NCBI RefSeq assembly: GCF_000425225.1
Contig: NZ_AULJ01000018.1
Coordinates: forward strand, 1-64,000
DNA length: 64,000 nucleotides
Direction of reading: 5' to 3'
Source: Pontibacillus marinus BH030004 = DSM 16465
Lineage (GTDB): Bacteria > Bacillota > Bacilli > Bacillales > BH030062
The notes under the pieces were generated by a model that saw only the letters and a program-made list of their open reading frames with translations, did not search any database and was not told the DNA's origin. Both the position numbers and the translations under genes were made by a program. Numbering within the stretch: the first letter of the stretch is position 1; each line of letters starts with the position of its first letter. Shown here piece by piece: positions 1 through 64,000 of this stretch.

Positions 1-37
1 CCCCATAATCTACATCAGAAAACCTTACGATAGCTGC

Positions 38-212
38 GGTTCCGTTATTCACCATTCGGCTAAGGTGGGCTGGGAAATGGGTTGACTCCAGCGGAAAAAC
101 GGGCTAGCGAGACCCCGCAAGGAGCGAATAGCGGATGAGGAGGCTCGATAGTTCGTCCGCAGGAAAGCAACCCATTTCCCAGCCCGCCCGCTCTCTATTT
201 GGCAACGGAACC
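38..212 (+). repeat. Palindromic intergenic repeat, family A copy 1
   Basis: A 175-bp imperfect palindrome bounded by GGTTCCGTT at 38-46 and AACGGAACC at 204-212. A second pair of arms follows inside (GGGCTGGGAAATGGGTT and its complement near 170-185). The core carries GAGACCCCGC and GAGGAGGCTCG. Two related copies lie at 47090-47260 (inverted) and 47292-47460. It has no ORF of note. It resembles the short non-coding palindromic repeats scattered through Bacillus-group genomes. Bases 1-37 and 213-397 show no other gene or clear motif. Confidence 0.8.
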
Positions 213-397
213 TCTCTACGCTTTATTCCAGATTACTGCCATTTAACGGAATAAATTAATTAGTTTTCTTTATAAATCAGATAGTTATAGAAGAAAAATT
301 TTAATAATATTTTAAAATTTTGATGTCATTAAATAGACAGCCAAGCTTGCTCTGTAATATGATATGGTTGGGAATTTACAGCAAAGGGGTTATCGTC

Positions 398-1255
398 GTG
401 GAATGCGGGACTTTACACATAAAAGTTTTAACAGAAAGTGATATAAACACCCTGGAACAAATGGACACTGGAATCAAAGATGATTATGTATTACGTATTT
501 TCCCCGACTTAATCAAACGGGAAAACAATGTCGTATATGGTCTTTTCGAAGATGATCACATGATTTCAATTGCAGGATATACATTATTTGCGAACCAATA
601 CGCTATGCTAGGAAGGTTACGTAGCGATCGTCGCTATACATCCCAGGGGCATGCGACGAATCTTTTACGATTTATCATTCGTGATTTGGAAGCGCTACCG
701 AACATAAAATGGATTGGGGCTCATACAGAAGTGAACAACGAAGCCGCCAAAAAAGTAATGAGTAAACTTGGCATTCCTGAATTTGTTTGCACCCATCCTC
801 TCGTTTTAAAAAAGCCAGATCAAGTTGTCGGAACAGAAGGACCTGTTTGGAATAGCGTTAGAGATACAGCAAGAAAACGTGAACTCATAGAAAACGTCAC
901 GGATATTCCTTTAGGGGTTTTTCCTTATGAAGGCTACTATCCTGTTCCTTTTGATAAAGATTTATTTACGGATGATTACTTAGAAAGATCTTCTTTTTAC
1001 GTGAATGAGACGGAGGATCGTTTTATCATTGTGCAACAGGATCAAAAGGGGCGTCTTTATGCCAATGTAAAATACCTATGGGATGACCATCATGAACAAC
1101 CTGGTTTTTGGGAGACGGTTCAGTATGAGCTGCAGCACCATCCCGATATATATGGTGCATGGATAGATTTTTCACCCAAAGGATATCAAAACATCCCTTC
1201 TCTTCACCCTTATGAATGGAGTCAGGCTTGGGTTCTTTATGGGAAATGGGTTTAA
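398..1255 (+). CDS. GNAT family N-acetyltransferase
   Basis: A 285-aa protein whose first about 150 residues look like a GCN5-type acetyl-CoA-dependent N-acetyltransferase fold. A core strand and turn (AMLGRLRSDRRYTSQGHATNLL) match the acetyl-CoA-binding motif A, followed by motif B-like NNEAAKKVMSKLG. The C-terminal half (about 160-285) is an additional domain I do not recognise. An upstream in-frame TTG/ATG (320/323) exists, but only GTG 398 has a ribosome binding site (AAAGGGG at 384-390), so I choose 398. Substrate unknown. It stands alone, convergent to rnr, and is followed by its own terminator. Confidence 0.75.
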   Translation: MECGTLHIKVLTESDINTLEQMDTGIKDDYVLRIFPDLIKRENNVVYGLFEDDHMISIAGYTLFANQYAMLGRLRSDRRYTSQGHATNLLRFIIRDLEALPNIKWIGAHTEVNNEAAKKVMSKLGIPEFVCTHPLVLKKPDQVVGTEGPVWNSVRDTARKRELIENVTDIPLGVFPYEGYYPVPFDKDLFTDDYLERSSFYVNETEDRFIIVQQDQKGRLYANVKYLWDDHHEQPGFWETVQYELQHHPDIYGAWIDFSPKGYQNIPSLHPYEWSQAWVLYGKWV

Positions 1256-1267
1256 GTGTTTGAAATG

Positions 1268-1299
1268 AGCTTTTCATTTAATGGAAAGCTTATTTTTTT
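1268..1299 (+). terminator. Intrinsic terminator of the GNAT gene
   Basis: Arms AGCTTTTCAT (1268-1277) and ATGGAAAGCT (1281-1290), followed by a T run at 1293-1299, just after the stop codon. Confidence 0.7.
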
Positions 1300-1335
1300 G
1301 AGTTCATCTGAATCTTGAACTTAGAAACAGACATA

Positions 1336-1367
1336 GAGAAAGCCATGACAGATATGCTGTCATGGCT
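1336..1367 (-). terminator. Hairpin downstream of rnr
   Basis: Perfect 11-bp stem AGCCATGACAG (1341-1351) / CTGTCATGGCT (1357-1367) between convergent GNAT and rnr genes. On the minus strand the T run is weak (TTTCT), so it may terminate inefficiently or stabilise the rnr mRNA end. Confidence 0.55.
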
Positions 1368-1375
1368 CTTAATCA

Positions 1376-3703
1376 TTATTTCTTCTTTTTCTTACCTTTT
1401 TGGACGTTTTGGTAAAACGGCTTGCCACCGTCTTTTTTCTTGCCTTGTCCTTTGCCTTGGTGTTTGCTTCGCCCTTTACCTTTTTTGTTGCCACCACCTG
1501 AGTTCTCTTTCTTAGCATGGATGACTTTTGGTTGATCAGGGCGGGCACTAGGTTTGTTTTTCTTCGGAGGTTCCATACCTACGATTTCAAAATCGACAAC
1601 TCGTTCGTCTAGGTTAACTTTCTCTACTCGTACAGTTAACTCGTCACCGATTCGGAAGACATTCCCAGTACGTTCACCGATCATGGCATATTGCTTCTCA
1701 TCAAAATGATAGTAGTCATCTGTTAGATAGCTAACGTGTACAAGACCTTCCACTGTGTTTGGCAGTTCTACGAAAAGTCCGAAGTTTGTAACAGAGCTTA
1801 CGACACCTTCAAACTCTTGACCAATTTTGTCCTGCATATATTCTGCTTTTTTCAGATCATCCGTTTCGCGTTCAGCGTCAACGGCACGACGTTCACGCTC
1901 AGAGGAATGCTTCGCGATTTCAGGAATTTGATCTTTCCAATGTTGACGTGTTTTTTGGTCAAGCTTCCCTTCGATAATATAACGACGAATTAAGCGGTGT
2001 ACCGTTAAGTCTGGATAACGACGGATCGGTGAAGTGAAGTGCGTATAGAACTCTGTTGAAAGGCCAAAGTGACCCAAGTTTTTGTCGTCATATCGAGCCT
2101 GTTGCATGGAACGAAGCATTAGTTTAGAAATGACCATGTCTTCTTCTGTTCCTTTAACCGCTTCTAACACTTCTTGTAATGCTTTCGGATGCACGTCATC
2201 AGCTGAACCTTTGACGTTATAACCGAAGTTTGTAATGAATTCAAAGAAATGCTGAAGTTTTGATGAATCTGGTTCTTCGTGCACGCGGTGAATGAATGGG
2301 ACATCCATCCAATGGAAGTGTTCATCAACAGTTTCATTGGCAGCCAGCATGAATTCCTCGATTAAGCGCTCTGCAACGGTTCGTTCACGAAGCACTACAT
2401 CTTCTGCTTTACCTTCGTCATCTACTAGAACTTGAGCTTCTTTAAAGTCAAAGTCAATTGCTCCGCGTTTCAAACGTTTCTTACGCAGAATGGACGCCAA
2501 GTTTTCCATTTCTTTAAACATTGGTACAAGCGGTTCATAACGTTGTTTAAGTTCCTCGTCATCATCCACTAAGATCTTCTTCACATCAGAATACGTCATA
2601 CGTTCATCCGTTTTAATCACACTTTGGAAGATCTCATGGTTTACCACTTCACCATCAGGATTAATCTCCATTTCACAAGATAACGTTAAGCGATCAACTT
2701 GTGGATTCAATGAGCAAATACCGTTTGATAAACGGTGTGGGATCATTGGAATTACACGGTCTACAAGATAAACACTTGTTCCGCGTTCGCGTGCTTCCTT
2801 ATCAATTGGTGAATCTTCTTCCACATAGTACGATACGTCAGCTATGTGTACACCTAAATGATAGTTGCCATTGTCCAATTTGCGCACAGCTACTGCGTCA
2901 TCCAAGTCCTTCGCGTCAGCACCATCAATGGTCACGATTTGTTCGTCACGAAGGTCACGACGGTTTTTAATTTCATTAGGGTCAATTTCATCAGGTGTTT
3001 GTGTAGCCTGTTCGATTACTTCATTAGGGAAATCCACCTGAATACCATGCTTGTGAATAATCGCTAAAATATCAATGCCTGGGTCGTTTTTGTGACCTAG
3101 AATCTGCGTTACTTCACCTTCAGCGCTCATGCGGCCTTCCGGATACTTTGTAATACGTACAATCACTTTATGACCGTCTACCGCGCCATTTGTAGCGCCT
3201 TTTGGAATGAAAATATCATTTGGAATACGTTTATCATCCGCAATCACGAATCCAAAATATCCATTATCATCGTAAGTACCTACGATTTCATTTGTATTTC
3301 GTTCAATAATTCGGATAACGGTTCCTTCTGGTCGTTTTCCTTCATCTACACGAGAATCAATACGAACCAAGACTTTGTCTCCGTTCATAGCTGATTGGAG
3401 ATCAGAGTGATGAATATAAACATCGTCCTGATCTTCATTATCTGGAATGAGGAAAGCGAATCCTTTCGCATGCATCTGAATCTTACCTCGGATCAAATTC
3501 ATTCTTTCTGGAAGTCCGTAACGATTTTTACGTGTACGTACAAGCTCTCCTTCTTCCTCTAACTGGTTCAAGGTTTTCATTAGTGTAGTAAAATCTTGTT
3601 CTTCGTCTAGTCCGATTACTTCTTCTATTTCGTGGACAGATAATGGTCTAGCATTATCTTCATTAAAATGATCTAAAATCTGTTTTTTTAACTGATCACT
3701 CAT
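1376..3703 (-). CDS. rnr: Ribonuclease R
   Basis: A 775-aa processive 3'-5' exoribonuclease that degrades structured RNA and takes part in trans-translation-linked mRNA decay. Order of domains: winged-helix N-terminus (1-65), two cold-shock domains (about 70-210; IYIHHSDL-type strand), RNB catalytic domain with the acidic signature DAKDLDDA (about 265) and [12 protein letters not shown], an S1 domain ([14 protein letters not shown], about 645-715), and a very basic Lys/Gly-rich tail of about 60 residues. GTG 3712 is too close to the AAAGGA site, so ATG 3703 is chosen. It lies 37 bp downstream of the esterase gene, probably in the same transcript. smpB does not follow it here. Confidence 0.96.
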
Positions 3704-3740
3704 GTATTCCACCGTCCTTTTCTACTATTCGTTACCTTTA

Positions 3741-4490
3741 TTATTCCACTGACCAGTCCAAGGATTCTAAGAAGTTGAAAATATCTTCATGTAATTGTTC
3801 ACGTTCTTTATCTAAGGTGATCACATGACCTGATTCTTTGTACCATTTGATGTTTTTTTGATCGGCTTCAACATTCTCATAAATATAATTTGCGCTTTCT
3901 GTATTAATCATTTCATCCTTTTCTGCTTGTACAACAAATGTTGGAGCATAGATCATATCAATGTTGTCATGTACATCCTTAATCAACTTACCAAGTTCCT
4001 CAAAAGTCTCAGAAGGTGTTTCTAATAATGTGTCTAGTTCTTCTTGGATTTTATCTTCAGATTTTTTCTCAAGCTGCTTGTATTCTTTTGCAAATTGCTT
4101 GAACCCTTTCTTTAGCTCTTCTTCATTATCAAAAAACATCGGAGAACACATGGGTGTTACACCTTTAATGGGTTCACTATAAGCAAGCTTTAATCCGAGA
4201 ACACCTCCTAGAGAAAGACCCGCTACAGCAATTTCTTCGTAGCCCTTATCTTTTAAATGTTGCAATGCATTCCGAACATCTTTCCACCAGTCCGCTGGTG
4301 TGTATTTTAAAATCTCTTCTGCAGGTTGACCATGCCCACTCAAAATAGGCGCATGCGAAGTATAGCCTTTCTTTTCTAAATAACGGCCTAACATACGAAC
4401 ATCTGCTGAATGGCCAGTAAATCCATGTAATAATAATACCGCACGATTTCCTGCTTCAAACGTAAATGGTTGAGGTTGTTTTATATTCAT
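3741..4490 (-). CDS. Carboxylesterase (Est30-like alpha/beta hydrolase)
   Basis: A 249-aa alpha/beta hydrolase of the thermostable Geobacillus Est30 type (B. subtilis YvaK). It hydrolyses short- to medium-chain carboxyl esters. Visible features are the oxyanion motif LLHGFTG (20-26), the nucleophile elbow GLSLGG with Ser93, an acid in AEKDEM near 195 and the catalytic His in ESGHVITLD near 223. The length is normal and there is no signal peptide, so it is cytosolic. It sits between secG and rnr, as in B. subtilis secG-yvaK-rnr. Confidence 0.9.
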
Positions 4491-4572
4491 CTTTCTACAT
4501 CTCCTTCTATCTTCGCTGCAAATTCTTTATATATGGTTTAGTTTCGCCTGAACCATGAATTCATGTAATCAT

Positions 4573-4668
4573 ATTTAATTACCTATAGAGGAATATGGTT
4601 CCATCCCCTAAGAACGTTTCCATATTACCATGAAAAAGTGGGTAAGCATAAGGAGAAGGTAATTAAAT
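4573..4668. repeat. 96-bp nested inverted repeat upstream of the esterase gene
   Basis: Perfect 12-bp outer arms ATTTAATTACCT (4573-4584) and AGGTAATTAAAT (4657-4668), with an inner pair AATATGG (4592-4598) / CCATATT (4620-4626). It lies between the esterase start and the 21-bp array. It could be a decayed miniature element or an mRNA leader structure. Confidence 0.55.
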
Positions 4669-4696
4669 AGAGGAGTTTTGAGGGGGTATCAGTACC

Positions 4697-4842
4697 TATT
4701 CGGGCGATCGTGACCTTGTTTCAGGCGGCCACAAAGCATGTTCAGGCGTTTATTATCGAGTTTCAGTCTATCTCATCAGGTTTCCGGGCTATCCCAGGAG
4801 ATTTTCAGGCGATCCTCCCATATTTCCTGGCGAATGATAAAA
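4697..4842. repeat. 21-bp phased tandem array C5
   Basis: Seven degenerate units. The C of the conserved half TTTCAGGCGAT falls at 4701, 4722, 4743, 4764, 4785, 4806 and 4827, which is exactly every 21 bp. The other half of each unit is unrelated between copies. The array ends against the secG terminator (4848-4879). It has the same core as array C4 at 56.5 kb, in the opposite orientation. No credible gene lies between 4491 and 4877. Confidence 0.8.
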
Positions 4843-4847
4843 GACAT

Positions 4848-4879
4848 TAAAAAAAGCAACGAGTATAAACCCGTTGCTT
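4848..4879 (-). terminator. Intrinsic terminator of secG
   Basis: On the minus strand, AAGCAACG and CGTTGCTT arms (4872-4879 / 4854-4861) are followed by seven T. Confidence 0.85.
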
Positions 4880-5111
4880 AACCTACAACATAACCAAGTA
4901 AGAATGTTAAAACAAAGAATAATACAGCAGTCACGATGGTTGCTTTATGCATAACCGCATCGATTCCGCGTGCTTTTTGTTTACCAAATAACTGCTCTGC
5001 TCCACCTGAAATCGCTCCAGATAGACCTGCACTTTTACCAGATTGAAGAAGTACTAATGTAATCATTGCTATTGCATCTATCACAAGTAATGTAACGACA
5101 ACTCCGTACAT
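4878..5111 (-). CDS. secG: Preprotein translocase subunit SecG
   Basis: A 77-aa integral membrane subunit of the SecYEG channel. Two hydrophobic helices (about 3-21 and 55-75) flank the conserved cytoplasmic loop [20 protein letters not shown], which continues KQKARG. GTG 5120 is in frame, but the AGGAGGTG site is spaced for ATG 5111. It is monocistronic with its own terminator, and the esterase and rnr follow in the conserved Bacillus order. Confidence 0.95.
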
Positions 5112-5250
5112 GTGATCCACCTCCTATAAGACGTGCAAATACCTACAGATAAATTTAGCATAAAACTAGCATTTGGGCAACAACATCTTCCATTCGAATT
5201 TTTTTAATATTATTTTATTTTGCATATTAGTTGAACCTTTGCCGTTAATT

Positions 5251-5290
5251 TGATATCTTTTGATTGGTTTTGATTGAAAATGATTATTTA
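5251..5290 (+). promoter_or_regulatory. Probable FruR operator: four TGAT direct repeats at 10-bp period
   Basis: TGAT occurs at 5251, 5261, 5271 and 5281, with TGATTG at two of them, directly upstream of fruR. DeoR-family sugar regulators often bind such helically phased direct repeats. I cannot place the -10 with confidence (TTGATT near 5260 with an AT-rich -10 near 5284-5290 is possible). Confidence 0.5.
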
Positions 5291-5334
5291 TGAAAAGGCT
5301 TCCTTATAGAAAATAATGGATCGGAGGGATTCCT

Positions 5335-6087
5335 ATATTAACACCTCAACGCCATCAAATCATTATAAACATACTTAATGAACAAGAAACAGCTAAAATC
5401 CAAGAACTAGTGGATGCTACGGGCGCCTCTGAAGCGACCATAAGACGAGATCTCAGTCAGTTGGAGAACGATAATAAGCTAAAGCGTGTTCATGGCGGTG
5501 CATCTGTTCTTCACCAAAAAAGTGAAGAATTAAGTATCCCAGAGAAATCAACGAAACATTTAGATCAAAAGCAACTCATCGCCCGTTTTGCGGCTAGTTT
5601 AATACGTGAAGATGATTGTATTTTTCTTGATGCTGGAACAACAACGTACCAAATGATTCCTTATTTAAAGGATCGAAATATTACGGTTGTAACAAACGGA
5701 TTATCTCTTCTTGAAGCATTGATGGAATATAAGGTTCAGACGTATTTAACTGGGGGTTTTGTAAAATATAAAACAAAAGCCCTTGTTGGTCAGGGAGCGT
5801 ATCAAACGTTATCCCAGTATCGTTTTGATAAATGCTTCCTTGGCGTTAATGGTGTCCATCCAAACCATGGTTATACCACTCCAGATCCAGAAGAAGCATT
5901 CATCAAACAGTCTGCTTTGTCACAATCACAGGAAGCTTATGTGCTTGGTGATGCTTCTAAATTGAATGAGGTTACGTTTGCTAAAATTGCAGACCTATCA
6001 CAAGCCCAGTTCATCACGAATGAAACCCAACAAGAAAGGGTATCCCCTTACCAAGAGAAAACCACAGTAAAGGTTGTGACATCATGA
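5335..6087 (+). CDS. fruR: DeoR-family fructose operon regulator FruR, AUA start
   Basis: A 250-aa DeoR-family repressor of fructose use; the inducer in this family is fructose-1-phosphate. The N-terminal helix-turn-helix (KIQELVDATGASEATIRRDL, about 20-40) is followed by the sugar-phosphate sensor domain (DAGTTTYQM; LTGG; GVNGVH). The first canonical start (GTG 5410) would cut away the HTH's first half. Reading back in frame to the stop at 5314 gives no ATG, GTG or TTG. GGAGGG at 5323-5328 is correctly placed for ATA at 5335, exactly where relatives have ATG before LTPxRHQ. The stop overlaps fruK by 4 bp. Confidence 0.88.
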   Translation: MLTPQRHQIIINILNEQETAKIQELVDATGASEATIRRDLSQLENDNKLKRVHGGASVLHQKSEELSIPEKSTKHLDQKQLIARFAASLIREDDCIFLDAGTTTYQMIPYLKDRNITVVTNGLSLLEALMEYKVQTYLTGGFVKYKTKALVGQGAYQTLSQYRFDKCFLGVNGVHPNHGYTTPDPEEAFIKQSALSQSQEAYVLGDASKLNEVTFAKIADLSQAQFITNETQQERVSPYQEKTTVKVVTS

Positions 6088-6998
6088 TTTATACCGTTAC
6101 ATTAAGTCCTTCCGTTGATTACATTATGCATGTTGATCAATTTCACGAAGGTGAGTTAAACCGAGCTTCAAAAACGTTTTATTATGCGGGAGGAAAAGGG
6201 ATCAACGTGTCTCGCGTTCTTAAACGATTGGATATTAAAAACACAGCACTCGGCTATATTGGTGGTTTTACTGGCAGATTTATAGAAGAATATCTTGAAT
6301 CTGAACAAGTACAACACCAATTTATTGAGACAGAATATCCGACTCGAGTAAACGTAAAGCTCAAATCAGATGAAGAATCTGAAATCAATGGACCTGGTCC
6401 TGATATTTCAGAAGATCAACAAAACCAACTTTTAAAACAAGTGGATCAACTACAACCTGATGACTATCTTGTAGTCGCTGGAAGTATTCCGAAAACCATT
6501 CCTGCTACCTTCTATAAGGAAATGGCGAAGCTTTGTGAGCAAAATAATGCTCATTTCATTGCTGATACATCAGGTCAAGCTTTAGAAGAACTCGTGGGAC
6601 TACGCACATTCTTACTTAAACCAAATCATCATGAACTTGGAGAGCTTTATAACACAAGCATAGAAACCCAGGAAGATGCCATCACATATGCGCGCAAACT
6701 TGTTGATCAAGGTGCCGAGCATGTCATTGTTTCCATGGGTGGTCAGGGAGCAATTTTTGTTAGCAAGGATCATACCTATTCCTGTAACGTTCCTAAAGGG
6801 ACAGTCAAAAACTCAGTTGGAGCTGGGGATTCTGTTGTCTCAGGATTTCTTGCTTCTTACAGCCAGAACAAAGATCTCAGTCAAGCATTTAAACAAGGAG
6901 TTGCTGCAGGAAGCGCCACAGCTTTTAGTAACGACCTAGGCACCAAAGAAGATATAGAGAAGCTTCTATCTGAGATTGAAGTTCAAGAACATGCATAA
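6084..6998 (+). CDS. fruK: 1-phosphofructokinase
   Basis: A 304-aa PfkB/ribokinase-family enzyme that phosphorylates fructose-1-phosphate (made by FruA) to fructose-1,6-bisphosphate using ATP. Signatures: GGKGINVSRVL near 37-47 for sugar binding and the catalytic NSVGAGDSVVSGF near 248-260, with GAGD as anion hole and base. Translationally coupled to fruR (ATGA) and 15 bp ahead of fruA. Confidence 0.95.
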   Translation: MIYTVTLSPSVDYIMHVDQFHEGELNRASKTFYYAGGKGINVSRVLKRLDIKNTALGYIGGFTGRFIEEYLESEQVQHQFIETEYPTRVNVKLKSDEESEINGPGPDISEDQQNQLLKQVDQLQPDDYLVVAGSIPKTIPATFYKEMAKLCEQNNAHFIADTSGQALEELVGLRTFLLKPNHHELGELYNTSIETQEDAITYARKLVDQGAEHVIVSMGGQGAIFVSKDHTYSCNVPKGTVKNSVGAGDSVVSGFLASYSQNKDLSQAFKQGVAAGSATAFSNDLGTKEDIEKLLSEIEVQEHA

Positions 6999-7013
6999 AA
7001 GGAGGTACGAATC

Positions 7014-8963
7014 GTGAAAATTACTGATTTATTAAAAAAAGACACCATGATTTTAGAGCTTGATTCAGATTCAAAACCTGAAATTATCGATGAATTAGTT
7101 GCAAAGCTCGATGAAGCAGGTCGTTTGAATGATAAAGAAGAATTCAAACAAGCTATTCAAGCGCGTGAAGACCAAAGTACAACAGGGATTGGCGAGGGTG
7201 TGGCAATCCCACATGCTAAAACAGCAGCTGTAAAAGAACCAGCGATTGCGTTTGCACGCTCCCAAAATGGCGCTGATTATGAATCACTTGACGGTCAGCC
7301 TACACATCTATTCTTTATGATTGCAGCTTCAGAAGGGGCTAACCAAGAGCACTTAGAAACGCTTTCTAGCTTATCTTCCTTATTAATGGATGCAAGCTTC
7401 CGTGAAAAGCTGTTAGAAGCAGAGTCCAAAGATAAAATCATAGAACTCATTAATGATAAAGAGTCTGAAGGTGATGAGGAAGAAGAAGCTGAAGAAGAAT
7501 CGACTTCAGAAGATCATGAAGAAGCTTATGTCGTAGCTGTTACAGCTTGTCCTACAGGAATTGCACACACATACATGGCTGCAGATAAGCTAAAAGAAAC
7601 AGCTAAAGAAATGGGCATTAAGATTAAAGTTGAAACAAACGGTTCAAGCGGTGTAAAAAATGCCCTTACTAGTGAGGACATTGAAAGAGCTACCGGCGTT
7701 ATTGTTGCAGCTGATATTGAAGTTGAGACAGATCGTTTTAAAGGAAAACCTACTTTAACTGTCCCCGTCGCAAAAGGGATTCACGAACCGAAGAATCTAA
7801 TTGAGAAAGCTGCTAATGGAGATGCACCGATTTATGAAGGTGGCGGAAATGCAGCTGGTGGTGAAGAAGGTGAAGATGGATCCTTTGTAGGTGGAGGCGA
7901 GAAAAAAGGCTTCTATAAACACTTAATGAATGGTGTATCCAACATGCTTCCATTCGTTGTAGGTGGCGGGATTTTAATTGCCTTATCTTTCTTATGGGGA
8001 ATTAATGCAGCAAACCCAGATCATCCATCTTATAACCAATTTGCTGGATGGTTATCTACCATTGGTGGAGGGAAAGCATTCTTCCTCCTCGTACCTGTAC
8101 TAGCAGGATTTATTGCACAAAGTATCGCAGGTCGTCCAGGTTTAGCACCAGGTATGGTTGGTGGTCTTATTGCTATTCAGGAAACAGGTGGTATTGAAGG
8201 CGCCGGAAATGGATCAGGTTTCTTAGGTGGACTTATTGCAGGTTTCTTAGCAGGTTATGTGGTTCTTTTAATACAAAAAGGACTTACCGTATTGCCTGAC
8301 TCTCTAGACGGATTAAAACCTGTATTGTTCTACCCTGTATTTGGTTTACTAATTACCGGTATCATTATGATCTTAATCAACCCTCCCCTCGTTTCCATTT
8401 ATGTTGGGCTACAGGATTGGTTAAACGGATTAGGAGATTTAACAATCGTTCTTGGCCTTATCTTAGGTGGAATGATGTCAGTTGATATGGGTGGACCGAT
8501 TAACAAAGCAGCCTACACCTTTGGTATTGCTATGATTGATGCAGGAAACTACGCACCAATAGCGGCTATTATGGCCGGAGGAATGGTTCCACCAATTGGA
8601 CTGGCTCTTGCTACGACATTTTTCAAAAATAAATTTACACAGCAGGAACGTGAAACAGGTAAAACAGCTTACGTTATGGGGGCTTCCTTTATTACGGAAG
8701 GCGCGATTCCATTCGCAGCAGCCGATCCAGCTCGCGTTATAACTTCTTCCGTAATTGGATCTGCCATAGCAGGTGCTCTTGTTATGTTATTCGGCATTAC
8801 ATTACAGGCACCACATGGAGGAATTTTCGTCATTCTATTGGTAAACAGCAATATTTTTGGTGGCTTATTAGCACCTTTACTTTACCTTGTAGCTATTATT
8901 GCCGGCTCAATCGTAACAGCTATTTTAGTTGGATTATTAAAAAAAGATGCTAAAAACACTTAA
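7014..8963 (+). CDS. fruA: PTS fructose transporter subunit IIABC
   Basis: A 649-aa membrane permease that imports fructose while phosphorylating it to fructose-1-phosphate. IIA (1-150) has the phospho-His67 in GVAIPHAK. An acidic Glu-rich linker follows (about 150-170). IIB (about 172-270) has Cys179 in TACPTGIAHT. IIC (about 300-645) has many hydrophobic helices starting near NMLPFVVGGGIL. GTG start with AAGGAGGT at 6999-7006. Order fruR-fruK-fruA as in Bacillus; HPr and EI follow directly. Confidence 0.96.
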   Translation: MKITDLLKKDTMILELDSDSKPEIIDELVAKLDEAGRLNDKEEFKQAIQAREDQSTTGIGEGVAIPHAKTAAVKEPAIAFARSQNGADYESLDGQPTHLFFMIAASEGANQEHLETLSSLSSLLMDASFREKLLEAESKDKIIELINDKESEGDEEEEAEEESTSEDHEEAYVVAVTACPTGIAHTYMAADKLKETAKEMGIKIKVETNGSSGVKNALTSEDIERATGVIVAADIEVETDRFKGKPTLTVPVAKGIHEPKNLIEKAANGDAPIYEGGGNAAGGEEGEDGSFVGGGEKKGFYKHLMNGVSNMLPFVVGGGILIALSFLWGINAANPDHPSYNQFAGWLSTIGGGKAFFLLVPVLAGFIAQSIAGRPGLAPGMVGGLIAIQETGGIEGAGNGSGFLGGLIAGFLAGYVVLLIQKGLTVLPDSLDGLKPVLFYPVFGLLITGIIMILINPPLVSIYVGLQDWLNGLGDLTIVLGLILGGMMSVDMGGPINKAAYTFGIAMIDAGNYAPIAAIMAGGMVPPIGLALATTFFKNKFTQQERETGKTAYVMGASFITEGAIPFAAADPARVITSSVIGSAIAGALVMLFGITLQAPHGGIFVILLVNSNIFGGLLAPLLYLVAIIAGSIVTAILVGLLKKDAKNT

Positions 8964-9014
8964 ATCATGTATCATGTTAAAGTGAATTTTTAATTGTTCA
9001 GGAGGTTTTTTATC

Positions 9015-9281
9015 ATGGTCGAACAAACAATGACAATTACATCAGAAGACGGTGTCCATGCGCGTCCTGCAACCGTATTAGTTCAGACGGCTGGTCAGTA
9101 TAAAGCGGATGTAAACCTTGAGTATAACGGGAAATCCGTGAATCTTAAATCCATTATGGGCATTATGTCTCTTGGGATTCCATCTGGAGCTGAAGTGAAG
9201 ATCAAAGCTGAAGGATCGGATGAAGAAGATGCATTAAATGCTGTAGCGGAATCCATGAAAAAAGAAAATCTGGGGGAATAA
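9015..9281 (+). CDS. ptsH: Phosphocarrier protein HPr
   Basis: An 88-aa general PTS phosphocarrier. His15 (GVHARPA) accepts phosphate from EI. Ser46 (VNLKSIMGI) is the HPr kinase site that makes HPr-Ser-P, the CcpA co-repressor. ATG 9015 is preceded by AGGAGG; an upstream in-frame start would add a non-homologous tail. It lies 51 bp after fruA with no terminator between, so it is probably co-transcribed. It differs from the Crh paralogue at 43 kb, which lacks His15. Confidence 0.96.
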   Translation: MVEQTMTITSEDGVHARPATVLVQTAGQYKADVNLEYNGKSVNLKSIMGIMSLGIPSGAEVKIKAEGSDEEDALNAVAESMKKENLGE

Positions 9282-9284
9282 TTC

Positions 9285-11006
9285 ATGAGTCACATTAAAG
9301 GAATCGGAGCATCTAGCGGTATAGCTATTGCGAAAGCATACCGTATGGAAGCACCTGATCTTTCATACGATAAAAAAGATATTGATAGTCCAGATCAAGA
9401 AGTTCAACGTTTCCAAGACGCTATTGAAACGTCTAAAGGTGAACTTGAAAAGATTAAAGATCACGCGTTAAAAACACTTGGAGAGGAAAAGGCGGAAATC
9501 TTCTCTGCTCATCTACTTGTTTTAAGTGATCCAGAGCTACTTCAGCCAATCCAAGATAAAATCAAATCAGAAAATGTAAATGCTGAGGCTGCACTTGATG
9601 AAACAGCAAATATGTTCATCGACTTGTTCAAAAACATGGATAACGAATACATGCGCGAGCGCGCTGCAGACATTCAGGACGTAACGAAGCGTGTTATGGC
9701 TCACCTTCTTAACGTAACGTTCCCTGATCCCGCTTTAATTGATGAAAAAGTTGTTATTGTCGCTGAAGACTTAACACCTTCTGATACAGCTCAATTAAAC
9801 AAAGAGTTCGTACAAGGCTTCACAACAGATATTGGCGGCCGTACATCTCACTCTGCAATCATGGCTCGTTCTCTTGAAATTCCAGCAGTAGTTGGAACGA
9901 AAGAAGTAACAGAAACGATTAACCAAAATGACATGGTAATCGTAGATGGTATTGACGGTGACGTAATCGTAAACCCATCAGATGAACAAATTGAAGAGTA
10001 CAAGCAAAAACAAGCAGACTTCGAAAAGCAAAAGCAAGAGTGGGCGAAGCTAAAAGATGAGTCTACAAAAACTGCTGATGGTCAACACGTTGAGCTTGTT
10101 GCAAACATCGGTACACCAGACGATGTAGACGGCGTACATGGGAATGGCGGCGAAGGTGTTGGCCTTTACCGTACAGAGTTTCTATACATGGGTAAAAGTC
10201 AGCTCCCAACTGAAGAAGAGCAATATGAAGCATACAAAGCTGTTCTTGAATCAATGGGATCAGACAAGCCTGTAGTTGTGCGTACACTAGATATTGGTGG
10301 CGACAAAGAGCTTGAATATCTTGACCTTCCTGAGGAAATGAACCCATTCCTTGGCTACCGTGCGATTCGCTTATGCCTAGAGCGTGACGATATTTTCCGT
10401 ACACAGCTTCGCGCTTTATTACGTGCTAGCGTATACGGAAACTTGAAGATCATGTTCCCAATGATCGCTACTCTTGGCGAGTTCCGTCAGGCAAAGGCAC
10501 TTCTTGAAGAAGAGAAAGCAAACTTGAAGTCTGAAGGTACTGAGGTTTCTGATAGTATCGAAGTTGGTATGATGGTTGAGATCCCAGCAACAGCTGTTAT
10601 CGCGAAGCAGTTTGCAAAAGAAGTTGACTTCTTCTCTATCGGAACGAACGACTTAATTCAATATACAATGGCTGCTGACCGTATGAACGAACGCGTCTCT
10701 TACCTATACCAGCCATACAACCCAGCGATTTTAAACCTAATCAATAACGTCATCGAAGCAGCACACGCAGAAGGCAAATGGGCTGGCATGTGCGGTGAAA
10801 TGGCAGGAGACGAAATCGCAATCCCTATCCTTCTTGGCTTAGGCTTAGATGAATTCAGTATGAGCGCAACATCCATCTTGCCAGCTCGTACTCAAATCCT
10901 TAGCCTTTCTAAAGAAGAAATGGCATCTTACAAAGACGAGATCCTTTCAAAAGATACATCTGAAGAAGTTGTTGAATTTGTTAAGGAGAAAACAGGTCAG
11001 AAATAA
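9285..11006 (+). CDS. ptsI: PTS phosphoenolpyruvate-protein phosphotransferase (Enzyme I)
   Basis: A 573-aa EI that takes phosphate from PEP and passes it to HPr. The N-terminal HPr-binding and phospho-His domains carry His189 in [12 protein letters not shown]. The C-terminal PEP-binding TIM barrel has [19 protein letters not shown] and the active-site Cys region MCGEMAGD. It starts 3 bp after ptsH. Codon use in this gene is smoother than in fruK, as expected for an abundant protein. Confidence 0.97.
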
Positions 11007-11021
11007 ATTCTTTCTTATGAG

Positions 11022-11062
11022 AACACCTCTACAAGCTAGTATGCTTGTAGGGGTGTTTTTTC
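11022..11062 (+). terminator. Intrinsic terminator of the fru-pts operon
   Basis: A 15-bp stem (11022-11036 / 11043-11057) with one wobble and T6. Confidence 0.9.
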
Positions 11063-11077
11063 TCTGGTTGGCGTCGC

Positions 11078-11533
11078 TTTCGCTCGGGTAGGCACTACTT
11101 TCGCTCGGGTCGGCGCTGCTTTCGCTCGGGTCGGCGCTACTTTCGCTCGGGTCGACGCTGCTTTCGCTCGGGTTGAGGCTGCTTTCGCTCGGGTCGACGC
11201 TGATTTCGCTCGGGTTGACGCTACTTTCGCTCGGGTTGAGGCTGCTTTTGCTCGGGTCGACGCTGCTTTCGCTCGGGTCGACGCTGCTTTCGCTCGGGTT
11301 GAGGCTGCTTTCGCTCGGGTCGACGCTGATTTCGCTCGGGTTGACGCTACTTTCGCTCGGGTTGAGGCTGCTTTTGCTCGGGTCGACGCTGCTTTCGCTC
11401 GGGTCGACGCTGCTTTCGCTCGGGTCGACGTTGCTTTCGCTCGGGTCGACGTTGCTTTCGCTCGGGTCGGCACTGCTTTCGCTCGGGTCGGCACTGCTTT
11501 CGCTCGGGTCAGCGCTACTTTCGCTCGAGTCCA
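11078..11533. repeat. 21-bp phased tandem array C1 (22 units)
   Basis: Twenty-two head-to-tail 21-bp units begin at 11078 and every 21 bp to 11519. The first half TTTCGCTCGGGT is almost invariant (TTTTGCTCGGGT twice). The second half is one of a few variants (TCGACGCTG, TTGAGGCTG, TTGACGCTA, TCGGCACTG and others). Units 5-10 (11162-11287) are repeated exactly as units 11-16 (11288-11413). As 21 is a multiple of three and the unit has no stop, several frames stay open, so the predicted Ser/Pro- or Leu-rich proteins here are artefacts. It lies between the converging ptsI and coaA terminators. Confidence 0.95.
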
Positions 11534-11576
11534 TAGCACAGTTTGCTGATTACTCTTTCTCTATGTATAAACCACA

Positions 11577-11602
11577 TAAAAACGCTGGCCTTAGCCAGCG
11601 TT
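11577..11602 (-). terminator. Intrinsic terminator of coaA
   Basis: AACGCTGG (11581-11588) / CCAGCGTT (11595-11602), with A5 on the plus strand giving a U run in the coaA transcript. Confidence 0.85.
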
Positions 11603-11605
11603 CCC

Positions 11606-12535
11606 TTACATTTTTCTCAGTAATATATGATCGACGAAGTGATCCGAATCTTTCTCTAAGATTAAATCAGCTCTTCTTCGAGTCGTTCGGATATTTTCTC
11701 TTAAGTTTTTTAGGTTGATCCGATTCCAGATATCTTCAGCAATGTTGATTGCTTCTTCATCCGATAAATCCGCATACTTATGGAAATAAGATTTTTCATC
11801 CTGGAATGCTGTGTCACGAAGCTTCATAAAACGGTTGATGTACCATTTCTTCAAGTAATCCTCATGGGCATCCACGTAAATACTAAAATCGAAAAAGTCG
11901 GATACATAGGTTTCAGGCTCCGCTTTTTTCGGTTTTGGTGTTTGGAGTACATTAATGCCTTCCACTATGACGATATCTGGTTGATCTAGTACTTGCACTT
12001 CATCTTCCAAGATATCATAGGTAAGGTGCGAGTAAACAGGTGCTGTCACATGACGATTTCCTGATTTCAGTTCACCTAACACATTAAGTAGCTTCTTGGT
12101 ATTATAGCTCTCGGGGAATCCTTTTCGATTCATAATCCCCCGCTCTTCAAGCACTCTATTTGGATACAGAAAACCATCCGTTGTTAAAATATCGACATTA
12201 GGATGATGATGCCATTCCTTTAACAGAGCTTGAATAATACGCGAGCTAGTACTTTTCCCCACTGCCACACTTCCAGCAATACCAATAATAAAAGGTACTT
12301 TCTTCGTCTGTTTTCCTAGGAAGGTATCTGTTACGGTGTGCAGCTGTTGAGATGCACGTGTATATAAGTTGAGAAGTCGACTAAGAGGAAGATAGACATT
12401 GGAGACCTCTTCCATTGTAAGCGCTTCATTTATACCTTTTAGATTTTCTAATTGTTCAGCAGAAATGGTCATCGGTACATTTGCCTTTAACTTGGACCAT
12501 TCCTCTTTATCAAATGATATATAGGGTGAACTCAT
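11606..12535 (-). CDS. coaA: Type I pantothenate kinase
   Basis: A 309-aa bacterial CoaA that phosphorylates pantothenate, the first and feedback-controlled step of CoA synthesis. P-loop [12 protein letters not shown] near 94-105; TTDGFLYPN near 140; EGINVLQ near 192. The length matches E. coli and B. subtilis CoaA. Transcribed alone, convergent with ptsI; no SD as strong as its neighbours' is visible. Confidence 0.95.
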
Positions 12536-12674
12536 CTTCGAACACTTACCTTTTCTAAATTTAAACGTACTTCTAATACCATATCACAACATTCTAGTAG
12601 TTTGGCAAGTATTTAAGAAAACATTCATAAGAAAAGCGGAAGCCCCTGTTTAGCAATGAAGGGGCTGCTAAAGC

Positions 12675-12708
12675 AAAAAATTCGCCTATGACCAAATCAT
12701 AGGCGAAT
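12675..12708 (-). terminator. Terminator of the sigma/anti-sigma operon
   Basis: ATTCGCCTATG (12680-12690) / CATAGGCGAAT (12698-12708) with a following U run. A second GC-rich hairpin (AGCCCCT/AGGGGCT, about 12636-12661) lies beyond it and looks like the first 35 bp of repeat family B. Confidence 0.85.
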
Positions 12709-12713
12709 CACTT

Positions 12714-13616
12714 CTAATACATGCTCTCAGCTATATTAATTAGTTCTTCCTTATCCATGGAGTTAACAGTTGTGTAAATCTCAAAAAGGCTCAGACCATC
12801 TTTCCATAAAATTTCTTGATAGGATTCAGTTTTACGGTAAATCGCATCCATATCATGAATTTCTAGCTTACTTCCTTCATATTCTTTCAAATCAGACACG
12901 AAAATTTTGGAAGGTCCTTCATGCCATTGTCTTACCGTAAATACCTCTTGGTTGGCATTTTCAAAGTTCAAGTGTGTTCCATCAGGTGTTCCCTTTGATA
13001 GTCCATCAATAATGATAACCTCTCCTTTATGATCAGAAGCAACCTCCTTGAACTTTGCCATAACTTCTTCATGGTTTATATTGAATCGTTTGGACATTGT
13101 ACCATATGAAAAATCATAACCTTCTGGAGTATAACTCGGTGTTCTGACAAGGAAATCAACGTGTGATTTTAATTGCATGAGACTTCCATAGTGTTTTGGT
13201 TTCGTAACAGTTCGAATCCGTTCTTCTTCCTCATCATTTGGTTTATTAATATAGATATGTTTTACCTCACCGAGTTCCATTCGATTTCGGACTTCCCTCA
13301 TTAGATCAAGATAACTAGGCTCCTTGTTCTCACCCTTAAATTCTTCTATTCTAAAAATTTCTTCTCCGTTTTCATTCACAAGAGTCAAAATATGCTGTGA
13401 AGCAAAACCTGCCATGAATACTAAAAGGAGTGATAGAACTGCGATACCTATTCCTCTACGGATATAAAAACGGTTTTGTATTTTCTCTCTTAACGTCTTC
13501 TTTTTAGGAAGGTTATCTAACGTATTTTCAATTTCCTCAGCTACTTCTGGGGGCATTTCTTCTTGCTTTTGAGAGAGAATACTCTTAAGTTCTTGATCCA
13601 TCTGATCCGGATGCAT
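12714..13616 (-). CDS. Membrane-anchored anti-sigma-like protein
   Basis: A 300-aa protein: cytoplasmic N-terminus of about 55 residues rich in Glu/Lys, one hydrophobic segment (GIAVLSLLLVFMAGFASQHI, about 60-80), then an extracytoplasmic domain with the PSYTPEGYDFSYG motif and DMDAIYRK, resembling the DUF4367-type domain of Bacillus anti-sigma factors. ATG 13634 is in frame, but AAAGGGGGA fits ATG 13616. Overlap with the sigma gene is 32 bp, which implies translational coupling. The likely role is to hold the adjacent ECF sigma at the membrane; the signal is unknown. Confidence 0.7.
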   Translation of the reverse strand: MHPDQMDQELKSILSQKQEEMPPEVAEEIENTLDNLPKKKTLREKIQNRFYIRRGIGIAVLSLLLVFMAGFASQHILTLVNENGEEIFRIEEFKGENKEPSYLDLMREVRNRMELGEVKHIYINKPNDEEEERIRTVTKPKHYGSLMQLKSHVDFLVRTPSYTPEGYDFSYGTMSKRFNINHEEVMAKFKEVASDHKGEVIIIDGLSKGTPDGTHLNFENANQEVFTVRQWHEGPSKIFVSDLKEYEGSKLEIHDMDAIYRKTESYQEILWKDGLSLFEIYTTVNSMDKEELINIAESMY

Positions 13617-14127
13617 CTTGTCTCCCCCTTTCATGATGTTTTAATGCTTTGGATAGTTCATTTCGAGCTTGAGATAATCTGGATTTAACTGTTCCTTGGG
13701 GAATATCGAGTATTTCTGCAATTTCGTGTGTCTTAAAGTCTTGTATGTAATAGAGCGTCACAGTCACTTTTAACTTCTCATCTAACTCTTCAATAATTTC
13801 TTTTAGTTCAACTTCATTCCAATGTTCATGCGTATGTTGGTGTGTATAAAACTGCTCAACTGGAATTACTTTCTTCCTCAACTTTAACATCGAACGGCAT
13901 TCATTAATAAGAATGCGAGTCATCCACGTTTTAAAATAGCTTGGTTCCCTTAATGTCGGAAGTTTTTTATAAACTTTAATAATAGTTTCTTGAATCGCAT
14001 CAGCGCAGTCAGAATCTTTTTTCAAAATGCTTTTTGCAGTTCGATAGAGGTCTTGTTCATAGATTTTTATGAGTTCTGTAAAAGCTTGCTGATTTCCTCT
14101 CCTGGCTTTTTTCACAAGCTTTTTCAT
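13585..14127 (-). CDS. ECF-type RNA polymerase sigma factor
   Basis: A 180-aa sigma-70 family group 4 factor. Region 2 (about 20-85: LIKIYEQDLYRTAKSIL, DAIQETIIKVY) and region 4 (about 115-165: HEIAEILDIPQGTVKSRLSQAR) are clear, with no region 1 or 3. GTG 14136 lies in frame, but GAGGTG is spaced for ATG 14127. It resembles SigV/SigW-size factors but I cannot assign a specific one. The partner anti-sigma follows. An autoregulatory promoter should lie in 14140-14220; TGAACC near 14179-14184 is a possible -35. Confidence 0.85.
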   Translation of the reverse strand: MKKLVKKARRGNQQAFTELIKIYEQDLYRTAKSILKKDSDCADAIQETIIKVYKKLPTLREPSYFKTWMTRILINECRSMLKLRKKVIPVEQFYTHQHTHEHWNEVELKEIIEELDEKLKVTVTLYYIQDFKTHEIAEILDIPQGTVKSRLSQARNELSKALKHHERGRQDASGSDGSRT

Positions 14128-14220
14128 TTTGTTCACCTCACTTTAAGTTACTTATTAGATTGTGCAAGTCTCTTTCTGGTTCAAAAAAATATGTAACGAT
14201 TAATCTAAGGTGTTCTATAT

Positions 14221-14252
14221 AATGAAACTCCAGCCCAAATATAGGCTGGAGT
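14221..14252 (-). terminator. Terminator of the M15 peptidase gene
   Basis: ACTCCAGCC (14227-14235) / GGCTGGAGT (14244-14252), then TTTCATT on the minus strand. Confidence 0.65.
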
Positions 14253-14260
14253 CTACTGTT

Positions 14261-14899
14261 TTATGATGCTGTTGATTTAGGGTCTTCCTCAAAATTCTCT
14301 ACTACTGGACGATCTCCATATTTTAATTCACGAATAGAGAAACCGAAATCCATTTGAAGATGTGGATAGTCTTTGAAGGAGGACCAATCTCCTCCCCATT
14401 CAAAACCAAGATCTTTCGCGATAGCGACAACTTCCATCCAGTCTGATTCTCCATTGCCATTTCCATCATGTTTCATATCCCAAATCACATTTCCATTGTC
14501 TAGCTTTAAAGCAAAATCAATAGCAAGTCCATAATTATGATAAGACCCTCCACCTTTTACATGGGTTACGATATCCCCAGATTTGGAGCGCCCTTTTTCG
14601 TACAAGGCATTTTGCTCTTCTTTGGAGCGATGACCATCCGTAATAACGATGTTAATGCCTTTTTCTTTCGTTAGATCTATTAAACGTTCTTTAGCCTTCT
14701 GAACAGCTGGGTGTAGAGACTTTGGTAAAGGAACTTCCTCTTTCTTAGTCGGAGGTGGTGCTGAGGTGGTGTTGGCAATTGTGGTAATATCCGTGTATTT
14801 ATTTTTCTTTTTTTCTAGTTCAGGCATAAGAACCACAACAACAAATCCTACACTTACAAAAAATAGTAATATCGCAAATAGATTCGATAGGATTCTCAA
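14261..14899 (-). CDS. M15 family peptidoglycan peptidase (CwlK/VanY-like)
   Basis: A 212-aa protein with an N-terminal hydrophobic signal or anchor (about 5-25), a Thr/Pro linker (40-60) and an M15 peptidase domain: DGHRSKEEQNALYEKGR, zinc-ligand block SYHNYGLAIDFA and second ligand HLQMDFGF. The motif order fits L-alanyl-D-glutamate endopeptidases of the CwlK type better than D-Ala-D-Ala carboxypeptidases, but the specificity is inferred. It acts on cell-wall peptides outside the membrane. Monocistronic. Confidence 0.85.
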   Translation of the reverse strand: MRILSNLFAILLFFVSVGFVVVVLMPELEKKKNKYTDITTIANTTSAPPPTKKEEVPLPKSLHPAVQKAKERLIDLTKEKGINIVITDGHRSKEEQNALYEKGRSKSGDIVTHVKGGGSYHNYGLAIDFALKLDNGNVIWDMKHDGNGNGESDWMEVVAIAKDLGFEWGGDWSSFKDYPHLQMDFGFSIRELKYGDRPVVENFEEDPKSTAS

Positions 14900-15092
14900 T
14901 CAAACCCGTTCCTCTCAAAATAATATTTTCATATAACAATTATATCATATGATAGAGGAACTAGAAATATTTGAGAATTAAGAACAAACAAAAACGTAAT
15001 TCTACTTATTCTTGCTTATCAACAATTGTCAGTTATCCTTCATGCACAGACTCAACTTGGGCATACTAGGTGATAGCGAAAGGAGTTTATGT

Positions 15093-15632
15093 ATGAGCAG
15101 AAAAGCTGTATTTTTGGATCGAGATGGTGTTATTAATGAAGTTTTAACGGAGCGGGTCAAGTTTGTGAACCGTCCAGAGCACCTTCATTTTTTACCTGGT
15201 GTGCCTGAAGCTATAAAGAAGCTTAATGAATCCGGGCTTTTTGAACTGATTGCTGTGGTCACGAACCAGGGTGGAGTTGGATTGGGATACTTAAAGGAAG
15301 ACATGTTAGAGAACATACATGAGCATATGGTTTCAGAGCTAAAAAAAGAGGATGCCATTATTCATGAGGTTGCATGCTGTACCCATAAACCAAAAGAAGG
15401 CTGTGCTTGCCGCAAACCCGGAAGTCTTATGATTGAAGAGTTGGCTGAGAAGCACGACATTGATCTTGCCTCGTCCTATATGGTTGGAGACCGTGAACCT
15501 GATATTCAGGCAGGTCAGAATGCTGGCACAAAGCTTGTGTTTATCGGTGATGATTTAGATGGAGTAGATGCGGTCTATCCCAATTTAGCTGAAGCAGTTG
15601 ATTGGATTATCGAAGATGCGAAAGAGCAATAA
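15093..15632 (+). CDS. HAD-IIIA family phosphatase (GmhB/histidinol-phosphatase-like)
   Basis: A 179-aa HAD hydrolase. Catalytic motif I FLDRDGVIN (residues 7-15), motif II VTNQGG, a Cys/His zinc loop CCTHKPKEGCACRKP near 95-109 and motif IV VGDREPDIQAG. The zinc loop is typical of GmhB and of HisB-type histidinol phosphatases. Because the his operon here encodes only the dehydratase HisB, this protein or another phosphatase could supply histidinol-phosphatase activity, but that is inference. ATG 15093 with AAAGGAG is preferred to the upstream 15012 start. Confidence 0.82.
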   Translation: MSRKAVFLDRDGVINEVLTERVKFVNRPEHLHFLPGVPEAIKKLNESGLFELIAVVTNQGGVGLGYLKEDMLENIHEHMVSELKKEDAIIHEVACCTHKPKEGCACRKPGSLMIEELAEKHDIDLASSYMVGDREPDIQAGQNAGTKLVFIGDDLDGVDAVYPNLAEAVDWIIEDAKEQ

Positions 15633-15659
15633 AAACCCCTCCACGATGAAGGGGTTTTT
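15631..15659. terminator. Bidirectional terminator
   Basis: AAAAACCCCT (15631-15640) / AGGGGTTTTT (15650-15659) between the convergent HAD and thioredoxin-like genes. Confidence 0.9.
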
Positions 15660-15662
15660 GAC

Positions 15663-16211
15663 TTACTTATAAAGTGTTCGTTTTAAGCTTTCATATACTT
15701 CTGTCCAAAGAGCGTTATTTTCTCGATAGGCCTTTGTTAAAAATAAGATCATTTCTCGCTGCTTTTCTTCAAAATCTGGACTGTCTTGAGAAGGAAGATT
15801 CTCACGGGATTCATCCACTAATTCCTGCAGTTGTGGTGCTCTTGGGCCCCAGACCGCTTTTTGTTCTCCATCTGAATTGAAGAAAATAAAGATTGGAATA
15901 GATTTAGATCCATTTGTTAAATATTGGTCCATTAATTCCGGATGTTCGTCACGTGGTAACATACGGGCATTGATGTTCCCAGCTTCACAAATTCGAAGTA
16001 AGATCGGAATATTGAGCATCGCATCTCCGCACCAGTCCTCCGTTATGACGAGTACACTTAGATTTTGATCTTTAAGATATTTGAAAAAGTCCTGATCATC
16101 AGGCAAATCAAACGTTTTATATACATACACGAGGTTGTCCTGGTGCTTATTCATGGCACTTACATATTCTTGAGGAGCCATCCCCTTTTCGAACCATTCT
16201 TTTAAATTCAC
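15663..16211 (-). CDS. Thioredoxin family protein with one active-site Cys
   Basis: A 182-aa protein of the Thioredoxin_9 type found widely in Bacillus. The strand LSVLVITEDWCGDAMLNIP carries a WCGDA site, so the second Cys of the usual CxxC is missing, and the cis-Pro region is KSIPIFIFF. A single Cys suggests a thiol exchange or binding role rather than classical disulfide reduction. It starts 14 bp after the SDR gene and is probably co-transcribed. Confidence 0.8.
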   Translation of the reverse strand: MNLKEWFEKGMAPQEYVSAMNKHQDNLVYVYKTFDLPDDQDFFKYLKDQNLSVLVITEDWCGDAMLNIPILLRICEAGNINARMLPRDEHPELMDQYLTNGSKSIPIFIFFNSDGEQKAVWGPRAPQLQELVDESRENLPSQDSPDFEEKQREMILFLTKAYRENNALWTEVYESLKRTLYK

Positions 16212-16224
16212 GCTGACACCTCCG

Positions 16225-16974
16225 TTAGTCTAGTAGATCATTAACGTGATAAACACTTCCGTTTTCGAAGTCTTGTTGTAAGAGCTTAAGCATGGCTTGA
16301 GCTACCACATCCGTATCACGAAGCTTTCCTTGCTCTTTAAATTCCTTAAATGTATCCACTTCTGCAAAAGCTTCCTCAGATGCAGAGCGAATATCTGCTT
16401 GCATATCTGTGTCCATAATCCCCGGACTAAAAGCCACAATTTTATGAGAAGAACGATTCTTTTCTAATTCTAATGCAGTCGTCGATGTGAAATAATTGAC
16501 ACCTGCTTTCGAACTCCCATATGTACTCCAGCCATATACAGCACGATTGGCAGCACCTGAAGTAATATTCACAGTTGTTACTTCCATCTCACTACAGTTT
16601 TTCGTAAATAAGTTTGTGATGAGCATAGGGGCAATCAGATTTACATGCATATGCTGAACCACTTCATTTGCGGGCAGATCTCCAACCTTTTGAATCGGTT
16701 CCACCACACCTGCATTATTTACGACATATACATTATTGGCTTTTTGTTCTTTTATAAAATCTATGATTTGTGAAAACACATTTTCAACTTCATTTTCTGA
16801 TGATAGGTCACATGTGTAATGCTCGTAAGTGACTTGGTGCTTATTTGCTACAGATTGGAGATCTTTATTTTCAGAACGAGAAAGTCCAATGACACTCGTC
16901 CCCTGCTCCATCATTTGTTTAGCTATAGATTCTCCTAATCCGCGAGAAACACCTGTAATGACTGCAAAATCCAT
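16225..16974 (-). CDS. Short-chain dehydrogenase (YueD/benzil reductase-like)
   Basis: A 249-aa NAD(P)-dependent SDR: cofactor motif TGVSRGLG (7-14), NNAGV (about 91-95), catalytic Ser in NITSGAANR and YGSSK (Tyr/Lys). The overall pattern follows B. subtilis YueD, (S)-benzoin-forming benzil reductase. The true substrate is unknown. It heads a two-gene unit with the thioredoxin-like gene. Confidence 0.85.
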   Translation of the reverse strand: MDFAVITGVSRGLGESIAKQMMEQGTSVIGLSRSENKDLQSVANKHQVTYEHYTCDLSSENEVENVFSQIIDFIKEQKANNVYVVNNAGVVEPIQKVGDLPANEVVQHMHVNLIAPMLITNLFTKNCSEMEVTTVNITSGAANRAVYGWSTYGSSKAGVNYFTSTTALELEKNRSSHKIVAFSPGIMDTDMQADIRSASEEAFAEVDTFKEFKEQGKLRDTDVVAQAMLKLLQQDFENGSVYHVNDLLD

Positions 16975-17056
16975 TCTATCCCTCCGTCTTTTTTCACATG
17001 TTCCTAGTATAGCGAAATGATGCGTTTAATCCTATTGATAATGTTCTATTTACCCA

Positions 17057-17098
17057 TAAAAAAGAACCTACATAGAGCGTACCCTCTTCGTAGGTTCT
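17057..17098 (-). terminator. Terminator of the thi operon
   Basis: GTAGGTTCT (17090-17098) / AGAACCTAC (17063-17071) with a U run, just after thiE. Confidence 0.85.
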
Positions 17099-17104
17099 TC
17101 ATGC

Positions 17105-17797
17105 CTAATCTTCACTTTTAATTAAGTTGCGTATAACATTACTTTTCTCTGTTAGTACTCCATACTCTACTTCCTGTTTCAATTCCTGAGCTGCTATTAT
17201 TGCGTTTTCTGCCTGACTAATAGCTGAAATCACAGCAACGCCATTTGCACCTGAGGACACCACATCATAGGCATTCCTTTTAGATATTCCGCCGATCCCT
17301 ACTACCGGAAAATCAGGAAATACTTCACGAATTTCTCGGATAACAATGGGTCCTCGAACTTGTTCTGTATCCTTTTTCGTGGATGTATGGAACATCGGAC
17401 CTACACCTATGTAGTCGGCTCCTTCTTTTATAGCTTTTTCCGCTTCATGTACATTGTGAGCAGAGACACCTAACAACCTCTCAGAACCAATCAAAGATCG
17501 AATCTCCTGAACCATTCCATCCTCTTGGCCAATGTGTACACCGTCAGCTTCAAGCTCCATAGCCAAATTCACATCATCATTCACAATAAAAGGAATTCCG
17601 TAACTATGGCATGCCTCCTTAAAATGGAGTCCCAGTTCTCCCCTCTCAGAACCAACTTTCGCTCCGCTTCCCTTCTCTCGATACTGAAAGCACGTTACGC
17701 CTCCTTGTATCGCTTTTTGTAAGACTTCAATTGGATCCTGATAACAATTTTGACTCCCCATGACCAAATAAAGCTGTAAATGTTCAGCCATGCTCAT
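17105..17797 (-). CDS. thiE: Thiamine phosphate synthase
   Basis: A 230-aa TIM barrel that joins HMP-PP and the thiazole carboxylate phosphate to give thiamine monophosphate. Motifs: FQYREKGSG (about 36-44), FIVNDDVNLAMELEADGVHIGQ split across about 75-97, HTSTKKD and VGIGGI. It starts inside the thiD stop (ATGA) and ends the operon. A shorter paralogue, TenI, lies upstream in the same operon; this copy has the diphosphate-binding residues that TenI lacks. Confidence 0.93.
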   Translation of the reverse strand: MSMAEHLQLYLVMGSQNCYQDPIEVLQKAIQGGVTCFQYREKGSGAKVGSERGELGLHFKEACHSYGIPFIVNDDVNLAMELEADGVHIGQEDGMVQEIRSLIGSERLLGVSAHNVHEAEKAIKEGADYIGVGPMFHTSTKKDTEQVRGPIVIREIREVFPDFPVVGIGGISKRNAYDVVSSGANGVAVISAISQAENAIIAAQELKQEVEYGVLTEKSNVIRNLIKSED

Positions 17798-18600
17798 GTT
17801 AACGCGCCTCTTTTCTCATAAGCCCAATGATTCGTTGGACCATGACCTGCTCCAATATGAAGATCATCTTCAATAGCCGCTTGAATAAATGCCTTTGCTA
17901 GTTTAATTGATTCAGGAACTGATTTTCCTTGGGCTAGCTGAGCTGTAATAGCTGCTGAAAACGTACATCCAGTTCCATGTGTATTTTTCGTTTCATATCG
18001 ATTTGAATCAAAAGTAGTAAACGCATGTCCATCATACAGAATGTCCGTTACTATGGAGGATGAATCATGCCCACCTTTGATGACGACAAAATCAGCTCCA
18101 AGTCCATGGATGGCTTTAGCTGCTTCTTTCTTTTTATCCTCTGAATCAATCTTCATATCTGCCAAGACTTCTGCTTCAGGAAGGTTTGGTGTCACGACTG
18201 TTGATAGAGGGAGTAACCTCTCTTTTAAAGCTCGAACCGCCTGATCTTGAAGAAGTTTCGCCCCTCCTTTCGCAATCATAACAGGATCAACTACAAGGTT
18301 CTTCCACCCATAAAAATCAATACAGATTGCTGTTGCTTCAATAATATCTTCACTAAATAACATCCCAGTTTTGACCGCATTTGGAGTAAGGTCATCACCG
18401 ATGGAGTTCAATTGTTCAATGACGCCATCAACGGAAACATCATACACCCCTTGTACGCCTAACGTATTCTGAGCTGTCACAGCAGTGATGGCGGACATTC
18501 CATATACATCAAGCTCTTGAAAGGTTTTTAAGTCAGCTTGGACGCCAGCTCCTCCACCCGAATCAGACCCAGCAATGGTTAACGCTTTTGCAACTTGCAT
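17794..18600 (-). CDS. thiD: Hydroxymethylpyrimidine/phosphomethylpyrimidine kinase
   Basis: A 268-aa ribokinase-fold enzyme that phosphorylates HMP to HMP-P and HMP-PP. Start motif ALTIAGSDSGGGAGVQADLK and C-terminal THGTGCTFSAAI (anion hole and base). ATG 18600 has AGGAGG seven bases upstream and is preferred to 18624. Confidence 0.95.
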   Translation of the reverse strand: MQVAKALTIAGSDSGGGAGVQADLKTFQELDVYGMSAITAVTAQNTLGVQGVYDVSVDGVIEQLNSIGDDLTPNAVKTGMLFSEDIIEATAICIDFYGWKNLVVDPVMIAKGGAKLLQDQAVRALKERLLPLSTVVTPNLPEAEVLADMKIDSEDKKKEAAKAIHGLGADFVVIKGGHDSSSIVTDILYDGHAFTTFDSNRYETKNTHGTGCTFSAAITAQLAQGKSVPESIKLAKAFIQAAIEDDLHIGAGHGPTNHWAYEKRGALT

Positions 18601-18611
18601 CTTTATGCCTC

Positions 18612-19631
18612 CTATCCTACACATTGGTTATATAAAGATTTGGCTTTTCCAACATCTTTCGTTCCATGCACTAACACGCGCCCATCTTGGAAAAAGACAA
18701 GACGATAAGGTCCTTGCTGATACATCAACACATAAGGGGTCTTTTTCACTTCTCCTGATGTTCTTAAAAGAATTCGATTCAAAACCTCTAAGTCCCGCTT
18801 CATAGTTTCCATTGGCCTAATTTGGACGGTATCACGACCACATAAAACAGTTGTTTTCGTTTGGGAATCTTCTTTTAAATAGGGATATTGCTGAATCTCT
18901 CCACAAGAAGGACACGCACCCTTTTTTAAAGAGGATACATCCACAGAAGAGAATTCATTTTTCCATAAATCAAAAGAGACTATCTTACTTCGTAAAGCCT
19001 CATAGTCCCCTACCAATACCTTCATGGCCTCCGTAACTTGATGTGCTACCACCATTTGTACAGCTGGACTTATAATCCCAGCTGTATCACAAGTTGCCCC
19101 TTCTGAAGGGAGCACACCAAGTAAGCAGTGCAGGCATGGTGTCTTTTCCGGAACAACTGTGAAGCTTAAGCCATAGCTTCCTACACAGGCTCCGTAAATC
19201 CACGTTTTCTTGTAAAACTGAGCTATGTCATTGACCTTCATTCGTGTTTCAAAGTTGTCTGTGGCATCTATAATTAAGTCCACTTCAGGTATGATTTCAT
19301 GAAGTTCTTCTACTCCCATATCTCCTACAACTTCATGGATTGTGGCACCAGAATGGATTGCATTCAACCTCTTTTTAGCCGCTATAGCTTTGGGAACCGC
19401 ATTACGTGCATCCTCTTCTGCATAAAGCTGTTGCCTTTGAAGGTTACTCCAATCCACGTAATCTCGATCCGCGATAGTTATTTGCCCAACGCCTGCACGA
19501 ACAAGTTGTTCAGCATTAGCCGTACCCAGAGCTCCAGCACCGAGTATAAATACGTGTTTTTGGGACAGTTTGACTTGCCCCTTTTCTCCAATTGGAGCAA
19601 AAAGTTTTTGTCTTGAAAAACAGTCCTCCAT
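18612..19631 (-). CDS. thiF: ThiF/MoeB-type sulfur carrier adenylyltransferase
   Basis: A 339-aa E1-like enzyme that adenylates the C-terminus of ThiS. ATP site GAGALGTANAEQL (about 31-43), DRDYVDWSNLQRQ, and zinc Cys pairs (CLHCL; CPSCG). It is longer than E. coli ThiF by about 90 residues, with a C-terminal extension that ends in a small beta-rich segment. It could also serve MoaD. ATG 19631 fits GGAGGAGG better than the abutting TTG. Confidence 0.9.
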   Translation of the reverse strand: MEDCFSRQKLFAPIGEKGQVKLSQKHVFILGAGALGTANAEQLVRAGVGQITIADRDYVDWSNLQRQQLYAEEDARNAVPKAIAAKKRLNAIHSGATIHEVVGDMGVEELHEIIPEVDLIIDATDNFETRMKVNDIAQFYKKTWIYGACVGSYGLSFTVVPEKTPCLHCLLGVLPSEGATCDTAGIISPAVQMVVAHQVTEAMKVLVGDYEALRSKIVSFDLWKNEFSSVDVSSLKKGACPSCGEIQQYPYLKEDSQTKTTVLCGRDTVQIRPMETMKRDLEVLNRILLRTSGEVKKTPYVLMYQQGPYRLVFFQDGRVLVHGTKDVGKAKSLYNQCVG

Positions 19632-19636
19632 GAGGC

Positions 19637-19840
19637 TCAACCTCCTCCAACAAAATGAACCAGCTCTACCTGATCGCCATTTTGTATCTGTGTATCTGCA
19701 TGAAGCTTTTGATCGACAATGGCTTGATTCAATTCCACAATGACCTGATTGGATTGCAGATTATAGTGATTTAGTAAATCGCTAATGTGATTAACTGATT
19801 GCGGTAAATCGATTTGTTTTCCATTTACTTGAATCGTCAT
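19637..19840 (-). CDS. thiS: Sulfur carrier protein ThiS
   Basis: A 67-aa ubiquitin-fold protein ending in HFVGGG, whose terminal Gly is adenylated by ThiF and thiocarboxylated to deliver sulfur to ThiG. ATG 19840 overlaps the tenI stop (ATGA) and has AAAGGATGG upstream. Confidence 0.93.
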   Translation of the reverse strand: MTIQVNGKQIDLPQSVNHISDLLNHYNLQSNQVIVELNQAIVDQKLHADTQIQNGDQVELVHFVGGG

Positions 19841-20433
19841 ATTACCCATCCTTTCTTATATTCTTGAGCCATTTGATAAGGGTCGTGAGCATCTAGTAAT
19901 CCCGACATAACAGCAATCCCTTTTGCTCCAGTTCTTCTTATTTCATGCACATTTTGTGGTGTGATCCCACCAATTGCGATGACTGGAATTGAGGTCGCAT
20001 CCACCACATCTTTTAATGCTTCAACCCCTTTAGGCATTAGCCCCGGCTTTGAGTTCGACGAAAAGATATGACCAAACAACACGTAATCTGCCCCATCGGT
20101 CTCAGCCTCTTGTGCTTCCATTACAGAATGTACTGACTTTCCAATTCGAAACTGCGGAAAATGCTTTCGAACCTCTTTTATTCCAATGCTGTGATAGGCT
20201 AATTGCACTCCACGAACACCTTCAACAGAGGCTATATCGACCCTGTCATTCACGATGATATTTTCAGAGGGAATCGATTCTTCCTTTAATTTGTTTATGG
20301 CACTTGTAATGTCTTGAGCTGAACGATGCTTTTCTCGAATGTGAATAAAGTCAACATAAGGTGCTACCCGCCCTGCGATCTTTGAAAATTCATTCAGATG
20401 CATTCTCCCGTTTGATACAAGATGGAATTCCAT
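19837..20433 (-). CDS. tenI: Thiazole tautomerase TenI
   Basis: A 198-aa ThiE-like TIM barrel. B. subtilis TenI aromatises the thiazole product of ThiG and does not make thiamine phosphate. Visible features: FIHIREKHRS, NDRVDIA, HIFSSNSKPG and AIGGITPQNV. The start at 20433 overlaps the thiH stop (TGATG). Presence with thiG and thiH supports this rather than a second ThiE. Confidence 0.88.
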   Translation of the reverse strand: MEFHLVSNGRMHLNEFSKIAGRVAPYVDFIHIREKHRSAQDITSAINKLKEESIPSENIIVNDRVDIASVEGVRGVQLAYHSIGIKEVRKHFPQFRIGKSVHSVMEAQEAETDGADYVLFGHIFSSNSKPGLMPKGVEALKDVVDATSIPVIAIGGITPQNVHEIRRTGAKGIAVMSGLLDAHDPYQMAQEYKKGWVI

Positions 20434-21536
20434 CAGATGATCTGCCAATCTTTCATCACAGGTTGATATCCTTTGGAATGAAGAAGGTTACGGATTTCGT
20501 CAACGGAGCGCTCATCTGATATTTCAAATTGGCTTTGTGTATCATCTGGGTTCGTATAACCACCTACTTCTGTAGAGGAAGCAGCAGACATTTTCGTCAC
20601 CCCTAAAGGAATGATGTCATCCCGGAAAGCAGGATTTTCACGAGTCGAAATCGTAATCCCTACTCTCGGTAAAAAGATTCTTAAGGCTAGCATGGCTTGA
20701 ACAAGATTTTTATCCGACACATCCACATTAGGCTGAAAACCACCGGCATTTGGACGGATACGTGGGAAAGACGTACCGATCTCTGTTTCTAAATAGGTAT
20801 CCTGTAGATATTGCGCATGGAGACCAGAAATAAAGCTTTCCTTCCGCCAGTCATCCAACCCTAATAGCGCCCCAATATTTACAGATCTCATACCAGCTCT
20901 ACAGCCTCGCTCAGGTGTATCCAAACGATAGCGATAGTCCCGTTTCGGCCCTTTTGTATGAATCTCACGATAAATGTCTTCGTTATAAACCTCTTGATAA
21001 ACCGTTAATCCATCAATTCCGCTATTTACAAGCTCCTCATAATCCACTTGATCCATCGGTTGAATTTCGATGCCTACAGAGGAAAAATACTTTTTAAGCA
21101 CGGTCATACACTCTTTTAAGTACTCAACAGATGAGTGCATACGTGATTCTCCAGATAATAAAATAATGTGTTCAATGCCTTTATCTCTTATCGCTTTTGC
21201 TTCTTGTTCAACCTCTTCCATTGTTAATCGTTTGCGAGGAAACACATTATCTACACTGAAGCTGCAGTATTTACATGTATTCACACAGTAATCAGATACA
21301 TATAAGGGTAAGAACAACTGCATGGTCTTACCAAAATGTTGAACCGTTAATTGATGAGCACGCTGGGCCATCTCTTCTAGATAGTCTTCAGCGGCTGGGG
21401 AAAGTAAAATCATATAGTCATCTCGTGTCAGGCGATCTTTTTTCAACACCCGTTCAACATCTAGACTTGTAATCTTTGAAAATAGCTCTTGGAACGGAAG
21501 GTCTTTCAATTGTTCATACGTGTGATAAAAACTCAT
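20433..21536 (-). CDS. thiH: 2-iminoacetate synthase ThiH
   Basis: A 367-aa radical-SAM enzyme that cleaves tyrosine to dehydroglycine for ThiG, releasing p-cresol. The Fe4S4 motif CVNTCKYC lies near 83-90, followed by SGESRMHSS and the C-terminal YTNPDDTQ region. B. subtilis uses the oxygen-dependent ThiO instead; no thiO is seen here. It starts 11 bp after thiG. Confidence 0.95.
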   Translation of the reverse strand: MSFYHTYEQLKDLPFQELFSKITSLDVERVLKKDRLTRDDYMILLSPAAEDYLEEMAQRAHQLTVQHFGKTMQLFLPLYVSDYCVNTCKYCSFSVDNVFPRKRLTMEEVEQEAKAIRDKGIEHIILLSGESRMHSSVEYLKECMTVLKKYFSSVGIEIQPMDQVDYEELVNSGIDGLTVYQEVYNEDIYREIHTKGPKRDYRYRLDTPERGCRAGMRSVNIGALLGLDDWRKESFISGLHAQYLQDTYLETEIGTSFPRIRPNAGGFQPNVDVSDKNLVQAMLALRIFLPRVGITISTRENPAFRDDIIPLGVTKMSAASSTEVGGYTNPDDTQSQFEISDERSVDEIRNLLHSKGYQPVMKDWQII

Positions 21537-21546
21537 GGAATCCTCC

Positions 21547-22317
21547 TTATGTTGTTAGAAATCCTGTTAATGGTGAAGAAGCATTAGCTTTCTCTGTCGT
21601 TGGTCCAAGTCCAGACAGGTAAGCCATACGTCCAGCTTTTACTGCCATATCAAAAGCCTGAGCCATCTGTGCTGGATTCTCAGCTGTAGCTATAGCTGTA
21701 TTCACAAGCACTGCATCTGCTCCCATTTCCATTGCTTCTGCAGCTTCAGAAGGTTTGCCAATACCAGCATCCACAATAATCGGTAGGTTAATTTCATCGA
21801 TCATAATTCGAATCATTTCTTTCATTTTGATCCCGCGATTCGATCCGATTGGTGAACCTAATGGCATGATCGCTGCGGCACCGGCTTCCTCCATGCGTTT
21901 TGCTGCCATGAGATCAGGGCTCATATAGGGAAGTACGACGAATCCTTCATCTGCCAGTGTTTTGGTTGCTTTAATGGTTTCCTCATTGTCCGGGAGTAAG
22001 TATTTATGGTCCGAGATCACTTCAATCTTGATCCAATTTCCCATCCCACTCGCTTTGGCTAATCGCGCAATTCGAATCGCTTCTTCTGCTGTTCTAGCGC
22101 CAGATGTATTAGGCATTAAGGTCACGTGCTCAGGAATGTCATTTAAAATATGTTCATCTCTTCCGTTAATATCTACTCGGCGCAAAGCCACCGTCACTAC
22201 CTGAGATTGAGATGATTCGATCGCCTTTTTCATCTCTTTGTGGTCGGCAAACTTTCCTGTTCCGGTAAAAAGTCGGTTATGGAGACTCACTCCACCAATG
22301 TGTAAAAGATCGTTCAT
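21547..22317 (-). CDS. thiG: Thiazole synthase
   Basis: A 256-aa TIM-barrel enzyme that condenses 1-deoxyxylulose-5-phosphate, dehydroglycine and ThiS thiocarboxylate. FTGTGKF near 17, the Schiff-base Lys in NWIKIEVI, and [20 protein letters not shown] split over the C-terminal half. The upstream in-frame extension to 22443 is only riboswitch leader sequence. Its own TPP riboswitch precedes it. Confidence 0.95.
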
Positions 22318-22341
22318 GTGTATCATCCTTTCAAAGAATTT

Positions 22342-22375
22342 AAAAAAGCTCACCTCATTGACTAGAGGTGAGCTT
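22342..22375 (-). terminator. Riboswitch-controlled terminator before thiG
   Basis: GAGGTGAGCTT (22365-22375) / AAGCTCACCTC (22347-22357) and a U run. AGCTTCGAT (22371-22379, plus strand) is exactly complementary to ATCGAAGCT (22402-22410) in the riboswitch 3' arm, which gives an antiterminator. Confidence 0.88.
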
Positions 22376-22401
22376 CGATTCTGTACAGCTGTTACATGTT
22401 T

Positions 22402-22491
22402 ATCGAAGCTTCCCTCCGTTGGTTTTAACCAATTCAGGTTCAAAGGGTCGGAAACGGATCCTCTCAGCCACCATGTAGCTCCCCTAGCTTT
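22402..22491 (-). ncRNA. TPP riboswitch upstream of thiG
   Basis: On the minus strand the conserved GGCTGAGAGGATCC and CGACCCTTTGAACCTGA segments of the thi-box aptamer are present, enclosed by AAGCT/AGCTT as P1. It begins right after the tenA stop. TPP binding would keep the P1 3' arm paired and let the terminator form. Confidence 0.95.
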
Positions 22492-22492
22492 T

Positions 22493-23173
22493 TTATGAAG
22501 TTGTTTGTTCTTTTTTATTCCATGACTCTAATGTATATGCCATTTCCCAAAACTTTAATTCATACTGACTGCTTATGAGAAATGTTTCTTTCATGGCTTG
22601 TCGTTGCTTTGGAGTACTTTTTTCTGCCAATTGATCAAGGCGATTAATTTGTTCTTCAACTAACGACTTAAACCACTCACTTCCATACGTATTGATCCAT
22701 TCTTCATAAATCGCTACGCCTGGTGTATAATCCTTGAAGCGTTGACCAATCTCGTAGTACAGCCAGTAACAAGGTAAAAGGGAGGATATGATCATCCCCA
22801 AATCACCTAATAGGGCAGAGCGGTAAAGGTGTGATGTGTAAGCATATGCAGTAGGAGATGGTTGAAATACGTTCTTTTCCTCTTCTGTAATGCCCAGTTC
22901 CTTAGCAAACGTCTCATGCAGTCCCAGCTCAGCTTGATAGGTCCCTTGTGCATGAGCGGCTAAACGACTAGTCGTCTCCAAGTCCTCAGCTTTTGCCCCT
23001 GCAAAAGACTGAACACGAGCAAAGTGACTCAGATAATAGGAATCTTGTAAAACGTAGTAACGAAATTGATCAAACGATAAAGTCCCTTCTGTAAGTTCTT
23101 GAATAAAAGGATGGTGAAAACTCTCTTCCCAAATCGAATCAGCTTCTTTACGACACTCTTGTGTAAAAGACAT
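22493..23173 (-). CDS. tenA: Aminopyrimidine aminohydrolase (thiaminase II)
   Basis: A 226-aa all-helical TenA that hydrolyses 4-amino-5-aminomethyl-2-methylpyrimidine from damaged thiamine to HMP for salvage. Catalytic Cys in [14 protein letters not shown] (about 136), Glu in ELKFWEMAY near 208 and Tyr/Asp in [11 protein letters not shown]. It heads the thi operon under its own TPP riboswitch, with a repeat element in the leader. Confidence 0.95.
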
Positions 23174-23213
23174 GCCTTTTCCTCCTTATTATTCTTATGC
23201 TTTCTTCCCAATA

Positions 23214-23365
23214 CGAAAAGCGCAAGCGACCGCTTAGCAACGAAGGGACTGGACTGAGCCCGTAGTACGATAAAGGAAACACGGTGAGTGAAACGAATCG
23301 ATGTTGACTTATCGTACGGAGGCGAGGGAAGTCCATTCGTTGCTGGGAGCTGGAGCTAGACATCT
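23214..23365. repeat. About 150-bp intergenic repeat, family B copy 1
   Basis: It contains the family marks AAGCGCAAGCG, GGACTGAGCC, AAAGGAAACACG, CGATGTTGACTTATCG, GGAGGCGAGGGAAG and GCTGGAGCTAGAC. It lies between the TPP terminator and tenA, so it is transcribed in the tenA leader. Related copies: 39098-39376 and 44463-44638. It resembles bcr-like Bacillus-group repeats; identity not verified. Confidence 0.75.
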
Positions 23366-23383
23366 ATGAGCTTATAAATTACG

Positions 23384-23416
23384 AAAAAAACCGCTTCTGA
23401 CGTATCAGAAGCGGTT
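23384..23416 (-). terminator. Riboswitch-controlled terminator before tenA
   Basis: TCAGAAGCGGTT (23405-23416) / AACCGCTTCTGA (23389-23400) and U7. The 5' arm can pair, with one G-U, with AAGTGGTT of the upstream aptamer P1 3' arm. Confidence 0.9.
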
Positions 23417-23459
23417 ATGTATAGACGAGTCACATTGTTATAGCTGTCATGTGTCGCAC

Positions 23460-23546
23460 ACAACCACTTCCCTACGCTAGTTCAAGCTAGATCAGGTTCA
23501 AAGGGTCGAGACATAACGCCTCTCTCAGCTTACGCACCCCTAGTGT
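23460..23546 (-). ncRNA. TPP riboswitch upstream of tenA
   Basis: The minus strand shows TAGGGGTGC, GCTGAGAGAGGC and CGACCCTTTGAACCTGA, the TPP aptamer core. It heads the whole tenA-thiE transcript. Confidence 0.95.
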
Positions 23547-23598
23547 AAAGAAATATAAGATTGATATTTTTTACATATTCATCATATCTAAAAGAATC

Positions 23599-24222
23599 CT
23601 AAAGTTCAACAGCATCCTCTAAATTTGCTATTCGAAGAAACTGTTCTGCAATTACACTCGCTTCATAACCAACATAAAAAATCCATTCCCTTAAAAAGAA
23701 AGGAACTCTGGTTTCAAGGCTTTTGTAAGCAGAAGTTTGGGTTGGAGCAGCATGCACGTCCATATTACGATCCTTCGCCATGGCCATCGCACGTTTCATA
23801 TGAAGAGGATCACTGACAAGTCTATAAGTCTCAAAACCTTTCTTCTTCCCTAATTTCTTAGCCTCATCTAGATTTTGCTCCGTGATCTCTGAAGCCGTTT
23901 CAATCGATATATCCTTTTTCGACACACCATTACGAACAGCATACATCTTAGCTACTTCAGATTCTGCATACTGTGCACCATCTCCTTTTCCTCCAGTAAA
24001 AATAAGATGATCAACTTTATTATTTTCATAGAGTTTAAGAGCATGATTGATTCTTTCTTGAAAAACTGGAGATGGCTTATCGTAATAAGCAGCTGCACCT
24101 AAAACAATCGCTGCATCCGTTTTTTCATGATAATCATTCCCTGTAAATGTCCATATCGAGTAACCTGCATATCCTACATAAACCAATACGAGTAAGAGGA
24201 GGAGTTGCAGCAATTTTTTCAT
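23599..24222 (-). CDS. YdcF family (DUF218) membrane-anchored protein
   Basis: A 207-aa protein with an N-terminal hydrophobic helix (LLQLLLLLVLVYVGYAGYSI), then a DUF218 domain: DAAIVLGAAAY, FTGGKGDG, ESEVAKMYAV, ETASEITEQNLDEAK and VSDPLHMKRAM. DUF218 proteins such as SanA/YdcF are tied to cell-envelope functions, but the reaction is not known. ATG 24222 has AAAAGGGG upstream; the earlier in-frame start at 24294 lies across the treR terminator. Confidence 0.85.
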   Translation of the reverse strand: MKKLLQLLLLLVLVYVGYAGYSIWTFTGNDYHEKTDAAIVLGAAAYYDKPSPVFQERINHALKLYENNKVDHLIFTGGKGDGAQYAESEVAKMYAVRNGVSKKDISIETASEITEQNLDEAKKLGKKKGFETYRLVSDPLHMKRAMAMAKDRNMDVHAAPTQTSAYKSLETRVPFFLREWIFYVGYEASVIAEQFLRIANLEDAVEL

Positions 24223-24278
24223 TAAAACAGCCCCTTTTTTCGTGCTCCCTATCCTATTATAAATACCCTTTTTATAAA

Positions 24279-24314
24279 AGAAAAACCTCCCCAACTCAGA
24301 GAGTCAGGAAGGTT
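24279..24314 (-). terminator. Terminator of the treP-treC-treR operon
   Basis: AACCTTCC / GGGGAGGTT on the minus strand followed by TTTTTC. Confidence 0.65.
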
Positions 24315-24318
24315 GGCA

Positions 24319-25038
24319 TTAGCGACGGGCAAAATCAACAAATCGGAATTTATCAGGTCGGTGTCTAGATTCTGTAAATTGAAAAAGCGTCGCATCATTT
24401 AAATACACGTAGTTTTTAATAACCACAATCGTTGTGAATCCCTCTAAATCAAGTAAGTTACGGTCTTCTTCAGTTGGGTCCTCTGCCGTAATTTCTTTTT
24501 TAGCAAATGAAATGTTTAACCCTAGCTCACCTTCAAGATAGGCATAGATGGAATCTTCACAAATCTCCTTCGTCAGCTTAGGAACTTGCTCATAAAGAAT
24601 ATAGTCTTTATCCAAAATGACATCACTTCCGCCCAAGTTACGAATGCGGGACACATGCCACACAAGGTTATTCTCATCAAGATTCAAAGCTTGTTGCACC
24701 ACTTCTTTTGGATGAGACAAAGACAATTCGTGAACTGTTGTTTTAGGCTTCTCTCCCATCGAATCAGCTAGTTCTTTAAAACTCACCAACCCCGATACAG
24801 GAAAATCAAATTTATTTTGATCTAAAACAACGGACCCTTTCCCTCGAACCTTTTGGATAAATCCATTTTGAGAAAGCAGGTTCAATGCCTTACGAATCGT
24901 TTCCCTTGAAGTCTGGTAAAGATCAGCTAATTCATTCTCAGAAGGGAGCGTTGATTGAGCTGGGTACTCTCCATTTTTGATCGATTCTACAAGCTCATGA
25001 TATATGGTTAAAAACTTGTTCTGTTTCACACTCATCAC
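24319..25038 (-). CDS. treR: Trehalose operon repressor TreR (GntR/HutC family)
   Basis: A 239-aa regulator. N-terminal winged helix (LPSENELADLYQTSRETIRK, about 29-48; VRGKGSVV wing) and C-terminal UTRA effector domain (about 90-237), which in B. subtilis binds trehalose-6-phosphate. It follows treC by 4 bp and should act on the two operator boxes upstream of treP. Confidence 0.93.
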   Translation of the reverse strand: MMSVKQNKFLTIYHELVESIKNGEYPAQSTLPSENELADLYQTSRETIRKALNLLSQNGFIQKVRGKGSVVLDQNKFDFPVSGLVSFKELADSMGEKPKTTVHELSLSHPKEVVQQALNLDENNLVWHVSRIRNLGGSDVILDKDYILYEQVPKLTKEICEDSIYAYLEGELGLNISFAKKEITAEDPTEEDRNLLDLEGFTTIVVIKNYVYLNDATLFQFTESRHRPDKFRFVDFARR

Positions 25039-25042
25039 TCTT

Positions 25043-26716
25043 TTACTTCGTTAAATAATAGACGATGGACTCATACGGACGCAACGAGATGGATTTGAAT
25101 TCTTCTGAAGAATCCTCATAGTTTGAAATAAGAATCTCGGATTTCATGCCATCTACATCTACGTGATCAGGTAAGGTGAATTGTGTTTCAGTACCATAGA
25201 AGTTATTGATCACAAGTAACTTCTCACCATCCCCATTTCTTACATAAGAAAAGATGGAGTCATGGTCGTCCAGAATGAGTTCGTAATCTCCTGTTGTCAT
25301 GATATCATATTTTTTACGAAGTTGAATGAGCTTTTGATAATGATAAAAAGCTGAATCAGGATCTTCTAATGCGTTTTGAGCGTTTACTTCATCCGCATTT
25401 GCAGCTACAGGAATCCATGGTGTGCTTGATGTAAATCCAGCATGTTTCTGGTTATTCCACTGCATTGGTGTACGGGAGTTATCACGAGACTTCTGTTTTA
25501 AAATCTCCAGAATTTCTTCTTCAGACTTTCCTTCTTTCTTCATGATATCGTACATGTTCAAGGATTCAACGTCACGATAGTCGCCGATACGATTGAACTT
25601 AGGATTTGTCATTCCAAACTCTTCACCTTGATAAATATAAGGCGTACCGCGCATCATGTGAATCGTTGTTGCTAACATTTTAGCGGACTCTTTTGGATAA
25701 TTTTCATCGTCACCAAAACGAGATACAACACGTGGCTGGTCGTGGTTACACCAGAATAAAGCATTCCAACCTCCGCCTTGTTGCATACCTACTTGCCATT
25801 CTGTTAGAACGTCTTTCAGCTGTTGAAAATCAAAATCTGCTTTCACCCATTTTTCACCGTTCGGATAGTCAACTTTTAGATGGTGGAAGCTAAAGGTTTG
25901 GTCTAATTCCTGACGCTCAGGGTGTGTGTATTTTACACAGTCTTCAATTGTCGTTGAAGACATTTCGCCAACCGTCATCATTTTATATTGAGAAAATACA
26001 TTCTGATTCATTTCGTGCATGAACTCATGAACACGTGGTCCATCTGTATAGAACTTACGCCCATCCCCTGTATAGTCGTTCGGGAATGCCTGATCTTTTG
26101 AGATTAGGTTAATAACATCAAGACGGAAACCATCAACGCCTTTTTGCAACCAAAAGTGCATCATGTCATATACACTTTTACGAACAGCTTCATTTTCCCA
26201 GTTTAAATCAGCCTGTGTTACATCAAATAAGTGTAAATAATATTGTCCTGTTTCAGCGTCATATGCCCATGCATTTCCGCCGAATTTGGATTGCCAGTTC
26301 GTCGGTTCTTGACCATCAACTGGATCTTTCCAAATGTAATAGTCACGATAAGGATTGTCTTTAGATTTCTTGGATTCTTGGAACCATTCATGCTCTGTGG
26401 AGGTGTGGTTTACAACGATATCCATGATGATCTTGATGTCCCGTTTGTGAGCTTCTTCTAAAAGCTCATCAAAATCTTCCATTGTTCCATACTCTTCGTG
26501 GATATCGAAGTAATCACTAATATCGTAGCCATTATCTCGTTGAGGAGATTTATAAATTGGAGTGAGCCATACAACATCCACACCAAGTTCATTTAAATAA
26601 TCGAGCTTTTGAATAATTCCTTGGATATCTCCAGTCCCGTTTCCTGTTGTATCATTAAAGCTCTTCGGATAGATTTGATAAACGACTGATTGTTTCCACC
26701 ATGGTTGTTGTGTCAT
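25043..26716 (-). CDS. treC: Alpha,alpha-phosphotrehalase
   Basis: A 557-aa GH13 enzyme that splits imported trehalose-6-phosphate to glucose and glucose-6-phosphate (called treA in B. subtilis). Motifs: QIYPKSFNDTTGNGTGD, VNHTS, nucleophile Asp in GFRLDVINLI, acid Glu in TVGEMSS and NHDQPR. The 26779 start would add a non-homologous leader; ATG 26716 follows AAAGGACGG. Confidence 0.95.
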   Translation of the reverse strand: MTQQPWWKQSVVYQIYPKSFNDTTGNGTGDIQGIIQKLDYLNELGVDVVWLTPIYKSPQRDNGYDISDYFDIHEEYGTMEDFDELLEEAHKRDIKIIMDIVVNHTSTEHEWFQESKKSKDNPYRDYYIWKDPVDGQEPTNWQSKFGGNAWAYDAETGQYYLHLFDVTQADLNWENEAVRKSVYDMMHFWLQKGVDGFRLDVINLISKDQAFPNDYTGDGRKFYTDGPRVHEFMHEMNQNVFSQYKMMTVGEMSSTTIEDCVKYTHPERQELDQTFSFHHLKVDYPNGEKWVKADFDFQQLKDVLTEWQVGMQQGGGWNALFWCNHDQPRVVSRFGDDENYPKESAKMLATTIHMMRGTPYIYQGEEFGMTNPKFNRIGDYRDVESLNMYDIMKKEGKSEEEILEILKQKSRDNSRTPMQWNNQKHAGFTSSTPWIPVAANADEVNAQNALEDPDSAFYHYQKLIQLRKKYDIMTTGDYELILDDHDSIFSYVRNGDGEKLLVINNFYGTETQFTLPDHVDVDGMKSEILISNYEDSSEEFKSISLRPYESIVYYLTK

Positions 26717-26783
26717 GTTAGCACCGTCCTTTTGATGTATGTGGGTTTTGTTAACCATGTAAAATCTATGACAGACCAAATAG

Positions 26784-26816
26784 CAACCATGGGGTGCACG
26801 GTTGCTATCCGTCTAT
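26784..26816 (-). other. Intercistronic hairpin between treP and treC
   Basis: TAGCAACCA / CGGTTGCTA form a 7-9 bp stem with no proper U run. It probably stabilises or processes the transcript rather than ending it. Confidence 0.5.
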
Positions 26817-26821
26817 CGATA

Positions 26822-28225
26822 TTATATTTTTTTCTGTTTTGCAATAAGGAATGTAGCAATAAATGGTAAAGCCAGTACTATCGCCATACCAACTAGGAAC
26901 CAAAGCCAGTCTTGCGGCAAGATGGAGAAGATTCCTGGTACACCACCTACTCCGATGGATGAAGCTTGTACGTTCATAATTGTGATCACAGTAGCTGCAA
27001 TCGCAGAGGATACAAGCGCTACAACGAATGGGAACTTATAGCGTAAGTTAACACCAAATAGAGCAGGCTCTGTAATTCCAAGGTAAGCAGATACCCCTGA
27101 AGAACCAGATAGTCCTTTAAGGTTCTCATCTTTTGTAGCTACCATTACGCCTAATGCTGCTGAACCTTGTGAAATGTTAGATAACGCAAGAATTGGCCAT
27201 AAGAATGTTGTACCTGTGTTACCGATTAGCTGAATATCAACTGCTAAGAACGTATGGTGCATTCCCGTTACAACAAGTAATGGGTAAAGAGCACCGTAAA
27301 TTAAACCACCTAGTGCTGCGAACTGATCGAATACGGCAACTAGACCATCTGTGATTAAGTTACCAAGACCAAACATAAGGGGTCCAATTGCAATAAATGT
27401 TAGGAAACCTGTTACAAGTAAAGCAATAGGTCCAACGAATAAAAGCTGAATAGAATCTGGAATACGATTACGTAGGAATATATCAATTTTCGCTAATACA
27501 TAAGATGCTAATAATACAGGAAGAACCTGTCCTTGATAACCGATTTTTTCAATTGTTAAGCCAAATAAGTCCCATGTTGGAACGGAATTGTTTTTTACAG
27601 CTTCACCATAAGCCCAAGCATTTAGTAGGTCAGGGTGAACGAGCATAAGTCCAAGTACAATACCAAGTAATGGATTACCACCGAACTTCTTAACAGCCGA
27701 CCAACCAATGAGTCCTGGTAAGAATACGAATGCCGTATTGGCTATAAGGTTGATCATATTCGCAAGGTCAGCCCATTGCGGATAAACCTCTATTAATGAT
27801 TTTTCATCAAAGAAAATTCCTGTACCACCGAGGATGTTGTAAATCCCCATAAGTAAACCTGCTGTTACGATTGCCGGAAGGATCGGAATGAAAATATCTG
27901 CTAATGTTTTAATTGCTTTTTGAAGCGGATTCATTTTTTCAGCTGAAGCGCTTTTCACATCATCTTTAGATGCCTCTCCAACGCCTAGTGCTGTCATCTC
28001 TTTATATACTTTGTCTACGGTACCTTGTCCAATAACAATTTGGAACTGTCCATTTGTAGAGAATGAACCTTTAACCGACTCTAGCTTCTCGAGCTCTTCT
28101 TGATTTACTTTGCTCTCATCATGTAATGATAAACGTAAACGAGTTACACAATGTGTGGCCGCAGCTATATTTTCCTGACCACCAATTGCATCTAAAATAC
28201 CCTTCGCCTCTTTTTTCAAGTTCAT
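26822..28225 (-). CDS. treP: PTS trehalose transporter subunit IIBC
   Basis: A 467-aa membrane permease that imports trehalose as trehalose-6-phosphate. IIB (1-85) has phospho-Cys26 in THCVTRLRL. IIC (about 105-465) has about ten hydrophobic segments. No IIA domain is fused, so it must borrow one, as treP does with the glucose IIA in B. subtilis. Confidence 0.94.
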   Translation of the reverse strand: MNLKKEAKGILDAIGGQENIAAATHCVTRLRLSLHDESKVNQEELEKLESVKGSFSTNGQFQIVIGQGTVDKVYKEMTALGVGEASKDDVKSASAEKMNPLQKAIKTLADIFIPILPAIVTAGLLMGIYNILGGTGIFFDEKSLIEVYPQWADLANMINLIANTAFVFLPGLIGWSAVKKFGGNPLLGIVLGLMLVHPDLLNAWAYGEAVKNNSVPTWDLFGLTIEKIGYQGQVLPVLLASYVLAKIDIFLRNRIPDSIQLLFVGPIALLVTGFLTFIAIGPLMFGLGNLITDGLVAVFDQFAALGGLIYGALYPLLVVTGMHHTFLAVDIQLIGNTGTTFLWPILALSNISQGSAALGVMVATKDENLKGLSGSSGVSAYLGITEPALFGVNLRYKFPFVVALVSSAIAATVITIMNVQASSIGVGGVPGIFSILPQDWLWFLVGMAIVLALPFIATFLIAKQKKI

Positions 28226-28260
28226 GATGTAACCTCCCTCAAACTCTCTCTGTGTATGAA

Positions 28261-28274
28261 ATAAAGCGTTTTCT
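28261..28274 (-). promoter_or_regulatory. Candidate cre site in the treP leader
   Basis: The minus-strand AGAAAACGCTTTAT matches most positions of the CcpA cre consensus. It lies between the putative promoter and treP, a roadblock position. Confidence 0.4.
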
Positions 28275-28280
28275 TAATAA

Positions 28281-28327
28281 CTTGTATATACATCATATCT
28301 TATATTAAAAGATTTGTATATACATCT
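28281..28327 (-). promoter_or_regulatory. Paired TreR operators and treP promoter region
   Basis: TTGTATATACATC occurs at 28282-28294 and 28314-28326, 32 bp apart (three turns), close to the B. subtilis tre operator. On the minus strand TATACA in the upstream box could be the -35 and TATGAT, 17 bp later, the -10. The remainder of 28328-28540 shows nothing definite. Confidence 0.75.
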
Positions 28328-28598
28328 TCATATTTTCCGAAAATTTTTTAAATATCGGTGTAAATTATTGGCTGAAACAGGGCAATATTAAAGATCTTAT
28401 ACCCTTTCATATCATCTCTCGAAACAATCTTATTATGGTTTCAGTATCCCCTAAATAAGTGAAGTCATGAATGTATGATTAAAATCACATTGTGAGAACT
28501 TAGTAATAGAGTATTTCGACAATACCTGATCTGTTTCGAGTTGATTAAGGTACGTGATATAATATGATGAAAGAATAATACAATCCTACGGAGGTAAC

Positions 28599-29075
28599 AT
28601 GCTTACATTTGAAGAAAAGCTTGCTATAATTGAGTCTTTTCCTGAGCTTACACGCAACGACGTATCCCTTGGTCGCGTGAATTTTCAGTTTGAAGACAGT
28701 GTCTATGATAAGAAAAACGTGGTTTACCGATTGCATCCAAATGGAAACGGATATGTTTATGTAGAGTTGATTGACGATGAGGATTATGATGTTGATGATA
28801 AAGGTATGGTCAACATTCGTAATTATAGTGAAGAAGAACTTCGCAAAGTTGTCCGAAAATCCATTGATTCTTTAGCTACGTTAGATGAGGAAGACGATGA
28901 AGAATATGGTGAAGAAACATGGATGAATGATGAAGGTCACATTCTAACCCTTGTTTTCGATTATGATTTATGGAACATTTACGCTGGCGAAATGCTAGAT
29001 AGTGCGTTCCCTACCTATAATGAAGCTGTGGACTTTTTGGATCAAGAGGGATTTAAAAGGATTAGAAGAGGCTAA
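28599..29075 (+). CDS. Conserved acidic hypothetical protein
   Basis: A 158-aa protein, strongly acidic (runs such as LIDDEDYDVDDKG and TLDEEDDEEYGEE), with no signal peptide or membrane helix and an alpha/beta look. I do not recognise a functional family. ATG 28599 has GGAGGT upstream, and TATAAT/TATGAT sequences near 28556-28565 may be its -10. Divergent from treP, convergent with the DMT gene. Confidence 0.8.
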   Translation: MLTFEEKLAIIESFPELTRNDVSLGRVNFQFEDSVYDKKNVVYRLHPNGNGYVYVELIDDEDYDVDDKGMVNIRNYSEEELRKVVRKSIDSLATLDEEDDEEYGEETWMNDEGHILTLVFDYDLWNIYAGEMLDSAFPTYNEAVDFLDQEGFKRIRRG

Positions 29076-29117
29076 AAAAAGCTGGACTACTCATTGATAG
29101 AGTGAGTCCAGCTTTTT
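29075..29117. terminator. Bidirectional terminator
   Basis: GCTGGACT (29081-29088) / AGTCCAGC (29105-29112), flanked by A7 and T6. Confidence 0.88.
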
Positions 29118-29121
29118 TGTA

Positions 29122-29556
29122 TTAACGTCTTGTATATAAAATAATAGCTACAATCATTAAACCTAACCCGGCCAGCCGATTCCAATCGAGCGGAATTTGC
29201 TTCATTCCAAGCCAACCAAAATGATCGATCAGAGAACTCATTGTTAATTGAGCTACGATGACTGTAAATAGTGCTGCCCCGACGCCTACTCGAGGAACTG
29301 CAAGGACCATGGAAGATACAAAGAATGAACCTAACACCCCTCCAAGTAACTGCCACTTCGGAACTTGAAAGGCATCCACGATATTGCCACGTCCAAAGAA
29401 TAACATAATTAAAAATAAGGTCACTGTTCCAACTAAAAAGGAGACAAAAGCTCCTTCGAATACACCAATTTTTTGTCCTAGATTTCCATTGATTGCGGAC
29501 TGTATCGCTACAGCTAATCCACCACAGAAAACCAGGATCATCATAATCCAGTTCAT
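29122..29556 (-). CDS. DMT-superfamily membrane protein (YdcZ/DUF606)
   Basis: A 144-aa protein with about five hydrophobic helices covering nearly its full length. Motifs QSAINGNLG near 19-27 and GAFVSFLVGT are typical of the DUF606 half-size transporters, which usually pair as dimers. Substrate unknown. Confidence 0.82.
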   Translation of the reverse strand: MNWIMMILVFCGGLAVAIQSAINGNLGQKIGVFEGAFVSFLVGTVTLFLIMLFFGRGNIVDAFQVPKWQLLGGVLGSFFVSSMVLAVPRVGVGAALFTVIVAQLTMSSLIDHFGWLGMKQIPLDWNRLAGLGLMIVAIILYTRR

Positions 29557-29654
29557 GGTTTTGTCCCCCTGATCATTTCACACAAATTATTGGAAATTAT
29601 AACACTGCACAGAGGAAAAGCCAATTGTTTTGGATTGTGTGGTATGGGGGCTCC

Positions 29655-29896
29655 TGCTTTCAGGCGATCTTATGGCATTTTCGGGCGCTGCGGTACGGGA
29701 TGCAGGCGGGGGAAACTCGTTTGCGAGCGCTCCAGGACGAAATGCGAGCGGCTCGAACTCGTTTGCGGGCGCTCCGGTACAAAATGCGGGCGGGTCATCC
29801 TCATTTGCGATCGCCCCCCTTCAAATACGAGCGCTCCGGCACCAAATGCGAGCGCCTAAACCTCATTTGCGAGTGCACCACCCTCATTGCGATTCA
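29655..29896. repeat. 21-bp phased tandem array C3 (12 units)
   Basis: Twelve degenerate units; the first C of the core falls at 29661, 29682, 29703, 29724, 29745, 29766, 29787, 29808, 29828, 29849, 29870 and 29890, which is 21 bp apart except two steps of 20. Most cores read TTTGCGAGCGC or ATGCGAGCG. The first unit reads TTTCAGGCGATC, the core of array C5. ORFs of 89-127 aa drawn through it are artefacts. The eno terminator abuts it; 29557-29654 shows nothing else. Confidence 0.85.
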
Positions 29897-29903
29897 AGAC
29901 CAC

Positions 29904-29934
29904 AAAAAAACAGCCCACTCAAAAGAGTGGACTG
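29904..29934 (-). terminator. Intrinsic terminator of the glycolytic operon
   Basis: CAGTCCACTC (29925-29934) / GAGTGGGCTG (29911-29920) and U7. Confidence 0.9.
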
Positions 29935-29956
29935 CCTAACTAAGCACTTAACAAAC

Positions 29957-31261
<1,305 letters not shown>

Positions 31262-31313
31262 TTATCGAAATTAAGATTAGCAAAAGGTCGTGCACTACCT
31301 TTTGAAAACAATT

Positions 31314-32858
31314 CTATTGATTCTTTTTAATCAGTGATTCACCTGTCATTTCAGCAGGTTGTTCAACGTTTAATAAATCTAATAGTGTAGGTGAAAGGTC
31401 ACCTAAAATACCGCCATCACGAAGCTCGACGCCTTCCTTTGTTACGATAACAGGGACAGGGTTCGTCGTATGAGCCGTTTGTGGCTTTCCTTCATCCGTG
31501 ATCATGACATCCGCATTACCATGGTCTGCTGTGATGATCGCATGGCCACCTTTGTCGGAAATTTTATCGATGATTTTGCCTAAGCACTCATCTACGGCTT
31601 CAATCGCTTTGATTGTTGGCTCCATCATTCCACTGTGACCAACCATATCAGGGTTAGCGAAGTTTAGAATGATTGCGTTGTGCTTGTCTGCATCTAATTC
31701 ACCTAAAAGAGCATCTGTTACTTCATACACGCTCATTTCTGGCTGTAAGTCATACGTTGCAACTTTTGGAGAATCAATTAGAATGCGTTCTTCGCCTTCG
31801 AATTCTGCTTCACGTCCACCGCTCATAAAGAATGTTACGTGTGGATATTTTTCAGTTTCTGCAATGCGAAGTTGTTTCATATTGTTTTGCGCTAAAACTT
31901 CTCCGACTGTGTTATCCAAGTTAACCGGCTTGTATGCTACATAACCATTAACCGTTTCACTAAAGTTCGTAAGCATAACGAAGTGAACATTTTTCGGCGC
32001 CTTCTCCCCACGATCAAATTCGCGGAAATCTTCGTTTGCAAACGTGCGTGAAATTTGGATCGCACGGTCAGGACGGAAGTTGTAGAAAATAATCGCGTCT
32101 TCGTCTTCAACAGTAGCGCGAGGCTCACCGTTTTCATCTGTCAAAACAGATGGAAGAACGAATTCGTCATAGATATCATTCGCATAGTTATCGTCCACTA
32201 CTTCAAGTGGGTCCTGATAGCTTGGACCTTCCCCATAAACCATAGCGCGGTACGCCTTCTCTACACGATCCCATCGTTTGTCACGGTCCATGGAATAATA
32301 GCGGCCTGATACTGTAGCAAGTTCACCTACACCAAGCTCATCCATTTTATCCTGAAGGGCTTTGATATACTTTTTCGCTGACTTTTGGCCAACGTCACGG
32401 CCATCTAAGAAACCATGAACATATACCTTCTCAAGACCACGTTTAGCAGCCATTTCAAGAAGTGCATATAGGTGTTCAATATGACTGTGAATACCACCGT
32501 CAGATAAAAGACCAAATAAGTGTAAGGCTTTGTTGTTCTTTTTTGCATGTTCCATCGCATCAATGAAAGTATCTTTTTCAAAGAAGTCTCCCTCGCGAAT
32601 GGACATGTTCACACGAGTCAAGCTCTGGTACACAATGCGACCAGCACCGATGTTTAAGTGACCAACCTCAGAGTTCCCCATTTGGCCTTCTGGAAGACCA
32701 ACAGCTTCTCCTTTTGCGGTTAGCTGTGAATGAGGATACTGATTCCAAAAGCGGTCAAAATTCGGCGTGTTTGCTTGCTTTACGGCATTTCCAATCTCAT
32801 TATCCTCTAGGCCAAAACCATCTAGGATAATTAACGCGGCTAAACGGTTGTCACTCAT
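31314..32858 (-). CDS. gpmI: 2,3-bisphosphoglycerate-independent phosphoglycerate mutase
   Basis: A 514-aa manganese enzyme of the alkaline phosphatase superfamily that interconverts 3- and 2-phosphoglycerate. Metal site DGFGL, nucleophile Ser in [12 protein letters not shown] (about 62), [11 protein letters not shown] and TADHGNAD. Overlaps tpiA by 4 bp (ATGA). Its pH- and Mn-sensitivity is linked to sporulation in Bacillus. Confidence 0.98.
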
Positions 32859-33613
32859 TTTGTACCTGCCTCCACTAACGCTAAGAAAGAGTCAGTTTTT
32901 AAGCTTGCACCGCCTACTAGAGCGCCATCAATGTCGGACTGACCTAACATTTCATCAACGTTCGCAGGCTTCACGCTACCACCGTACTGGATGCGAACAG
33001 CTTGAGCTGCTTCATCACCAGCAAATGCTTTTACAACGTTACGGATGTGTGTACACATTGCATTTGCATCTTCTGCTGTAGCTGTTTTACCTGTGCCGAT
33101 TGCCCAGATAGGCTCGTAAGCAATAATCACGTCTTGAACCTGTTCGTTTGTTAAGTCTTTAAGAGCTTTTTTAACCTGGTCTTCAACGATTGTTTCAGCC
33201 TGGTTGTTTTCGCGCTGCTCATCAGACTCACCAACACATACGATTGGTACAAGATTGTGTTTGAAAGCTGCATGGACTTTTTGATTAACAGACTCATCTG
33301 TTTCGCCAAAAAGCTCACGACGTTCAGAGTGTCCAAGTACAACGTATTCAACGCCAATGTCTTTTAACATTTCAGGACTAACTTCGCCTGTGAATGCGCC
33401 GCTTTCTTCAGCGTGCATATTTTGAGCACCGATCTTTAAGTCAGTACCTTTTGCTTTTTCAACAAGTGCATGAAGGTGCGTGAAAGGTGCTACCACTACG
33501 GATTCAACCTTTTCACTTGATGGAACAGATTCTTTTACATCTTCAACGAATTGCTCCGCTTCACCTACAAGCTTATTCATTTTCCAGTTACCTGCAATCA
33601 CTTTTTTACGCAT
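32855..33613 (-). CDS. tpiA: Triosephosphate isomerase
   Basis: A 252-aa TIM barrel interconverting DHAP and [11 protein letters not shown] (Lys), LGHSERRE (His, about 95), catalytic Glu in [12 protein letters not shown] and the phosphate-binding YGGSVKP. Fifteen bp after pgk. Confidence 0.98.
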
Positions 33614-33628
33614 AGATGTCTCGCTCCT

Positions 33629-34819
33629 TTACTTGTCGTTTAGGGCTACAACGCCTGGAAGATCTTTACCTTCCATGAACTCTAATGACGCACCGCCACC
33701 TGTGGAAATGTGGTCCATTTGATCAGCATAACCGAATTTTTCAACTGCTGCTGCAGAGTCGCCTCCGCCAATCACAGTATAACCTTTTGTTTGGCCAAGT
33801 GCTTCAGCTACGCCTTTCGTTCCTTTGGCGAATGTTTCAAGTTCAAACACACCCATTGGACCGTTCCAGATAACAAGTTTGGAATCTTTTACGATATCCG
33901 CGTACTTTTCAATCGTTTTCGGTCCGATATCCATTGCTTCCCAATCTGCTGGAATGCTGTCGATATCCACAATTTGAGTGTTTGCATCGTTTGAGAAGTC
34001 GTCTCCTACCACTACGTCTAATGGCATGTGGAATTTAACGCCTTTCTCTTCTGCTTTTTTCATATATTCTTTCGCTACATCAATCTTATCTTCTTCTAAA
34101 AGAGACTTTCCGATTTCATAGCCTTGTGCTTTTACGAATGTGTAAGCTAGGCCACCACCAATGATGAGGTGATCAACTTTATCAATTAGATTATCGATAA
34201 CGCCGATTTTATCCTTAACTTTCGCTCCGCCAATAATAGCTGTGAATGGGCGTTCAGGATCTTTTAAGGCCTTCCCAAGTACACGTAGTTCTTTTTCCAT
34301 CAAGTGTCCTGCTACTGCTGGGATATGATGTGCAATGCCTTCAGTAGATGCATGCGCACGGTGAGCTGCACCAAATGCGTCGTTCACATATACATCAGCT
34401 AGGTTTGCAAATTCTTTCGCAAGGTCTGCATCGTTTTTCTCTTCACCAGCATAGAAACGTACGTTTTCTAGAAGTAAAATTTCACCTTCACCTAGGTCGG
34501 AAAGGGCTTTATTAACTTCAGGACCGTATGCTTCATCTGTTTTCGTTACTTCTTTTTGAAGCAGGTCACTTAAACGTTTCGCAACTGGATCAAGACGAAG
34601 CTCTTCAACAACTTCACCTTTTGGACGGCCTAAGTGGCTCGCAAGGATAACTTTAGCACCTTTGTGAGCAAGGTACTGGATTGTTGGCAAGGCAGCACGA
34701 ATTCTTGTGTCATCCGTTACTTCACCTTCTGACATAGGTACGTTGAAATCAACGCGGCAAAAAACCGTTTTTCCATTAACATCGATGTCTTGAATGGTTT
34801 TTTTCTCATTTACGTTCAT
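33629..34819 (-). CDS. pgk: Phosphoglycerate kinase
   Basis: A 396-aa kinase. CRVDFNVPM and [12 protein letters not shown] (substrate domain), hinge region, and C-terminal nucleotide domain with [17 protein letters not shown] 34819 with AGGAGG. Separated from gap by a 323-bp structured spacer rather than a tight junction. Confidence 0.98.
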
Positions 34820-34970
34820 GGGATGGACCTCCTTTGTTCAATGTCTAGCTAGCACCAACTACTTGGCTGCTTGGGCTATTGGGTTAATCCTCGCCCCTGT
34901 ATGTACGTTCCCTCTTAGAAGATTGGGACAAACGTGTTCTATTGTTTGTGATGAAGAAACGATCTATCCA

Positions 34971-35073
34971 GACTAGCCTTTTGGTAAAAATATGGTGTAC
35001 TTCCATTCTTTACAGTCGCTTTTCATACAAACATCGCAAAGGAGGAGGCTAGTCTCCCCCACGCTTTGCGATG
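34971..35073 (-). other. Structured gap-pgk intercistronic region
   Basis: A stem CATCGCAAA/TTTGCGATG (35065-35073 and 35032-35040) closes an internal GC-rich hairpin. The loop-side sequence at 35046-35055 (AGGCTAGTCT) is exactly complementary to AGACTAGCCT at 34970-34979, downstream in the transcript, which would allow a pseudoknot or a switch. Otherwise 34820-35142 has no gene; a small stem-loop just after gap (about 35105-35140) may protect or end the gap message. Confidence 0.6.
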
Positions 35074-35142
35074 AACACCTATACATATATACGGTTAACA
35101 GGGGTTATTTTCCTTCCGTTGGGAAGATAAAATTTATCTATC

Positions 35143-36150
35143 TTATAGTCCTTTGCTATTAAGGTAAACAGCTAGGTCTACACAACGGTTGGAATAACCT
35201 GTTTCGTTGTCATACCAAGAAACAATCTTAACCATGTTGTCTTCCATTACTAGTGTAGAAGCAGCATCGATTGTAGAAGAAGCAGTGTTACCATTGTAGT
35301 CGCTTGATACAAGCTCTTCTTCGCTGTAACCAAGGATCCCTTTAAGTTCACCTTCAGCTGCTTCTTTAAGAGCTGCGTTTACGTCTTCTGCAGAAACGTT
35401 AGCGTCAAGCTCAGCTACAAGGTCTACTAGAGAAACGTTCTTAGTAGGAACGCGCATAGCCATACCAGAAAGCTTACCTTCAAGTTCAGGAAGTACTTTC
35501 GCTACAGCTTGTGCTGCACCTGTAGTTGTTGGGATGATGTTTTCAGCTGCTGCACGCGCACGACGGTAGTCCTTGTGAGGTAGGTCAAGGATTTGCTGGT
35601 CGTTTGTGTAAGCGTGAACTGTTGTCATCATACCGCGCTTAAGACCGAATTTATCGTTAAGAACCTTAGCATACGGAGCTAAGCAGTTTGTTGTACAAGA
35701 TGCGTTTGAGATAACGTGGTGGCTATCTTTGTCGTAACTGTCTTCGTTAACACCCATAACAACTGTTAGGTCTTCACCTTTAGCAGGAGCAGAAATGATA
35801 ACTTTCTTCGCACCAGCGTCAATGTGTTTCTTAGCATCGTCACGCTGAGTGAAACGACCAGTAGATTCGATTACGATATCTACACCAAGATCTCCCCAAC
35901 CTAAGTTTGCAGGGTCACGCTCAGAAAGTACTTTAAGTTCTTTACCACCGATTACAAGGTTGTCACCATTTACAGTAACTTCTTCTTCAAATTTACCATG
36001 TACAGTGTCGTATTGAAGTAGGTGTGCAAGCATGTTTGCATCTGTTAAGTCGTTAACTGCAACTACTTCTACTTCGTCGTTGTTCCAAGCTGCGCGGAAT
36101 ACGTTACGTCCGATACGTCCGAAACCGTTAATACCAATTCTGATTGCCAT
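35143..36150 (-). CDS. gap: Glyceraldehyde-3-phosphate dehydrogenase (glycolytic)
   Basis: A 335-aa NAD-dependent GapA-type enzyme. Rossmann GINGFGRIGR (7-16), catalytic Cys in SNASCTTNCLAP near 152, His in the HAYTNDQ block and WYDNETGY. NAD preference is inferred from the operon and the Asp in VNDLTD. Directly after cggR. Codon bias extreme. Confidence 0.98.
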   Translation of the reverse strand: MAIRIGINGFGRIGRNVFRAAWNNDEVEVVAVNDLTDANMLAHLLQYDTVHGKFEEEVTVNGDNLVIGGKELKVLSERDPANLGWGDLGVDIVIESTGRFTQRDDAKKHIDAGAKKVIISAPAKGEDLTVVMGVNEDSYDKDSHHVISNASCTTNCLAPYAKVLNDKFGLKRGMMTTVHAYTNDQQILDLPHKDYRRARAAAENIIPTTTGAAQAVAKVLPELEGKLSGMAMRVPTKNVSLVDLVAELDANVSAEDVNAALKEAAEGELKGILGYSEEELVSSDYNGNTASSTIDAASTLVMEDNMVKIVSWYDNETGYSNRCVDLAVYLNSKGL

Positions 36151-36191
36151 GAAAAATTCCTCCTTAAGGTATCTATCCTTAATGTTTTTAT

Positions 36192-37220
36192 CTAAAGGGA
36201 AGTACCCTTTATTAACTCTCTTGCTGCACCCTCATCGGTAATGAGTACATTGGATTGTCCCTGTTTAAAGTAGGAGTCAATCGCTTCCGCTTTTGATTTG
36301 CCACCGGCCACAGCCATAACACAATTAGTATGGTTTAAATCTTCCAATTGGATTCCTACTGTGCGCACTTTGTGAACAATTTCTCCTTCTTTATTAAAGT
36401 AATACCCGAAAGCTTCACCAACAGCATCTCCTTCTTGAATAGTTTTCATAACGGATTGAGGTGTCTTTCTTCTTTCAGCCATAGTCATGGCATCTCCAAT
36501 TCCGTGTACGATTAGATCAGAGCTACGAATTAACTCTAGTACCTCACGTACAGAAGGTTCACCGATGATGGTGTGATACGATTCTTCGCTTAGCGGATCA
36601 GGAACATACAACAAACGATATTTCCCATTTGCTTTTTTCGCCATTTCAGCACAAATGGTATTAGCTTGATTTTCCACTTGTTCTCCTAATCCGCCTCGGG
36701 CTGGGACAAACAAGCAATTTTGCGCTTGTTCTAAAGGGGTCATCATTTCAGCTACGGCTGCGATTGTACCGCCTCCGGTTACGGCTACGGTGTTATTCGG
36801 TTTTAAGACTTCCTTCATATACCGAACACACGCCTTGCCCATTTCCTCTTTTACCCATGAGAGTTCATCGCTATTCCCTGGAACGACCACTACATGATTG
36901 ATATTCAACTTTTTCTTTACTTGATCTTCTAGATTGGAGATCCCTTTCAGCTCTTTCATAAATTCTTCGAGCTGCAGGAGAACTTGTCTGCCTTCTGAGG
37001 TAAGGTGCATGCCTCTTGTTGTAATCTCGATCAGGCTTTGCTCCTGAAGAAAATCAATCTCAGATCGAACCGTACGTTCAGCCATGGCCAAATTATCAGC
37101 AAGACTGCGACGTCCAATCGGCTCCATTTGTCGAATGATCTGTAGAATCTCATAACGACGCTGCATAATATCCAGCAAATCGGGGAATAGTTTACTCTGT
37201 AAGTCAATTAACGCCCTCAT
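36192..37220 (-). CDS. cggR: Central glycolytic genes regulator CggR
   Basis: A 342-aa SorC-family repressor of the gap operon, released by fructose-1,6-bisphosphate. N-terminal RpoN-like HTH (RRSLADNLAMAERTVRSEIDF, about 35-60) and C-terminal sugar-phosphate domain (VTGGGTIAAVAEMM, about 147; GEPSVREVLELI). ATG 37220 has AAAGGAG; the 37292 start would run through the operator. Confidence 0.95.
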   Translation of the reverse strand: MRALIDLQSKLFPDLLDIMQRRYEILQIIRQMEPIGRRSLADNLAMAERTVRSEIDFLQEQSLIEITTRGMHLTSEGRQVLLQLEEFMKELKGISNLEDQVKKKLNINHVVVVPGNSDELSWVKEEMGKACVRYMKEVLKPNNTVAVTGGGTIAAVAEMMTPLEQAQNCLFVPARGGLGEQVENQANTICAEMAKKANGKYRLLYVPDPLSEESYHTIIGEPSVREVLELIRSSDLIVHGIGDAMTMAERRKTPQSVMKTIQEGDAVGEAFGYYFNKEGEIVHKVRTVGIQLEDLNHTNCVMAVAGGKSKAEAIDSYFKQGQSNVLITDEGAARELIKGTSL

Positions 37221-37265
37221 GGAAAAGCTCCTTTGCTGTATGTAAGCTTCAGCGGGGGCTTTTTT

Positions 37266-37291
37266 GTCCCGCCATGACGTATTGTGTCCCA
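37266..37291 (-). promoter_or_regulatory. CggR operator
   Basis: On the minus strand TGGGAC, six bases, CGTC, four bases, CGGGAC: the same spacing as the B. subtilis CggR operator (CGGGAC-N6-TGTC-N4-CGGGAC). It sits 46 bp before the cggR start. Confidence 0.9.
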
Positions 37292-37305
37292 CTTAGGGTA
37301 AAAAA

Positions 37306-37337
37306 ATACAATAAGCTTACGTACAAGTTTATTGTAT
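37306..37337. promoter_or_regulatory. Perfect 9-bp inverted repeat upstream of the CggR operator
   Basis: ATACAATAA (37306-37314) and TTATTGTAT (37329-37337) with a 14-bp spacer containing CTTGTAC. It overlaps the expected promoter of cggR (TTGTAC as a possible -35). A second regulator site or part of the promoter. Confidence 0.5.
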
Positions 37338-37378
37338 CAGTCTGTAAACCCCCGTGCAACAAAGAAGAAGCGCTATTT

Positions 37379-37615
37379 TTATTGTAAACGCTTCATCACC
37401 TTTGTTGGGTCGATTTGGCCATAATCAATTTCTTCTCCATCGATTTCAACCACAGGAATCATAAGCTGATACTTCTCCAAGAGATCATCATCTTCATAGA
37501 TGTCTATTTCACGTATAACCACATCATAATCATGTAAAATCGTTTCCAGTAGGATCTTTGCATCATCGCATAGTGTGCATGTTTCTTTTGTATAAAGGAT
37601 GATTTCTTTCGTCAC
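37379..37615 (-). CDS. Glutaredoxin-like (DUF836) protein
   Basis: A 78-aa thioredoxin-fold protein: ILYTKETCTLCDDAK with a CTLC redox site at about 13-16, MIPVVEIDG cis-Pro strand. Overlaps rpoN by 4 bp. Partner unknown. Confidence 0.88.
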   Translation of the reverse strand: MTKEIILYTKETCTLCDDAKILLETILHDYDVVIREIDIYEDDDLLEKYQLMIPVVEIDGEEIDYGQIDPTKVMKRLQ

Positions 37616-38889
37616 GTCGTTAGACTCCCTTTCTTTTTCCGTTTAGATGAGGAAGGAATATGAAGTGCTTCTCGATATTTTGCCACAGTTCTTCTTGAAA
37701 TGTAAATGCCAAACTCCCGATGAAGACGATCACTGAGCGCTTGATCTGAATACGGTTTTTCTTGACTTTCTGTTTGTATGGTTTCTTTTATAAGCTGTTT
37801 GATAGATTGAGAGGATGTTTCCTCTCCCCCTTTTGCCTGCAAACCTGTTTGGAAAAATTCTTTCAACGATACAATCCCTTGTGGTGTCTGCACGAATTTA
37901 TTTTTTACAGCTCGGCTTACGGTTGATACATGAATATCAGCTTCATCAGCGATTTCACGCATTCTTAAGGGGCGCATGGCAGGATATCCTTTTTCAAAAA
38001 AGGGAGACTGTCGATTCACGATTTGCTCAAGCACTTTTGAAAAATTGATCGTTCTTTTTAGAATGGCGGTTTGGATCCACTCAGCGTGTTGATATTTTTC
38101 ATGAATATACGCTTTTGCTTGAGTGTCATGGGTATTGAGATTCAAAAGGGACTCTTCAATCGAAATAGAAGGTTGGTTAAATGATGATAACTCAAACCTC
38201 CACTGCCCAGCGTCTTTATAGATTTTTGCATCTGGAACAATATAATCTTGTTTAACTGGTGCTACTTGGAGTGCAGGTCTTGGGTGGCAAGACTGAATAA
38301 GGGATATCGCATCTTCAGCCTCCTGAATCGTACACTCATATTTTGCAGAAATCGCCTCTAGGTTTTGTTCTGCTACATCTTGAAGGTTCTCCTGGATGAT
38401 TTGTGTGACGTAAAGTGGTGCATGTTGGCGTTGCAGTTGTAAGGTGATGCATTCCTGAAGCGTACGTGCCCCAATTCCTGCAGGTTCAAGAGATTGGAGA
38501 ATTTCTAGTAATTTATAAGTCTCCTCTTCATTTATTTTGCAAGCTTCCTGCCACTCTTGTAGCGAAAGGTCTAGATAACCATCATCGTGAATGGAATCGA
38601 TCCCATATTCTACTGCTGACTTGAGGTTTGAAGGTATCGAAATATGAAGTAACTGATCATGTAAATATTGATGAACTGAACGCTCACTACGATGTAGTTC
38701 AGGCTGAATAGCACCCGAAGCAAATGAGGTGTCCTGTGGTTTGATATGAATAAGGGGATTATCGCTTACTTGATCCTCTAAAAATCGATTGAGCTCCATA
38801 CCATTGTACGTTAACATCTCAATCGCTTGACTCATCTTTTGTGTCATTTTCCATGAGAGTTTTTGTTCCTGAGTCAGTTGTTGATTCAT
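37612..38889 (-). CDS. rpoN: RNA polymerase sigma-54 factor
   Basis: A 425-aa sigma-54 (SigL). Gln-rich region I (LTQEQKLSWKMTQKMSQAIEML), core-binding middle, HTH near HVSTVSRAVKNKFVQTPQG and the C-terminal RpoN box SRRTVAKYREAL. It needs an AAA+ activator, none of which is encoded in this window. Length normal for Bacillus. Confidence 0.96.
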   Translation of the reverse strand: MNQQLTQEQKLSWKMTQKMSQAIEMLTYNGMELNRFLEDQVSDNPLIHIKPQDTSFASGAIQPELHRSERSVHQYLHDQLLHISIPSNLKSAVEYGIDSIHDDGYLDLSLQEWQEACKINEEETYKLLEILQSLEPAGIGARTLQECITLQLQRQHAPLYVTQIIQENLQDVAEQNLEAISAKYECTIQEAEDAISLIQSCHPRPALQVAPVKQDYIVPDAKIYKDAGQWRFELSSFNQPSISIEESLLNLNTHDTQAKAYIHEKYQHAEWIQTAILKRTINFSKVLEQIVNRQSPFFEKGYPAMRPLRMREIADEADIHVSTVSRAVKNKFVQTPQGIVSLKEFFQTGLQAKGGEETSSQSIKQLIKETIQTESQEKPYSDQALSDRLHREFGIYISRRTVAKYREALHIPSSSKRKKKGSLTT

Positions 38890-38966
38890 CGCTTGAGTCC
38901 TCCGTTCGTAAGCGGTTACATATTATTGTAGCAGAAAATGGCGACCTAAGGGAGGAGTAGAGATAT

Positions 38967-39004
38967 AAAAAGCCTCTTGAATTTTATTGGAAATTCAAGA
39001 GGCT
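38967..39004 (-). terminator. Terminator of tRNA-Arg
   Basis: A 14-bp stem AGCCTCTTGAATTT / AAATTCAAGAGGCT with U4-5. Confidence 0.85.
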
Positions 39005-39011
39005 TCCTGAG

Positions 39012-39087
39012 CGCGCCCGGAGGGATTCGAACCCCCGACTGACTTAGGACCGGAACCTAACGCTCTATCCTGCTGAGCTACGGGCGC
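39012..39087 (-). tRNA. tRNA-Arg (CCG)
   Basis: A 76-nt cloverleaf: acceptor GCGCCCG/CGGGCGC, D arm GCTC...GAGC, anticodon loop TTCCGGT giving CCG (reads CGG), T loop TTCGAAT. CCA is not encoded. Followed by an intrinsic terminator, so probably a single-gene unit. Confidence 0.95.
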
Positions 39088-39097
39088 ATAAAGAAAG

Positions 39098-39376
39098 TGG
39101 CGGCGACCGGTTAGGGGCGTATGAACTGGACTGAGCCGCAGTGCGATTAAGTAAACTTGCTGATTGGCAAGCCGCTAGGCGCAGACAGAAGCATAGTTGC
39201 CCTGGTACTTTAACCTAGAAATTTTTACAACGTCGAATTTCTTCGAAGATAAAATTTCATATCACTAAATGTGTAAAGGAAACACGAAGAACGTAGTGAT
39301 TCGATGTTGACTTATCGTGCGGAGGTGATGGAAGTTCACTAGCCACTGGGAGCCAGAACTAGACTACGCGACTACT
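39098..39376. repeat. Family B repeat copy 2, interrupted by about 117 bp
   Basis: The left part (GGACTGAGCCGCAGTGCGAT, to 39147) and right part (AAAGGAAACACG, GATGTTGACTTATCG, GCCAGAACTAGAC, from 39274) match copies 1 and 3. The segment 39156-39272 has no counterpart and is flanked by GTAAA at 39151-39155 and 39273-39277. No gene in 39088-39493. Confidence 0.65.
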
Positions 39377-39493
39377 GACTATTTATAAAGACAACTTTCA
39401 TTATATGATGCAACTGCTTAAAATTCAACCTGAACTTCGCCCATTGCATGTTCTGTCCTTTCAAAGGAGATGCTAATTAATGAGGTGATTTAT

Positions 39494-39904
39494 ATGTCAT
39501 TAGCATTGCTATTATGGACCGTTGTTATATTTTTTACCGTATTACTCAGTTCCTATCTTATTTACCGCCAGCCTATCCCTACATTTAACGCGTACTCATT
39601 TTATCCACCCGTGCATTCCCCCGCTCTCCGCAAAACGTATTTCACATTGAAAACGTACGGATTTCTTCCTTATACAGGTGTGCAAGTTGGACGAGTAACC
39701 GTTGATCTTGCTTTATTAGATGTGAAATTAGCGATATTATTTTACAGCCCTGAAGATTTACTTCACCCGGTGAAAAAGCGTAAACTAGAAAAGGAGAAGC
39801 GATATTTAATGAAGCATGGTTGGACGGTTTGGCAAGTTCGTGAGCGAGAATTAAATCGTCATTTTCATCAAACCATGCGTCAAATTGTGTCACTTCGAAA
39901 ATAA
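39494..39904 (+). CDS. Membrane-anchored protein with degenerate DUF559/VSR-like domain
   Basis: A 136-aa protein. The first about 20 residues form a hydrophobic helix (LALLLWTVVIFFTVLLSSYL). From about 45 the pattern SPALRKTYFTLKTYGF, VTVDLALLDVKLAIL and HGWTVWQVRERELNRH follows the strand-helix order of DUF559/very-short-patch-repair type nuclease folds, but the expected E-x-D after the core strand reads LFY. The fold is my inference; function unknown. ATG 39494 with GAGGTG is preferred to 39470. Confidence 0.7.
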   Translation: MSLALLLWTVVIFFTVLLSSYLIYRQPIPTFNAYSFYPPVHSPALRKTYFTLKTYGFLPYTGVQVGRVTVDLALLDVKLAILFYSPEDLLHPVKKRKLEKEKRYLMKHGWTVWQVRERELNRHFHQTMRQIVSLRK

Positions 39905-40031
39905 TAACCGTTTCATATGTTTATAACGCATGAAACGGGGAAAAATTGAAAATATGCGCAGTCCCCGCTGCATATACTATAGAGGCAGTGAAGGTCACTC
40001 ATTTACATACTTTTAAGTCAGATGCCTTTTG

Positions 40032-40061
40032 TTTGACCTTCTCTGACCTTGCATGTATGAT
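40032..40061 (+). promoter_or_regulatory. clpP promoter with overlapping CtsR box
   Basis: TTGACC (40033-40038), 17-bp spacer, TATGAT (40056-40061): a SigA promoter. The reverse strand of 40032-40048 reads GGTCAGA-GAA-GGTCAAA, one mismatch from the CtsR heptad repeat, covering the -35 and half the spacer. Confidence 0.85.
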
Positions 40062-40118
40062 AAACATAGTTACTTAAAATTCATTCAGAAAAAGATGAAT
40101 TTAAAGGAGGAGAAAAGT

Positions 40119-40706
40119 ATGAATTTAATACCTACAGTTATTGAACAAACAAACCGCGGTGAGCGTGCTTATGATATTTATTCACGCTTGTTAAAAGACC
40201 GTATTATTATGCTTGGAAGCGCAATCGATGATAACGTTGCGAACTCAATCGTAGCACAGATGCTATTCCTAGCTGCAGAGGACCCAGATAAAGATATTTC
40301 TCTATACATCAATTCTCCAGGTGGTTCGATCACAGCTGGTATGGCGATCTACGATACAATGCAGTTCATCAAACCAAATGTATCTACAATCTGCACAGGT
40401 ATGGCAGCTTCTATGGGTTCATTCCTACTTGCAGCTGGTGAGCCTGGTAAGCGTTATGCTCTACCAAACAGTGAAGTGATGATTCACCAACCACTAGGCG
40501 GAGCTCAAGGTCAAGCAACAGACATCGATATTCATGCTAAGCGTATCCTTCGCATGCGTGAAAAACTAAACAACATCCTTGCTGAGCGTACAGGTCAATC
40601 TATCGATGTGATCTCTCGCGACACAGACCGTGACAACTTCATGGAAGCTCACGAAGCGCTTGAGTATGGCTTAATCGACAAAGTAATGGAGAAAAAGCCT
40701 GAATAG
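40119..40706 (+). CDS. clpP: ATP-dependent Clp protease proteolytic subunit
   Basis: A 195-aa serine protease that forms the double-heptamer chamber serving ClpC and ClpX. Catalytic triad Ser98 (MAASMGS), His123 (MIHQPLGG) and Asp172 (DRDNF). N-terminal [17 protein letters not shown] 40119 after AAAGGAGG; the 40053 start overlaps the -10 and is excluded. Confidence 0.98.
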
Positions 40707-40722
40707 TAATTAAATCCAAAAC

Positions 40723-40753
40723 AAAGGCTGTCGAGTTATCGACAGCCTTTTTC
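40723..40753. terminator. Bidirectional terminator after clpP
   Basis: AAAGGCTGTCGA / TCGACAGCCTTT, 12-bp perfect stem. Confidence 0.92.
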
Positions 40754-40758
40754 TATGT

Positions 40759-41535
40759 TTAATAATGTCCAAGCAGTCCTTTTTTCATTGCGATTTTTTC
40801 ACATGTTCGATATAAAACTACACCAATGGCTACATAAGCAATACCGTTACCAACTAAAGCTATATAGTCTAGAGCTGTAAAGTCCGTTAATGTATAACCA
40901 TGAATCATAACTTGGCGCGTCATATCCACACCTTTTACAAATGGAGCAAATACTAAATAAGGAGCAACGGATAACGGAATGAAAGCGAATGCCATTATGA
41001 TAAACTGTAAAATTTGAAGAAAGGCATTAATCTGTTTTACGATTACAGAAATCCCAGCTACTATAAAACTAACGCCAATCATGCTCACCACTGTAAGGAG
41101 TAATATAGGAACAACTGCAACGGGATTTAAATTCAACCACTCACCTGTTGTAAGCATAGATGCAAAGAGTAAAAACACTATTATAAACAGATGGTTAAAC
41201 ACCATTCCTGATACACGAGCCAGTAATATTCTCCAAGCAGAAACAGGTGACATGTAAAGTTGTTCAAGGGTTCCCCTCATCGCTTCTTGAGAAATCGTAA
41301 ACCCAAGCGATTGAAGCGTCGCCATTCCTAAATACCAAAAGACATAGTTGACAATGATATATTGTGTATTCGTTGCTACATCTGCAGGATCTCCTACTAC
41401 TTGAATTCCAAAAAACATACCAAGAAAGATAAAATACATAGTTAGAATCATACTAAGTGTATTGGCAAAATACCGCTTAAGCTCTAGAAATTCTTTTTTC
41501 ACATTAACTCGAAGTACATTAGCAAATGTCATCAT
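40759..41535 (-). CDS. ABC-2 type transporter permease
   Basis: A 258-aa integral membrane protein with about six hydrophobic helices (first near MILTMYFIFLGMFFG) and the ABC-2 loop EAMRGTLEQLYMSPVS. It pairs with the overlapping ATPase as an exporter; cargo unknown. Confidence 0.9.
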   Translation of the reverse strand: MMTFANVLRVNVKKEFLELKRYFANTLSMILTMYFIFLGMFFGIQVVGDPADVATNTQYIIVNYVFWYLGMATLQSLGFTISQEAMRGTLEQLYMSPVSAWRILLARVSGMVFNHLFIIVFLLFASMLTTGEWLNLNPVAVVPILLLTVVSMIGVSFIVAGISVIVKQINAFLQILQFIIMAFAFIPLSVAPYLVFAPFVKGVDMTRQVMIHGYTLTDFTALDYIALVGNGIAYVAIGVVLYRTCEKIAMKKGLLGHY

Positions 41536-42485
41536 GATACAGCTTCCTCCTTCACTAGTTTCATAAAGACTTCCTCAAAGTTCACTTCTGTTTGATTGAT
41601 CGTCTCAATACTTGTTCTATTCATTTTTAAAATATCCATTAGATCATAGATTGCCTCTTCGTGATCCAGGTTGACATTGAGGATTTGGCCTTCCCATTCG
41701 TGTATTGGAAACTTGTGCTCAAGATGCTTTACCTGTTCTTCTGTTAAGGATTCTTTTAAGTGTATTTTATAAGCACTAGTTTTGAACAAATTAAGTAGTT
41801 TACTTACTTGTTCATTCGCAATGACTTTTCCTTGGTTAATAATGACTGTACGGTTACAAAGGTCTTGAACAACATCCATATCATGCGTACTTATGATAAT
41901 CGTTTTTTGCTCTTCAAAGGCGATCCTTTTTAGAATTTCTCGAACCTCATATCCAGTTTCTACATCTAATCCTAAGGTTGGCTCATCTAGTAAAATGACA
42001 TCCGTTCCTGCCATCATGGCTACACAAATGGCTAACTTTTGTTGCATCCCTCGAGATAGATTATTGACCACTTCATTCCGTTTATCTTGAAGATGGAACA
42101 TATCGAGCAGTTCTTCTATGTATGGAAGAATTTCTTTCTTGCTCATCCCTCGGTTACCTGCAAAATATTCGAGGTTTTCAAACACTGTTAAACGCCAGTA
42201 GATGTTTCGGTTTCCTTCTAATACTGCACTTATGTGGCGAAGTGCCTTGTTTCGATCGTTTACACTATCGTACCCATGGATGGAGATTGAGCCTTCATTT
42301 GGTACAAGTAATCCACAGATCGATTTAATCGTGGTGGTTTTCCCAGCTCCGTTCGGTCCGAGTAAACCCATAATTTCTCCCTTCCCCACTTGAAAAGAAA
42401 TCCCATCCACAGCAACAAACGCTTCTTTACTTTTTCGCTTTTTGTAAACTTTTCGAATACCGTTAACTTCAATAATGGATTCCAT
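41532..42485 (-). CDS. ABC transporter ATP-binding protein (DrrA/CcmA-type)
   Basis: A 317-aa ATPase. Walker A GPNGAGKTTT (about 43-52), signature LSRGMQQ, Walker B VILLDEPTLGLD and H-loop STHDMD, then a C-terminal about 80-residue accessory domain. Overlaps the permease by 4 bp. Its SD (GAGGAG) lies in a sequence that can pair with an upstream complement. Confidence 0.93.
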   Translation of the reverse strand: MESIIEVNGIRKVYKKRKSKEAFVAVDGISFQVGKGEIMGLLGPNGAGKTTTIKSICGLLVPNEGSISIHGYDSVNDRNKALRHISAVLEGNRNIYWRLTVFENLEYFAGNRGMSKKEILPYIEELLDMFHLQDKRNEVVNNLSRGMQQKLAICVAMMAGTDVILLDEPTLGLDVETGYEVREILKRIAFEEQKTIIISTHDMDVVQDLCNRTVIINQGKVIANEQVSKLLNLFKTSAYKIHLKESLTEEQVKHLEHKFPIHEWEGQILNVNLDHEEAIYDLMDILKMNRTSIETINQTEVNFEEVFMKLVKEEAVS

Positions 42486-42488
42486 TTT

Positions 42489-42570
42489 GCCAACTCCTCT
42501 TCCTTTATTTTCTAATTACTATTCTACATGAAGGTTAAAATAACCTCCTCAACCTCTAGGCGGAGTTGGC
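42489..42570 (-). promoter_or_regulatory. Leader inverted repeat that can mask the ABC ATPase ribosome binding site
   Basis: GCCAACTCC (42489-42497) and GGAGTTGGC (42562-42570) are perfect complements; in the transcript the downstream arm GGAGTTGGC includes part of the SD just before ATG 42485. An AGGTT/AACCT hairpin lies between. Confidence 0.5.
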
Positions 42571-42647
42571 ATCACTTTTTGGGCTTACCTTAATCTTAGG
42601 ATGTGGGGGGACTTATGAGGGGGGAATTTTTTCTTGGGTAGGGAGTG

Positions 42648-42912
42648 TTTCGCTCGGGTACGCACTGCTTTCGCTCGGGTACGCACTGCTTTCGCTCGGG
42701 TACGCACTGCTTTCGCTCGGGTACGCACTGTTTTCGCTCGGGTGCGAGCTGCTTTCGCTCGGGTACGAGCTGTTTTCGCTCGGGTGCGAGCTGCTTTCGC
42801 TCGGGTGCGAGCTGCTTTCGCTCGGGTGCGAGCTGCTTTCGCTCGGGTACGCACTGCTTTCGCTCGGGTACGAGCTGTTTTCGCTCGGGTGCGAGCTGCT
42901 TTCGCTCGGGTC
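42648..42912. repeat. 21-bp phased tandem array C2 (13 units)
   Basis: Thirteen units starting at 42648 and every 21 bp to 42900. The half TTTCGCTCGGGT is as in array C1; the other half is ACGCACTGC, GCGAGCTGC or ACGAGCTGT, not the C1 set. Predicted 89-145 aa repeat proteins here are artefacts of the stop-free 21-bp unit. Confidence 0.95.
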
Positions 42913-42939
42913 CCCCCCTTCTATCAGGTACAAAAACTC

Positions 42940-42973
42940 AAAAAAGCTAGCCCCCAAAAAGAAGGCTAGCTTT
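42940..42973 (-). terminator. Terminator of the crh operon
   Basis: AAAGCTAGCC / GGCTAGCTTT with U6 on the minus strand. Confidence 0.88.
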
Positions 42974-43017
42974 CCAAAACAAATGTTCATACTTTCACAT
43001 TAAAACGATAAAAAACA

Positions 43018-43272
43018 CTATTCTTTTGTTACAAACTCAATAAGTACTTCAAGTGCATTCTCTTCGTCTGATCCTTTTGCTTGTAGAGTAATGTCTTCCC
43101 CTGGACCGACGGCAACGCTCATTAGACCCATAATGCTTTTAGCGTTCACGCGCTTTCCTTCTTTTTCTAGAAAGATGTCTGAGCTGAATCGATTTGCTTC
43201 TTGTACGAATTGCGCAGCTGGCCTCGCTTGCAATCCTGAACTAAGTGAGACGGTTACTGACCTTTCTACCAT
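43018..43272 (-). CDS. crh: Catabolite repression HPr-like protein Crh
   Basis: An 84-aa HPr paralogue in which position 15 is Gln (SGLQARPA), so it cannot carry PTS phosphate, while Ser46 (NAKSIMGLM) is kept for HPr kinase. In Bacillus, Crh-Ser-P works with CcpA in carbon catabolite control. Downstream of whiA as in B. subtilis. Confidence 0.94.
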   Translation of the reverse strand: MVERSVTVSLSSGLQARPAAQFVQEANRFSSDIFLEKEGKRVNAKSIMGLMSVAVGPGEDITLQAKGSDEENALEVLIEFVTKE

Positions 43273-43428
43273 TTAAATTCTCCTCTCTCCATCATCATTT
43301 TCTCTTTGTATATATACCTCTCATCGGTAAGCGCTATCATATGTGTATAAAAAAACGCTTCTGCAAGAAGAAGCGCTAAAAATGTAAGGCAATTATATCA
43401 CGAAAGATTGTAAAAAGGAACGGATTCG

Positions 43429-44376
43429 CTAACCATTCACAGTAACTTCACCTTTTCGTACTTTTTCTGCAAATTCATCGATTTTACGAAGTCGGTGATT
43501 GATGCCGGATTTACTGATGTTTGATGACATTAATTCACCAAGTTCTTTTAATGTTACGTCTTGATGCTGAACACGAAGCGTCGCAATTTCACGTAGTTTT
43601 TCTGGCAGCGCTTCAAGACCAACCGTTTGCTGGATGAATTTAATATTCTCAACCTGACGGAAGGCTGCACCGATTGTTTTATTTAGGTTAGCAGTCTCAC
43701 AGTTAACAAGTCGATTGACCGAGTTTCTCATATCACGCATGATCCGAACATCCTCAAATTTAAGGAGTGCCTGGTGAGCGCCTATAATATTAAGGAATTC
43801 TGTAATTTTCTCTGCTTCTTTTAAATAACAAATATACCCGTTACGACGTTCAATAGCACGTGCATGGAGATCGAATTGATTCATCAAGTCGCATAGTGAC
43901 GTATTGTGCTCTTCATAAAATGTGAAAATCTCCATGTGATATGAAGATGTTTCAGGGTTGTTTACAGAGCCCCCAGCTAAAAATGCACCACGTAAATAGG
44001 ATCTGCGACAGCATGTTTTCTCTAGATACTTCTCTGAAATGGTTCGAACGAGTGTGAAGGGTTCTTCCAAAATATAAAGATCTGTAAGGAGTTCACGTAC
44101 CTTCTCCTTCATACGAACAATATAGACGTTATTCTTCTTCAGACGCATCTTTTTTCGAACTAATAATTCCACAGGAAAATCATATAACGTTTTGATAAGT
44201 GTATAAATTCGGCGCGCAATCGCTGCGTTCTCTGTTTGCACATCTAAAATATACGCACGATTCGATAATGAGAGTGATCCGTTCATGCGAATTAATGCGG
44301 CTAATTCGGATTGCACACAACATGGGTCCAACTCAATGGACGTTAATTCTTTCTTAGTCTCTGAAGCAAACGACAA
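43429..44376 (-). CDS. whiA: DNA-binding protein WhiA
   Basis: A 315-aa protein: LAGLIDADG-like N-terminal domain ([13 protein letters not shown] near 135) and C-terminal HTH ([24 protein letters not shown]). Linked to cell division and chromosome segregation in Bacillus. TTG 44376 (GGAGGTG, six bases before) gives the expected N-terminus [10 protein letters not shown]; the longer 44505 start would run into repeat B3. Confidence 0.94.
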
Positions 44377-44462
44377 CCCTTTCACCTCCCCTGCTTCGGA
44401 AACACGTGCATGTGTTTCTTTATATTGGTCTATATTATAAAAATGGTAGCTTGTGGATATCT

Positions 44463-44638
44463 CCTTAATTAGAGCGTGGCCACATCCAGCTTCAGCGCCC
44501 AGCAACTAGTATGCTTCCCTCACCTCCGGTCGATAAGTCAACATCGATTCACCAATGCTCATCGTGTTTCCTTTATCTCACTGCGGCTCAGTCCAGCATA
44601 TACGTTGCAAAACGGACGCTTCCGCTTTTACTCTTAAG
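44463..44638. repeat. Family B repeat copy 3, between yvcK and whiA
   Basis: On the minus strand: AAAGCGGAAGCGTCCG, GGACTGAGCCGCAGTGAGAT, AAAGGAAACACG, CGATGTTGACTTATCG, GGAGGTGAGGGAAG, GCTGGGCGCTGAAGCT. It overlaps the last bases of yvcK and separates two genes that are close in B. subtilis. Confidence 0.8.
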
Positions 44639-45614
44639 ACTCTTTTTGATCTTGTTCAGATTGTAATAAAGATACGAGTAACTGAGCTATTTTATACGTA
44701 TCATGACGAAGAGCTTTTTGATTGGGATCAATAATATCTCCCTCAATGATCTCTATTCCTAAGTCTAACAAGCGATCTGTATCATAGATAACAGGGCTTG
44801 CGTTTTCTTCAGCGTATTTTTGCTGCATCGTCTCATCAATTTCTTGGTTATGGACGACTATAGAATGTAAGCATCCTTCTCCAATATGATCATAGATTGC
44901 TTGAATATGGTCTGCTGCTGTATAACCAGTCGTTTCTCCATATTGGGTCATGACATTACAAACGTAAACAACTTTCCCATGTGTTTCACGTAACGCATCA
45001 CCAATCTGCGAAACGATCATATTAGGGAGTGTGCTTGTATATAAACTACCTGGTGCAACAATAACGAGGTCTGCCTGCTTTACTGCCTCTACAGCTTCCG
45101 GAAGAGGTTGAACGGGTTCAGGGCTCAAGAAGACTCGTTTGATCTTCTTGCCAGACTTCGGAATATTTGATTCACCAGACACAATTGTACCATCAACCAT
45201 CTCAGCATGCAGGAACATGTTTTGATTTGCAATCGGTAAAATTTTCCCTTTTACATTTAGAACTCGAGAGATCTCAGTAATGCCATTTAAGAAATCACCT
45301 GTCACAGATGTCATAGCTGCTAACAATAAGTTGCCCATAGAGTGACCAGATAATCCATTCCCGTTTGCAAAACGGTGTTGAAATAAGTCTAAAAGCATTG
45401 GCTCTGCATCCGATAAGGCTGCAATTACATTTCGTATATCTCCTGGTGCAGGCATGGAGAGCTCATCTCGAAGACGCCCTGAACTCCCTCCATCATCTGC
45501 AACCGTTACGATGGACGTTAAATCAATCGGAAAAGACTTTAACCCCCGTAATAACACGGGCATCCCTGTCCCTCCACCAATCACGACCACGCGTGGTAAA
45601 GATTGATCTGACAT
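44634..45614 (-). CDS. yvcK: YvcK/GlmR family gluconeogenesis factor
   Basis: A 326-aa CofD-like protein that binds UDP-GlcNAc and is needed for cell-wall precursor supply on gluconeogenic carbon sources. VIGGGTGMPVLLRGLK (about 12-27), DDGGSSGRLR, GHSMGNLLLAA, and APGSLYTS. Three bp after rapZ. Confidence 0.95.
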   Translation of the reverse strand: MSDQSLPRVVVIGGGTGMPVLLRGLKSFPIDLTSIVTVADDGGSSGRLRDELSMPAPGDIRNVIAALSDAEPMLLDLFQHRFANGNGLSGHSMGNLLLAAMTSVTGDFLNGITEISRVLNVKGKILPIANQNMFLHAEMVDGTIVSGESNIPKSGKKIKRVFLSPEPVQPLPEAVEAVKQADLVIVAPGSLYTSTLPNMIVSQIGDALRETHGKVVYVCNVMTQYGETTGYTAADHIQAIYDHIGEGCLHSIVVHNQEIDETMQQKYAEENASPVIYDTDRLLDLGIEIIEGDIIDPNQKALRHDTYKIAQLLVSLLQSEQDQKES

Positions 45615-45617
45615 AGA

Positions 45618-46502
45618 CTATTTTCCCTTTCTTTTGTCGATATCTCGATGTGTTACATGGGTGATAAAGTCTGTAGAGAAATGCTTCGCAATATGTTCAG
45701 CAATGGCAACAGATCTATGCTGGCCACCTGTACACCCGATAGCGATGACGAGCTGACTTTTACCCTCACGTTTATATTGAGGAAGCATTAAACCGAGTAA
45801 ATCGAGTAATTTTTCTATAAACTTCTGGGTCTCACTCCATTTAAATACATAGGACGAAACCTCTGTTGTTAATCCAGTTAACGGACGCATTTGTTCAACG
45901 TAATGCGGATTCGGTAAAAAACGCACATCAAAAACAAGATCCGCATCAATCGGTAGACCATATTTGAAGCCAAAAGAAACGACCTGTACAGAAAAGACTT
46001 GTTGTGTTTTCTCTGCGTAAGATTCTAAAATACGTTCTCTTAAGTCACGTGGCTTCATATCTGTTGTATCTATAATTTGCTGTGCGCGTCCTCTTAATTC
46101 ATCAAGGATCGACCGTTCCTGTTCAATCCCTTCCATAGGTAAACCTTCAGGAGCCAAAGGATGAGATCTTCTTGTTTCTTTATAACGAGATACGAGAGAT
46201 TGATTTTCAGCATCTAAAAAGAGGATATGCTCCGTAAGCCATTCTTCTTTTCCCAGTTGGTCCAGAGCCTCAAATAATGTATCGAAAAACTCTCGGCCTC
46301 TCAGGTCCATAACAAGAGCGACTTTTTGAATATTGTTTTGCGGATCTTTCATAAGCTCTAAGAACTTTGGTAGTAAAGCTGGTGGCAAATTATCGACACA
46401 GAAAAACCCAAGGTCCTCAAAGCTTTGAACAGCTACTGTTTTCCCTGCACCGGACATTCCTGTAATGATCACAAGTTGGGTATCTTGTGGATGATTAGCC
46501 AT
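45618..46502 (-). CDS. rapZ: RapZ/YvcJ family nucleotide-binding protein
   Basis: A 294-aa P-loop protein: [18 protein letters not shown] (about 12-29), FCVDNLPP, and C-terminal [17 protein letters not shown]. It hydrolyses ATP/GTP; the enteric RapZ is an RNase E adaptor for glmZ, a role not shown in Bacillus. ATG 46502 fits AAGGAG better than TTG 46508. Confidence 0.93.
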
Positions 46503-46516
46503 ATACAACCGCTCCT

Positions 46517-46999
46517 TTATGATGGACTTGCTGGATCGAGTACTACATCTATTAATTGAAAATCTGTGGTGTACGTGAAAGTCCCATACACCTGTTCATT
46601 TGAATTGAGTATATGTTCGAAGTATTTACGGTCGCCTTCTGCCATGGGTTTCTTTAACACCTCGTTCAAAGACACCCATTCAAGCTCACCTTCTGGGCTT
46701 TCCTCAAGTAAATGACCAGAATGCTGTTCAGCGTAAAACGTAAACATCATCCATTCCTGAACAACGTTTTCTCCTTCTTTCATGACAAAGGTGAAAACTC
46801 CTCTAAGTTCAGGATCATCTACGGTAAGCCCTGTTTCTTCATAAAACTCTCTGGAGGCAGATTGCTTAATATGTTCTCCACTCTCCATTTTCCCACCAGG
46901 AGCTACATACCACCCTCTTCTAGGCTTTTTCAGCATGAGCACCTGACCTTTTTCTTTATCTTCTAAAATACAATTTGTCACACGTTGCAATTTACTCAC
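46517..46999 (-). CDS. NUDIX hydrolase (YvcI-like)
   Basis: A 160-aa MutT-like hydrolase. The Nudix box [24 protein letters not shown] begins near 36 and matches GX5EX7REUXEEXGU; start [20 protein letters not shown]. Substrate probably an oxidised or non-canonical nucleotide. First gene of the NUDIX-rapZ-yvcK-whiA-crh cluster. Confidence 0.9.
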
Positions 47000-47089
47000 C
47001 TCACATAATGAAGAGGCACTACTCCCCTTATTATACTATGTAATCGTTGTTTAGAAAACGGATGTTTGTTTAGATCCTGATATCAGTAT

Positions 47090-47260
47090 GGTTCCGTTTC
47101 GATATAGAGTGCGGCGGGCTGGGAAACGGGCTGCTTTCCCCGGACGAACGATCGAGCTTCCTCAGTCACTTCGTTCCCTGCGGGATCTCGCTCGCCCGTT
47201 TTTCCGGAGGAGTCAGCCCGTTTCCCAGCCCACCTTAGCAGTATGGATACTAACGGAACC
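47090..47260 (-). repeat. Family A palindromic repeat copy 2
   Basis: Bounded by GGTTCCGTT (47090-47098) and AACGGAACC (47252-47260), with GGGCTGGGAAACGGGCT and its complement as inner arms. Reverse orientation to copy 1. No gene in 47000-47673. Confidence 0.8.
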
Positions 47261-47291
47261 GCAGCCTAATTAGTATAGATGAATTATAGTT

Positions 47292-47460
47292 GGATCCGTT
47301 AACCTTAATTATAAAAGGGGGAAGGAAACGGTGAGACTCCAGTGGTATTACGATCGGGCGAGACCCCGCAGAGAGTGTAACGAACGAGGAGGCTCGAACG
47401 TGAGTCCACAGGACGCGAACCGTTTCACTGACCCCTTCCTCTTACTTAAGTAACGGATCC
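47292..47460 (+). repeat. Family A palindromic repeat copy 3
   Basis: Bounded by GGATCCGTT (47292-47300) and AACGGATCC (47452-47460). The core GAGACCCCGC and GAGGAGGCTCG is kept. The T-to-A change in the left end is matched by A-to-T in the right end relative to copies 1 and 2. Confidence 0.8.
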
Positions 47461-47482
47461 TCTCTCACTAACCTTTATTACC

Positions 47483-47517
47483 AAAAAAAATGCACAGACG
47501 ATAAAATCGCCTGTGCC
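47483..47517 (-). terminator. Intrinsic terminator of trxB
   Basis: GGCACAGGCGAT / ATCGTCTGTGCA with U8. A lone TTTCAGGCG, the core of arrays C4/C5, occurs beyond the other side, near 47578. Confidence 0.85.
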
Positions 47518-47673
47518 ATAAACTAATATTTATTAAAAGGGGGTCAATTAGTTAATTATATTGTACCCCAAAATTGTTTCAGGCGTGTTACAGCAGAATT
47601 AAAATGTAATTACGTTTAATTACGGATGATTACACAACGCTCACAACGCCCTTCACTGAGCTATTTTGAAACT

Positions 47674-48648
<975 letters not shown>

Positions 48649-48708
48649 TCATGTAATCATGGTATAAAACAACGGGTCTTTTAGTCTATTGATATGCTCA
48701 TGAGGGTA

Positions 48709-49737
48709 TCATGAGGATTCCCAAGGACCACCCTGTTCAGAAAGGCTAGGATGTCTTATGCATCCTTCTTCCCATAAGCTAATGGCTTTAGAGGGTTCAC
48801 CCGTGTGATAAGCTGAAATACTATACCATTTATAATAAGATAAGTGCCCTTTCAGCTTACTTTTTTTCAACCCAGTAAACCGCTTATAAGCTTCTTGATA
48901 ATACCCAATCTGAGAAAGGGTACATGCTACCTTAAGCTTTTGCTGTTCATGAATCGGATATACATTCAATAACTGTTGAATGTGTTGTTCAGCTTTTTCT
49001 TGTTCACCGTTCCCATGATAAAACACAGCAAGGTTACATTGCGAGTGTAAAGATTCAGGGGTTTGCTCTAACCACTTTTCCTCTAAATCAATCGCTTCCT
49101 GTCTGTCCCCATGATGAAATAATGCCAAAGCAAAATCGTGCTTAGCTGTAATGTGGGATGGAAACAAACGCATCATGTCTTCAAGAATAATCATCGCTTC
49201 TTTCCAGTTTTGCCTCTCAAGATAATAAAAGGCAGACTCCTGGTAACGAAGGAGTTCATCCTCTTCTTCTAACATAATGTCAAGTTCATCATCTTCATCA
49301 GAATCAGATTCTTCATCAATATCCATTAAGGACATGAGTTGTTCTGCTTCCTCTTTAAAATCTCCCTCAGGAGCCTTTTGGATATATTCCTTCGCATATT
49401 TTGTGGCATCATGAAACAGGCCAAGGTGTGCGTAATTGTTTGCAATTAAATAGAAACAATCCACATACTCATGGCCAAAGTCAGCGAGCACATCCATTAA
49501 TACTTGGTTTGCTGCGTTGTATTCTCCTGTTTCTGTATAAACAACGGACAATTGACATTTATATAAGGGTTGCTTTGGCGATAACTCCGAAGCTCGTTTT
49601 AGCCATCGTAAGGCCTTATCAAACTCACGCTTTCGGAACGCCTGCACACCCTTAGAAAAATAAAATTCCCCTTCTGGCTTGAAAGGGATAATATTCGCTT
49701 GTAATACTTCCTCAGAGTTTTTCGTTGAAGTATGCAT
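48709..49737 (-). CDS. Tetratricopeptide repeat protein (YvcD-like)
   Basis: A 342-aa protein with TPR-like helical pairs: AFRKREFDKALRWLKRASEL (about 29-48), YNAANQVLMDVL, AMIILEDMMRLFP, QEAIDLEEKWL, and an acidic linker ESDSDEDDELD near 143-153. No signal or membrane segment. Probably a protein-interaction scaffold. Same place as yvcD between his and trxB in B. subtilis. SD GAGGAGG. Confidence 0.85.
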   Translation of the reverse strand: MHTSTKNSEEVLQANIIPFKPEGEFYFSKGVQAFRKREFDKALRWLKRASELSPKQPLYKCQLSVVYTETGEYNAANQVLMDVLADFGHEYVDCFYLIANNYAHLGLFHDATKYAKEYIQKAPEGDFKEEAEQLMSLMDIDEESDSDEDDELDIMLEEEDELLRYQESAFYYLERQNWKEAMIILEDMMRLFPSHITAKHDFALALFHHGDRQEAIDLEEKWLEQTPESLHSQCNLAVFYHGNGEQEKAEQHIQQLLNVYPIHEQQKLKVACTLSQIGYYQEAYKRFTGLKKSKLKGHLSYYKWYSISAYHTGEPSKAISLWEEGCIRHPSLSEQGGPWESS

Positions 49738-49834
49738 CTAGGTCCTCCTCTTCGAACCAACTCAGTCTGTTCAAAAGTATATCATACTTAATAGGGGAGG
49801 ATGTAGACCATATTCCGTATTTATCCATTAAAAT

Positions 49835-50464
49835 TTACTTTTTCTTATGACGAGATTCTAAAGCTGATAAAACATCATCAAATGGCAACCCTTGCTGCGT
49901 TAGCATGAGAAGGGTATGGAAAAACAAATCGGCTGTTTCCCATTTTAACTCTTCGTTATCGTTGTTTTTAGCAGCAATAATCACTTCACTTGCCTCTTCA
50001 CCGATCTTTTTCCCAATTCGATCAACGCCACCTTGGAAAAGAGATGATGTATAAGAACCTTCAGGAAGTGTCGCTTTTCGTTCTGCTAAAACTGACTGAA
50101 GTTCATCTAAGAAAGCGTAGCGATTTTCTTTTGGGACCTCTTCTTCTCCATAAACAAATTCAGAAAAACAGCTATAATCTCCTTTATGACAAGCAGGACC
50201 ATTCGGAATCACCTGAACTAAAACCGCATCTTGATCACAGTCATAACGTATGGAATGAATCTTTTGCGTATTGCCAGAAGTTGCACCTTTATGCCAAAGC
50301 TCCTGACGTGATCTGCTGTAAAGCACAGTTTCTCCTTTTTCAAGCGTACTTGTTAAAGCTTCCTCATTCATATAAGCCAGGGTTAGCACTTCTTTGCTTC
50401 GTGCATCCTGAATAATAGCTGGGACTAATCCCTTTTCATCAAACTGAACATCTTCAACCTTCAT
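49835..50464 (-). CDS. hisIE: Bifunctional phosphoribosyl-AMP cyclohydrolase/phosphoribosyl-ATP pyrophosphatase
   Basis: A 209-aa fusion performing steps 2 and 3 of histidine synthesis. HisI domain (1-115): [24 protein letters not shown] and zinc Cys in ACHKGDYSC. HisE domain (120-205): [11 protein letters not shown] and ADLFFHTLL. Last gene of the operon; no clear terminator follows. Confidence 0.96.
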
Positions 50465-51219
50465 CGTACGTGCACCCCACTATCTGATAAATCTTGCTTC
50501 ACACGATCTACGGATGTTTCTTTATAGTGAAAAATGGACGCTGCAAGTGCTGCATCCACTTCTGCTTTTTGAAAAACATCAACAAAATGCTGAGCGTTAC
50601 CTGCTCCTCCAGAAGCAATAACCGGGATATTGATTTCCTCCTGAACATATTGCAGTAAATCAATATCGAATCCGTTCTTTTCACCATCACGATCCATGCT
50701 TGTTAAAAGCAATTCCCCAGCTCCTAAGGATTCAACATGCTGTGCCCATTCGCCAACTTCCCACTCTGTTCCTTTTCGTCCACCATGGGTGAAAACACGC
50801 CATGAGTTCATCTCTTCATCATACTTGGCATCAATCGCCACAACCATGCATTGAGACCCAAAGTAACGCGCACCTTCTGCAACAAGCTCAGGATTTCGAA
50901 CAGCTGCTGAGTTTAGAGACACTTTATCCGCTCCAGCACGTAATATGGCACGCATATCATCAAGCGAACCAATACCGCCACCAACTGTGAACGGAATCGC
51001 TAATGTACCTGCTACTTCTCTCACAACCTCAATCATGGTCTTACGTCCTTCATGAGTAGCAGATATATCTAAAAATACAAGTTCATCTGCACCTTGTTCA
51101 TCATAAACTGTTGCAAGCTCTACAGGGTCACCTGCATCACGGATTTGTACGAACTGTATCCCTTTTACGACACGACCATCCTTAACATCGAGACAAGGAA
51201 TAATGCGTTTGGTGATCAT
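50461..51219 (-). CDS. hisF: Imidazole glycerol phosphate synthase subunit HisF
   Basis: A 252-aa cyclase subunit, TIM barrel. [15 protein letters not shown] (Asp11-type), [18 protein letters not shown] and ASGGAG. Works with HisH. ATGA overlaps at both ends. Confidence 0.97.
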
Positions 51220-51953
51220 GGTTGATTCACCTCATTAATCGCATTCTTCAAGGTGATCTCTTTGGTATAAAGGGCTTTCCCAACAATTGCACCAGCAATG
51301 TTTCGATCTGCATAACTTTTTAATATTTTCAAATCTTCCACGTTACGCACACCACCAGAAGCGATAACCTTCTTGCCACTTTCATCCGCTAATTCTAAAA
51401 TGGCTTCAACGTTAGGTCCGCTCATCATGCCATCTTTTGAAATATCCGTGAAGATAAAGTGTTCAACACCACAATCCGCAAAATATTTTCCGACTTCTGA
51501 TACCGATTTGTCCGAATTGTTCATCCAACCATTCGTTGCAACATACCCGTCTCGAGCATCAAGCCCAATTGCGATCTGATCTCCATAAGTAGAAATCAGA
51601 CGCTTTGTAAGTTCTGGGTTTGAAACAGCAAGACTACCGATAACAACACGATTTATCCCTTGCTGTAAATAGAATGTCACATCCTCTTCTTTGCGGATGC
51701 CACCTCCCATTTGAACTTTAATTGGTAAGTCATTTGCAATATTCAAGATGTGATTTGCGTTCACGCGTTTCCCATCACGGGCACCATCTAGGTCAACGAT
51801 ATGAATCCAATCCGCTCCTTGCTCAACAAAGTCTTGAGCAACTTCATAAGGAGAATCTCCATAGACCGTCTCACGATTAAAATCACCTTGTTGCAGGCGT
51901 ACACATTTTCCATCTTTTAAATCTATAGCTGGGTACACAATAAATTGGCTCAT
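51216..51953 (-). CDS. hisA: ProFAR isomerase HisA
   Basis: A 245-aa TIM barrel. [37 protein letters not shown] and ASGGVRN. Fourth step of the pathway. Overlaps hisH and hisF by 4 bp. Confidence 0.97.
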
Positions 51954-52597
51954 TCGATAACTCCTTTGTGATTAGATTCATAAACATACTGACAATAATT
52001 TTTCAAAATGGCCATGCCTGCTGAACTACTTTTCTCAGGGTGAAATTGAGCTCCGAGTACATGACCTTTTCCTACTATTGCCGGTACTTCCGTTTCATAG
52101 TTAGCACTTGCTACCACTACATCTTCCTTCGTATCAACATAAAACGAGTGAACGAAATAAACGTAATCCTCTACAACATCACGAAGCAAAATGGAATCAG
52201 GGCGTTTGTGATTTAATAGGTTCCAACCCATGTGCGGAATTTTATAGCGTGTGCCGTTTTCATCCACACCCTTGAATCGAACAACTTTTCCAGGAAGAAA
52301 ACCAAGCCCTTTGGTTGGTGTAACTTCCTCACTTTCTTCAAATAATAGCTGCATCCCAAGACAAATGCCAAGCAAAGGAACTCCTTCTTCTACTTTTCTT
52401 CTCAAAAAGTCCGCCATGCCTGATTCGTTTAATGCACTCATGGCATCAGGAAAAGCACCTACACCGGGTAGCAAGAGACCTTCACAAGCATCCAGTTCAT
52501 CCCACTTATCTGATATTGTATAAGAAACATCTAGACGTTCAAGTGCCTTGGAAACACTATAGAGATTTCCCATCCCATAATCGATGATTCCAATCAT
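51950..52597 (-). CDS. hisH: Imidazole glycerol phosphate synthase subunit HisH
   Basis: A 215-aa class I glutamine amidotransferase that supplies ammonia to HisF. Nucleophile Cys in LLGICLGMQLLFE (about 80), His/Glu in GAQFHPEKS. Starts one base after hisB stop. Confidence 0.97.
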   Translation of the reverse strand: MIGIIDYGMGNLYSVSKALERLDVSYTISDKWDELDACEGLLLPGVGAFPDAMSALNESGMADFLRRKVEEGVPLLGICLGMQLLFEESEEVTPTKGLGFLPGKVVRFKGVDENGTRYKIPHMGWNLLNHKRPDSILLRDVVEDYVYFVHSFYVDTKEDVVVASANYETEVPAIVGKGHVLGAQFHPEKSSSAGMAILKNYCQYVYESNHKGVIE

Positions 52598-53191
52598 TTA
52601 TAAACTTCCTTTCGTCGACATGATACCCTGGATACGAGGGTCAATTTGTGTCGCCTCATCCAGTGCTCTTGCTGTAGCTTTAAATATCGCTTCAATAATA
52701 TGGTGTGTATTCGTGCCATGATGCAGCACAATATGTAAATTCATACGTGCCTCAAGAGCTAGCTTCCAGAAAAATTCATGGGCATTCTCCGTATCAAACG
52801 TCCCCACTTTTTCAGATGGAAGATCCACTTTCCACTCAAGATGTGGGCGATCACTAAGGTCAACTGCCACTGTCACAAGCGTTTCATCCATCGGAAGCGA
52901 AAAGGAACCATAACGTTTAATTCCTTCTTTTTCACCTAGAGCCTGACGCAATGCTTGACCCAGACAGATTCCGATATCCTCAGTCAGGTGATGGTCATCA
53001 ACCTCAACGTCGCCCGTTCCTTTTACAGAAAGGTCGAAAAAACCGTGCTTTTTAAAAAGCTCGAGCATGTGTGTCATGAAAGGTACCTGTGTATCAACAA
53101 ACCCAGCTCCACTGCCATCTAAAAGAAGATCTAGTGAAATACTTGTTTCCCCAGTTGTACGTTCGATATGGCTTCTACGTTCCTTTGTCAT
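52598..53191 (-). CDS. hisB: Imidazoleglycerol-phosphate dehydratase
   Basis: A 197-aa dehydratase only, with no fused phosphatase. Manganese-binding [14 protein letters not shown] near 66-79, FMTHML and [11 protein letters not shown] motifs. Histidinol phosphatase must come from elsewhere. Confidence 0.97.
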
Positions 53192-54465
53192 GACTCATCA
53201 CGATCCTTTCTGGATTCAATCGCGCGTGCGTGAGCTTCTAATCCTTCTAGGCGAGCAAAACGCGCAATCTTATCTGCATCTCGGTTGTAAGCTTGTTCAC
53301 TGTAATAAATGACACTCGATTTCTTCACAAAATCATCTACATTTAACGGGCTAGAGAAGCGAGCTGTGCCACTAGTAGGAAGAACGTGGTTAGGACCGGC
53401 AAAATAATCGCCTACTGGTTCTGAACTGTATCGCCCAAGGAAGATCGCTCCTGCATGCTTAATACTTCCTAGCAAGGACATCGGCTCCTTCGTCATAACT
53501 TCTAAGTGCTCAGGAGCTAGTGAATTCACTGTATCTAAGGCTTCTTGGATATTTTTACAGAGAATGATGCCACCCTCATTTTCAATACTTACACGGGCAA
53601 TAGCATGACGCGGAAGATCAGCGAGTTGAGCGTTCACTTCATTGGCCACTTTTTCAGCAAGTTCTGCTGACGTTGTAACTAATACACTTGCAGAACGTTC
53701 ATCATGTTCAGCCTGAGATAATAAATCTGCCGCTACTTCATTCGCTCTCGCTGACTCATCTGCTAATACCACGATCTCACTTGGACCAGCAATCATATCA
53801 ATGTCTACATCCCCAAACACTTCACGTTTAGCTAATGCGACAAAAATATTGCCTGGACCTACAATTTTATCTACTGGCGCTATCGATTCTGTTCCGTAAG
53901 CAAGACCTGCAATGGCTTGTGCGCCACCTACTTTATAAATCTCTCGAACCCCAGCTATGTGAGCTGCCGCAAGCACTCCTGCTGGTACTGTTCCCGCTTC
54001 TGAAGGAGGTGTTACCATCGCAATACGCTCAACACCCGCTACTACTGCTGGCATTAGATTCATAAATACAGAGGAAGGATAAGCGGCGGTTCCTCCTGGT
54101 ACATACACACCTACGGCATCAAGAGGGGTCACTTTTTGTCCAAGCATCGTCCCATCAGGCTTCGTGTCAAACCAGGACTGACGCACTTGCTTTTCATGGA
54201 ATGAGCGAATGTTGGCAGCTGCTTCACGCAAAATCTGCAGATCCTCATCCTCCATCTCTGCTAAAGCAGAATCAATCTCATCCTGTGTTACTTGTAACGT
54301 TTCAAGGTCTGCGCCATCCAACTTTCTGGTGTATCGGAGGAGCGCTTCGTCTTTTTCATTTTGTACATCTTCAATGATCGTCTGGACGACTTTGCGCTGT
54401 TCCTCTGTACCGCCGTCGACTCCTCGCTTTAACGTTTCAATCTCATCTGGTTTAACAATTCTCAT
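53188..54465 (-). CDS. hisD: Histidinol dehydrogenase
   Basis: A 425-aa zinc enzyme that oxidises histidinol twice to histidine. [46 protein letters not shown] (catalytic Glu/His area) and [12 protein letters not shown]. Eleven bp after hisG. Confidence 0.97.
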
Positions 54466-54476
54466 AACGTCTCCCC

Positions 54477-55097
54477 CTAGATTTCTTGACTTAAATCCGT
54501 AATAATCGGGTCAATTACCTGACTTTTAATTCGGTAGCTTACTGGATTCACAATAAATCTTGACGTAATATCTGCAATTTTTTCATACTCCACAAGTCCG
54601 TTTTCACGTAAAGTACGTCCTGAGGAAACGATATCGACAATCCGATCGGTTAACCCAATGAGTGGAGCGAGTTCAATCGATCCGTTTAACGGAATGATCT
54701 CGATTTGCTCACCTTGCTCTCTGAAGTATTCAGATGCAACTCTTGGATACTTCGTAGCAATTTTAGGTGCGATTTTACTAAGCGGTTTGTCTGGCAGTCC
54801 CGCTACCGCTAAGTAACATGGGCTAATTTCTAAATCCAATACTTCATATACATCTCGATCTTGCTCCAATAAAACATCTTTCCCTGCAATACCGCAATCT
54901 GCAGCACCATATTCAACATAGGTGACAACATCCATTGGCTTAGCAAGCATCAAGCGCATTTTATACTCCGGAAACTCCAGAATTAATTTACGAGACTCTT
55001 CAACATCGGTAAAATCATATCCAATTTTCTTCAATAGTTGAGCCGCTTCATCAAAAATACGGCCTTTAGGCATGGCAATGGTTAACCAATCATTCAT
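54477..55097 (-). CDS. hisG: ATP phosphoribosyltransferase, short form HisG
   Basis: A 206-aa short-type catalytic subunit that needs His[26 protein letters not shown] and the PRPP loop [14 protein letters not shown]. It lacks the C-terminal regulatory domain. ATG 55097 with AAGGAGG overlaps hisZ by 8 bp. Confidence 0.96.
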
Positions 55098-56271
55098 GGT
55101 CAGCTCCTCCTTCCGACAGATCAATCAATTTCGTGAATTCTTCGTTTTGGAGAGCTTTTTCTTCAATATTGTTTCGATGCTGAAGAACAACTCGACTCCC
55201 CTCTCCTCTTAAATCCTTCGCTTCTTTAAGTGCTTTTTGAAAGGAGCGATCATCAAAAAGAATAAGCGTACGATTATTTTCTGCATTTTGCTGATTAACA
55301 GCTTCAACTAAACGGTCCAAACGTACAGCAAAACCTGTAGCTGAGGCTTCTGTTTGGAAGGAAGGCAGAAGCTGATCATAGCGTCCTCCATTGCATAGTA
55401 AAGAACCTAACTCAGGAGCATAGCCTTCAAATAAAATTCCAGAATAGTAGCTCATATGACTGATCAGGTTAAGGTCATAGGACACATACTCGGTCACACC
55501 ATAGCTTTCTAAAATTTCGTGTAGTTGCTGAAGCTCATGAATCGCCTCATGACAAGCACCATTTTTCGTAATATTCTTGGCAGTTGAAAGGACATCTTCT
55601 TCCCCTCGGAGAGATAGGAGTTGTTTTAAGCGGTCTTGATCCTCTTTTGAGATATCTGTATCTTGTAACGCCTTACGAAATCCAACGTAATTTTTTCTAT
55701 ATAAAAAGCGGAGGAAAAGCTCAGACGTTTCCTGGTCATCACCAAAGATCTCTTTTAGTAGACCTTTTACATATCCAATGTGACCCACTGTAAGTTGAAA
55801 ATGATCCAACCCAGCCTCTTTTAATGTTTGAACCTGAAGAGCGATCACCTCAGCATCCGCATAGATGGAGTTTTCCCCGATATACTCCACACCTACTTGC
55901 TCAAACTGTGCAGGCTTTCCACCTTCTATTTGCTGTGCGCGAAATACAGGTCCATCATATGCTAAACGAACCGGAAATCCTTGCTCTTTAAGTTGAGAAG
56001 CAGCAACACGCGCGATCGGTGCCGTCATATCAGGTCGAAGGACAAGTGTATGCCCTTGCTGGTCGAGTAGTTTAAACAATTGCGTTTCATCAATCGCACT
56101 CGCTTCCCCAACCGTTTCTAAGTATTCAAGCATTGGCGTATCTAAAAATTGATACCCCCAAGACTCAATGGCATTAGAAAGCGCTTCTCTTGCCTTTCGC
56201 TTTTGATTATAAAAAAACGGGAGTGTATCCCGCATTCCTAGTGGTTTTTCGAACATAAGACGATTAGCCAA
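55090..56271 (-). CDS. hisZ: ATP phosphoribosyltransferase regulatory subunit HisZ
   Basis: A 393-aa HisRS paralogue giving His feedback control to short HisG. Class II aaRS motif [12 protein letters not shown] (about 79-90) and [11 protein letters not shown]; catalytic histidine-tRNA residues are not needed. TTG 56271 has AGAGAGGGG nine bases upstream; ATG 56256 lacks a site. First gene of the operon. Confidence 0.93.
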
Positions 56272-56335
56272 AACAACGAACCCCTCTCTTTAAATATATA
56301 TGCGTATAACATTCTGAATCCTTTAGTCTGCTAAT

Positions 56336-56364
56336 ACGATAACAAAATAAAGTTTTCCGGTCAA
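56336..56364 (-). promoter_or_regulatory. Probable SigA promoter of the his operon
   Basis: Minus strand TTGACC (56364-56359), 17-bp spacer, TATCGT (56341-56336), about 65 bp before hisZ. No T-box or other leader motif seen between it and hisZ. Confidence 0.65.
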
Positions 56365-56465
56365 CCAAAATTCCTCATCTTATCTATTCCCTAAAATGCT
56401 TGTACAAATCTGGGGATGTTGACCTTAGAGTTGAGCTTTACGCTGCGTTGGTGCTGGCGGGGGCG

Positions 56466-56607
56466 AGCGCCTGCATTTCGTGCAAGATCGCCTGAATATG
56501 ATCTTCAATAACCTGAATATCTAGAACAACCGCCCGAACCGGGATGCCCACCACCTGAATGTCACTTGCGATCGCCTGAATCAGAGCAGAAACCGCCCGA
56601 ACGCAAC
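56466..56607. repeat. 21-bp phased tandem array C4
   Basis: Six to seven units: starts at 56487, 56508, 56529, 56550, 56571 and 56592, exactly 21 bp apart, with a poorer unit before. Conserved half ATCGCCTGAAT or ACCGCCCGAAC, which is the reverse complement of the C5 core. Variable halves unrelated. The bio terminator abuts it. Confidence 0.85.
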
Positions 56608-56641
56608 AAAAAAGCCTGAAACGCATCACACGTTCCAGGCT
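56608..56641 (-). terminator. Terminator of the bioY unit
   Basis: AGCCTGGAACG / CGTTTCAGGCT with U6. Confidence 0.88.
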
Positions 56642-56650
56642 CACCTCGAC

Positions 56651-56796
56651 TTACCCAATAGTAGTTTCTTCTTCATTTGTAACATAATCAATCTCAAACC
56701 CAGCATTTCTAATCATCTGGTGGTCTTTGTTACACTCTTTCCCCTCTGTAGTTATGTATTCGCCAACAAAGATCAAATTGGCTGGATATAAACTAA
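56651..56796 (-). pseudogene. C-terminal remnant of biotin synthase bioB
   Basis: The about 47 codons before the stop at 56651 read FSLYPANLIFVGEYITTEGK and NKDHQMIRNAGFEI, matching the end of BioB (the LYxANSIFVGDYLTT-DHKM-DLGFE block). Nothing upstream matches the radical-SAM core; bioY's stop lies only a few bases before the remnant. This looks like a bioY-bioB gene pair from which most of bioB was deleted. It is in a different frame from bioY and has no start or SD of its own. Confidence 0.78.
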
Positions 56797-56801
56797 AAGT
56801 C

Positions 56802-57404
56802 TTATGCTGCTTCGTTTTGTTGTCTACGAAGCTGACTGCGAGATAACACACTACGTTCAAGTCGGAATGCGAATACACCGGCTAATGCAGATAAAATTAA
56901 ATCTTTCGGTAGTGGGGCCACCATCCACGCCCATGCCATAGAATAAGAGAAGCCTTCTGGAGCGCCATACCATAGTACGTAAGCTGCATACATCCAATTC
57001 GTACCAAAAACATAATTGATCGTCATACCAATAATGCCAGCAATGACATAACGAGGTAATGTACGATTGTTTTCAGTAAGTTTACCAACTACATAAGCTA
57101 CAAGAATAAAAGATAAAATAAATCCAAATGTAGGACTAAGTAATGAACCAAAACCACCGCCAAACCTAGCAAAAATCGGTGCGCCAGCTAGTCCAACTAA
57201 CATATAAACCGTCATAGACATAGCCCCTAAACGGCTGCCCAATACAAGACCTGCTAACACGGCAAAGAACGTTTGCAATGTAATCGGAACGCCTCCTACT
57301 ACCATAAATGGGACCCATGCCACGATATTAGCTCCAATCGCCATCAAAGCTACAAATAAACTCCCCATCGTAATATCAAGTGGTGTCATCTTTCTTGATT
57401 TCAT
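56802..57404 (-). CDS. bioY: Biotin transporter BioY
   Basis: A 200-aa S-component for biotin uptake (ECF-type or solo). About six hydrophobic helices; motifs PFMVVGGVPITLQTFF (about 30-45) and GSRLGAMSMTVYMLVGLAGAP split over 52-75. ATG 57404 with AGGAGG; the longer 57494 start crosses the operator. The last about 15 residues are polar and could have been changed by the deletion that removed bioB. Confidence 0.93.
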   Translation of the reverse strand: MKSRKMTPLDITMGSLFVALMAIGANIVAWVPFMVVGGVPITLQTFFAVLAGLVLGSRLGAMSMTVYMLVGLAGAPIFARFGGGFGSLLSPTFGFILSFILVAYVVGKLTENNRTLPRYVIAGIIGMTINYVFGTNWMYAAYVLWYGAPEGFSYSMAWAWMVAPLPKDLILSALAGVFAFRLERSVLSRSQLRRQQNEAA

Positions 57405-57432
57405 CGTTACTCCTCCTAAACTCAAAGTTATC

Positions 57433-57474
57433 GTTAACCTTTTAAGTGTTAAGTTAACATAAATATAGGTTAAC
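57433..57474 (-). promoter_or_regulatory. BirA-type operator region of bioY
   Basis: Three GTTAAC cores at 57433, 57453 and 57469. The first two, 20 bp apart, fit the BirA dyad (GTTAACC...GGTTAAC); the third extends it. Consistent with repression by biotin-loaded BirA. Confidence 0.7.
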
Positions 57475-57571
57475 ATAAGGTTCAGGGATTTCATATATAA
57501 TTTTTTGCATAAATACAGAAAAACACCCTGCCTTCATCACTCAAAAGGCTAGGGTGCTTCAATCATTTCAT

Positions 57572-59242
57572 TTACACATTCACTTGTTCTTTTTGCTCTA
57601 CAATCCGATCAAAATGTTTCAGAGAAAGTTGATCAAAGTCTAACTCATCTCTTTTCCATGTTAACTGTAAAAAGACTTCAGCAATTGCCTTTTTACGCTC
57701 TCCTCCAACGGCCGCATCTTTTAGAGAGATAACACTCTCATAAATAGCAGTCATACGATCAGCTAATGTTTTACTATAATACGTTTGTGATCCTTCATCC
57801 ATAACGACAACTCGATTGATGAGCTCTTGTAGTTCTCGCACTTTTCCTTTTACAAAAGCAGTTTCATCTGCCAACTCAACAGGAAGCGCGTCTAATTCTT
57901 GTTGCATCTCTTCGATAAACATATTATGAACCTGGTACTTATGCATGAGACGTAACACTTCAAGTCCAAGTATGTTTGCTGTTCCCTCCCAAACTGTCAG
58001 AACCTGAGCATCCCGCAGCAATCGAGGGGTTACGAAGTCTTCGATAAACCCATTCCCTCCATGCATCTCGATAGATTCATGTGAGAAATGGATCGCCTGC
58101 TCTGCTGTTTCTTTTTTCAAAAGCGCTATGAGTAAACGATTTAAAGCAATCTCTCGAACACTCGACGCCTCTCGATCTGTCATAACACGATCAAACAAAG
58201 AAATGAGGGAAAAGACGGCGCTTGTCTCTACTTCTTGTTTTGCCCTTAAACGAACCAATGTATCTCGCACCATCGGGTAATCTTTTAACGTATTACCAAA
58301 AGCTTTTCGCTCATAGGCATAGTTTCTTGCTTCAAGATAACCACGCTGCATAATACCAATCGAAGCAATGGCATTACAGACACGTGAAAGGTTCAGCGCT
58401 TCCATCATGTAATAGATTCCTTGCTCAGGTTCGCCGATCATATAAGCCTCAGCTCCATCAAACACCACTTCAGCAGATGGAACTGCACGAACACCCAGCT
58501 TATCTTTTAACCTACGAATCTGAATGCCATTTAAGCTATCGTCCTTATTTCGCCATGGAACTAGGAATAAGCTCAGACCTTTTGTTCCTTCAGGTGCATC
58601 TTCTCTGCGAGCCAAAACAGTGGCAACTCCACAAGCCCCAGCATTACTTGCAAAATACTTTTCTCCATACAAACGATAATGATCCCCGTGGCTGATAGCT
58701 GTTGTTTCATTTGCGCCAACATCAGAACCTCCTTGGCGCTCCGTCAAAAAGGTTGCTCCTTCATATAACTCAACGTCTCCAGTTGAGAGAACATGCGGTA
58801 AATATTTATCTTTCAGTTCCTTACTCCCATAATGATCTAGTAAGTAGGCTGTAGCCATCGTCAACGTAACAGGACAATAAAAGCCTGGCTCAGATTGCGA
58901 CAAAAGATAACCTTGTGCATACGAGTACATGTAGTTCCCTTTTCGACCAAGCTCTGGAATCTCCTTGTGCACATAACCGACGATTCCGCGCCCGTACGTA
59001 TCTTTGACAGTTTCTTTGTATCCTTCGTTCAGCCATACATGCGAAATGTCATTCCCCATTTTGTCGTACTTAATCAGCTTGGGCTGTCCCTCTCGATCTG
59101 TATGAACCGCACGCTCATCAACTTCATTGGCACATACTTCACCGTATTCATCCAACTCTTTTTCAGCCCACTTATAAAAATCATCATCTAAATACTGCTT
59201 TAGGATGAAAGATAGGTTTGGATCCTCTTTGAAAAAATTCAT
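57572..59242 (-). CDS. AidB-type acyl-CoA dehydrogenase
   Basis: A 556-aa flavoprotein of the acyl-CoA dehydrogenase family, AidB subgroup by length. YEGATFLTERQGGSDVGANET (FAD side), RVCNAIASIG, FGNTLKDYPMVRD and EMHGGNGFIEDF with the distal RDAQVLTVWEGTANI. Likely oxidises a fatty or branched acyl-CoA made by the adjacent ligase; an AidB-like alkylation role is an alternative. Confidence 0.85.
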   Translation of the reverse strand: MNFFKEDPNLSFILKQYLDDDFYKWAEKELDEYGEVCANEVDERAVHTDREGQPKLIKYDKMGNDISHVWLNEGYKETVKDTYGRGIVGYVHKEIPELGRKGNYMYSYAQGYLLSQSEPGFYCPVTLTMATAYLLDHYGSKELKDKYLPHVLSTGDVELYEGATFLTERQGGSDVGANETTAISHGDHYRLYGEKYFASNAGACGVATVLARREDAPEGTKGLSLFLVPWRNKDDSLNGIQIRRLKDKLGVRAVPSAEVVFDGAEAYMIGEPEQGIYYMMEALNLSRVCNAIASIGIMQRGYLEARNYAYERKAFGNTLKDYPMVRDTLVRLRAKQEVETSAVFSLISLFDRVMTDREASSVREIALNRLLIALLKKETAEQAIHFSHESIEMHGGNGFIEDFVTPRLLRDAQVLTVWEGTANILGLEVLRLMHKYQVHNMFIEEMQQELDALPVELADETAFVKGKVRELQELINRVVVMDEGSQTYYSKTLADRMTAIYESVISLKDAAVGGERKKAIAEVFLQLTWKRDELDFDQLSLKHFDRIVEQKEQVNV

Positions 59243-59253
59243 TGTGTTCCTCC

Positions 59254-60765
59254 TTACGCTTCTTGAAGCTCTCGCAGTTGCTGTTTTAATAACTTACCAG
59301 ACGCATTACGCGGTAGTGCATCCAATTTTGTGTAAATACGAGGGATTTTATAGCTTGCAAGTTTACCTTTAAGAAAACGCTTACAATCTTCTTCAAGATC
59401 TGCTACTTCACCCTCTAAAACAACAAATGCCTTTACCGTTTCACCCCACTCTGGATGTGGAACCCCAATGACAGCAGCTTCTGCAATAGCAGGATGAGTC
59501 GTTAGCGTTTCTTCTATCTCTTTCGGGAATACGTTAACGCCGCCTGAAATGATAATGTCTTTCTTACGGTCAATCACCCAGAAATATCCGTCCTCATCTT
59601 GAACCCCCATGTCACCTGTATAGAGCCATCCATCTTTAATCGTTTCATTCGTTTTCTCTTCATTTTTATAATAGCCCTTCATGGTTCCTTCACCACGCAG
59701 AATAATCTCACCTATATCTCCTTGCTTAACAGGATCACCATTTTCATCAACTAGATTGATTTCACAATGAAGCGCTGCACGCTGACCAACACTCCCTGCT
59801 TTCGCATCGTGCTCTTCAGGTCTGAGTAGGGTTCCGTTCGGTCCAGCTTCTGTTGATCCATATAGGCACATTAAGCGATCGGTTTTGAATTGCTGTTTGA
59901 CGTATTGAACCTCTTTTGTGCCAAGTGGTGCTCCACCGTATAACCAGTATTCAACAGAGCTGAGATCGTACTCTTGAATCTTAGGATGCTTCGCTGTCAC
60001 CATATAAGCCACAGGTGCACCAAAGAAATGGGTGACTTTTTCTGATGAAATCAAATCTAGCATTAAGTCCGGAGTAAACGTTGGTGCTAGCACGTGCGTG
60101 GCTCCCACATAGGTGCCAGACACTAAAAATAGATGCAATGGTGCTGAGTGACTGAGCGGCATGATATGCAATAATCGACTGTCGGTGTTGATGGTAAGTT
60201 CGATCGATATCATGGAAGAAATGGTTAATAGATTGCGGTTCGTGAAGAGTACCCCTTTTGGCCGACCTGTTGTTCCTGAGGTATAGAGCATCGATGCCTC
60301 ATCGTCCTCATGCGTCGTAGACACGATTTCTGCTTCATCACCTGATGCCAATACCTCGTCAAAAGCGAGCCATCCATCATGCGCCGCTCCTGTTTTGATT
60401 TGAATGAGGTTCGGATCTTGGATAGAAGAAACATTGTCAAAAAGGAGTTCATGTGTGAGAAAAGCTTTGGCATCGCTGTGGTCAAGAATATACTCGATTT
60501 CTTCTTGTACAAATTTAGCATTGATCGGAACAATAATCGCTTCCAATCGATGCACAGCAAAATAAGTATAGAGAAACTCTGTTACGTTTGGCATATGGAG
60601 AACAACTTTGTCTCCATTTCCTATCCCTCTTTTGGATAGAGCATGAGCGAGTTTATTTACGTTACGGTTCCACTCACTGTATGTGATTCGATCTCCACCT
60701 GAAACAATCGCCTCTTTGTTCGGATACTTCCTCGCTTGTCTCGCTAACAGTTCAGAAATGTTCAT
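59254..60765 (-). CDS. Acyl-CoA synthetase (long-chain fatty acid-CoA ligase type)
   Basis: A 503-aa ANL enzyme. AMP site MLYTSGTTGRPKG (about 157-169), YGSTEAGPNG, WLYTGDMGV, hinge DRKKDIIISGG and catalytic Lys in PRNASGKLLK. Chain length not determinable. Overlaps the MerR gene by 4 bp; 11 bp before the dehydrogenase. Confidence 0.92.
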   Translation of the reverse strand: MNISELLARQARKYPNKEAIVSGGDRITYSEWNRNVNKLAHALSKRGIGNGDKVVLHMPNVTEFLYTYFAVHRLEAIIVPINAKFVQEEIEYILDHSDAKAFLTHELLFDNVSSIQDPNLIQIKTGAAHDGWLAFDEVLASGDEAEIVSTTHEDDEASMLYTSGTTGRPKGVLFTNRNLLTISSMISIELTINTDSRLLHIMPLSHSAPLHLFLVSGTYVGATHVLAPTFTPDLMLDLISSEKVTHFFGAPVAYMVTAKHPKIQEYDLSSVEYWLYGGAPLGTKEVQYVKQQFKTDRLMCLYGSTEAGPNGTLLRPEEHDAKAGSVGQRAALHCEINLVDENGDPVKQGDIGEIILRGEGTMKGYYKNEEKTNETIKDGWLYTGDMGVQDEDGYFWVIDRKKDIIISGGVNVFPKEIEETLTTHPAIAEAAVIGVPHPEWGETVKAFVVLEGEVADLEEDCKRFLKGKLASYKIPRIYTKLDALPRNASGKLLKQQLRELQEA

Positions 60766-61154
60766 ACCTTTTCCCCTTTCAACTGGTTTAATTTTTGTTG
60801 AAACTCTCCAATCAGGGACTGCATTTCATCTCGCATCTCTGTTAACTCCCTAATCCGCTTCGACACCTCCTCGACCTTCTCCTCACCATACTCAATCGTT
60901 TTCTCAAGCTGTCTCTTTCCCGAAGGATCCTGATCGAACAAATCGACCATCTCTTTAATTTCTTCTAGCTGAAACCCATACTTCTTCCCTCGAAAGATAA
61001 GGATCAGGCGTGTTTTTTCTTTTTTAGTAAACACCCGCTGCCCGCTCTTAGTGCGTTCAGGGGTGAGTAACCCAAGCTCTTCATAGTACCGAATCGTACG
61101 TGTTGTTACATCGAAATACTTCGCCAATTCAGATATGGTGAACGTCTCTTGCAT
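60762..61154 (-). CDS. MerR-family regulator of the fatty acid operon
   Basis: A 130-aa protein: winged HTH TISELAKYFDVTTRTIRYYE (about 6-25), then a coiled coil (about 75-125). It has no Cys metal site. Similar in form to LiuR-type regulators of acyl-CoA genes, which sense CoA thioesters. First gene of its operon with an autoregulatory palindrome. Confidence 0.88.
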   Translation of the reverse strand: MQETFTISELAKYFDVTTRTIRYYEELGLLTPERTKSGQRVFTKKEKTRLILIFRGKKYGFQLEEIKEMVDLFDQDPSGKRQLEKTIEYGEEKVEEVSKRIRELTEMRDEMQSLIGEFQQKLNQLKGEKV

Positions 61155-61193
61155 GCCCGCACCTCTTTTTATCTGATTTTTCTGATATTTTTA

Positions 61194-61224
61194 AGTATAC
61201 CATTTACGTTAACGTAAAGTACAA
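61194..61224 (-). promoter_or_regulatory. MerR-type promoter with 19-bp spacer
   Basis: Minus strand TTGTAC, a 19-bp spacer, TATACT. The spacer holds the perfect 16-bp palindrome TTTACGTTAACGTAAA (61203-61218). Long spacers are typical of MerR-activated promoters. Confidence 0.85.
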
Positions 61225-61260
61225 GGTGGTTTTAGGGAATTGTGGTGGGTGAGGGAAGCT

Positions 61261-61386
61261 TTATCTAGAATTAAGGGGAGGCTATCGGGAATTAGGAGGC
61301 TCCTATCGAGAACGATATGCCGTCTATCCAGAATTAGAAGCGTTCTATCCAAAACTATACGCTCTCTATCCAGAATCCCCCCTCTA
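61261..61386. repeat. 21-bp phased tandem array C6 (6 units)
   Basis: Units start at 61261, 61282, 61303, 61324, 61345 and 61366, exactly 21 bp apart. Conserved half CTATCCAGAAT (with CTATCGGGAAT, CTATCGAGAAC variants); the rest varies. Lies between the MerR promoter and the glpD terminator. Confidence 0.88.
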
Positions 61387-61387
61387 A

Positions 61388-61424
61388 CCAAAACAAATCC
61401 CCCTGGCCAAACAACCAGAGGGAC
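61388..61424 (-). terminator. Terminator of glpD
   Basis: TCCCTCTGG / CCAGGGGGA with an interrupted U tract (TTTGTTTT). Confidence 0.7.
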
Positions 61425-61432
61425 AATCATAT

Positions 61433-63091
61433 CTAAGATGGATCTGGAGCGACTGCTTCTTCAAGCAATACATCTAATTCTCGGGTGTAGGTTTCAATCT
61501 GCTCTTCTGTCCAACCATACTCTTGAGCCATGAACGTAATAACTGACTCTTTATGCTTATGCACCCAGTGAATATCAAAGAATAGAGCTCCCGTTCTTCT
61601 AACAAAAAAGTCTACAGGTTTCACAGTGTGTTCGTGCTCCATACTATACGTTAGCATAGCGTACACTAATGGATCTAAGTCCAAATCTTGATCTTTCATT
61701 TTATAGTATCGATGGAATACTTCATCGACATTGGCTCCATACATTTGAGTTAAGCCTCGAGATTTTTCCTCGGATAAGCTCATGGCTCTTCCTTCCTCGA
61801 TTTTGCGATCCATATAATGAGAAAAGCCTTCAGAACCACCAACTTCACCACCTGCAATCGGCAGTTCTTCCGTTTGGGATTCTGGTAAGTGAACCCCTAA
61901 TTGTTCAGAAAGGTGCCCAGCCAACAAATCCACTACATTTTCAGCCATTTTACGATAGCCAGTCAGCTTTCCGCCCGCAATGGAAATTAACCCTGATTCA
62001 GAAGTGAATATTTCATCTTTACGAGAAATTTCAGATGGATCTTTTCCATCCTCATGAATCAATGGACGTAAACCTGCCCAACTCGATTCTACATCATTAG
62101 CTGTAATCGATAGGTCTGGGAACATAAAATCAATGCACCGCAGCAAGTAATCTCGATCATCAACGGTCATGGTAGGGTGTGCAGTGTCCCCTTCATAAAC
62201 GGTATCTGTAGTCCCAACATACGTCTTTCCATCACGCGGGATCGCAAAAATCATACGCCCATCAGGTGCATCAAAATAAATAGCTTGTTGAAGTGGAAAT
62301 GTCTCACCATTAAAGACGAGGTGAACACCCTTTGTTAAGTGAAGACTCTTGCCCTCTTTAGAACCATCTCTTTCACGCAGTTCATCCACCCAAGGGCCAG
62401 CAGCATTCACGACCTTACGTGCATAGATTTCATGTTTTTCACCATCAATCTGATCCTCTGCCACAACGCCAGCGACTAGACCATCTTCATATAAAAAGTC
62501 GACAACTTTAACGTAGTTTTGAGCCATAGCCCCTTTTTGCACGGCTGTTTTCAGCACTTCAAGCGTCAGTCGCGCATCATCTGTACGGTACTCAACGTAA
62601 TAGCCGCTACCTTTTAAGCCATCCTTTTTCAAAAGGGGTTCTTTCGCCAGTGTCTCTTTTGGCGTAAGCATTTTTCGTCGCTCATCTTTTTTCACACGAG
62701 CTAATGTGTCATAAAGCTTAAGGCCTATATTCGTCATGTATGGACCAAAATTTCCATCCTTATAAAATGGGAGGATCATCCATTCAGGAGTCGTTACGTG
62801 AGGGCCATTCTCATAAACGATGGCACGCTCCTGTCCCACTTCAGCTACCATCTTCATTTCAAACTGTTTTAAATAGCGCAGCCCTCCGTGAACGAGCTTT
62901 GTAGAGCGACTCGAAGTTCCAGCTGCGAAATCCTGCATCTCTAAAACACCAGCTGACAAGCCACGGGTTACAGCATCCAGTGCAATACCCGCTCCTGTGA
63001 TACCTCCTCCGATCACAAGCACGTCCAAACGCTCCTGCTCTAATTTATGATAAATTTCCGTTCGTTTATATCCAGAAAACATTCGAAACAC
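61433..63091 (-). CDS. glpD: Aerobic glycerol-3-phosphate dehydrogenase
   Basis: A 552-aa membrane-associated FAD enzyme that oxidises glycerol-3-phosphate to DHAP and feeds the quinone pool. FAD site VLVIGGGITGAGIALDA (about 19-35), TSSRSTKLVHGGLRYL, and the C-terminal DUF/accessory domain near 410-545. Follows glpK, as in Bacillus. Confidence 0.96.
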   Translation of the reverse strand: MFRMFSGYKRTEIYHKLEQERLDVLVIGGGITGAGIALDAVTRGLSAGVLEMQDFAAGTSSRSTKLVHGGLRYLKQFEMKMVAEVGQERAIVYENGPHVTTPEWMILPFYKDGNFGPYMTNIGLKLYDTLARVKKDERRKMLTPKETLAKEPLLKKDGLKGSGYYVEYRTDDARLTLEVLKTAVQKGAMAQNYVKVVDFLYEDGLVAGVVAEDQIDGEKHEIYARKVVNAAGPWVDELRERDGSKEGKSLHLTKGVHLVFNGETFPLQQAIYFDAPDGRMIFAIPRDGKTYVGTTDTVYEGDTAHPTMTVDDRDYLLRCIDFMFPDLSITANDVESSWAGLRPLIHEDGKDPSEISRKDEIFTSESGLISIAGGKLTGYRKMAENVVDLLAGHLSEQLGVHLPESQTEELPIAGGEVGGSEGFSHYMDRKIEEGRAMSLSEEKSRGLTQMYGANVDEVFHRYYKMKDQDLDLDPLVYAMLTYSMEHEHTVKPVDFFVRRTGALFFDIHWVHKHKESVITFMAQEYGWTEEQIETYTRELDVLLEEAVAPDPS

Positions 63092-63133
63092 TCCATTCTA
63101 TCCGTACGATACCCTACCCATTCCTTTTTTCGA

Positions 63134-64000
<867 letters not shown>

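Follow-up and report, generated by a model that had tools for sequence, protein, structure and literature searches.

AUA is among the rarest start codons of bacteria and is known to initiate translation in a few genes, including another carbon-metabolism repressor of related bacteria. In Staphylococcus aureus, AUA is the start codon of infC and ccpN, and AUU is that of cvfC1; extended Shine-Dalgarno (SD) helices precede these codons (PMC13009471). Weak initiation at cvfC1, ccpN and citZ yielded about 10% of the level of an AUG reporter, with ccpN reaching up to 30% in rich medium, and the AUA start of ccpN was reported as conserved in Bacillus subtilis (PMC13009471). Non-Watson-Crick pairing at the third base of the start codon is tolerated in vitro but weak, and the weaker pairs are disfavoured by IF3 (PMC10158994). 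The same type of codon change is known as an allele: the available text of PMC12864459 reports an Escherichia coli O104:H4 isolate with an ATG-to-ATA allele of rpoS and lowered RpoS. As for the gene considered here, the available text of PMC10765703 describes S. aureus FruR as a repressor of its own fruRKT operon that is released by fructose-1-phosphate.

We analysed a 64,000-nucleotide stretch of Pontibacillus marinus DSM 16465, a halophilic relative of Bacillus (hereafter, the window), in which fruR is the first gene of a fruR-fruK-fruA operon (Table 1). We infer that fruR is translated from AUA at 5335, with a probability of roughly 0.82. An in-frame TAA occupies positions 5314-5316, and the frame is open from 5317 up to the TGA at 6085; from 5317 it reads TGG ATC GGA GGG ATT CCT ATA TTA ACA CCT CAA CGC. 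As the preliminary description had pointed out, no ATG, GTG or TTG occurs in this frame between the TAA at 5314 and the GTG at 5410, while a GGAGGG motif (5323-5328) precedes the ATA with a spacer of 6 bases. Its claim that reading from 5335 regains the full DeoR helix-turn-helix also held. When the protein was read from ATA, HTH_DeoR (PF08220) matched residues 6-61 over profile positions 1-56 of 57 with 63.8 bits, and DeoRC (PF00455) matched with 167.9 bits; when it was read from the GTG at 5410, the HTH_DeoR match shrank to profile positions 25-56 with 40.9 bits. To place this start in the context of the window, the 62 open frames with a length of 150 amino acids or more were surveyed. Only fruR (1/62) has an SD motif and a near-cognate codon that precede every canonical start while canonical starts are absent within 15 codons, and since it is unique among these frames the pattern is more than would be expected by chance. 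Apart from its genes, the window contains two arrays of tandemly repeated 21-bp units in which TTTCGCTCGGGT is abundant (11076-11531, 21.7 copies; 42648-42911, 12.6 copies) and a 42-bp array (29678-29809). The first of these follows directly on the ptsI terminator and yields a false minus-strand ORF of 195 amino acids (10947-11534).

Table 1. Features of the fruR region, in coordinates of the window
Feature	Position	Strand	Basis or remark
Promoter-like TTGAAC-N17-TATCTT upstream of fruR	5231..5259	+	Consensus match, spacing kept in second ATA species (G004); putative function
Two TTTTGATTG repeats, operator-like (5258-5266, 5268-5276)	5258..5276	+	At expected transcription start; putative FruR binding
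SD GGAGGG with start-proximal extension	5323..5330	+	AGGGAT fits AGGNAT of PMC13009471
fruR, DeoR-family repressor, 250 aa	5335..6087	+	TGA stop (6085) included; PF08220, PF00455, dN/dS 0.06-0.08
ATA, proposed start codon of fruR	5335..5337	+	Common to G004; other members of the genus have ATG
GTG, first canonical in-frame codon, rejected as start	5410..5412	+	No SD; cuts helix-turn-helix
fruK, 1-phosphofructokinase	6084..6998	+	TIGR03828; ATG overlaps fruR stop (ATGA)
fruA, fructose PTS EIIABC	7014..8963	+	TIGR01427, TIGR00848, TIGR00829

The same ATA was found in a second species of the genus, G004, which is assembled as one contig and whose FruR is 96% identical. Between the window and G004, bases 5310-5360 do not differ (51 bp, beginning ahead of the SD and reaching codon 9), while over the whole gene the two sequences have diverged to a dS of 0.38 (NG86) or 0.31 (YN00). 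In the other five members of the genus that have the gene, and in the nearest other genus (G008), the homologous column holds ATG and the protein starts MLTP. Across 107 Bacillales fruR loci, the column contained ATG in 67, TTG in 24, GTG in 13, CTG in one and ATA in two, the last being the window and G004. The proposed AUA falls exactly at the column where relatives start, whether with ATG, TTG or GTG. The single CTG belongs to the fruR of another member of the order, G112 (L056), where only a badly positioned TTG occurs three codons before it, and is possibly another non-canonical start. Next, 397 genomes of the order were searched for further DeoR genes starting with ATA, ATT or ATC, using the degenerate pattern GG + gap + ATA/ATT/ATC + LTxx[EQ]R[HQ]. 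Among the matches recognisable as DeoR starts, only the known pair was recovered; those of the other matches that were inspected in their sequence context did not encode DeoR N-termini, and the remainder were assessed by the short match only. The simplest history, and the most likely one, is a single G-to-A change from an ancestral ATG in the ancestor shared by the two species, so that they probably represent one mutational event. The ATG-to-ATA origin suggested in the preliminary description is in line with this history, whereas its suggestion of a recent mutation is refuted if taken at the level of the strain: because both species carry ATA at a dS of 0.31-0.38, the change is older than their split. 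Separately, the intergenic region beyond secG (4700-4834) carries repeated TTCAGGCGATC-like words that diverge between the two ATA species.

The gene is under purifying selection and shows no decay. Omega between the two ATA genes was 0.056 (NG86) or 0.076 (YN00), the same level as the 0.05-0.08 found for ATG-start ortholog pairs and for paralog pairs. In codons 2-25 of the ATA pair, a stretch that a start at the GTG at 5410 would leave outside the protein, third positions took 7 of the 9 changes (binomial p = 0.008), and three amino acid changes were observed (I-to-L, I-to-L, N-to-K). Because of this third-position bias, the stretch between ATA and GTG appears to have stayed translated in the ATA state, provided that the common ancestor already had ATA.

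The ribosome-binding site is strong, as computed against the 3' end of the genus's own 16S rRNA, GGATCACCTCCTTTCT. The SD duplex of fruR reached -14.1 kcal/mol, compared with -10.7 as the median of fruR genes that start with ATG. However, 33 of the 107 fruR sites were as strong, 33 of 107 had the extended SD pattern, and strong sites also preceded TTG and GTG starts. SD strength backs the use of AUA but is ordinary among fruR sites. No unusual leader structure was found at fruR (z of -0.08 and -1.05).

FruR is likely to regulate its own operon, since S. aureus FruR represses its own operon and the window has a promoter-like element with TTTTGATTG repeats; similar repeats occur in other members of the genus. 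The ATGA overlap would permit translational coupling of fruR and fruK. The AAAGG site ahead of fruK is identical in ATA and ATG species, and no compensating change at this site was seen when the two were compared. A leader element, TGAAAAGGCTTCCT at 5291-5304, kept in the genus as TGAAAGGGCTTCCT, is cre-like (CcpA) and lies just downstream of the predicted promoter. Both ATA species also carry a paralog, fruR2 (in G004 at L010), which starts with ATG, is 62% identical to fruR and could cover part of the function of FruR. In the second fructose locus of the window's genome (L061 5442-8167, G000:C1), fruR2 stands before a second fruA, and fruK is absent both between and next to them.

Initiation at the AUA would use the ordinary fMet tRNA (anticodon CAU), whose pairing with the codon would be imperfect at the third base alone (a C-A mismatch), and the N-terminus of FruR would accordingly be Met-Leu-Thr-Pro. 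The strong, start-proximal SD would hold the site. Synthesis of FruR per mRNA would then be several-fold below the AUG level. As the operon is probably under the repression of FruR itself, less FruR would be expected to lower the set point of repression and to raise basal expression of fruK and fruA, an effect that may be buffered in part by autoregulation and possibly by fruR2. A dedicated AUA-reading initiator tRNA was considered and rejected: no tRNA with anticodon UAU was present among the tRNA genes located, in a draft that lacks the 16S 3' end and may miss tRNAs beside rRNA operons. A genome-wide shift to AUA starts was likewise rejected, as in this genus ccpN (located with a query sequence that served this purpose solely) starts with ATG or GTG and infC apparently with ATT. 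The apparent ATT start of infC (L071, G000:C72) lies behind TGGAGGTGG, like infC in other bacteria.

Weak initiation of fruR as a form of regulation, also raised in the preliminary description, is plausible by analogy with the AUA start of S. aureus ccpN (PMC13009471), but a regulatory benefit is clearly less probable than the AUA start itself. Tuning of the repressor level by AUA would agree with its persistence in two species, the undiminished constraint on the protein and the well-matched SD. If instead AUA is used without any regulatory value, drift would have fixed a mildly deleterious weak-start allele, tolerated through autoregulation and fruR2. Such tolerance, to which we give somewhat less than an even chance, fits the restriction of ATA to a single clade, the ordinary SD strength and leader, and the ATG-start paralog kept in both species. 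It fits less well with the survival of ATA through a species split under full constraint on FruR, given that a canonical start is a single base change away, and with ccpN, a close precedent in which AUA was kept. Retention of one base at a dS of 0.31-0.38 does not by itself demonstrate selection for ATA. A broader proposal is that AUA with an extended SD is a recurring throttle on Bacillales carbon-metabolism repressors (CcpN, FruR), by which FruR synthesis would be tied to growth state or IF3 level and the fructose operon would be less repressed in poor nutrients; we regard this as speculative and rather unlikely.

The remaining explanations dispute the AUA start itself. One is that fruR is decaying, or is made only from the GTG at 5410 with a truncated helix-turn-helix; in its favour, this GTG is the first canonical in-frame start. 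However, an omega of 0.06-0.08 and the third-position bias in codons 2-25 are at odds with either scenario, and so are the missing SD before this GTG and the loss of HTH_DeoR profile positions 1-24, which makes them improbable. Even less credible is the synthesis of FruR by a +1 frameshift from the ATG at 5316 (ATG GAT CGG AGG ...), which enters the fruR region in another frame. This ATG is present in both ATA species and its frame is open for about 20 codons, but it has no SD, overlaps the SD of the AUA and is missing from the other genus members, and a known slippery site was not evident. A sequencing error, which the preliminary description had also considered, or a point mutation confined to the strain, might be suspected in a 77-contig draft assembly but is refuted by the independently sequenced and assembled G004, which has the same ATA; that one base-calling error should occur in both genomes is very unlikely.

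No report of an AUA start for fruR was found in the literature searched, and the gene would thus be a new, phylogenetically supported addition to the small known set. Gene callers that accept only ATG, GTG or TTG would annotate a shortened FruR without an intact DNA-binding domain, which makes the gene an annotation trap. The ATA clade and its ATG relatives, with the same operon, form a natural experiment on start-codon tuning of a metabolic repressor.

Four described systems resemble this locus in different respects. The rpoS allele, as presented in the available text of PMC12864459, involves the identical single-base change in the start codon of a regulator, but it is a polymorphism at strain level, whereas the fruR ATA is shared between species. 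S. aureus FruR is likewise a DeoR-type repressor whose gene opens a self-repressed fructose operon, and the available text of PMC10765703 makes no mention of a non-canonical start for it. The gene infC, encoding IF3, shares with fruR a near-cognate start (AUU in E. coli, AUA in S. aureus) and a strong SD; its weak start serves feedback of IF3 on itself, whereas the product of fruR is a DeoR repressor and not an initiation factor. The closest counterpart is ccpN of S. aureus and B. subtilis. Its AUA is kept across genera and was shown by ribosome profiling and reporters, while that of fruR is known from sequence in one clade, and FruR belongs to the DeoR family and not to CcpN. In both cases, a helix-turn-helix repressor of carbon metabolism in Bacillales has an AUA codon behind an SD of the extended pattern, kept between species. 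In conclusion, fruR would be the second carbon-metabolism repressor among the few bacterial genes with an AUA start.
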